Source of the DNA: Bacteroidota bacterium
GTDB taxonomy: Bacteria; Bacteroidota; Bacteroidia; AKYH767-A; OLB10
Assembly: GCA_025352785.1 (NCBI GenBank)
Contig: JANXSD010000129.1
Location: 1-33,775 of the forward strand
Direction of reading: 5' to 3'
Length of the DNA stretch: 33,775 bases
In this document: piece after piece, positions 1 to 33,775 of the stretch
How the letters are laid out: every line of letters begins with the position of its first letter
Position numbering within the stretch: the stretch's first letter is position 1
Notes under the pieces: model-generated
Told to the model about the DNA's origin: nothing
Seen by the model: only the letters and a program-made list of their open reading frames with translations
Database searches by the model: none
Translations under genes and position numbers: made by a program

Positions 1-1
1 T

Positions 2-154
2 GTTTATAATTCATTTGGTCGATTATTACAAGAGCTTATTTATACTAGGGAAAACAATAATACAATTGATTTAAGTACAGAATTGAATGGTGTGTATTAT
101 TTTAAAATCGTAAGTGAAGAAAATACTTTTGTTAAAAGAATTATTAAAAACTAA
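2..154 (+). CDS. C-terminal end of a secreted protein with T9SS type A sorting domain (5' truncated)
   Basis: An open frame enters from the left edge and stops with TAA at 152-154, leaving 50 residues. The fragment starts VYNSFGRLL, continues with an IDLSTELNGVYYFKI stretch and ends in a basic FVKRIIKN tail. The Y-(N/D)-x-x-G pattern, the L-x-x-G-x-Y-(Y/F) turn and the short Lys/Arg terminus are the signature of the Bacteroidota type IX secretion C-terminal sorting domain. This domain directs a cargo through the outer membrane and is then removed. The functional part of the protein lies outside the window, so the activity cannot be named. It converges on the deaminase gene with a gap of 3 bases. 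Confidence 0.85.
   Translation, partial: VYNSFGRLLQELIYTRENNNTIDLSTELNGVYYFKIVSEENTFVKRIIKN
6..22 (+). repeat. 17-bp direct repeat, copy 1 (inside T9SS gene)
   Basis: ATAATTCATTTGGTCGA is present here and again, exactly, at 704-720 on the same strand. This copy is coding sequence of the sorting domain (N-S-F-G-R). The copies bracket the deaminase gene. Coincidence is possible but not very likely in a 34-kb window. Confidence 0.6.
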
Positions 155-157
155 CCT

Positions 158-712
158 CTAATATCTAGCATTCGAAGGATCAAAACCAGGATGTAATCTG
201 AACAAAGAATCTCGTAGTTCGGGATTGTCGAGTGGGCGGCTATTAAAATATGCACGTAGAGTTTGAGCCCAGTCGTACCAATGCGTAGTGAGGGATTTGT
301 ATTTTAAAACTCGGATGTCGTGGATTTGGTATTCTGCAATCGCACCTCTGCACATAGAACAAGGTTCAAATGTTGTGATGAGTCGTAGTCGTTTGCGATC
401 CAATTTCATGAATTTCTCGTATCCGAAAATAGTTAAAGCAGCTGAAATTGCATTGATCTCAGCATGACCACCAGCTTTGTTTGCATCTATCACATCATTT
501 TCACCAGCACCAACTATTAATTCGTCGTATATTAAGATTGATGCTACGGGCACATCACCTCGCTCCGCTGCTTGCGCACCAAGTTTGGCAAGTGTATCCG
601 TTAAGTAAGGAGATAATTCTGCAGGTTGGTTCCATCGTCCTGATAAAGGAGATAGGATGAGCAAAATTACAACTGTGATTAATAGCAAGAAGAGGGTTCT
701 CCAATAATTCAT
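158..712 (-). CDS. membrane-anchored zinc-dependent nucleoside/tRNA-type deaminase (CDA/TadA family)
   Basis: Predicted 184-residue cytidine/deoxycytidylate deaminase-fold protein. The zinc site is visible: H83-A84-E85 in GGHAEINA supplies a ligand and the catalytic glutamate, and P117-C118-S119-M120-C121 supplies the other two ligands. VPVASILI at about 54-61 resembles the VPVGAVLV strand of TadA and guanine deaminases. Residues 6-21 form an uninterrupted hydrophobic segment, followed by a Pro-rich linker. This reads as an N-terminal membrane anchor or an uncleaved signal, which is unusual because deaminases of this family are normally cytosolic. TadA is usually about 150 residues; the extra length here is the anchor and linker. 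The substrate (tRNA adenosine, guanine or another nucleoside) cannot be told from sequence. It is convergent with the upstream T9SS gene and divergent from the ctlX-like gene. Confidence 0.8.
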   Translation of the reverse strand: MNYWRTLFLLLITVVILLILSPLSGRWNQPAELSPYLTDTLAKLGAQAAERGDVPVASILIYDELIVGAGENDVIDANKAGGHAEINAISAALTIFGYEKFMKLDRKRLRLITTFEPCSMCRGAIAEYQIHDIRVLKYKSLTTHWYDWAQTLRAYFNSRPLDNPELRDSLFRLHPGFDPSNARY

Positions 713-720
713 TTGGTCGA
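704..720 (+). repeat. 17-bp direct repeat, copy 2 (over deaminase start codon)
   Basis: This is an exact second copy of ATAATTCATTTGGTCGA (first at 6-22). It overlaps the start codon of the minus-strand deaminase gene, whose ATG is the complement of CAT at 710-712. It therefore lies at the boundary of that gene. Confidence 0.6.
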
Positions 721-759
721 AATTAGGATTTTTCAGATTGCTTTCTGCATTTTCGTAGT

Positions 760-1695
760 ATGAAACCTTTAACTCAAACTGCCAGGTCAGTATGGATAGT
801 AAAACCCGCCATTTTTTATGGTAACGAAGAAACGCAAAATAGTAATGCTTTTCAGACTTTAGAGGTTCAGGATAAAATGATTTTAAATCAACATGCGCAA
901 AATGAGTTTGATGCTTTTTGTAAATCTTTAACTACGGCAGAGATCCGATTTATTGTAAGTGAAAATAGAAATGCAAATGCTCCCGACGCTATTTTTCCAA
1001 ATAATTGGATTAGTTTTCACCATGATGGGACTGTAATTATTTATCCGATGATGGCGATTAACAGAAGAGCAGAAAAGGATTTGTCATTGCTTGAGAATAT
1101 CAAATCAGCATATCATATTTCTATTATTCATGATCTATCTGAATTAGAAAATGAAAATAAATTTTTGGAAGGAACGGGAAGTATAGTTTTTGATCATACC
1201 AATAGAATTGCATACGCATGTAGTAGTGTTCGAACTGATTTGTCGGCGTTTCAAAACTTGGCAAAAAAAATGGGTTACGAACCGTATTCGTTTACTTGTG
1301 TTGACCGAAATGATTTTACTATTTATCATACCAATGTTATGTTGAGCATTGGAGAAACGTACGTCATTGTTTGTAGTGAGTCCATTACTAATAATAATCA
1401 ACGTGAGGAATTAATTTTGAAGCTAAAAAAAAGCGGTCGTGTTATTATTGATATTAATTTTGATCAGTTACATTTATTTGCAGGAAATATGTTGCAAGTG
1501 ATGAATGAAAATGAAGAACTCATTACTGTTATTTCTACAACAGCTTTTGATTCATTAACGGATAGTCAAGTAGCAATGTTGTTGGATCATACAAAGTTAT
1601 TGAGAGTGTCAATACCTGAGATTGAGAGAGCAGGAGGGGGAAGTGTAAGATGCATGATGGCAGAACTGTTTTTGCCAGAAAAATTATTAATTTAA
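760..1695 (+). CDS. ctlX: CtlX-like amidinotransferase/arginine deiminase-superfamily hydrolase
   Basis: A 311-residue protein of the guanidino-group modifying (amidinotransferase / arginine deiminase) superfamily. Visible family motifs are FPNNW (79-83), FLEGTGS (135-141, acidic substrate contacts), YHTNV with H190, an AGNML stretch near 241, and GGGSVRCM with C298 as the expected thiol nucleophile. The Cys/His/acid set is intact. The closest family I recognise is the one containing Francisella CtlX (citrulline utilisation), but many Bacteroidota members are annotated only as arginine deiminase-related. The substrate is therefore inferred to be citrulline, arginine or a methylated arginine. 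It is the first gene of a tight run: the CoA-transferase begins 3 bases after its stop. The start ATG is 47 bases from the divergent deaminase start. Confidence 0.82.
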   Translation: MKPLTQTARSVWIVKPAIFYGNEETQNSNAFQTLEVQDKMILNQHAQNEFDAFCKSLTTAEIRFIVSENRNANAPDAIFPNNWISFHHDGTVIIYPMMAINRRAEKDLSLLENIKSAYHISIIHDLSELENENKFLEGTGSIVFDHTNRIAYACSSVRTDLSAFQNLAKKMGYEPYSFTCVDRNDFTIYHTNVMLSIGETYVIVCSESITNNNQREELILKLKKSGRVIIDINFDQLHLFAGNMLQVMNENEELITVISTTAFDSLTDSQVAMLLDHTKLLRVSIPEIERAGGGSVRCMMAELFLPEKLLI

Positions 1696-1698
1696 AAA

Positions 1699-2772
1699 AT
1701 GGAACGTAATACATATTTTCAAGGAGTAAAAGTTATAGAGTTTGCAAACGTGTTAGCTGGACCAGCTGTAGGAATGTTTTTCGCAGAACTTGGTGCTGAG
1801 GTGATAAAAATTGAGAATAAAAATGGCGGTGATTTAACGCGTCATTGGAAGACAATAAATGAAAATCAAAACTCAAAAACATCTTCTTATTTTCATTCTG
1901 TGAATTGGAATAAAAAATCGTTGTTTCTTGATTTGTTAGATGAATCTGATCACGCTGTGGCATTGCAGCATATTTCGGAAGCCGCTATCATTCTCGTAAA
2001 TTTTAAAGCTGGCGATGCTAAGAAATTTAATCTTGAAAGTGATTATTTACATAAAAAATTTTCTCATCTTATCATTGGCGAAATTATTGGCTATCCTAAT
2101 TCTGATAGAGTTGCTTTCGATGCCGTTTTACAAGCTGAAACAGGGTTTATGTCGATGAATGGAAATGTTGATTCAGATCCATTAAAAATGCCCATAGCGT
2201 TTATTGATTTGCTGGCAGCTCATCAACTTAAGGAAGGAATATTAATTGGCTTATTACAAAAAAATAAAACTGGAAAAGGTTCTATCGTTACTGTTTCATT
2301 GTATGAATCTGCAATAGCATCATTAGCAAATCAAGCGAGCAATTATTTGAATAATCATCAGGTGCCCAAACTTTCGGGTTCTTTGCATCCCAATATTGCT
2401 CCTTATGGTGAAGTAATGGTAACGAAAGATAATGAGCAGATAATACTAGCAATTGGTACGGATCACCAATTTTATTGTTTATGTAAAGTATTGGATATGG
2501 AGGGTCTGACGAATGATATGAAATATAAATCAAATCTACAACGAGTAAAAAATCGTATATCATTGTATGAAGAATTGAAAAAAGTTTTTTGTAATTTTAG
2601 TGCTGACAAGTTATTAGCTCAATTTAACATTCATAAAATTCCTGCAGGGAAAATAAATAATCTACAACAAGTTTTTGAAGATGATAATGCCAAGAAGATG
2701 ATACTTCAGCAAATGGAAGAGGATCAAACAATAAGCAAACGTATTAGTACAATCGCATTTAATATTGAATAG
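1699..2772 (+). CDS. CaiB/BaiF (class III) CoA-transferase family protein
   Basis: A 357-residue class III CoA-transferase or acyl-CoA racemase-like protein. The N-terminus has the family opening VIEFANVLAGPAVGMFFAELGA (starting at 12), followed by GAEVIKIE, which forms the CoA-binding nucleotide fold. D170 in AFIDLLAA sits where formyl-CoA transferase carries the aspartate that forms the acyl anhydride. The stretch KTGKGSIVTVSLYESA follows at about 190-205, as in the family. At 357 residues it is shorter than typical 390-430-residue members. The acyl substrate is unknown. It starts 3 bases after the ctlX-like stop, and the acetyltransferase ATG follows its stop by 1 base, so the three genes are probably co-transcribed. 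Confidence 0.85.
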   Translation: MERNTYFQGVKVIEFANVLAGPAVGMFFAELGAEVIKIENKNGGDLTRHWKTINENQNSKTSSYFHSVNWNKKSLFLDLLDESDHAVALQHISEAAIILVNFKAGDAKKFNLESDYLHKKFSHLIIGEIIGYPNSDRVAFDAVLQAETGFMSMNGNVDSDPLKMPIAFIDLLAAHQLKEGILIGLLQKNKTGKGSIVTVSLYESAIASLANQASNYLNNHQVPKLSGSLHPNIAPYGEVMVTKDNEQIILAIGTDHQFYCLCKVLDMEGLTNDMKYKSNLQRVKNRISLYEELKKVFCNFSADKLLAQFNIHKIPAGKINNLQQVFEDDNAKKMILQQMEEDQTISKRISTIAFNIE

Positions 2773-2773
2773 T

Positions 2774-3241
2774 ATGAATTATTTTTTGCCTAAAAATTAT
2801 GAAATAAAATCACCTTCTTCTGATAAGGAATGGGAGTCGTATTTTGAAACGAGGTGGAAAGTTTTGAGAGCACCATGGAATAAAATAAAAGGTAGCGAAC
2901 GTGATGAAATGGAAGAGAACACTTTTCATTTAATGATTATTGATGGAAATTTTGATGCAGTTGCTTGTGGTAGATTGCAAATGAATACTCCAGAAGTTGC
3001 ACAAGTTCGTTATATGGCAGTTTTGGATCAAGAACAGGGCAAACATTTAGGAAGTATTTTGATGCATGGATTAGAAGTGAAGGCCACCACAAATGGAGCT
3101 TCAAAAATTTTCTTGCAAGCACGTGAAGTTGCTGTTCCATTTTATTTGAATTGCGGATATTCAATTCTCGAAAAAACATTTTTACTTTATGATGAAATTC
3201 AGCATTATAGTATGGAAAAGCTATTATTGAAAGAGCAATAA
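2774..3241 (+). CDS. GNAT family N-acetyltransferase
   Basis: A 155-residue GNAT-fold protein. The core strand VRYMAVLDQEQGKHLGSILM at about 79-98 contains the Q-x-x-G-x-G/A-like acetyl-CoA pyrophosphate loop as QGKHLG. It is followed by a helix and then VPFYLNCGY, the typical C-terminal GNAT motif B. This resembles the ElaA/YjdJ-like small acetyltransferases. The substrate is unknown. I place the start at the ATG at 2774. A TTG at 2765, inside the previous gene, would add three residues but is less likely. It is the last gene of the run with the ctlX-like gene and the CoA-transferase. Confidence 0.82.
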   Translation: MNYFLPKNYEIKSPSSDKEWESYFETRWKVLRAPWNKIKGSERDEMEENTFHLMIIDGNFDAVACGRLQMNTPEVAQVRYMAVLDQEQGKHLGSILMHGLEVKATTNGASKIFLQAREVAVPFYLNCGYSILEKTFLLYDEIQHYSMEKLLLKEQ

Positions 3242-3289
3242 TTTTCAAATAATTTTAATACACTCAAAAAACCTTCGTTTATTTGTACT

Positions 3290-3970
3290 ATGCGTTTAGA
3301 TATCATTACAGTACATCCACCCTTGTTGGAAAGTCCCTTTAGTCATTCGATTTTAAAGAGAGCTATTGATAAGGGACTCGTTGAAGTGAATGTGATTAAC
3401 CTACGTGATTATGCTCACAATAAACATCGATCGGTTGATGATTATGCTTATGGCGGAGGCGCTGGAATGGTGATGATGATCGAGCCAATTGCAGTTTGTA
3501 TTGATGAGTTGAAATCGCAGCGTAGTTATGATGAAATCATTTACATGAGTCCTGATGGAGAATTATTTGATCAGTCATTAGCAAATCAGTTATCATTGAA
3601 GAAAAATTTAATACTATTATGCGGACATTATAAAGGAGTTGACGAGCGTGTTCGCGAACATTTTATTACGCGTGAAATAAGTATTGGAAATTATGTTCTT
3701 TCAGGAGGTGAATTAGCCGCTGCTGTTGTTGCAGATGCAGTAATAAGATTATTGCCTGGTGTTTTAGGTGATGAAACTTCAGCACTTTCTGATTCATTTC
3801 AGGATAATTTCATTGCTCCACCAGTTTATACACGTCCTGCAGATTTTAAAGGGTGGAAAATTCCTGATATACTTTTATCAGGTCATGAAGCTAACATTGC
3901 GCAATGGAGATATGATCAATCATTAGCCCGAACAAAAGTGCGCCGACCAGAATTATTAAAGAAGCATTAA
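3290..3970 (+). CDS. trmD: tRNA (guanine-N1)-methyltransferase TrmD
   Basis: A 226-residue SPOUT-class enzyme that methylates G37 N1 of tRNAs reading CNN and related codons, which prevents +1 frameshifts. The N-terminus [13 protein letters not shown] matches the family start. [10 protein letters not shown] near 54-63, [12 protein letters not shown] near 110-121, and the trefoil-knot AdoMet loop [15 protein letters not shown] near 131-145 are all present. [12 protein letters not shown] near 177-188 and a basic C-terminal domain follow. The length is normal. The last 4 bases overlap the convergent WecA-like gene, so the two stop codons interlock. The 48-base gap from the acetyltransferase is AT-rich and has no clear promoter. 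Confidence 0.97.
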
Positions 3971-5091
3971 GTAGTTTTTTCTTTAATTGAATGTAATCGT
4001 TGTCTGCTTTTGGTGTGCTTATTACGTGTAGTATAAAAGAAAAATCCGAGTAGAAATATAAAATAACAAGCAAACATTGTTGACAACAAATGACTCCAAT
4101 TGATAAGGAATTCTTCCATCATAATATTAAGTGAAAACGAACAAAATGCAAGTGCTATAAATACCCATGCAACTTGACGGTCACTTAAACCTAAATATGC
4201 TAAGCTATGTGTAGTATGATCTTTACCACCAACAAAGGGCGATTGTTTTTTTGATAGTCGATTTATCACTACAACAGTAGTATCAAGGATAGGTAAAATG
4301 AATGTCATTAATGTTGCTGTAACTAATTTTCCAGTTGCGACAGTACCAGGAGTATAGGGATCGTTCCAAAAATAGACGATACCCATAGTTGCTAGGAATA
4401 CTCCTAAGAACTGACTTCCAGTGTCACCCATATACATTTTAGAGGGATGCCAATTAAATTTCAGGAACGCGATCAATGAAGCCAGTACACCCATCAAAAC
4501 AAGTAAATGCATATTCGTAATATCGTTATGATGGACGATACGGTAAATAGTATTAACAACAATTCCGATAGAAACAATGGTGGTAATACCATCCATATTA
4601 TCGAGCATGTTGATAGAATTCATGATTCCCACAACCCAAATGATGGTAATTAGGTAATTAAGGATCATAGAAGAAAAGATATTAATATAAATTCCGGTGC
4701 TAATTAGAATTACACCACTTAAAAATTGAATTCCAAATTTTAGTACAGGTTTAGTATCATAAGCGTCATCAGCTAAGCCAATAATGAATCCAGAAGCACA
4801 AGCAAGGAGCAGACCAACAAAGCCTATTTGATAAAGTTCTTTTCCAGGTACAAATAGAATAGAGTAACAAGCGATTGAAAGGAGAAATAGTATATAGAAA
4901 GTGATACCACCTACGGAGGGTTTTGAAAGAGCTCCCCAACGTATTACTGTACCATCGGCTTGATTACGTATGCCAAGCGTTTTAAAAAAACGCAAAAACA
5001 GCACATTAATCATGAACGAGAATACAACTGCACCCATAAAAAATGCGAGGTATAATACGTAGCTTGCGTTATTTACAAACCAATTAGTCAT
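3967..5091 (-). CDS. wecA: polyprenyl-phosphate glycosyl-1-phosphate transferase (WecA/TagO-like, MraY family)
   Basis: A 374-residue polytopic membrane enzyme expected to load a sugar-1-phosphate, usually GlcNAc-1-P, onto undecaprenyl phosphate. This is the first membrane step of surface polysaccharide or O-antigen synthesis. Family motifs occur in order: [11 protein letters not shown] with D108-D109 (Mg2+), NMLDNMDGI at 161-169, [10 protein letters not shown] at 221-230, and the cytosolic DHTTH at 291-295 in place of the HIRD-type loop. About ten hydrophobic segments span the chain, and the C-terminus is basic and probably cytosolic. It lies 18 bases behind rfbC and ends the polysaccharide operon. 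UDP-GlcNAc specificity is inferred from family resemblance. Confidence 0.88.
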
Positions 5092-5109
5092 TTGTGAAGT
5101 TTAGTCAAT

Positions 5110-5652
5110 TTAAAATCTAGATTCCGTATTCTTAAAAGAAGTTAGTTCAAGATCTTTTCCAGAGACGATAGGGTTTTGAGTTCCCCAATTTATATTTAAA
5201 TCTGGATCATTCCAGAGTATTCCACTTTCAGAATCTTTATGGTAAACATTACTGCATTTGTAAAGAAACAGCGTATCATCCGACAAAGATAAAAAACCAT
5301 GAGCAAATCCAGGAGGTATCCAGAACATCTCATTCGAATCTGCAGTAATATCAATACTTATATATTTCCCAAATGTTGGCGATTGTTTACGAATATCAAC
5401 TGCAATATCTCGTACAGCCCCTCTAAGAACACGTACTAGTTTTCCTTGATCAAATGGTGGGTGTTGAAAATGAAGACCTCTAAGTACATTTTTAGATGAG
5501 CTAGATTGATTATCCTGAACGAATTTTACATCTAACCCGAATTTACTGAAAACAGCTTCATTATAAGATTCAAAAAAGTAACCACGTTCATCGTGAAAAA
5601 TTCTAGGTTTAATCAATAAGGGACCTTCAATATCAAATTTAGTAATTTCCAT
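5110..5652 (-). CDS. rfbC: dTDP-4-dehydrorhamnose 3,5-epimerase
   Basis: A 180-residue cupin epimerase of the dTDP-L-rhamnose pathway, converting dTDP-4-keto-6-deoxyglucose to the rhamnose-configured ketosugar. FHDERGYFFESYN (19-31), the NVLRGLHFQ segment with catalytic H61, GKLVRVLRGAVRDIAVDIR at about 70-88, PPGFAHGF (113-120) and the conserved Tyr131 are all as in RmlC. It starts 3 bases after the kinase stop. The partner enzymes RfbA, RfbB and RfbD are not in the window. Either they are encoded elsewhere, or the product feeds another deoxysugar. Confidence 0.95.
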   Translation of the reverse strand: MEITKFDIEGPLLIKPRIFHDERGYFFESYNEAVFSKFGLDVKFVQDNQSSSSKNVLRGLHFQHPPFDQGKLVRVLRGAVRDIAVDIRKQSPTFGKYISIDITADSNEMFWIPPGFAHGFLSLSDDTLFLYKCSNVYHKDSESGILWNDPDLNINWGTQNPIVSGKDLELTSFKNTESRF

Positions 5653-5655
5653 AAG

Positions 5656-8088
5656 CTATACATCTCTACGCAAGATCACATCAATAACACGTTTATATAA
5701 TGGTCTTTGTTTTTCATCTTCATCATAATAGCCGTATCCATAACTATAGCCGTAACCATAGCCATAACCATAACTATAACCGTAACCATAACCATATTTC
5801 AATCGCGACATTTCAATACCATTTAAAATGATAGAGAGGTTGGATACTTTATTCTCGGAGATTAGTTTATTTATTTGGCTAATAAACATTTTACGAGAAT
5901 AATTTGCACGAAGTATATATATAGGGTAGTCGGCTTTTTGCATCATAGGAATTCCATCACTTACAATTCCTACTGGAGGTAAATCGATGATGATGATGTC
6001 ATATTTAGATTTTAAAAAATTTAATAATTCATCCATTCTAGGATTGATAATTAATTCGGCTGGATTAGGAGGAATTGGACCTGCTGTAATAAAATCTAAG
6101 TTTGCTAGTGAGCTATGAATAATACAATCTTCTGCTACATCTTTTCCGATGAGTAAAGTACTTATGCCATGATTATTCTCTACGTTAAAACCAAGATGAA
6201 TTTTTGGTTTACGCATATCAAGATCGATGATGACAACTTTTTTTCCTGAAAAGGCAATAACACCTGCTAAATTAATTGCGTTGAAAGTTTTACCTTCTCC
6301 TGAAATTGTTGACGTTACAGCAATAATTTTTGAATCTTTTTCATTAGAGATAAATTGAAGATTAGTTCTGATAGAACGGAAGGCTTCTGAAATAACTGAT
6401 TTCGGGTTTTTATCAACAAGCAATTGGGAGACTGGAATCTCTCTTTTATATTTAGGTATTATTCCCAGTAATGCAGCATCTGTATATTGACCAATTTCTT
6501 CGAGTGCATTAATTTCATTGTACAATAAATAACGTGTAATAATTAAAATAAAACTTGCAAGGAAGCCCACCATTATGCAAGCACTTAAAATTAAAGATCG
6601 GTTTGGAGATACAGGAGGTGAATCATAACGCGCTTCTTGTAAAATAATATGTTGTGAAACAAATCCTGCTCTTGCAATGGAAAATTCAGCTTTTTTTTCT
6701 AGTAGCAAAGAATAAAATTTTTCATTGATATCAAATAAACGTTTTAGTCTTCCAAATTCAGCTTCTTGACCAGGTAGTTCACCAAATTGTTTATCGTTTA
6801 TTCCTAATTGATTTTGTATTTGTGATTTTTTAAGTCTTAATGCAGCTTCTTCATTCGCTATAGTTCGAACGATAATGGATTGTTGATTTTTAATACGGAT
6901 TTCAACGGATTTATAAACTTCACTATTTTCTGTTGCCTGAATTCTAATTTGATCTTGTGAATCAATTAGCTCTTGCAATTTAGAAATTTGATTAATTAAT
7001 AAATTATCACTTGACCTTCCATAAAGTGAAATAAGGAATCTGCCAACATCATTATTCTCTTTTACATCTAATTTAATTTTATCGTAAAATGTTAGTTCAT
7101 TTTCAATAATTAACATTTGACTTTGTAATTGATTGAACTTTTCCCTTACTTCTCCAATAGCAATTTCAGGGCTAATAATTTTATTTTTCTTTTTAAATAT
7201 TTCTATAGAAGTTTCAGAGTTACTCAATTCATTATCGATCCGTAAAATAGTATTATCAATAAAATCGAGAACTTTGTTAGCACTTTCAGAACTTTTTTCA
7301 ACATCATAAAGACTAAATTCAGAAGCTATTGCATTTACGATATCAGCACCTTTTAAAAGGTTCTGTTGACGCATTTTTATTTGCACTGTCCTTGCTTCGG
7401 GATTAAGTGCAACTACCTGTAAATTTTTTATAACATCTTGTGAAATAGTATTTAATCTATTTAAGGTAAAATAATAGGCATCCTTACTGATATCTTTTTG
7501 TACTTGTGCAATTTCATTATAATTATTAATCGTGACCTTTAAATTGCATTCTGGTAAAGTGATCCATTTGCCAAGGAGATAAGTCCCAGTTCTATATTCA
7601 CCATTGTGCGGTAACATATAACTAATAATTACTGATTTTTGATCAGCAAAATCAATCATGATTGGCACATCACAAATTTGTGAATCACGAATAGAATACT
7701 CCACTTTAAACGGTGAAAGTTTATAAAGTTCGTTAACTAAAACAGCACCTTTTGCATAATAACTAATTTGTAGAGGCAGTTTAGCGATTGCTCTTTCAAC
7801 AATAACTTTGGAGCTAATCAACTCCATATTTGCGGCTAGTTCGCTTATATCTTTATTGTTTAACAAAGCGGTATTAATTCCTAATACGTTTTCCGCATTG
7901 TTTTCACTTGAAAAACGCATTACAGTAGCTGGCTCGTAAATAGGAGCTGTATATCGTAAAATTAAAAACGCAATCAAAACGGATATCAACATAAATAAAG
8001 CAAACCATAGCAGATTCTTACCAGCTATGGTTACCATTAATTTAAAATCAAAATCCTCGTTTATAGGGGATACCTTTTTTTTAGGCAT
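5656..8088 (-). CDS. wzc: Wzc-like polysaccharide co-polymerase / bacterial tyrosine kinase with Tyr-Gly tail
   Basis: An 810-residue inner-membrane BY-kinase. Transmembrane segment 1 is about 26-45 and segment 2 about 499-520. Between them lie the Wzz domain and a long coiled-coil periplasmic region (about 280-480), with PPVSPNRS just before segment 2 as in the GNVR/Wzz family. The cytosolic kinase has Walker A SGEGKT (596-601), Walker A' VVIIDLDMRKP around D622/D624, and Walker B IIIIDLPP (698-705). The C-terminal autophosphorylation cluster is extraordinary: 13 tyrosines in residues 765-788, alternating with Gly or Ser, before an acidic and then basic end. In the Wzc model, cycling of this tail controls polymer length and export with Wza. 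It lies 36 bases after the Wza-like gene and 3 bases before rfbC. No partner phosphatase is in the window. Confidence 0.93.
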   Translation of the reverse strand: MPKKKVSPINEDFDFKLMVTIAGKNLLWFALFMLISVLIAFLILRYTAPIYEPATVMRFSSENNAENVLGINTALLNNKDISELAANMELISSKVIVERAIAKLPLQISYYAKGAVLVNELYKLSPFKVEYSIRDSQICDVPIMIDFADQKSVIISYMLPHNGEYRTGTYLLGKWITLPECNLKVTINNYNEIAQVQKDISKDAYYFTLNRLNTISQDVIKNLQVVALNPEARTVQIKMRQQNLLKGADIVNAIASEFSLYDVEKSSESANKVLDFIDNTILRIDNELSNSETSIEIFKKKNKIISPEIAIGEVREKFNQLQSQMLIIENELTFYDKIKLDVKENNDVGRFLISLYGRSSDNLLINQISKLQELIDSQDQIRIQATENSEVYKSVEIRIKNQQSIIVRTIANEEAALRLKKSQIQNQLGINDKQFGELPGQEAEFGRLKRLFDINEKFYSLLLEKKAEFSIARAGFVSQHIILQEARYDSPPVSPNRSLILSACIMVGFLASFILIITRYLLYNEINALEEIGQYTDAALLGIIPKYKREIPVSQLLVDKNPKSVISEAFRSIRTNLQFISNEKDSKIIAVTSTISGEGKTFNAINLAGVIAFSGKKVVIIDLDMRKPKIHLGFNVENNHGISTLLIGKDVAEDCIIHSSLANLDFITAGPIPPNPAELIINPRMDELLNFLKSKYDIIIIDLPPVGIVSDGIPMMQKADYPIYILRANYSRKMFISQINKLISENKVSNLSIILNGIEMSRLKYGYGYGYSYGYGYGYGYSYGYGYYDEDEKQRPLYKRVIDVILRRDV
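5731..5790 (-). repeat. two imperfect 30-bp tandem units encoding the kinase Tyr-Gly tail
   Basis: 5731-5760 and 5761-5790 are adjacent 30-base units that match at 27 of 30 positions. They are themselves built from 6-base units such as CCATAA, CCGTAA and CTATAG (plus strand). Each 6-base unit encodes Tyr plus Gly or Ser on the minus strand, so gain or loss of units keeps the frame and changes only the number of tyrosines. Confidence 0.85.
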
Positions 8089-8124
8089 TTTCTTTTAGAA
8101 CAAGATAAATTAAATAAAATCGAA

Positions 8125-8895
8125 TTATTTTTTAATATTATTTGCAATATTATATATCAAGGCAATACTAGTTATAATCCCTACGATAGGAGTAAGTCGA
8201 GTAAAGAATTCTTGAGAATATTGCGGGATCGCTTCTACGTAAATAATATCATTAGCTTGTAAAAGCATATTACTTTGTTGCATCCCAACAATAGTTGATA
8301 AATCGATCATCATTACTTTAGGGTTTCTTAAATCACCACGTATTAATTTTATATTATAAGCTTTACCAGTATTAGTAATTCCACCTGCTAATGCTAATGC
8401 TTCAATAAGTGTTGTATTTTCATTTTCAATACTTACAACTTTTCCTGAACCTCCAGTTCCTGGAAATACTAAAACTCTACGATTAGTAACTTTTAAGATG
8501 ACAAACGGTTTATTGTAAAATGTAGCGTACTGTTGTTCTAGCATTTTTTCAGCATCGCGAAGAGTAAGTCCTACCACTTTTATTTTACCAATGATAGGTA
8601 GTTTTACTTGACCATCAGGTTCTACCAAAAATGGAGTACTAATATTTGAGGAAACAGCTGTAGCCACTCCAACATTATTCGATACTGAAGTTGTTAAATC
8701 AACTAACTTAAAACCATCATTGGTATAAATAGAAAATCCAATGATATCATTGGCCGCGATACGATATTCAACATTTCCAATCGTTTGGTCCGTAGCGTAT
8801 TGATAATTTTTTGGAACTTTAAACATTACGCTCGGATTAATTGAACACGAGCCCAACATAAGTAATCCGCATAGCAGAACAAGAATCCGCTTCAT
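8125..8895 (-). CDS. wza: Wza-like polysaccharide export outer-membrane lipoprotein
   Basis: A 256-residue polysaccharide biosynthesis/export protein. I start it at the ATG at 8895, which gives MKRILVLLCGLLMLGSC, a lipoprotein signal with lipobox LGS-C17. A longer frame from 8931 would bury this signal and would overlap the promoter-like box at 8929-8936. The mature part has the Poly_export pattern (YRIAANDIIGFSIYTN near 45-60, then VEPDGQVKLPIIGKIKVVGLT), followed by an SLBB-like domain around 135-215. A C-terminal hydrophobic segment (about 231-250) is the likely outer-membrane helix. It should form the export channel matching the Wzc-like kinase encoded just downstream. Confidence 0.92.
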   Translation of the reverse strand: MKRILVLLCGLLMLGSCSINPSVMFKVPKNYQYATDQTIGNVEYRIAANDIIGFSIYTNDGFKLVDLTTSVSNNVGVATAVSSNISTPFLVEPDGQVKLPIIGKIKVVGLTLRDAEKMLEQQYATFYNKPFVILKVTNRRVLVFPGTGGSGKVVSIENENTTLIEALALAGGITNTGKAYNIKLIRGDLRNPKVMMIDLSTIVGMQQSNMLLQANDIIYVEAIPQYSQEFFTRLTPIVGIITSIALIYNIANNIKK

Positions 8896-8928
8896 ATAAA
8901 TGAATATTAAGTTAATAAGATGTTGGGG

Positions 8929-8936
8929 CAAAAGTA
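8929..8936 (-). promoter_or_regulatory. putative -7 box for the wza-wzc-rfbC-wecA operon
   Basis: On the minus strand this reads TACTTTTG, a full match to the Bacteroidota -7 consensus TAnnTTTG, about 33 bases before the wza ATG. No convincing TTG lies at the -33 position, so this is a half-supported promoter. Confidence 0.45.
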
Positions 8937-8969
8937 GTTAAATTTCATCTCTAACCATTATGCTGTTTA

Positions 8970-10157
8970 CTAGGTTTTCAGAAGTAGATTATACAAATTC
9001 CGCATATCACTTACCAGACGAGTATAAGTAAAGTGTTTTATGGCAAAATTTGGCCCAACTTCTGCCATACTTAATCGAAGTGATTCGTCCTCTAATAGCT
9101 TTTTCAAGTTTTTAGTGAATGCAGGTAGATCGTCTGAATCACTAAGTAAGGCTGTTTCCCCAGGTATTACAGCATTTGTTAGTCCGCCAACGTTCGTACT
9201 TACTATTGGTTTTCCCGCAGCTTGCGCCTCTATCAGACTAACAGGCGTACCTTCATTAAATGAAGTGAGTGCAATAATATCTAAACCTGCCATCGCCCAA
9301 TCAATATCTTTAATCCACGAGGTAAAAGTTAATGTAGCATTATCATCTTTATATTCTGGTGTATTAAAAATAATTCCCGATTCGTTGCATAACGATTCAA
9401 GCTTCATTCTGTCTTCTCCATCACCAATTATAAATGCATGGCTCTTGCCTTGATATTGATGAAAAATATTTTTCCAAGCATTGATAAATAAAGCATGATT
9501 CTTTATTGGAACTAAACGACCAATAATTCCAACAGCTAATGTATTTTCCGATAATTCATATTTTTTTCTAAAGTCAGCTCGTTTTGATTCTTTATTTATT
9601 GTAAATTTTTCTAAATCAAAACCAAGAGGGATGATATGTGTTTTACTGCTTCCGCAAACGTTATAAATCTCACACAAATCCTTTTTTTGCTCTTCACTAA
9701 TGGCGATAATCCCAGTACTCATTGATGCTAAAACTTTTTCGATACCAATAAAAACTTTTGTTTTCAAAGGACTAAAATAACTATGAAATACATGACCATG
9801 AAAAGTATGAATGATTACAGGTACATTATTATTCCAAGCAGCAATTCTGCCTAATGTACCAGCTTTTGCAGCGTGTGTATGAACAATATCAGGTTTAAAT
9901 TCTTTAATGATTTTTGTAATTTGTTGATATGCATTTCGGTCATTTTTAAAATTTATCTCGCGTTGCATATTGCTGATATAAATAGGTTTTATGTTCATCG
10001 ATTCCACTATGAATTCCGAACTTTCTTCCGAGTCATCTTTCATACCAGCAACTAACATTGTTTCGAATTCTGGAGCGAGATATTTTGTTAGATACGCAGC
10101 ATTATAAGTAGGGCCACCTAAATTTAATCTATTAATTATTCGGAGTACGCGAGGCAT
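8970..10157 (-). CDS. GT4 family glycosyltransferase (GT-B fold)
   Basis: A 395-residue retaining glycosyltransferase. The N-terminal domain has RIINRLNLGGPTYNA with the glycine-rich acceptor-side loop, PDIVHTHAAKAGTLGR near 89-104, and HTFHGHVF near 117-124. The C-terminal donor domain has VGIIGRLVPIKNH near 209-221, and the EX7E motif as E302 and E310 within NEGTPVSLIEAQAAGKP. The donor and acceptor sugars cannot be read from sequence. It sits 3 bases downstream of asnB and is probably co-transcribed with it. The neighbouring Wza/Wzc/WecA genes point to a role in building an exported polysaccharide. No signal or membrane helix was seen, so it is probably cytosolic or peripheral. Confidence 0.9.
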   Translation of the reverse strand: MPRVLRIINRLNLGGPTYNAAYLTKYLAPEFETMLVAGMKDDSEESSEFIVESMNIKPIYISNMQREINFKNDRNAYQQITKIIKEFKPDIVHTHAAKAGTLGRIAAWNNNVPVIIHTFHGHVFHSYFSPLKTKVFIGIEKVLASMSTGIIAISEEQKKDLCEIYNVCGSSKTHIIPLGFDLEKFTINKESKRADFRKKYELSENTLAVGIIGRLVPIKNHALFINAWKNIFHQYQGKSHAFIIGDGEDRMKLESLCNESGIIFNTPEYKDDNATLTFTSWIKDIDWAMAGLDIIALTSFNEGTPVSLIEAQAAGKPIVSTNVGGLTNAVIPGETALLSDSDDLPAFTKNLKKLLEDESLRLSMAEVGPNFAIKHFTYTRLVSDMRNLYNLLLKT

Positions 10158-10160
10158 AAA

Positions 10161-12062
10161 TTATTCTAAATGTTTTCGCCACCAAACTTGAAACACTAAC
10201 AATGCCCAAATCCGCGCCGTGGCTTCACCCGGATGTTGACTGTTCAGCTGTTGACGCATTGCTTTCACTGTGAAAGGATTAAATAGGTGCTGCGAAATTA
10301 AATATTCTTCATTCAAATAATCATCCAACATTTTCGATAAATCATTTTTCAACCAACGCAAAAGCGGCACTTCGAATCCTTGTTTTTTTCTCTCAAAGAA
10401 ATTGGTAGGCAAGAGATGTTTGAAACTATCTTTTAATATTTTTTTCTGATGATATTCATCAATTTTAAAAGTAGGTGGAAGTGCAAACGCCCATTCAACA
10501 ACATTTACATCAAGAAATGGAACGCGAACTTCTAAACTATTAAGCATCGACATCATATCTACCTTCGTGAGCATATCATACGGCAAAACTAGTTGCGAAT
10601 CGGTTAACAAAATTTGATTGAAATCATGTTCGTTGTTTACCGATTTTGTGAGTTGATGAATTCGTTCTTCTAAATGATAATGTTCACTCTCAGAATGATG
10701 TAATAGTAATTGATTAACTTCTTTTGTAGAGGTAATACAACACCATCTCCAATACCTTTCTTGCGGACTTAATCCAGCACCTTCTGCAAAACGATGCAGT
10801 TGGCGTAATCTATTTCCTAATTTGCTTTGTCGTGAACCTTTGAAATTTTTTAATGCAGGAGAAAACATACTAGCCATCCACGCTGTTATTGGTTGATTAC
10901 GTATCATCCATTCTGCACGATGTTTTTGATAGCCACCAAAAAGTTCATCACCTCCATCTCCAGAAAGGGCAACAGTAACATGTTTACGCGTTTCCTTTGA
11001 AAGTATATTTACTGCCAATGCAGATGAATCAGCAAATGGTTCATCCAAATAATTTAAAACATCGGGCAATGCTTCCAATAAATTATTTGTTGAAAGTCGG
11101 AAAACTTTATGATCTGTATTGCAATGCTTAGCAACAATTTCTGCATATTGCGTTTCATCAAATGTTGGTTCATCCGAAAATCCAATAGAAAATGTGTGGA
11201 GATTTTTAACATGTTGGGAAGCTAGCGCAACAACAACTGAAGAATCTATTCCTCCACTTAAAAATGCACCTAAGGGAACATCCGAGATGAGTCTTCGCTC
11301 CACAGCAGCATCCATTCGAACTACTAATTCTTCACATGCCTTTTCGTAGCTAATACTTTTCAGTTGTGAGGTTGGTTGATAAGGTATGGAATACCATTCT
11401 TGCTCATGAATATGATTAAATTTATCAATAGTTAATTTAATGAAATGACCTGGTTGTAATCGACGAACACCTTGTAATATTCCCCAAGATCCAGGAACAT
11501 AATTTAAGCGAAAATAAAGTTGCATGGAAATAGGATCTATCTTTTTAGGAATTCCTAATGCTAACAATGCTTTATTTTCAGATGCAAAAACAAAATGTGT
11601 TTCATCAACATAATAAACTAAAGGTTTAATGCCAAAACGATCACGAGCAATGAAAAGACTTCTTTCCATCTTATCATAAATACAAAAAGCAAAAAAACCA
11701 TTGATATGTTTTAAACATCCTTCGCCTTCGTGCATATAAAGTTGAAGTAAAACTTCTGTATCACTTGTTGAGTGAAATTCAACTCCAGTATTTTGTAAAC
11801 GATGACGATGTTCTTGGAAATTAAAAAATTCACCATTAAAAATAATCGTATATCTACCACTTGCATCCGTCATGGGTTGATTTCCAGAATTACTCGTATC
11901 GATAATTGATAAACGACGATGTCCTAATGCAACGGAATGATCGCGATAAATACCTTCTGCATCCGGACCTCTTTTAGCAAGGCATTGCAAGGCATCCTCC
12001 AATTTATTTAAGGAAGGATGATCATGATGTAAGAAGGCTATTGCGCCTGCAATTCCGCACAT
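10161..12062 (-). CDS. asnB: glutamine-hydrolysing asparagine synthase
   Basis: A 633-residue two-domain amidotransferase. MCGIAGAIAF places C2 as the N-terminal nucleophile of the Ntn glutaminase. RGPDAEG (31-37) and FNGEFFNF (75-82) are glutamine-binding loops. The synthetase PP-loop LSGGIDSS is at 268-275, and ALSGDGGDELFGGY lies near 365. The C-terminus has the VRVPFLD and KKQGFEVPLLRWL blocks. AsnB paralogues of this length are common inside polysaccharide loci, where they may amidate a uronic acid or another sugar carboxyl instead of aspartate. The location beside a GT4 gene supports that reading but does not prove it. A -7-like box lies 21-28 bases before the ATG. Confidence 0.93.
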   Translation of the reverse strand: MCGIAGAIAFLHHDHPSLNKLEDALQCLAKRGPDAEGIYRDHSVALGHRRLSIIDTSNSGNQPMTDASGRYTIIFNGEFFNFQEHRHRLQNTGVEFHSTSDTEVLLQLYMHEGEGCLKHINGFFAFCIYDKMERSLFIARDRFGIKPLVYYVDETHFVFASENKALLALGIPKKIDPISMQLYFRLNYVPGSWGILQGVRRLQPGHFIKLTIDKFNHIHEQEWYSIPYQPTSQLKSISYEKACEELVVRMDAAVERRLISDVPLGAFLSGGIDSSVVVALASQHVKNLHTFSIGFSDEPTFDETQYAEIVAKHCNTDHKVFRLSTNNLLEALPDVLNYLDEPFADSSALAVNILSKETRKHVTVALSGDGGDELFGGYQKHRAEWMIRNQPITAWMASMFSPALKNFKGSRQSKLGNRLRQLHRFAEGAGLSPQERYWRWCCITSTKEVNQLLLHHSESEHYHLEERIHQLTKSVNNEHDFNQILLTDSQLVLPYDMLTKVDMMSMLNSLEVRVPFLDVNVVEWAFALPPTFKIDEYHQKKILKDSFKHLLPTNFFERKKQGFEVPLLRWLKNDLSKMLDDYLNEEYLISQHLFNPFTVKAMRQQLNSQHPGEATARIWALLVFQVWWRKHLE

Positions 12063-12082
12063 TTAATTCGAGAGTAGGAGGG

Positions 12083-12090
12083 CAAAGGTA
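12083..12090 (-). promoter_or_regulatory. putative -7 box for asnB-GT4
   Basis: Minus-strand TACCTTTG matches TAnnTTTG exactly, in the 50-base gap upstream of asnB. The expected transcript would have a leader of roughly 15 bases. The -33 element is not clear. Confidence 0.5.
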
Positions 12091-12112
12091 TTCACCTAGC
12101 TAATTGAAAAAA

Positions 12113-12532
12113 TTATTTCTTTGGAAGAATTGCAACTGTTAAACGTGAAATGCAAATAAGTTGTCCCGCATCATTCGTAATTCGGATGTCCCAAATATGC
12201 GTCGATTTTCCTTCGTGAACTATAAATGCACGTCCTGTAACTAATCCTTCATTAACCGATCGAACATGGTTTGCATTGATCTCTAACCCTACACAAATAC
12301 ATTTCTCGGCATCAATACACAAGTACGAACCCACACTTCCTAGCGTCTCCGCTAAGGCGACAGAAGCACCTCCATGCAAAATCCCGTAAATCTGTCGTGT
12401 ATTGTCATCAACAGGCATTGTGGCTTCAATAAAGTCAGGACCAATATCTGTATATACAATATTAAGATGTTCAACAAGCGTGCTTTTACGCATTTCGTTG
12501 AGTTGATCAATACTTACTAAATTGGAAATCAT
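12113..12532 (-). CDS. hotdog-fold acyl-CoA thioesterase (PaaI/MenI-like)
   Basis: A 139-residue single hotdog-domain protein. The motif GILHGGASVALAETLGSVGS (50-69) holds H53 and the catalytic carboxylate E62, as in the 4HBT family members YdiI/MenI and PaaI. ANHVRSV and the closing ISRLTVAIL strand complete the fold. Likely substrates are aryl- or acyl-CoA thioesters. A role in menaquinone synthesis (1,4-dihydroxy-2-naphthoyl-CoA hydrolysis) is plausible because Bacteroidota use menaquinone, but no other men gene is nearby. It is oriented with the polysaccharide genes but separated from asnB by a promoter-like site, so it is probably an independent unit. It is divergent from gldF. Confidence 0.88.
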   Translation of the reverse strand: MISNLVSIDQLNEMRKSTLVEHLNIVYTDIGPDFIEATMPVDDNTRQIYGILHGGASVALAETLGSVGSYLCIDAEKCICVGLEINANHVRSVNEGLVTGRAFIVHEGKSTHIWDIRITNDAGQLICISRLTVAILPKK

Positions 12533-12698
12533 AGAAAATTTGTTGTTTAGCGAATTGCAAAGTTCGGATATTCTTCGAATTATCTGCTTTTGAATAAGAA
12601 ATCAAATCAAAGCTTTGGGTAATATTATTTTTTGAATGAATTTAAAGAAGCTTTTAGGATAAACTTTTGTACTTCGACCTATAGTAGTCTCATTTAAT

Positions 12699-12706
12699 TA
12701 AATTTG
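12699..12706 (+). promoter_or_regulatory. putative -7 box for gldF
   Basis: TAAATTTG matches TAnnTTTG, 9 bases before the gldF ATG at 12716. If real, the transcript starts close to the ATG. The TTG at 12704 would then lie inside the promoter and could not be the start codon. No TTG was found at the expected -33 distance. Confidence 0.4.
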
Positions 12707-12715
12707 CCGTCCAAT

Positions 12716-13450
12716 ATGTATCCACTACTTGTAAAGGAGATCAATAGTTTTCTCAATTCCTTGATAGGATATATCGTAATTACGGTATTTCTGGTCACCA
12801 TCGGATTATTCCTATGGGTATTTCCTGATGGCAATTTTAATATTCTGGCCGGAGGGTATGCAAACATAGATCCACTTTTTGCCATTACTCCTTGGGTGTA
12901 TTTGCTCTTGGTTCCAGCGATCACGATGCGGTTATTCTCAGAGGAAAAAAAGACAGGAACATTAGAGTTGCTATTAACTCGACCGCTTACAGAAATGCAA
13001 GTGGTAACCGCGAAATATTTATCGGGAGTCATTTTAGTTATGTTTTCTTTGATTCCAACACTCGTTTATTATATTTCTGTTTATAATATTAGTTTGCCAG
13101 TTGGGAATATTGATAGCGGAGCTGTTTGGGGATCTTACATTGGCTTGTTGTTGTTGGGAGCTGTATTTGTTTCCATTGGATTATTTGCTTCTTCATTAGC
13201 AGATAATCAAGTGGTTGCTTTTATCATCGCCTTCTTTTTATGCTTGTTATGCTTTCGCGGATTTGAATCAATAGCGGCAATATTTCAAGTTGGAGCTGTT
13301 AGTAATATCTTATTTACCTTGAGTGTTAATTCGCATTATTTGAGTTTGAGTAGAGGTGTTGTGGATACTCGTGATGTAGTTTATTTTTTAAGTTTCATAT
13401 TGTTCTTTTTGTTCTTAACACGTACGGTGCTGGAGAGCCGAAAATGGTAA
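12716..13450 (+). CDS. gldF: gliding-motility ABC transporter permease GldF
   Basis: A 244-residue polytopic permease of the ABC-2 type. The N-terminus MYPLLVKEINSFLNSLIGY is the family opening: a cytosolic amphipathic start followed by a first membrane segment. FSEEKKTGTLELLLTRPLTE near 75-94 is the conserved coupling stretch seen in GldF and related ABC-2 permeases. About six hydrophobic segments follow, and the chain ends in a short basic tail. GldF, GldG and the ATPase GldA form the ABC transporter linked to gliding in Flavobacterium johnsoniae; gldA is not adjacent here. The gldG ATG begins 1 base after the stop, so translation is probably coupled. I use the ATG at 12716 and reject an upstream TTG. 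Confidence 0.93.
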   Translation: MYPLLVKEINSFLNSLIGYIVITVFLVTIGLFLWVFPDGNFNILAGGYANIDPLFAITPWVYLLLVPAITMRLFSEEKKTGTLELLLTRPLTEMQVVTAKYLSGVILVMFSLIPTLVYYISVYNISLPVGNIDSGAVWGSYIGLLLLGAVFVSIGLFASSLADNQVVAFIIAFFLCLLCFRGFESIAAIFQVGAVSNILFTLSVNSHYLSLSRGVVDTRDVVYFLSFILFFLFLTRTVLESRKW

Positions 13451-13451
13451 T

Positions 13452-15146
13452 ATGAATCAGCCGAAAAAACGTAACTTAAAATCACAAGCGTTGTTACAAC
13501 TTACAATGCTAATTGGTATTCTTGTAATTGCTAATGTCATCTCCTCTTTTGTTTTTACACGATTAGATCTTACTTCTGATAAAAGATTTACTTTATCAGA
13601 TGCAAGCAAAAAACTTGTAGGCAATTTAAAGGATGTAGTTTTTGTAAAAGTATATTTAGAAGGTGATTTTTCCCCAGGTTTTAAACGCCTTCGAAATTCT
13701 ACACAAGAATTATTGGATGAATTAAGAACCTATTCTAAGGGAAATATTGAATACGAATTCATTGATCCATCTTTAAATCCAGATGAGAAAGAACGTAATA
13801 AATTGTATTCGCAACTTTATAAAAAGGGAATTCAACCAACAACTTTAGAGGAACGAAGTAATGAAGGCATGACCAGGAAATATATTTTTCCAGGAGCTAT
13901 TGTCGGTTTCAGTAATCAGGAAATTGGTGTTCAATTGTTAAAGGATCAAATGGGTACGCCCCCTGAAATGATGCTTAATAATTCTATTCAAAATTTGGAA
14001 TTTGAAATCTGTAATGCTATCCGTAAAGTTACAAACCCGGCACAACCACTCATTGGTTTTCTCGAAGGTCAAGGTGAACTCACCGAATTGCAAACGGCAG
14101 ATATCTCTAATACTTTACGTTCATCTTATGAAGTAAGTAGAGTTCGAATAAATCAGCAATTGGGTGCGCTTGATAAATTCAATGCAATAATAATTGCGAA
14201 GCCAGATTCAGCGTTTGATGAGAAGGATAAATTTATTCTCGATCAGTATGTGATGAAAGGTGGAAAGTTGATTTGGTTGATTGACCAAATGCAGGTTTCG
14301 ATGGACAGTCTTGGGCAGCATGGTGAAACAATTGCGCTTGCTCGTGACCTCAAAATTGATGACATGCTTTTTCGATACGGTATTCGTATTAATTATGATT
14401 TGATTCAAGATCTTGTTTCGTCTGAGATCCCTGTCGTTACAGGATATGTTGGTAATCAGCCAAAGCAACAGTTAATGCCATGGTATTATTTTCCAGTAAT
14501 GACACCCGATTCCAAACACCCAATTGTCAATAATTTGAATGCAATTAAGGGAGAATTTGTGAGCAGCATTGATACTATTTCATTAAGGAATATTCAACAT
14601 GCAGTATTATTAACGACTTCTCGTTATTGCAAAGATTTACCGGCTCCTGTGAGAGTAAGTTTAGGAATAATGCAATACAAGCCCGAGCCCAAGATGTTTC
14701 CTCAACGATATATTCCTACTGCAGTTTTGATGGAAGGTTCGTTCACTTCGTTATATAAAAATCGTATTCCGCTTGCAATTGCTGAGAACAAAGAAATTGC
14801 TTTCGCTGATTCAAGTAAGAAAACTAAAATGGTAGTGATAAGTGATGGAGATATCATCCGAAATGACACGCGTGAAGGTAAACCTGTACCCTTAGGATTG
14901 GATCGCTATTCACGTACTACTTATGGCAACAAAACATTTATCCAAAATATAGTTGATTATTTTTGTGATGGGACAGGACTAATGTCTGTGCGTGATAAGG
15001 AGTATAAATTACGAATGATTGATCCTGCTATCATCGAGCAAAGTGCGACGAAGCTTAAAGTGATCAATTCATCTTTACCGGTTGTTTTGATAGTGTTATT
15101 GGGTACGTTGAAATTTTATCTGCGCCGCCGCCGCTATTCATCTTAA
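13452..15146 (+). CDS. gldG: gliding-motility ABC transporter auxiliary protein GldG
   Basis: A 564-residue membrane protein. A transmembrane helix at about 14-36 is followed by LDLTSDKRFTLSDASKKLVGNL, the conserved beginning of the GldG extracytoplasmic domain. The large domain contains a GFLEGQGELTEL stretch near 204-215 and IWLIDQM near 275, typical of the ABC-type_uncharacterised (GldG/IftT-like) fold. A second helix (about 541-558) precedes a basic RRRRYSS tail. GldG works with GldF in gliding. It is separated from the DUF4340 gene by 27 bases. Confidence 0.93.
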   Translation: MNQPKKRNLKSQALLQLTMLIGILVIANVISSFVFTRLDLTSDKRFTLSDASKKLVGNLKDVVFVKVYLEGDFSPGFKRLRNSTQELLDELRTYSKGNIEYEFIDPSLNPDEKERNKLYSQLYKKGIQPTTLEERSNEGMTRKYIFPGAIVGFSNQEIGVQLLKDQMGTPPEMMLNNSIQNLEFEICNAIRKVTNPAQPLIGFLEGQGELTELQTADISNTLRSSYEVSRVRINQQLGALDKFNAIIIAKPDSAFDEKDKFILDQYVMKGGKLIWLIDQMQVSMDSLGQHGETIALARDLKIDDMLFRYGIRINYDLIQDLVSSEIPVVTGYVGNQPKQQLMPWYYFPVMTPDSKHPIVNNLNAIKGEFVSSIDTISLRNIQHAVLLTTSRYCKDLPAPVRVSLGIMQYKPEPKMFPQRYIPTAVLMEGSFTSLYKNRIPLAIAENKEIAFADSSKKTKMVVISDGDIIRNDTREGKPVPLGLDRYSRTTYGNKTFIQNIVDYFCDGTGLMSVRDKEYKLRMIDPAIIEQSATKLKVINSSLPVVLIVLLGTLKFYLRRRRYSS

Positions 15147-15173
15147 AAATGTTGTTGAAATTGTAATCTAATT

Positions 15174-16223
15174 ATGAAAAAAAATTCCCGCATATTTCTA
15201 ATTTTTTTAATTCTAGCTTCTGTTGCTGGATGGTTAATTTATAAAAGTACTTCCAATACTATTAAACCTGAATTGCGTGATTTTGTTGTTGCAGATACTG
15301 CTGCTGTCGATAAAATTTTCTTGGCAGATAAGCAAGGAAATACGGCGCTCTTGGAACGTAAACCTACAGGATATTGGACTGTGAATGGAAAATATGTAGC
15401 GCGAAGTTCAGGAATCAATACGCTTCTTTTTACTATGAAAGCATTGGAAGTGAGAAGTCCTGTTGGTAAAAATTTATACAACAATACGATGAAGTTGATG
15501 GCATCGAGTTCGGTGAAAACAGAAATCTATCAGCATGGGAAATTGGTTAAAACCTATTATGTAGGACATCCAACCATGGATAACCAAGGCACATTTATGT
15601 ATTTAGAGGGATCAAGCGTTCCATTCATTATGCAAATCCCAGGATTTGTTGGGTATTTATCTACAAGGTATTTTGCTAGTGAAAAAGAATGGAGAGAACA
15701 TGCTGTTTTTCGTTTTAATCCACGAAGTATTACCGATATTAAGATCGAAAATTTTGTTAGCCCACACCGTTCTTTTGAACTTAAATTGAATCCCGATTCT
15801 ACCTATGGGATTACTATGTTATTGGGAAACAAGCCGATTACTCCAATCGATCCAGCGAAGCTGAAGAAATATTTGCTCTTTTATAGTAGCACTAATTACG
15901 AGCGCGAAGACAATCATCTCACGAAGGCACAACACGATTCCTTATTGGTCCGTGGCCCTTTTGCCCGAATTGCTGTTAATGATGCTTCTGGCAAAAATGC
16001 GAAAGTGGATTTGTATAGAATGCCTGTAAATCAGTACACTAAGATGGGAATAGATGCTGAATCTGGCAAAGCTTTTCCTCATGATATGGATAAATTTACA
16101 ATCCAAATTGCTGGAGATACTTCTTGGTATATTTGCCAATACTTCCATTTTGACAATGTTTTAAAGGATCCTCAGAATTTTTATCCAGGAAAAGATAAAA
16201 CTGCTTCTCAAAAACGTGACTAA
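15174..16223 (+). CDS. DUF4340 domain-containing membrane-anchored protein
   Basis: A 349-residue protein with an N-terminal helix (about 6-23) behind a basic MKKNSR start. Its periplasmic part includes VDKIFLADKQGNTALLERKPTGYW near 45-68 and a GYLSTRYFASEKEWREHAVF segment near 161-180, both typical of DUF4340. Genes of this family often follow GldG-like ABC auxiliary genes, and the position 27 bases after gldG fits that pattern. It may therefore belong to the same membrane complex. No enzymatic motif was seen, and the biochemical role is unknown. Confidence 0.85.
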   Translation: MKKNSRIFLIFLILASVAGWLIYKSTSNTIKPELRDFVVADTAAVDKIFLADKQGNTALLERKPTGYWTVNGKYVARSSGINTLLFTMKALEVRSPVGKNLYNNTMKLMASSSVKTEIYQHGKLVKTYYVGHPTMDNQGTFMYLEGSSVPFIMQIPGFVGYLSTRYFASEKEWREHAVFRFNPRSITDIKIENFVSPHRSFELKLNPDSTYGITMLLGNKPITPIDPAKLKKYLLFYSSTNYEREDNHLTKAQHDSLLVRGPFARIAVNDASGKNAKVDLYRMPVNQYTKMGIDAESGKAFPHDMDKFTIQIAGDTSWYICQYFHFDNVLKDPQNFYPGKDKTASQKRD

Positions 16224-16374
16224 ATAAACCTCGTTACTTATATTTGTTGCGAGTAAATGTTTGGTCGATTGCTGAGTTATTGAAAATTGTTTACAACATT
16301 TTTTAGATTGGCTTAGGAATTAAAAAGTAAAGACTGAACTTTGAACTATTCTATATTGAACCAATATACCTACT

Positions 16375-17496
16375 ATGAAATTTGTCGTTTCTTCAGTAAC
16401 TCTCTTAAAGCAATTGCAATCAATCAGTGGTGCATTGCAATCGAGCACAGCATTGCCAATCCTTGAAAATTTCCTTTTTGAACTTAGCCCTGGTTCATTG
16501 AAGGCATCAGCATCTGATTTAGAAACTACCATGAGCACTGCTCTTGATGTGGATTGTAAAGAAAGTGGAAAGGTAGCTGTACCAGCCAAAATTTTATTGG
16601 AAACGTTAAAAACTTTTAGTGAGCAACCGCTTACTTTTAAGGTGAACAATGAAATCACACAAGTAGAGATCAGCTCAGAAGCTGGTAAGTACAAGCTTAC
16701 CTGCGTAAATGGTGAGGAGTTTCCGAAGCTTCCAACTATCGATAAACCCAATACGATTGAAATGCCAAGCGATGTATTAGCCGAAGCAATTAACCGTACT
16801 TTATTTGCTACAGGTAACGATGAACTTCGTCCTGTAATGACTGGTGTTTATTGCCAGTTTGGAAAAGAAGGATCCATTTTCGTTGCTACTGATGCTCATC
16901 GTTTGGTGCGTTATCGTCGTACCGATATTCTTTCGGCAAAAGAAACGTCATTCATCTTACCTAAGAAACCATTAGGATTATTAAAATCAAATCTTCCGAA
17001 TACCAATACGCAAGTTAAGATTGATTACAACGAGGCGAATGCATTTTTCAGCTTTGATAATGTGAATTTAATTTGTCGTTTAATTGATGGTCGTTATCCA
17101 AATTACGAAGCCGTAATCCCATTGGATAATCCAAACCGCTTGACAATCGATCGCGTCTCCTTTTTTAATGCTATTCGTCGTGTTTCTATCTTCTCTAACA
17201 AAACTACTCATCAAGTAAAGTTTCGTATTGCGGGTAGCCAAGTAGATATTTCAGCAGAAGATGTTGACTTTGGAAATGATGCCAATGAGCGCCTCGCTTG
17301 TAGCTATGACGGAAAAGATTTAGAAATTGCATTCAATGCAAGATTCATTTCAGATATGCTAAATAATTTAACTACTGAACATATCGTGATGGAACTTTCG
17401 TTGCCAAACCGAGCAGGGTTATTATCACCACCAAAAGATGAATCAGATGCAAATGAGGATTTGTTGATGTTGGTGATGCCGGTTATGATGAATTAA
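16375..17496 (+). CDS. dnaN: DNA polymerase III beta sliding clamp
   Basis: A 373-residue clamp protein with three repeated domains of roughly 120 residues. MKFVVSSVTLLKQLQSISGA opens domain 1. FATGNDELRPVMTGVY near 140-155 and DAHRLVRYR near 170-178 mark domain 2. A domain-3 ending of LLMLVMPVMMN matches the usual VMPMR(L)-type terminus in a Bacteroidota variant. The dimeric ring tethers the polymerase to DNA. It is a single-gene unit: the 151-base gap before it has no clear -7 box, and a hairpin followed by a T-run lies 55 bases after the stop. It is not beside dnaA, as it would be in many other phyla. Confidence 0.97.
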   Translation: MKFVVSSVTLLKQLQSISGALQSSTALPILENFLFELSPGSLKASASDLETTMSTALDVDCKESGKVAVPAKILLETLKTFSEQPLTFKVNNEITQVEISSEAGKYKLTCVNGEEFPKLPTIDKPNTIEMPSDVLAEAINRTLFATGNDELRPVMTGVYCQFGKEGSIFVATDAHRLVRYRRTDILSAKETSFILPKKPLGLLKSNLPNTNTQVKIDYNEANAFFSFDNVNLICRLIDGRYPNYEAVIPLDNPNRLTIDRVSFFNAIRRVSIFSNKTTHQVKFRIAGSQVDISAEDVDFGNDANERLACSYDGKDLEIAFNARFISDMLNNLTTEHIVMELSLPNRAGLLSPPKDESDANEDLLMLVMPVMMN

Positions 17497-17516
17497 TTCA
17501 AAATGTAGAATTCAGT

Positions 17517-17532
17517 CCCGATAGCTATCGGG
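17517..17532. repeat. 16-bp perfect palindrome CCCGATAGCTATCGGG, copy 1
   Basis: Perfect inverted repeat 21 bases after the dnaN stop and 19 bases before the likely terminator. Related copies are at 23827-23844 and 26761-26776, all intergenic. Confidence 0.8.
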
Positions 17533-17550
17533 ATCAGAATTAATATATTG

Positions 17551-17581
17551 AAGCCATGGATTAATTTCTGTGGCTTTTTTT
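17551..17581 (+). terminator. rho-independent terminator after dnaN
   Basis: AAGCCA (17551-17556) pairs with TGGCTT (17571-17576), extended inward by three further pairs including wobbles, with an 8-base loop. A run of seven Ts ends the structure (17575-17581). Confidence 0.72.
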
Positions 17582-17668
17582 GTGGATGATTAGTTGAGGA
17601 AAAGAAGAATACGATAAGCATATATAGAAAATCCTAAAGTGAGATACCATTAATTTGCAACTACTACC

Positions 17669-17698
17669 TTACTACCGTTTAAGGTTTTTGTAACTTTG
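17669..17698 (+). promoter_or_regulatory. promoter for the relA/spoT operon
   Basis: TAACTTTG at 17691-17698 matches the Bacteroidota -7 box. TTA at 17669-17671 stands 19 bases upstream as a near-match to the -33 TTG. The ATG at 17709 follows closely, implying a very short leader of about 5 bases. Confidence 0.55.
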
Positions 17699-17708
17699 TA
17701 ATAATACT

Positions 17709-19958
17709 ATGGAGCAAAGCGAACGACATAAAACACAAGATGACACCTCTGAGGAACCAATAGTTCTCGATCCAGAGGCAGAAAAGAAGGAAATACTTAA
17801 ACGTTACAGAGCATTATTAAAAGCATGTAAGGAGAATATTGATAAAGGCGAACGAAAGATGATTCGCAAGGCTTTCGATATCTCTCTCGAAGCACATAGT
17901 GGTATGCGTCGAAAATCGGGCGAGCCGTATATTTTTCATCCAATAGCAGTAGCACAAATTGCTGCCGAAGAAATTGGTTTAGGCGCAATTGCAATCGTAT
18001 GCGCACTCTTACACGATGTAGTAGAAGATACCCATTATACGCTTGAGGACATTGAAAAATTATTCAATAAAAAGGTTGCTGGAATTGTTGATGGCTTAAC
18101 AAAAATTTCTGGGGTTTTTGATCATACGAGTTCACTGCAAGCAGAAAATTTTCGTAAGATGTTGCTTACGTTGAGTGATGATGTACGCGTGATCCTCATC
18201 AAATTAGCAGATCGTTTGCATAACATGCGTACGCTTGGCTCTATGCCTCGCGATAAGCAGTTGAAAATCGCTTCCGAAACAGCGTATCTCTATGCCCCTT
18301 TAGCACATCGTCTAGGTTTGTATGCAATTAAAACAGAGCTCGATGACTTATCATTAAAATATACTGAGCCAGAAGTTTTTAAGACGATTGCACATAAATT
18401 GCAACAAAGCAAACGAGATCGTGATAAATTTATTCAAGAATTCAGCAGACCAATATGCGAAGAGTTAGATAAAGAAGGTTTTAAATACGAGATCAAAGGT
18501 CGCCCGAAATCGATTAATTCCATTTGGAATAAGATGAAAAAGCAGGGCGTTACTTTTGAAGAGATTTATGATTTGTTTGCGATTAGAATAATTATTGAAT
18601 CAGAACCTGATAAGGAAAAAGCGGATAGCTGGAAAGTATATTCGGTAGTTACGGATTATTATACGCCAAACCCCGATAGGTTACGTGATTGGATAAGTAC
18701 TCCTAAGGCTAATGGATATGAATCATTGCATACAACGGTGATGAGTAAGGAAGGTAAGTGGGTGGAAGTTCAGATCCGTACAAAGCGTATGAATGAGATC
18801 GCTGAAAAAGGATACGCTGCTCATTGGAAATACAAAGAATCAAATCCGGAAAGTGCACTCGATGATTGGATAACACGTATTCGTGAGATGCTTGAAAACC
18901 CAGATTCCAATGCGCTCGATTTTATTGATGATTTCAAATTAAATTTATTTGCGGATGAAATTTTTGTCTTTACTCCTAAAGGTGAAATAAAAACTTTACC
19001 TGTTGGAAGTACTGCGTTGGATTTTGCTTTTGAAATTCACTCAGATATTGGAACGCGATGTATTGGTGCAAAAATTAATCATCGCCTAGTAACGATTTCT
19101 TCAGTATTGAATTCTGGTGATCAAATTGAAATTCTTACTTCTTCGAAACAGCGACCAAAAGATGATTGGTTAGGTTATGTAGTTACTGCAAAGGCGAAGT
19201 CAAAGATCAAGAATGCGTTAAAAGAAGAGAAACGTAAATTAGCTGATGATGGAAAAGGAATCTTTGAGAGAAAATTGCGTAGTTTAAAAATTGATGAGAA
19301 TTCTTTTAACATGAACGACCTTTTGTTGTTCTATAAGATGTCCAATCAACTGGATTTCTACCATCGTGTCGCACTCGAAGTTATCGATCTTAAAAATTTA
19401 CGCGATTTCTTTGAGCAAAAAGAGACAGGAAAATTAAAATTACCTGTAAAATCGGATCAGCAAACATTCGAAGAACTTGTAAAAAATATTCGCGGTAAAA
19501 GCGATATGTTGGTAATTGGTGAAGGAATTGATAAGATCGATTATAAACTTTCACCTTGTTGTAATCCAATTCCTGGAGATGACGTTTTTGGTTTCATTAC
19601 AATTAATGATGGCATCAAAATTCACCGAACAAATTGTCCGAATGCGATTCAGTTAATGTCGAATTACGCATATCGCATTGTAAAAGCAAGATGGTTTGGT
19701 GATCAGCAAATTGCATTTTTAGCGGGTATAAAAATGACAGGCATGGATGATGTTGGAGTAGTAAATAATATCACAAAAATTATCTCTTCCGAATTAAAGG
19801 TGAATATTCGTTCACTCAATATTGAGAGTAAAGATGGATTATTTGAAGGTATGATCATGCTCTTCGTTCACGATACAGAACATCTTACTACTTTAATTAA
19901 GCGACTTAATAAACTGCCGGGAATTCTCAACGTTTCTCGGATTGATTCCAATACATGA
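17709..19958 (+). CDS. spoT: RelA/SpoT-family (p)ppGpp synthetase/hydrolase
   Basis: A 749-residue stringent-response enzyme with full domain order. The HD hydrolase domain has H77 and the intact HDVVED (102-107). The synthetase domain contains [13 protein letters not shown] near 269-281 and the [20 protein letters not shown] block near 333-352. TGS begins at [16 protein letters not shown] near 420. [14 protein letters not shown] segment lies near 617-629, and an ACT domain covers about 675-749. Both active sites look intact, so it should make and degrade (p)ppGpp. In Bacteroidota, one long bifunctional Rel enzyme is common, so the spoT name is conventional. Its last 4 bases overlap the Fur-family gene (ATGA), which indicates translational coupling. 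Confidence 0.96.
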
Positions 19959-20479
19959 ACCAGCCACTACAATCTAAGCAGTATCAAGAGGATCTTAAAG
20001 ATAAAGTTCAACAAATTTTTACTGATTTTCTCGAGCAACAAGGCTTACGCAAAACCCCTGAGCGCTTTGCGATTTTACGGGAGATTTATTCCATTAATGA
20101 ACATTTTGATGTGGAATCTCTTTATAGTCACATGATTAGTAAAAAATATCAAGTGAGTAGAGCTACCTTGTACAATACGATTGAACATTTATTAGCGTGC
20201 AACTTGGTGACAAAACATCAATTTGGAAAAAATATAGCCCAATTTGAAAAATCGTACTCTTTTAAACAACATGACCATTTAATTTGTCAGGATTGTGAGC
20301 GTGTTTTGGAGTTTTGCGACCCTAGAATTCAACAAATTCAAACTATGATGGGGCAACTATTGGAGTTTGAAGTGACCCATCATAGTCTAAATCTTTATGG
20401 AAAATGTAATAAGTTAGCAGCTTCTGGAGAATGCGAACATTACAAGACAAAAAAACCGATAACTTTGGCCAAGAGTTAA
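19955..20479 (+). CDS. Fur-family transcriptional regulator
   Basis: A 174-residue metalloregulator. The winged helix covers about 18-100, with [15 protein letters not shown] near 31-45 and the recognition helix [15 protein letters not shown] near 65-79. The metal-sensing half has [10 protein letters not shown], giving H106, H108 and C111-x2-C114 of a structural zinc site. The second cysteine pair is atypical: C151 and C160 are eight residues apart instead of CxxC. The chain is also about 20-25 residues longer than many Fur proteins, at both ends. Whether it senses iron, peroxide or zinc cannot be decided. It overlaps spoT by 4 bases and lies 6 bases before the STAS gene. A 7-1-7 palindrome suitable for a Fur-type dimer lies downstream at 20898-20916. 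Confidence 0.92.
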
Positions 20480-20485
20480 AAAAAT

Positions 20486-20833
20486 ATGGAATTCGGATAC
20501 AACATTACTGACAAAAGCAAATACATGCTTGTGAGCCTTAAAGGAAATTTGATTGAGAAAAATCAAGCTAATGACTTAATGGAAGACATTACCACGATGA
20601 CGGAAAAGGATGGAAGCAATTTCGTAATCGACTTAGCTAATTTCAAATACATGAATAGCACAGGATTAAATGTATTACTCGGCATACTTTCGAAGGCGCG
20701 TAAATCTGGAGGTGAGGCAGTAATTTGTGCAGTACCTGACAAAATCAAAACCCTTTTGGTAATCACTAAATTGGTGAATGTGTTTTCCGTAGTCGACAAT
20801 GAAGAATTAGCAGCAGCTGCATTTCAAAATTAA
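20486..20833 (+). CDS. STAS-domain anti-sigma factor antagonist-like protein
   Basis: A 115-residue stand-alone STAS domain similar to SpoIIAA/RsbV. NFVIDLANFKYMNSTGLNVL (45-64) contains the phospho-acceptor S58 in the classical D-x-x-x-x-x-x-S-x-G loop context (N57-S58-T59-G60). The pattern of LKGNLIEKNQA and GGEAVICAVPDKIKTLL strands and helices matches the fold. In the classical system it binds an anti-sigma kinase when unphosphorylated. No kinase or sigma factor is nearby, so the partner is unknown. It is only 6 bases after the Fur-family gene, hence likely the third gene of the spoT operon. Confidence 0.9.
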   Translation: MEFGYNITDKSKYMLVSLKGNLIEKNQANDLMEDITTMTEKDGSNFVIDLANFKYMNSTGLNVLLGILSKARKSGGEAVICAVPDKIKTLLVITKLVNVFSVVDNEELAAAAFQN

Positions 20834-20897
20834 TAGTCTAAACGAACATTTCTAATTCGCAATCGCCCTTTCAAAATGTTCTTTCATAAAATTTTTA

Positions 20898-20916
20898 TTA
20901 TTTCTGAAATAATAGT
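20898..20916. promoter_or_regulatory. candidate Fur-type operator (7-1-7 palindrome) upstream of purA
   Basis: TATTATTTCTGAAATAATA is a perfect inverted repeat with 9-base arms around one base. Its core TTATTTC-T-GAAATAA has the 7-1-7 layout typical of Fur/PerR operators. A second half-site TTATTTCTGA follows at 20919-20928. It lies 79 bases before the purA ATG, in the operon that carries a Fur-family gene. It could instead be part of a weak terminator for the STAS gene. Confidence 0.4.
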
Positions 20917-20994
20917 TATTTCTGACATTTGTATTTTGTACAGTTTCAATTTATTAAATCGTTCTCAACGAGAATCAATTTCAACAGCTTTACT

Positions 20995-22275
20995 ATGAAA
21001 GTAGATGTATTATTAGGTTTGCAATGGGGTGATGAGGGAAAAGGGAAAGTAGTAGACGTACTTACGCCTCGTTATGATGTAATTGCACGTTTTCAAGGCG
21101 GACCAAATGCAGGTCATACTTTGGAGTTTGAAGGTATCAAACATGTATTGCACACTATTCCATCGGGCATTTTTCATCCCGGAAAAATTAATGTGATTGG
21201 CAATGGTGTTGTTATTGATCCTGTTGTTTTCAAAAAGGAAATTGAAGCATTGGTGGCTCGTGGTGTTGATGTAAAAGCGAATCTTTTTATTTCGCGTAAA
21301 GCTCATTTGATTTTACCAACACATCGATTGTTAGATGCAGCTTCCGAAGCGTCTAAAGGCAAAGAAAAAATCGGTTCAACATTAAAAGGTATTGGCCCAT
21401 CATACATGGATAAAACTGGACGTAACGGTTTACGTGTTGGTGATGCTGAACATCCAGATTTTATCTCACGTTATAACGTGTTAGTTCAAAAACACAAGGA
21501 TTTATTAGCACATTATAAATTCGAATATAATTTAGCTGATCTTGAACCTGCTTTTATGGAATCGGTTGAATTTTTACGCACCTTAACACTTATTGATAGC
21601 GAATACATTTTAAATAAATATATCAACGAAGGAAAATCAATTCTCGCAGAAGGTGCTCAGGGTTCGCTGTTAGATGTCGATTTTGGTGCATATCCTTTTG
21701 TTACTTCATCGCATACAATCACTGCTGGAACATGTATCGGATTAGGTATTGCCCCAACTAAAATTGGTGAAGTTTATGGTATCTTTAAAGCTTACTGTAC
21801 AAGAGTAGGAAGTGGGCCATTTCCTACAGAGTTAGAAGATGAAACGGGTGAACTTTTGCGCAAACGCGGTAATGAATTTGGCTCTACTACTGGTCGTGCA
21901 CGTAGATGCGGTTGGTTGGATATTCCAGCTCTCAAATATGCCATCATGTTAAATGGGGTAACACAATTGATCATGATGAAATCGGATGTATTGAGTGGTT
22001 TTGAAAAAATAAAAGTTTGCACACATTATCTTTATAAGGGCAAACAAATTGATTACATGCCGTATGATGTAGTGCATGAAAAGTTAGAACCAGTTTATGA
22101 AATATTAGAAGGATGGAATCAAAATTTGGAACAAGTTTCAGATCATGACGAACTTCCAACTTCATTACACAATTACATTGCATACATTGAAAAAGCTACA
22201 GGTCTTCCAATAACTATTATTTCTGTGGGTCCTGATCGGAAGCAAACATTATTACGTCAAGCGGTGCTTAGATGA
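20995..22275 (+). CDS. purA: adenylosuccinate synthetase
   Basis: A 426-residue GTP-dependent enzyme that joins IMP and aspartate in AMP synthesis. The ATG at 20995 gives MKVDVLLGLQWGDEGKGK, the family N-terminus. An in-frame extension back to 20929 has no family similarity and is rejected. D13 in GDEGKGK and H41 in GPNAGHTL are the catalytic pair. GSTTGRARRCGW near 304-315 is the aspartate/GTP region, and the C-terminal VGPDRKQT is present. The stop overlaps the OstA-like ATG by 4 bases. The 161-base upstream gap holds a palindrome that may be an operator. Confidence 0.97.
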   Translation: MKVDVLLGLQWGDEGKGKVVDVLTPRYDVIARFQGGPNAGHTLEFEGIKHVLHTIPSGIFHPGKINVIGNGVVIDPVVFKKEIEALVARGVDVKANLFISRKAHLILPTHRLLDAASEASKGKEKIGSTLKGIGPSYMDKTGRNGLRVGDAEHPDFISRYNVLVQKHKDLLAHYKFEYNLADLEPAFMESVEFLRTLTLIDSEYILNKYINEGKSILAEGAQGSLLDVDFGAYPFVTSSHTITAGTCIGLGIAPTKIGEVYGIFKAYCTRVGSGPFPTELEDETGELLRKRGNEFGSTTGRARRCGWLDIPALKYAIMLNGVTQLIMMKSDVLSGFEKIKVCTHYLYKGKQIDYMPYDVVHEKLEPVYEILEGWNQNLEQVSDHDELPTSLHNYIAYIEKATGLPITIISVGPDRKQTLLRQAVLR

Positions 22276-23792
22276 GTAGTAAGATGAAATATCTTTTTCT
22301 AATTTCATTGCTAATGCCTTTCACAATTGTTGCACAGAAAGCGAAGCAAATTGAAATCATTCAAGCAGGTTCACTTGAAGGAAGTAAAATTAATGGAGAA
22401 GAAGTTCGTCGATTAGTTGGTGATGTAATCTTCAAGCAAGAAACGACTTTTTTATATTGTGATTCCGCAATATTTTTCGTGCTTACCAACAGCATTGATG
22501 CGTATGGCGATGTTCGTGTTGAAGGCGAAAAGGCAAAGTTGAATGGCGATTTTTTGCATTATGAAGGTAATACTAAAATAGCTGTTATCACAGGAAAAGT
22601 TGTTCGTATGACAGATGGAAAAGCAGTACTGACAACTGATAAATTAAACTACGATCTTGCAAACGATATTGGAGAATTTACAACAGGTGGTAAAGTAGAA
22701 GATAAAGAAAATGTTTTAACAAGTAAGCATGGATATTATTACAGCAAGGATAAAACTGTTTTTTTTAAAGATAGCGTTGTACTTAGAAATCCGAAATATA
22801 TTATGAAATCGGATACCCTAAAATACAATTCATTAAACGAAACTACCTATTTTTTTGGTCCTAGTACAATTCAAAGCACAGACAAAGACAGTGGATTTAT
22901 TTATTGTGAGTATGGATGGTATAATACCAAAACTGAGAAATCTTACTTTAGTAAAAACGCGTATATCCAGTCGAAGGAATCTAAATTGAGCGGTGATAGC
23001 TTGCTTTATGATCGTGCTTCGGGAATAGGTAGAGCCTGGAAAAATGTTAATGTTACCGATACTGTACAGAAGATCATTATTAGTGGCGAATACGCAACAT
23101 TGGATGAAAAAAAAGCAGAATCCTTCGTTACAGGAAAAAGTTTGTTGACAAAAATTTTTAATACCGATTCGATGTATATGCATGCAGATACATTATATGC
23201 AAAGCAAGATTCGGCAACAAAATTAAAAACGTACTACGCATATCATCATACACGTATTTTTAAATCTGACTTACAAGGACAATGTGATTCATTGGTGTAT
23301 AGTTCTAAAGATTCTACTATTTATTTTTTTGGTACGCCTATTTTATGGAATAATAAAAATCAGTTAACCGCGACCTTAATCACCATAACTCTTGCCAATA
23401 ATAAATTGAAAACAATGAATCTTATTGCAAATTCTTTTATTGCTGGATTGGAAGATTCCTTACGATACAATCAAGTGAAAGGAAGAAATATGATTGGTTA
23501 TTTTGTGGAAAACAAATTGGATAAGATAAGTGTTATAGGAAATGGACAAACTATTTATTACATCCGTAATGGCAAGAAACAGTTAACTGGAGTTAATAAG
23601 GCTGATTGTAGCGATATGTTGATCTATTTAGATAGTAGCAGCGTAAAGCAAATTTCTTTACTGAAAAAACCAGATGCTACCTTGTATCCAATCAAGGAAC
23701 TTCCTCTAATGGAATTGAGATTAAAAGATTTTGCATGGTTTGGTGAATTGCAGCCGAAAACGAAGGAAGATATTTTTGAATGGAAAAAGTAA
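22272..23792 (+). CDS. OstA/LptA-like LPS-transport protein
   Basis: A 506-residue secreted protein with a signal peptide (about 1-21, ending IVAQ) and OstA-like repeats. LVGDVIFKQETTFLYCDSAIFF near 49-70, DAYGDVRVEGEKAKLNGDFLHYEG near 76-99 and repeated G(D/K)V-x-(R/K) strand patterns resemble the beta-jellyroll of LptA and the N-terminus of LptD. Bacteroidota often encode such a long OstA-like periplasmic protein in place of a short LptA. Its role would be handling lipopolysaccharide between the membranes. No outer-membrane barrel is apparent. It overlaps purA by ATGA, implying coupling. A 101-base gap with a palindrome follows its stop. Confidence 0.85.
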   Translation: MSSKMKYLFLISLLMPFTIVAQKAKQIEIIQAGSLEGSKINGEEVRRLVGDVIFKQETTFLYCDSAIFFVLTNSIDAYGDVRVEGEKAKLNGDFLHYEGNTKIAVITGKVVRMTDGKAVLTTDKLNYDLANDIGEFTTGGKVEDKENVLTSKHGYYYSKDKTVFFKDSVVLRNPKYIMKSDTLKYNSLNETTYFFGPSTIQSTDKDSGFIYCEYGWYNTKTEKSYFSKNAYIQSKESKLSGDSLLYDRASGIGRAWKNVNVTDTVQKIIISGEYATLDEKKAESFVTGKSLLTKIFNTDSMYMHADTLYAKQDSATKLKTYYAYHHTRIFKSDLQGQCDSLVYSSKDSTIYFFGTPILWNNKNQLTATLITITLANNKLKTMNLIANSFIAGLEDSLRYNQVKGRNMIGYFVENKLDKISVIGNGQTIYYIRNGKKQLTGVNKADCSDMLIYLDSSSVKQISLLKKPDATLYPIKELPLMELRLKDFAWFGELQPKTKEDIFEWKK

Positions 23793-23826
23793 TTCAGAAC
23801 CTGTAGTTGTCGGATGCGAAATTTAG

Positions 23827-23844
23827 ATCCGATAGCTATCGGAT
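23827..23844. repeat. 18-bp perfect palindrome ATCCGATAGCTATCGGAT, copy 2
   Basis: Perfect inverted repeat 35 bases after the OstA-like stop, sharing the 14-base core CCGATAGCTATCGG with copy 1 at 17517. The surrounding GTCGGATGCGAAATT / ATCGGATGAAGAATT words form a loose direct repeat. Confidence 0.8.
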
Positions 23845-23893
23845 GAAGAATTGAAAAGAATAAAATTATATTAACCAAAAATAAATTAAAATT

Positions 23894-24307
23894 ATGATAC
23901 GTAAAGCAACAGCTGTTTGGAACGGCACAGGAAAGGAAGGTACTGGAAACCTTACAACCCAAAGTACAGTATTAAATAAGACGCAATACTCTTTCAACTC
24001 GCGATTTGCGGATGGCGTTGGAACAAATCCAGAAGAATTAATTGCCGCTGCACACGCAGGATGTTTCACCTTGAAATTAAGTTTTGTTTTAGGAGAATCA
24101 AAATTTACGCCTGAATCATTAGAAACTATTTGTGAAATTACTTTTGAAAATGGTGTAATTGCAAAATCACATTTAAAAGTGTCTGGGAAAGTGTCAGGAA
24201 TTTCTGATGCTGACTTCCAAGCTGCTGTAAAAAATGCAGAAACAAATTGTATAATCTCTAAATTATTAAATACTGAAATTTCTTCGGAAGCAGTGTTGAT
24301 AGCATAA
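23894..24307 (+). CDS. OsmC-family peroxiredoxin
   Basis: A 137-residue OsmC/Ohr-family thiol peroxidase. The two redox cysteines are C57 in HAGCFTL and C119 in AETNCIISKLL. R37 and E48, expected to polarise the reactive cysteine, are also in place (FNSRFADG, NPEELIAA). The short N-terminal strand MIRKATAVWNGTG matches OsmC more than Ohr, so the likely role is reduction of organic hydroperoxides during oxidative or osmotic stress. It appears monocistronic: a palindrome lies upstream and a strong bidirectional terminator lies 33 bases after the stop. No TAnnTTTG box was found in the short upstream gap. Confidence 0.92.
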   Translation: MIRKATAVWNGTGKEGTGNLTTQSTVLNKTQYSFNSRFADGVGTNPEELIAAAHAGCFTLKLSFVLGESKFTPESLETICEITFENGVIAKSHLKVSGKVSGISDADFQAAVKNAETNCIISKLLNTEISSEAVLIA

Positions 24308-24340
24308 AAACGAAATTTAGTTTGTGCTATTTAGTTCTTA

Positions 24341-24389
24341 AAAGTAAGAAGCTCTGGTTAATCTAAAATTAACGAGAGCTTCTTACTTT
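24341..24389. terminator. bidirectional terminator between osmC and DUF4197 gene
   Basis: A 15-bp perfect stem (24341-24355 with 24375-24389, AAAGTAAGAAGCTCT) is followed by one mismatch and six more pairs (GTTAAT/ATTAAC) and a 5-base loop. T-rich tracts lie on both sides, so it can stop both converging transcripts. Confidence 0.88.
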
Positions 24390-24403
24390 AATTCAAAATC
24401 AAT

Positions 24404-25114
24404 TTATTTCTTAAATACCTTTTTCAAATTATCTGTCACTTGTGCTGCAGGATCTTTTCTGATTTTTGCTTCTTCTTGTGCAACAAGAACAAACATTCCG
24501 TCAATTGCTTTTTGTGTAACATACGCATTCAAATCAGGATTTACCTTTCTTACAAATGGAACTTGATTGTACGATTTTGATAAAGGTGTCCAATACTTCG
24601 TAATTTGTACTTTAGTTAATGATGCTTGAATAATGGGAGTAAACTCTTTTATTAAATCATTAGTGGTTACTCGTTTTAAAAATTGCGTTGCCTCATCATT
24701 TTTTCCTTTTAAAATAGCAAGACCATCACTGATATTCATTTTAGTTATTGCATTTAAAAAAATGGGTGCAGCCTTTTTTGCCGCATCTTCTGCAGCACGA
24801 TTTAATTGTTTTTCAAATTTTTCAACCTGACTTTTCATCCCAATACTAACAAGTGTATTTTTCATATCAAGCGCTTCACTTGGAAAGGGGATTTTAATTA
24901 AATCATTCTTGTAAAAACCATCTAGCTTCGAAGCGCTATCACCTGCATTTTTACTTCCAATGGAAAGAGCTTCCTTTAATCCGGAAATAATATCTTCATT
25001 GGATAATCCGTGCCCTAAGGAGCTGTTAACAGTATTGAATACATTGTTAAAATTTACTTGTGCTTTCGTTATCACTGTGGATAATAGAAAGATAATGATG
25101 AGTTGTTTTTTCAT
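24404..25114 (-). CDS. DUF4197 domain-containing secreted protein
   Basis: A 236-residue protein starting at the ATG at 25114. This gives a clean signal peptide MKKQLIIIFLLSTVITKA followed by Q, whereas the longer frame from 25342 puts 76 unrelated residues in front of it. The mature chain has the DUF4197 pattern GLKEALSIGSKNA near 43-55, IPFP near 74-77, an Ala/Lys-rich helix RAAEDAAKKAAPIFLNAI near 102-119, and ITKYWTPL-YN toward the end. No catalytic site is apparent. DUF4197 proteins are all-helical periplasmic or surface proteins of unknown function. It is convergent with osmC and divergent from cinA. Confidence 0.88.
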   Translation of the reverse strand: MKKQLIIIFLLSTVITKAQVNFNNVFNTVNSSLGHGLSNEDIISGLKEALSIGSKNAGDSASKLDGFYKNDLIKIPFPSEALDMKNTLVSIGMKSQVEKFEKQLNRAAEDAAKKAAPIFLNAITKMNISDGLAILKGKNDEATQFLKRVTTNDLIKEFTPIIQASLTKVQITKYWTPLSKSYNQVPFVRKVNPDLNAYVTQKAIDGMFVLVAQEEAKIRKDPAAQVTDNLKKVFKK

Positions 25115-25209
25115 TTTTTTTAATGTTCCAATTTTCGAGAACTGCTCAATGCGCTTTCCAATTATACTGCCAACAAACTTAGTCAAACATTTTACCATAT
25201 AAACCATCA

Positions 25210-25237
25210 TTGATATTTCATCATTTAAATACCTTTG
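25210..25237 (+). promoter_or_regulatory. promoter for cinA
   Basis: TTG at 25210-25212 and TACCTTTG at 25230-25237 are separated by 17 bases. Both match the Bacteroidota TTG / TAnnTTTG consensus. The cinA ATG at 25259 follows 21 bases later, and the in-frame earlier codon at 25235 would fall inside the -7 box. Confidence 0.65.
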
Positions 25238-25258
25238 CATTTCGAATATCCTATCGTT

Positions 25259-26503
25259 ATGCTTGCTGAAATAATTACTATTGGAGATGAAATTTTGATT
25301 GGTCAGATTGTGGATACTAATTCTGCATGGATGGGACAACAATTAAATCAAGCTGGAATTAAAGTACATCAAATAAGTTCTGTTGCTGATGAAATGGCTC
25401 ATATTCAAAAGGCACTTGAGCAGGCAAGTAATCGTGTGCAGCTAATTTTAATTACTGGCGGTCTCGGTCCTACCAAAGATGATATCACCAAGAAAGCACT
25501 TTGTGAATACTTTAAAGTTGGTAGTCGTTTTGATGAACAAACTTTTAAAAATATTGAGCGCCTTTTTAATCTACGTAGCCGTGATGTATCGTTAATAAAT
25601 CGTCAGCAAGCAGAGGTTCCTGAAAATTGTACTGTTTTAATAAATAAAGTTGGGACTGCCTCTGGAATGTGGTTCGAAGATAAGGGCTGTGTGTTTGTGT
25701 CGATGCCGGGAGTGCCTCATGAAATGCAGTATTTGATGATCAACGAAGTCTTACCTCGATTAAAAGCAAAATTCGAGACCCCATTTATCATGCATAGCAC
25801 TTTACTTACTCAAGGTGTTGGTGAAAGTTTTTTGGCAGAGCTCTTAGGTGATTTTGAAGATAATCTGCCAAAGGAATTTAAACTCGCCTACTTACCGGCT
25901 GCAGGAATGGTTCGTTTGCGCTTGACGGCTTCAGGTGATAAAGTAAATATCCAAAAAATGATGGAAACGCTTGTCCATCAATTAGAAGAAATAATTAAAG
26001 ATTATCTTTTTGGTTATGATGAACAACAAATCGAAGAAGTTTTAGGAAATCTCCTGCGAAAATTAAAGCTCTCCATCTCAACTGCCGAAAGTTGTACTGG
26101 TGGTTATGTAGCTCATTTATTGACTTCCATCGCAGGTAGTTCGGAATATTATATAGGTTCAACAGTTACCTATTCGTATAAGAGTAAATCGGACATTTTG
26201 GGTGTTCCGGAAGAGTTAATTTATAAACATGGAGCTGTAAGTGAGGAAGTTGTTCGAGCAATGGCAGAAGGAGTAAAGCTAAAGTTCGGTACTGATTGCG
26301 CTATTGCAACTTCTGGTATCGCTGGTCCTGGAGGTGGAACTCCTGATAAACCTGTTGGAACTGTATGGATCGCCATTTCCTCTCCAATAGGAACATTTGC
26401 TAAGAAAGTTTTACTGGGTGATAATCGTTTAAGAACGATTCAAGTGGCTGCAACAACTGCTATTAATATGCTTCGTAAACAGCTTTTGATTGAAAATCCT
26501 TAA
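25259..26503 (+). CDS. cinA: CinA: competence/damage-inducible protein with PncC amidase domain
   Basis: A 414-residue two-domain protein. The ATG at 25259 gives MLAEIITIGDEILIGQIVDTN, the family N-terminus. An upstream in-frame extension of 8 residues is rejected because it overlaps the promoter. The N-terminal molybdopterin-binding-like domain has TGGLGPTKDD (67-76) and MPGVPHEM (149-156), associated with ADP-ribose pyrophosphatase activity. The C-terminal nicotinamide-nucleotide amidase domain has STAESCTGG (274-282), YIGSTVTYSY near 298-307 and SGIAGPGGGTPDKPVGTV near 352-369. It recycles NMN to NaMN. The length is normal and both sites are intact. It is divergent from the DUF4197 gene. 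Confidence 0.95.
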   Translation: MLAEIITIGDEILIGQIVDTNSAWMGQQLNQAGIKVHQISSVADEMAHIQKALEQASNRVQLILITGGLGPTKDDITKKALCEYFKVGSRFDEQTFKNIERLFNLRSRDVSLINRQQAEVPENCTVLINKVGTASGMWFEDKGCVFVSMPGVPHEMQYLMINEVLPRLKAKFETPFIMHSTLLTQGVGESFLAELLGDFEDNLPKEFKLAYLPAAGMVRLRLTASGDKVNIQKMMETLVHQLEEIIKDYLFGYDEQQIEEVLGNLLRKLKLSISTAESCTGGYVAHLLTSIAGSSEYYIGSTVTYSYKSKSDILGVPEELIYKHGAVSEEVVRAMAEGVKLKFGTDCAIATSGIAGPGGGTPDKPVGTVWIAISSPIGTFAKKVLLGDNRLRTIQVAATTAINMLRKQLLIENP

Positions 26504-26556
26504 CTTTTTTTCGTTAATTCAAATATCACTTTATACCTTAAAACTTTCCACACATT

Positions 26557-26720
26557 ATACCAATTGCAAATATGTTTTAGTCCAAAGATGTGATGTGATT
26601 TTTTTATCAAGACGATTAAAAAAAATCGTTGCATAGCCTTTGCCTACGGAACTATTTTTTTAAGAAGTATTGATGAAAAAGGACAAGTAGATTGGACTAA
26701 AAGATATTGACAGTTGGTAT
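26557..26720. mobile_element. 164-bp MITE-like imperfect inverted repeat
   Basis: The ends are ATACCAA (26557-26563) and TTGGTAT (26714-26720). The outer 29 bases of each side match at 25 of 29 positions, with the 11-mer TTTTAGTCCAA / TTGGACTAAAA at 26575-26585 and 26692-26702. Similarity continues inward with small indels to a centre at about 26640, where GTTGCATAGCC and GCCTACGGAAC flank TTT. There is no open reading frame. TTA flanks TACCAA...TTGGTA on both sides and may be a 3-bp target duplication. It could be a non-autonomous element, or a very long RNA hairpin downstream of cinA. Confidence 0.65.
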
Positions 26721-26760
26721 TAATTGTCTGTACACTCTTATTCTTGACCAAAGTCGCACC

Positions 26761-26776
26761 CCCGATCGCTATCGTG
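26761..26776. repeat. decayed copy 3 of the GATAGCTATC palindrome
   Basis: CCCGATCGCTATCGTG differs from copy 1 (CCCGATAGCTATCGGG, 17517-17532) at two positions, which break the symmetry. It is intergenic like the other two. Confidence 0.5.
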
Positions 26777-26898
26777 AAGTTACTCTCAAATTGTTCACAT
26801 AGGAATATTGCGCCCTCCGTATTTTTTTATAATGATGTTCGTAGACTCTTTTTGAAGGTTAAGTCTCTGTGAAAGATAGTTTTAGCGCTTTTATTGAA

Positions 26899-26933
26899 AA
26901 TTCTTAATTCTTAATTCTTAATTTTTAATTCTT
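26899..26933 (+). repeat. five tandem heptamers (AATTCTT)n upstream of rpmB
   Basis: Five consecutive 7-base units, four exact AATTCTT and the fourth AATTTTT, end 5 bases before the likely -7 box of rpmB. The unit length is not a multiple of helical turn or codon size. A change in copy number would alter promoter upstream spacing. Confidence 0.8.
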
Positions 26934-26938
26934 TTCCC

Positions 26939-26946
26939 TATCTTCG
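26939..26946 (+). promoter_or_regulatory. putative -7 box for rpmB
   Basis: TATCTTCG differs from TAnnTTTG at one base and lies 27 bases before the rpmB ATG. The upstream -33 zone falls in the heptamer repeat and contains no TTG. Confidence 0.35.
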
Positions 26947-26973
26947 CCCCCTCATTAAAAAGAAAATAAGATC

Positions 26974-27207
26974 ATGTCTCAGATCTGTGATTTAACAGGA
27001 AAGCACGCTATCAAGGGTCACCGCGTTAGCCACTCTAATCATAAAACAAACCGTAGATTCAATCCGAATTTGCAAACAAAGAGGTTTTATATGCCTGAAA
27101 CAGGTGAATGGATTACTTTAAAAGTAAGTACTTCAGCACTTCGTACCATCAATAAGATCGGTATTACTGAAGCTATCACCCGAGCAATCGTAAAAGGCAA
27201 ACTCTAA
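26974..27207 (+). CDS. rpmB: 50S ribosomal protein bL28
   Basis: A 77-residue large-subunit protein with the L28 pattern. MSQICDLTGKHAIKGHRVSHSN opens the chain, RRFNPNLQTKRFYMPETGEW follows near 28-47, and VSTSALRTINKIGI near 51-64. The length is normal for Bacteroidota. A single cysteine is left at position 5, so no zinc site is expected. It starts the ribosomal block, but rpmG is separated from it here by the M24 aminopeptidase gene. Confidence 0.96.
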   Translation: MSQICDLTGKHAIKGHRVSHSNHKTNRRFNPNLQTKRFYMPETGEWITLKVSTSALRTINKIGITEAITRAIVKGKL

Positions 27208-27269
27208 TATATCGGGGTAATTCCTGATTGAAGAGGGCCGGTAATCTGATCATTGGTTATTTTTACACA

Positions 27270-28643
27270 ATGAACCTCAGGTTACCGGCTTTTATTTTAT
27301 CCCTACTGATCATCCAAGCGCTTTCAGCCAAAGCACAATGGGATGATACCGATCGATTAAAACCTTCTTTTCATAAAGGCAGACGAGATGCTTTTCGAGC
27401 TTTAATGCCCGAAAAATCCGTGGCGATTTTCTTTGCCAATCCAACAAGAACACGATCCAATGATGTCGACTATCAGTATAGTCAGGATCCAAACTTTTAT
27501 TACCTCTCTGGGTATCTCGAACCTAACGCCATCTTATTTATTTTTAAAGATTCAATAAATCTTGATGGGAATCAAGTCAATGAAATGATTTTTATTCAGC
27601 AAAGAAATCCGAAAAGAGAAGTTTGGACGGGCCAACGATTAGGTGTTGACGGAGTAAAGAAAAATTTAGGGTTTCAGGCCGTTTATAATGGAGCTGATTT
27701 TAAAGAGTTCGGACTTGATTTCGCAAAATTCAATCAGATTCTTGTGAAATATCCTGATGCACCATCGAATGAGAAAGATGATCCAGCAGATATTGCCGAT
27801 TTATCCGATCAGGTAAAGGAGAAAATTCACGCTTTCGAGGATAAAGTTGACAATGGAATTGCTTTTAGGTTACTAAATCAACTTCGTGAAGTGAAATTGC
27901 CTGAAGAATTAGTATTGATGCAAAAGGCGATTGACATTTCTAATGTTGGTTTTATCGAGATGATGAAGGCGTTGAATCCAACCATGACAGAATATCAAGT
28001 TCAAGCAATTGTGGAATACCACATGAAAAAGAACGGATCAGAATATCCTGGATATGGTTCCATTGCTGGATCAGGAGCCAATGGTTGTGTATTGCACTAC
28101 ACTTTTAATCGTAAACAGCTTGCTGATGGCGAATTGCTCCTTACAGATATGGGTGCGGAATATCATAATTACACTGCCGATATTACGCGAACTATTCCTG
28201 TAAATGGAAAATTTTCTGCCGAACAAAAAATTATTTATCAGCTAGTTCTAGATGCTCAAAATGCAGGTATTGCAGCCTGTATTGCTGGAAATGATTTTCG
28301 CTCAACTCATAAAGCTACCACCGAAGTAGTGACAAAGGGATTGTTGAATTTAGGCATTATAAAGTCCGAAAGCGACTATCGCTTGTATTTTATGCACGGT
28401 ACGTCACATTATTTGGGTTTAGATGTGCATGATGCAGGAACATTTGGGCCATTAAAAGTTGGTGCCGTAATCACTGTAGAGCCAGGAATTTATATTCCGA
28501 AAGGTTCCAATTGTGACCCAAGATGGTGGAACATAGGAATTCGAATAGAAGATGATGTGCTTATTACCGATACGCAACCTCGTATATTATCAGGAGCTTT
28601 GCCTCGTGAAATCGCAGACATAGAGCAGTTAATGTCTAAGTAA
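27270..28643 (+). CDS. pepP: secreted Xaa-Pro aminopeptidase (M24B, PepP-like)
   Basis: A 457-residue metallopeptidase that removes N-terminal residues preceding proline. The ATG at 27270 gives a signal peptide MNLRLPAFILSLLIIQALSAKA; the longer frame from a TTG at 27228 adds 14 unsupported residues. An aminopeptidase-P N-terminal domain (about 30-190) precedes the pita-bread fold. All five dimetal ligands are recognisable: D293 in LLTDMGAEY, D304 in YTADITRT, H380 in MHGTSHYLG, E404 in VEPGIYIP and E427 in GIRIEDDV. The enzyme is probably periplasmic or exported, unlike cytosolic PepP. It is inserted between rpmB (62 bases upstream) and rpmG. Confidence 0.92.
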   Translation: MNLRLPAFILSLLIIQALSAKAQWDDTDRLKPSFHKGRRDAFRALMPEKSVAIFFANPTRTRSNDVDYQYSQDPNFYYLSGYLEPNAILFIFKDSINLDGNQVNEMIFIQQRNPKREVWTGQRLGVDGVKKNLGFQAVYNGADFKEFGLDFAKFNQILVKYPDAPSNEKDDPADIADLSDQVKEKIHAFEDKVDNGIAFRLLNQLREVKLPEELVLMQKAIDISNVGFIEMMKALNPTMTEYQVQAIVEYHMKKNGSEYPGYGSIAGSGANGCVLHYTFNRKQLADGELLLTDMGAEYHNYTADITRTIPVNGKFSAEQKIIYQLVLDAQNAGIAACIAGNDFRSTHKATTEVVTKGLLNLGIIKSESDYRLYFMHGTSHYLGLDVHDAGTFGPLKVGAVITVEPGIYIPKGSNCDPRWWNIGIRIEDDVLITDTQPRILSGALPREIADIEQLMSK

Positions 28644-28675
28644 AATAGGCATATTGGAACAAATCAATAAAAGAT

Positions 28676-28705
28676 TTGTATTTCGCTTTTTAAGTTATAT
28701 CTTTG
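28676..28705 (+). promoter_or_regulatory. promoter for rpmG-DUF4295
   Basis: TTG at 28676-28678, a 19-base spacer, then TATCTTTG at 28698-28705 form a full match to the Bacteroidota -33/-7 consensus. rpmG starts at 28745, giving a leader of about 33 bases. The leader contains AAAAGGGGAA. Confidence 0.78.
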
Positions 28706-28744
28706 CAACCCTCTAAAAGGGGAACCTTAACAATAAAATTAATC

Positions 28745-28927
28745 ATGGCAAAGAAAGGTAACCGTATTCAAGTGATCATGGAGTGCACAGAGCACAAAAC
28801 CAGTGGCCTTCCGGGAACATCACGTTACATCACAACTAAGAATAAGAAAAATACTTCAGAGCGTTTGGAATTGAAGAAATTCAACCCAATCATGAAGAAG
28901 ATGACTGTTCACAAAGAAATTAAATAA
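28745..28927 (+). CDS. rpmG: 50S ribosomal protein bL33
   Basis: A 60-residue L33 protein. [21 protein letters not shown] is the family start, [23 protein letters not shown] follows near 26-48, and a basic C-terminus ends the chain. Only one cysteine (14) remains, so this is the zinc-free (C-minus) type. I reject a longer reading that starts at 28703 because it overlaps the promoter. The DUF4295 gene begins 32 bases after the stop. Confidence 0.96.
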
Positions 28928-28959
28928 TAAGGTTTTTACCACCTAAAATATAGAGTACA

Positions 28960-29112
28960 ATGGCAAAGAAAGTAGTTGCAACCCTTAAGTCGGGTAAAGG
29001 AAAAGAATTCTCGAAAGTGATTAAAATGGTGAAATCACCAACAGGTTCATACTCCTTCAAAGAAGAAGTTGTTCATAATGATCACATCAAAGATTTTCTT
29101 AAAGACAAATAA
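28960..29112 (+). CDS. 50-residue DUF4295 family protein (likely ribosome-associated)
   Basis: A small ORF translated directly from the sequence: MAKKVVATLKSGKGKEFSKV, then a KMVKSPTGSYSFKEEVV core and a DFLKDK end, 50 residues with many lysines. This is the Bacteroidota-specific DUF4295 family, which follows rpmG in many genomes. From memory, a new ribosomal protein called bL38 was reported in the Flavobacterium johnsoniae ribosome, and this family may be the one concerned; I cannot verify that here. Basic charge and position 32 bases after rpmG fit a ribosomal role. A strong terminator begins 20 bases after the stop. Confidence 0.9.
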   Translation: MAKKVVATLKSGKGKEFSKVIKMVKSPTGSYSFKEEVVHNDHIKDFLKDK

Positions 29113-29132
29113 TACTGGCAATCAACCAAACC

Positions 29133-29165
29133 AATAGCTTCTTTCGTTAGAGAGAAGCTATTTTT
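29133..29165 (+). terminator. rho-independent terminator after DUF4295 gene
   Basis: AATAGCTTCT (29133-29142) pairs exactly with AGAAGCTATT (29153-29162), and two more inner pairs leave a 6-base loop. A T-run to 29165 follows. It separates the rpmG unit from ftsY. Confidence 0.85.
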
Positions 29166-29196
29166 GTTTTGAGCCAATTTAAATTTATCATCAATT

Positions 29197-30159
29197 ATGG
29201 GATTGTTTGGATTATTTAACCGTGAAAAGAAAGAGTCGCTCGACAAAGGACTTGAGAAAACACGCGAAAGTTTTTTTTCGAAGATCACCAAAACATTTAT
29301 CGGAAAGTCGACGATTGATGATGAAGTGTTGGATAATCTAGAAGAAGTATTAGTGACGAGTGATGTAGGCGTTGAAACAACATTGAAAATTGTTAAGCGA
29401 ATTCAAGATCGTGTTGCTCGAGATAAATATGCTGGTACATCAGAACTAAATCGTTTTTTAAAAGAAGAAATTATTGATTTGATGGCTGAAAATAAAACGG
29501 CCGATGTTAAAGATTTTAATCATCTCGAAAATTTACCTGCAAAGCCTTATGTAATTATGGTTGTTGGTGTGAATGGCGTAGGTAAAACTACTACCATTGG
29601 TAAACTCGCTTATCAGTTTAAAAAGGCTGGTAAAAAAGTAATGCTTGGTGCTGCCGATACCTTTCGTGCTGCTGCCGTTGATCAACTTACTATTTGGGCA
29701 AATCGTGTCGATGTTCCAATCGTCAGTCAGGGGATGGGAGCAGATCCGGCCTCTGTTGCTTTCGATACTGTTTCTTCAGCGGTTGCTCAGGGTGTTGATG
29801 TATGCATCATTGATACCGCAGGACGATTACATAATAAGGTTCATTTGATGAATGAACTTTCTAAAATCCATAAGGTGATGCAAAAGGTTATTCCTGATGC
29901 CCCACATGAAATTCTTTTGGTATTAGATGCTTCAACGGGCCAGAATGCAATTGAACAAGCACGACAATTTATTGCCGCAACAGAAGTGAATGCGTTAGCG
30001 CTAACAAAATTAGACGGCACTGCAAAAGGTGGAGTAGTGATTGGCATCTCCGATCAGTTTAAAATTCCTGTGAAATATATTGGAGTAGGGGAGAAGATGG
30101 AAGATCTTCAACTATTCGACAGAACAGAATTCGTAAGTTCTCTCTTTAACGAAAATTGA
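29197..30159 (+). CDS. ftsY: signal recognition particle receptor FtsY
   Basis: A 320-residue SRP-type GTPase of minimal length: it lacks the long acidic A domain of the E. coli protein and begins with a short amphipathic MGLFGLFNREKKE. The four-helix N domain covers about 20-100. The G domain has the P-loop VGVNGVGKTTT (123-133), DTFRAAA (154-160), the IIDTAGR switch near 204-210, and TKLDGTAKGG near 268-277. It docks SRP-ribosome complexes at the inner membrane for co-translational insertion. A terminator stands 31 bases upstream. The small secreted protein gene follows 7 bases after the stop. Confidence 0.96.
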   Translation: MGLFGLFNREKKESLDKGLEKTRESFFSKITKTFIGKSTIDDEVLDNLEEVLVTSDVGVETTLKIVKRIQDRVARDKYAGTSELNRFLKEEIIDLMAENKTADVKDFNHLENLPAKPYVIMVVGVNGVGKTTTIGKLAYQFKKAGKKVMLGAADTFRAAAVDQLTIWANRVDVPIVSQGMGADPASVAFDTVSSAVAQGVDVCIIDTAGRLHNKVHLMNELSKIHKVMQKVIPDAPHEILLVLDASTGQNAIEQARQFIAATEVNALALTKLDGTAKGGVVIGISDQFKIPVKYIGVGEKMEDLQLFDRTEFVSSLFNEN

Positions 30160-30166
30160 ACATATC

Positions 30167-30649
30167 ATGCTACGTAAATTATTATTCATTGTATTTTTTT
30201 TCGCAAACTATAGTTTGAATGCGCAATCATTTTCGATTGAAGTACAAGATAATAATGGACTTATGCACCAAAATAATATTTATCATTTTACACAAGATAG
30301 TTTAGTAATCACTGCACGATCCGATTACGGTAGAAGTAATGTTGAGTATCTAAAAAGAATTTTAACAGCAGAAGAAAAAAAATCATTAGCGCAATTTTTA
30401 AAATCTTTTCCTGCTGATAGTTTAAAAGGAACATATTTTAATGAATATTCAAATTTAGGATATATCGATGCAGAACATTTCCCTCGTGAAGTAGAAATAA
30501 ACATTGAAAACCATAAGAAAACATATCATTCAAAAGCAACGAATGCGTATGTGAGTTATTATGCCCGATTAATTCAAGAATTGAATCCTTTTTTATCGGA
30601 TGAAGTGAAAATAAAGTTTGACAAGAATCAGTTTAATGCATTCTATTAA
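30167..30649 (+). CDS. unknown secreted protein
   Basis: A 160-residue protein with a signal peptide of about 19 residues (MLRKLLFIVFFFANYSLNA). The mature part is rich in Asn, Tyr and Lys. It begins SFSIEVQDNNG, has a helix-prone RILTAEEKKSLAQFLKSFP stretch near 66-84, and ends in NQFNAFY. I recognise no family motif, cysteine pair or catalytic site. The likely location is the periplasm or the surface. It lies 7 bases after ftsY and 2 bases before the rimO start, so it probably travels with them on one transcript. No function is assigned. Confidence 0.8.
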   Translation: MLRKLLFIVFFFANYSLNAQSFSIEVQDNNGLMHQNNIYHFTQDSLVITARSDYGRSNVEYLKRILTAEEKKSLAQFLKSFPADSLKGTYFNEYSNLGYIDAEHFPREVEINIENHKKTYHSKATNAYVSYYARLIQELNPFLSDEVKIKFDKNQFNAFY

Positions 30650-30651
30650 CA

Positions 30652-31962
30652 TTGAAAACAAAAACGCTAAGGCAGAATAAAGTTAACGTAGTAACGCTAG
30701 GATGTTCGAAAAATATTGTCGACTCTGAAGTGTTGATGGGGCAGTTACGTGCGAATAATTTTGACGTTACTCATGAGAATTCCCGTAGCAATGCTTCGAT
30801 AGTGATCATCAATACCTGTGGATTTATTGATAATGCCAAACAAGAAAGTGTTGACACGATTTTGCATTTTGCAAAAAAGAAAGAAGCAGGAAAGATTGAT
30901 CGTTTGATAGTTACAGGATGTCTTTCTGAACGTTACAAGCCAGAGTTGGAAAAAGAAATTCCAAATGTGGATCATTATTTTGGCACACGTGATTTGCCTT
31001 TGCTTTTAAAAACATTGGGCGCAGATTATAAGCATGAGCTCGTTGGTGAACGTTTACTTACAACACCACGTCATTATGCATACATGAAAATTTCGGAGGG
31101 TTGTGATCGTCCTTGCTCGTTTTGTGCGATACCATTGATGCGTGGTAAGCATATCTCGAAACAAATGGAAGAGTTAGTACAAGAGGCAAAAACATTGGCC
31201 ATAAACGGAACTAAAGAACTATTATTGATTGCACAAGATTCAACGTATTACGGGTTGGATATTTATAAAGAACGAAAGCTTGCTGAATTACTAGCACGTC
31301 TAAGTGATGTAGAAGGAATTGAATGGATACGTTTACATTATGCTTTTCCTTCTGGATTTCCATTGGAAGCGCTTGATATGATGCGTGAGCGTTCGAACAT
31401 TTGTAATTATCTAGATATGCCTTTGCAACATGTGAGTGATGAGATGTTGAAATCGATGCGTAGAGGAACTACGCGTGAGAAAACGTATGCATTGGTGAAT
31501 ACTATCCGCGAACGAGTACCTGGCATCGCATTGCGAACTTCATTGATTGCGGGTTATCCTGGTGAGACTGAAAAGGATCATGAAGATATGTTGCGTTTTG
31601 TGGAGGATGTAAAGTTTGATCGTCTTGGAATATTTACCTATTCGCACGAAGAAAATACACATGCTTACAAATTGGAAGATAATGTTGATGCAGATGTGAA
31701 GCAAGAGCGTGCACAAGCAGTAATGGCAATTCAAGAAAGTATTTCTGCTTCCTTAAATGAGCAAAAAGTTGGACAAACATTTAAAGTTTTATTTGATCGT
31801 AAGGATAATGAACATTTTATTGGAAGAACGGAATTTGATTCGCCAGAAGTTGATAATGAAGTGTTGATTCCTGCTGCAGGTACTTACGTACGCGTAGGTG
31901 ATTTTGCAGATGTGAAAATAAAACATGCTACAGAATTTGATCTCTACGGAGAATTAATTTAA
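30652..31962 (+). CDS. rimO: ribosomal protein uS12 methylthiotransferase RimO
   Basis: A 436-residue radical-SAM methylthiotransferase that modifies the conserved aspartate of ribosomal protein S12. I take the TTG at 30652 as start. It yields MKTKTLRQNKVNVVTLGCSK, the usual Bacteroidota RimO N-terminus, while the next in-frame Met is at residue 29, after the first cluster cysteine. The UPF0004 domain has C18, C56 and C90 for the auxiliary 4Fe-4S cluster. The radical-SAM motif is C151-x3-C155-x2-C158. A C-terminal TRAM domain covers about 370-436. An in-frame stop at 30634 excludes longer starts. It starts 2 bases after the secreted-protein gene. Confidence 0.94.
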   Translation: MKTKTLRQNKVNVVTLGCSKNIVDSEVLMGQLRANNFDVTHENSRSNASIVIINTCGFIDNAKQESVDTILHFAKKKEAGKIDRLIVTGCLSERYKPELEKEIPNVDHYFGTRDLPLLLKTLGADYKHELVGERLLTTPRHYAYMKISEGCDRPCSFCAIPLMRGKHISKQMEELVQEAKTLAINGTKELLLIAQDSTYYGLDIYKERKLAELLARLSDVEGIEWIRLHYAFPSGFPLEALDMMRERSNICNYLDMPLQHVSDEMLKSMRRGTTREKTYALVNTIRERVPGIALRTSLIAGYPGETEKDHEDMLRFVEDVKFDRLGIFTYSHEENTHAYKLEDNVDADVKQERAQAVMAIQESISASLNEQKVGQTFKVLFDRKDNEHFIGRTEFDSPEVDNEVLIPAAGTYVRVGDFADVKIKHATEFDLYGELI

Positions 31963-31984
31963 TTTTTTTACTCCTTAACGTTTG

Positions 31985-33582
31985 ATGGAACATCTTACTG
32001 TTGATCTTAGTAAAACTGGTATCCGCAATCCACTATTGCGTGATTATTTAGAAGGGCATCCACGATTGCAACAATTTTATCGCTGGAAACCAGATTTTAA
32101 TTCGTTTGAAGAAGTAATTCAAGAACGAATTAAATTTAAAGTGGATAGAATTGTTTTAATGACGGAATTAGAAAGTCAGCATTTAGCTTACTATGATAAA
32201 TTTCCTGGCTTAAAATCGCAGGTAAAGTCCATTGGAAGCGAAAGAACTTTTACGGTAACAACAGGACATCAACTATGTTTGGCAACGGGTCCGCTTTATT
32301 TTATTTATAGATTGTAAGTACGATAAATCTTGCGAATAAATTAAAGAAACGTTTTCCTGAATATCATTTTATTCCAGTCTATTGGATGGCAACCGAAGAT
32401 CATGATTTTGAAGAGATCAATCATCTTTATTTATTCAATAAAAAAATTACCTGGGAACAAAATGTTAAAGGTGTTACAGGGAAAATTCCGACAAATACTT
32501 TAGCTCCAGTAATTGCTGAATTAAGAGAATTGCTTGGTGATACAATAGCTGAGACTGATGTCGTTAAGCTTTTAGAAGAAGCATATTTGAATCATCATAA
32601 TTTATCGGATGCAACACGTTTTTTAGTTTTGCATTTTTTTGGTGAAGAGGGATTACTTGTTATAGATGCGGATCGTAAAGAATTGAAAATGCTTTTTCAG
32701 GAGGTGATGAAAGATGAATTGGAAAATCAAGTTTCTATGAAACTCGTTACGCAAACAAATAAACTACTTGAATCCTATTATCAATTACAAATTTCGCCAC
32801 GACCAATAAATCTATTTTATTTAGATGAAGGTTTTAGAGAGCGTATTGTAAAAGCTCCTGATACACATTTTGAAATCATAAATACGGATCTGGCTTTTTC
32901 ATTCACGTTTATGATGGATTTATTGAAACATCAGCCTGAGCGATTTAGTCCGAATGTGGTGTTGCGCCCAGTTTATCAAGAGGCGATACTTCCCAACTTA
33001 GCGTATATTGGTGGATCAGGAGAAACATCATATTGGTTACAACTAAAAAATGTTTTCGATCATTTTGGAATATTTTATCCAATGTTAGTTCCTCGAAATC
33101 ATGCATTGATAATTAATCAAAAGCAATTGCAAAAATTTACTGCATTGGGTTTTGCAAAAGAAGATTTATTTCGTCCTGTTGACGAATTGATTTCGCAATA
33201 TGTAAAATCATTGGATGGAATTCCTTCTTCTTTAGAAGATGAAAAGGAGAAAATCACCGTTATATTAAATGAAGTTGCCTCTCAATTTTCTGCTGTAGAT
33301 TCTACATTGCAAGCTACTGTGCAATCTGAGTTAAAACGTACATTAAATGGAATGGATGGTCTTGAAAAAAAGTTACAAGCTGCTTTAAAGCGTAAAAATG
33401 AAACTGCAGTAAATCAAATTAAATCAACCATTGAAAAAGTAAAACCTGCAAATCAATTGCAAGAGCGTTACTCGAATTTTATTCCATATTACTTGAAATA
33501 CAATCAAGGATTTATAAAGGAATTACTTTCAGTAATGAAGCCTTTAAGTGAGGATTTAGATTTGTTTGTGGAGGAAGGGTGA
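31985..33582 (+). pseudogene. bshC: bshC (putative bacillithiol cysteine ligase) disrupted by a one-base frameshift
   Basis: Frame 1 from the ATG at 31985 encodes about 110 residues, ending ...TTGHQLCLATGPLYFIYRL before a TAA at 32315-32317. The rest continues in another frame from about 32314 (VSTINLANKLKKRF...) to the stop at 33582. If one base is restored near 32311-32314, a 532-residue BshC results, which is the usual length. Visible BshC hallmarks are TTGHQL, the WMATEDHDFEEI stretch after the break, and the NLAYIGGSGETSYWLQL block. BshC is thought to add cysteine to glucosaminyl-malate, the last step of bacillithiol synthesis. No slippery heptamer precedes the break. Either it is a true mutation or a base was lost in sequencing. 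It follows rimO by 22 bases. Confidence 0.88.
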
Positions 33583-33598
33583 GGTGTTCTTTTCAACT

Positions 33599-33775
33599 TC
33601 ACTGCTTAATAAACTTCACCGTTTTATCTACTACATCTGTTTTAAGTTTTGCAAAATAAATTCCAGGAGCTAAATTAATGGTGGAGATCTGAAATAGTTC
33701 TCTTCTTCCGTAAGTAGTAATGCTCATTTCCTTTCCGCTGAGATCATAAACTGTAGCTGAACGAATGTTAAGACC
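33599..33775 (-). CDS. C-terminal end of a second T9SS cargo protein (5' end outside window)
   Basis: Read on the minus strand from the right edge, this gives 58 residues and a TGA at 33599-33601. The fragment has VYDLSGKEM, then INLAPGIYFAKLKTD and ends KTVKFIKQ. These are the YDLxG, L-x-x-G-x-Y and basic-tail signature of the T9SS type A sorting domain. The functional domain is outside the window. It is convergent with bshC, 16 bases after its stop. Confidence 0.87.
   Translation of the reverse strand, partial: GLNIRSATVYDLSGKEMSITTYGRRELFQISTINLAPGIYFAKLKTDVVDKTVKFIKQ

What the first reader, a model, noticed from the sequence alone, without database searches (positions are those of the whole stretch)
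5725..5796. Tyrosine-kinase tail made of alternating Tyr-Gly, encoded by slippage-prone hexamer repeats
Residues 765-788 of the Wzc-like kinase contain 13 tyrosines alternating with Gly or Ser. The DNA is a near-perfect tandem of 30-base units (27/30 identity) built from 6-base units, so copy number can change without frameshift. Wzc-type tails control polysaccharide length through phosphorylation. A length-variable Tyr-Gly tail would give a simple genetic way to tune capsule or exopolysaccharide output. Such a regular Tyr-Gly array is not what E. coli-type Wzc tails look like.
Basis: partly seen in the sequence, partly recalled or inferred. Interest (0 to 1): 0.55.

Follow-up and report, generated by a model that had tools for sequence, protein, structure and literature searches.

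The report
Fixed-length Tyr-Gly tail on polysaccharide kinase
A bacterial enzyme that helps build the cell's sugar coat ends in a strict tyrosine-glycine track of fixed length; it looks like a long version of the known phosphorylation ratchet of such enzymes and not like a length-changing genetic switch.

Summary
The kinase is a Wzc/PCP-2a type BY-kinase in an exopolysaccharide cluster. The slippage idea fails for this gene. Ten genomes (three genera) at 55-92% protein identity carry the same 25-residue tail on ten different DNA sequences; it is the longest invariant run in their alignment, and its synonymous codons differ as often as elsewhere. The longest perfect hexamer run here is two units, and the 27/30 repeat is no more than the peptide demands. 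A second tyrosine-glycine-tailed kinase in the same genomes does change length between congeners. All 51 orthologues whose tail I read, from 34 genera, have a long Y-x-Y chain. Best reading: a lineage-fixed, extended version of the published Wzc Y-x-Y phosphorylation ratchet (3 Tyr in E. coli K30, 12 here). One element of the E. coli ratchet, pocket residue E675, is Phe in 51 of 51. Phosphorylation is untested.

The parts
5656..8088 (-). Wzc/PCP-2a type BY-kinase, 810 aa
   Evidence: Pfam AAA_31 and GNVR over cut-off; NCBIfam TIGR01007 164.5 bits, cut-off 108.05; Wzc structure 7nhr E 3.7e-50
5725..5796 (-). Tyr-Gly tail, residues 765-788, 12-Tyr Y-x-Y chain plus Tyr 788
6286..6300 (-). Walker A GEGKT, residues 597-601
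   Evidence: Lys 600 in 51 of 51 orthologues
6211..6225 (-). Walker A' DLDMR, residues 622-626 (DxDxR)
   Evidence: D622, D624, R626 in 51 of 51 orthologues
5974..5997 (-). Walker B IIIIDLPP, residues 698-705
   Evidence: D702, P704 and P705 in 51 of 51 orthologues
6367..6387 (-). EX2RX2R motif, residues 568-574
   Evidence: E568, R571, R574 in 51 of 51 orthologues; its role at the ring interface is recalled
5884..5886 (-). Phe 735, aligned with pocket residue E675 of K30 Wzc
   Evidence: Phe in 51 of 51 orthologues; no gap in this stretch of the alignment to K30 Wzc
8125..8931 (-). Wza-like polysaccharide export protein, directly upstream
   Evidence: Pfam Poly_export and SLBB_2; NCBIfam export families, all under their cut-offs
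8970..10157 (-). glycosyltransferase of the same cluster
   Evidence: Pfam
5110..5652 (-). dTDP-sugar isomerase-like (RmlC type), directly downstream
   Evidence: Pfam PF00908
3967..5091 (-). glycosyl transferase family 4 (WecA type) of the same cluster
   Evidence: Pfam PF00953

Best explanation
The tail is a fixed-length autophosphorylation track of a Wzc-type (PCP-2a) tyrosine autokinase. In the kinase ring each subunit's tail threads into the neighbour's active site. As published for E. coli Wzc, the Tyr two places N-terminal of the one being phosphorylated waits in a pocket and moves in next, so phosphorylation runs C to N in Y-x-Y steps and gradually loosens the ring that controls the polysaccharide polymerase and exporter; a phosphatase resets it. 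Here the Y-x-Y chain is unbroken over 12 Tyr instead of 3, with small residues (Gly, Ser) between. Length and sequence are held by selection on the protein; the DNA repeat is a by-product of coding Tyr-Gly. Shown: kinase family, intact catalytic motifs, exopolysaccharide gene context, tail conservation and constant length in the nearest relatives. Inferred: phosphorylation, its order, ring assembly and effect on polymer.
For: Same 25-residue tail in the ten genomes compared (one of g1, three of g2, six of g6), 10 distinct DNAs, longest invariant run of their alignment (next: Walker A block, 19); codons at identical residues differ in 0.50 of tail comparisons and 0.54 elsewhere (Gly 0.62 and 0.63, Tyr 0.43 and 0.42). 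All 51 orthologues whose tail was read, from 34 genera, have a Y-x-Y chain of 6-15 Tyr, and 48 of 51 hold Y[G/F]YY followed by D/E/S and an acidic residue in their last 60 residues, like the ...YGYSYY end of K30 Wzc. Residues between Tyr: Gly 434, Ser 29, Asn 10, Thr 7, others 7. Walker A Lys, DxDxR, Walker B D..P and EX2RX2R complete in 51 of 51. In the five genera with both kinds of tailed kinase, length is constant in this kinase in 5 of 5 and variable in the paralogue in 5 of 5; on trees within the family, 3 changes over length 7.32 against 9 over 5.52. The genome has two LMW-PTP family genes and one PHP (CpsB/CapC) gene. Ratchet model: PMC11986026 (passages and Discussion), PMC8285477 (passages). 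In the same phylum, P. gingivalis Ptk1 is reported to autophosphorylate 6 Tyr in a 16-residue cluster, and its deletion to abolish extracellular polysaccharide secretion (PMC8863745, passages).
Against: E675 of the K30 tyrosine pocket, proposed there to exclude phosphotyrosine, is Phe in 51 of 51 orthologues, and S679 is Ile/Leu/Val; the D28-K701 pair was not shown to be kept (K701 aligns with Ser 761; D28 not examined). E. coli rings fall apart after four phosphorylations, so 12 sites are more than that model needs. Outside the closest relatives chain length does differ: equal in 27 of 65 pairs at 70-80% core identity and 46 of 125 at 60-70%. No phosphatase gene was seen among the window ORFs that were scanned (20 of the 36 listed). 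The structure prediction failed (mean pLDDT 42) and gives no geometry.
Confidence: 0.7

Rival explanations
1. One reading: the repeat is a contingency-like locus whose copy number changes by slippage without frameshift and so tunes polysaccharide output.
For: In-frame hexamer units; chain length differs between more distant relatives (6-15); one orthologue, L064, has nine identical TATGGT units in a row (P 0.003 against codon shuffles); the paralogue's tail changes by one or two units between congeners at 91-95% identity (L075, L078, L080); tails of other kinases of the class also differ by units between congeners (one of five in g45; 6, 6, 7 and 5, 5, 8 in two sets of g47); in 2 of 10 genomes the two 30-base halves are more alike than codon shuffling gives (P 0.006 and 0.008).
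Against: Identical length and sequence in ten genomes with different codons; 29 of 33 same-genus pairs equal; longest perfect hexamer run is two in the window and at most two in 63 of 71 tails; adjacent identical hexamers are fewer than in codon shuffles over 71 tails (73 against 95.2 +/- 7.9).
Confidence: 0.08
2. The Tyr-Gly/Ser tail is mainly an adhesive low-complexity segment that clusters kinase rings, like the [G/S]Y[G/S] repeats of FUS-type proteins (recalled), phosphorylation dissolving the clusters.
For: Composition almost only Tyr, Gly, Ser; chain length differs between families.
Against: Letter-for-letter conservation with fixed Ser positions over ten genomes is more than a composition-driven role needs; strict Y-x-Y register and YY-acid end match the kinase-tail model.
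Confidence: 0.1
3. The many Tyr act as a bulk phosphate store: only the number of phosphates matters and Y-x-Y spacing is incidental.
For: In E. coli no single Tyr is essential (PMC8285477, passages).
Against: All 51 orthologues keep an alternating chain of at least 6; in K30 Wzc adding one Y-x-Y step (N711Y) changed tail order, phosphorylation and capsule level in a mutant background (PMC11986026, Discussion).
Confidence: 0.12

Closest known systems
E. coli K30 Wzc (PCP-2a BY-kinase) and its Y-x-Y ratchet tail, PMC11986026 and PMC8285477
   Same: Profile match over both halves (7nhr, profile positions 30-328 and 416-777); Walker A, A', B; Tyr-rich C-terminus ending in YxYY; Wza-like gene beside it in the window
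   Different: Y-x-Y chain 12 Tyr against 3; Gly/Ser spacer throughout; pocket E675 replaced by Phe; an acidic stretch and then a basic one after the last Tyr
Porphyromonas gingivalis Ptk1, PMC8863745 and PMC4082711
   Same: BY-kinase of the same phylum, beside a wza-like gene, with a Tyr cluster reported as autophosphorylated and needed for extracellular polysaccharide (passages)
   Different: Six phosphorylated Tyr in a 16-residue region are reported; its sequence was not compared here
Second Tyr-Gly-tailed kinase of the same genome (G000 C172:26357-28630, type B)
   Same: BY-kinase with a 10-Tyr Y-x-Y chain ending YGYYEED
   Different: 31% identity to the window protein; Walker A' lacks its first Asp in 20 of 20 type B; tail length varies between congeners

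Membership tests
BY-kinase / PCP-2a (Wzc) family | Walker A, DxDxR Walker A', extended Walker B | tested here: met
   Complete in the window protein and in 51 of 51 orthologues; motif definitions in PMC5260027 (passages)
BY-kinase / PCP-2a (Wzc) family | Family profile over curated cut-off | tested here: met
   TIGR01007 164.5 bits, cut-off 108.05; PF13807 34.6, cut-off 27.7; PF13614 53.6, cut-off 27. The E. coli-specific equivalog models are far under their cut-offs
BY-kinase / PCP-2a (Wzc) family | C-terminal tyrosine cluster | tested here: met
   13 Tyr in residues 765-788
BY-kinase / PCP-2a (Wzc) family | Polysaccharide export neighbourhood (wza) | tested here: met
   Poly_export ORF 8125-8931 directly upstream; ORFs of similar size and order flank the kinase in L017-L020 (by position and size, not by family scan)
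BY-kinase / PCP-2a (Wzc) family | Tyrosine autophosphorylation and octamer cycling | not testable with these tools
   Needs protein work
K30 Wzc Y-x-Y ratchet | Consecutive Y-x-Y steps at the C-terminus | tested here: met
   12-Tyr chain; 6-15 in 51 of 51 orthologues
K30 Wzc Y-x-Y ratchet | Acidic residue (E675) in the tyrosine pocket | tested here: not met
   Phe in 51 of 51 orthologues, His in 19 of 20 type B; by sequence alignment only
K30 Wzc Y-x-Y ratchet | D28-K701 ion pair | tested here: inconclusive
   K701 aligns with Ser 761 in the window protein; R762 and K764 lie close; D28 was not examined
Slippage contingency locus | Long perfect tandem run | tested here: not met
   Longest perfect hexamer run is two units
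Slippage contingency locus | Length differs between close relatives | tested here: not met
   29 of 33 same-genus pairs equal; no two strains of one species were available

The most novel reading that the evidence does not exclude
Bacteroidota have evolved a long counting ratchet: a 12-step Y-x-Y track with a hydrophobic (Phe) pocket instead of the acidic E. coli one, so that many more than four sequential phosphorylations occur before the ring opens, and the number of steps, fixed by lineage and different between paralogues in one cell, sets how long each polysaccharide is polymerised.
Probability: 0.22. Interest if true: 0.7.

Novelty: new variant of a known kind. Interest (0 to 1): 0.45.

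Why it matters
In the papers I saw, the phosphorylation intermediates behind the ratchet model come from E. coli K30 Wzc, which has a three-Tyr Y-x-Y chain. Tails that are idealised, unbroken and of lineage-fixed length give a natural series (6 to 15 Tyr) in which step number, phosphorylation order, ring stability and polymer length can be compared. They also show that the tail can be the most conserved stretch of such a kinase. By titles and starts of abstracts, none of my ten paper searches of the held library listed a paper on a Tyr-Gly repeat tail in Bacteroidota kinases; the string YGYGYGY was found in five papers whose titles concern other subjects. Most papers of subscription journals are not held.

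Tried and rejected
Slippage as main explanation: rejected for this gene. The anti-slippage reading (codons chosen to break hexamers) was tested and kept only as suggestive. All 71 tails: 73 adjacent identical hexamers against 95.2 +/- 7.9 (2 of 500 shuffles as low); type A (51): 49 against 67.5 +/- 6.9 (0 of 500); type B (20): 24 against 27.8 +/- 4.4, P 0.22. With one tail per genus and type (41) it is 45 against 52.8 +/- 5.7, P 0.08 by codon shuffle and 0.008 by unit shuffle; without L064, 36 against 48.2, P 0.022. In the shifted phase the codon-shuffle result is not significant in any set (P 0.09 to 0.38).

Assembly artefact: unlikely, since the array is 72 bases and the same peptide appears in ten genomes with different DNA.

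Structure prediction with a five-row alignment failed (mean pLDDT 42.4, pTM 0.27), so no fold search was run. Rows dropped: of 97 loci with a kinase ORF, L017-L020 are identical to L022, L023, L028 and L021 and were counted once, leaving 93; 71 have a chain of six or more (51 type A, 20 type B) and entered the codon tests; the other 22 (16 type C, 5 type D, and L049, cut by a contig end before the tail) did not. L055, kept, runs into unread bases after its chain. Of the 61 genomes, 52 gave a type A locus (L049 included), 7 gave only more distant matches and 2 none. Not every listed match was fetched, and the list was capped. Pairs with 150 or fewer shared core positions were left out. Type A/B/C/D are my labels from similarity and tail, not a published scheme. 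A Walker A pattern in the script was written too strictly; its 'no-WalkerA' flags are not used.

Full report
What is there. ORF 5656-8088 on the minus strand encodes 810 aa. Residues 765-788, at 5725-5796, read YGYGYGYSYGYGYGYGYSYGYGYY: 13 Tyr, 12 of them in one unbroken Y-x-Y chain. Tandem Repeats Finder sees 5738-5796 as 9.8 hexamer copies at 77%. The stated 27 of 30 identity between the two 30-base halves is exact.

What gene it is. Pfam finds AAA_31 and GNVR over cut-off, NCBIfam the polysaccharide tyrosine autokinase domain TIGR01007 over cut-off, and the best solved structures are E. coli Wzc, matched in both the N-terminal/periplasmic and the kinase part. The gene lies in an exopolysaccharide cluster: Poly_export (Wza-like) and a glycosyltransferase upstream, an RmlC-type isomerase and a family 4 glycosyltransferase downstream. 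In the four named relatives L017-L020 ORFs of like size and order surround the kinase. Their records are titled Bacteroidota, Bacteroidetes or Bacteroidia bacterium, metagenome assemblies; I take the window's class to be Bacteroidia from these titles. The own genome holds four full-length kinases of this kind, two LMW-PTP family genes and one PHP-type (CpsB/CapC) gene, all on other contigs.

Is it length-variable? In ten genomes (one of genus g1, three of g2, six of g6) the 25 residues KYGYGYGYSYGYGYGYGYSYGYGYY are identical, while the proteins are 55-92% identical and all ten tail DNAs differ. These ten were chosen because they share the tail; other members of the family differ by one or two steps or by spacer residues (chain 11-14). 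In the ten, the tail is the longest invariant run: 25 of 25 columns against 114 of 178 in residues 586-763, 44 of 61 in 525-585, 122 of 524 in 1-524 and 1 of 22 after the tail. Among identical residues, codons differ in 560 of 1125 tail comparisons and 12185 of 22366 others. So the DNA has drifted freely under a frozen peptide and has not been rehomogenised. Same-genus pairs keep the chain length in 29 of 33 cases. By core identity, equal length is found in 19 of 21 pairs at 80% and above, 27 of 65 at 70-80%, 46 of 125 at 60-70%, 68 of 268 at 50-60% and 46 of 796 below 50%, so length does evolve, slowly.

A built-in contrast. The second Tyr-Gly kinase (type B) keeps its length in only 11 of 29 same-genus pairs, for example 11, 12 and 13 at 91-95% identity. 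In the five genera in which both were compared, type A is constant in five and type B variable in five. On trees built without the tails, type A within the family needs 3 changes over total length 7.32 (22 rows), type B 9 over 5.52 (20 rows) (quick search). Unit gain and loss is thus possible in these tails and rarer in the window's gene. The clearest sign of slippage is an orthologue in another family, L064, with nine identical TATGGT units and 15 Y-x-Y Tyr. Among other kinases of the class, four of five g45 tails have nine GY units and one has eight, and two sets of three in g47 read 6, 6, 7 and 5, 5, 8.

Is the DNA repeat itself special? No. With synonymous codons shuffled inside the tail, the window shows 1 adjacent identical hexamer pair against 1.24 expected and 27 of 30 against 25.5 (P 0.23). 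In two of the ten genomes (L027, L028) the halves are more alike than expected (P below 0.01), which may reflect old duplication. Over 71 tails identical neighbours are fewer than expected, which would fit selection against slippage, but the effect weakens when one tail per genus is used and I do not rest on it.

How widespread. In a search of 61 genomes 59 had a homologue. All 51 type A orthologues whose tail was read, from 34 genera, have a chain of 6-15. A DNA pattern for YGYGYGYGY occurs in 56 of 296 genomes drawn over the phylum: 38 of 73 in the class (own genome included) and 18 of 223 outside it; the backward control pattern occurs in 4 of 296 (my tallies of its rows). Of the 30 hits fetched there, 29, the window among them, follow a kinase sequence (ORF before the array matches the tail-less window protein at E 1e-10 or better) and lie within 47 residues of the stop; of 17 further stretches 16 do, one of them outside the class (L143, E 3.8e-51). 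Only part of the matches was listed and fetched.

How it most likely works. For E. coli K30 Wzc the published structures show the tail in the neighbour's active site, phosphorylation from C to N, the Tyr at i-2 held in a pocket, and ring loss after four phosphates (PMC8285477, passages; PMC11986026, passages and Discussion). The K30 chain is Y713-Y715-Y717 and then breaks; adding a Tyr at 711 ordered the tail and restored capsule in a mutant background. The Bacteroidota tail looks like that ratchet made continuous: constant Y-x-Y register, small spacers, YY-acid end. P. gingivalis Ptk1 gives precedent for autophosphorylation of the Tyr cluster and loss of polysaccharide in the phylum (PMC8863745, passages). 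The catalytic motifs are complete in 51 of 51. Phosphorylation, order and ring cycling are inferred.

What does not fit. The acidic pocket residue E675 is Phe in all 51 orthologues and His in 19 of 20 type B, and twelve sites exceed the four that E. coli needs. Either the pocket works by size and hydrophobicity, or the ratchet differs in this phylum. The predicted model was too poor to help.

Verdict. A member of the BY-kinase/PCP-2a family with a tail variant that I did not find described; the regular array is real, conserved and probably functional; the length-switch reading is not supported for this gene.

Noticed in passing
window 26899-26933: Five tandem copies of the heptamer AATTCTT (92% match) in the stretch just upstream of an ORF at about 26974-27208 that looks like ribosomal protein L28 (read by eye).
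   Followed up: no
G000 C172:26357-28630 (L015): Second Tyr-Gly-tailed kinase; the first Asp of Walker A' is replaced by Gly or Ser in 20 of 20 type B relatives, although the long tail is kept.
   Followed up: partly
G000 C1:15778-18039 (L013) and relatives L105-L108: Kinase group without tyrosine tail (ends ...GYGG[GA]YY[AK]) in which Walker A' reads DxDxH in 5 of 5; loss of the Arg and of the tail occur together.
   Followed up: partly
L064 (G050 C9): Orthologous tail with nine identical TATGGT hexamers in a row and 15 Y-x-Y Tyr, a sign of recent repeat expansion in this kinase.
   Followed up: partly
window 5725-5796 and orthologues: Ser or Thr recurs at one spacer near the C-end (YSYGYGYY, YSYGYGYGYY, YTYGYGYGYY) in 17 of the 22 family tails listed; role unknown.
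   Followed up: no
G000 C135:1-2600 (L016): A fifth GNVR-bearing ORF (24.3 bits, under the cut-off) cut off by the contig end within its Walker A region.
   Followed up: no
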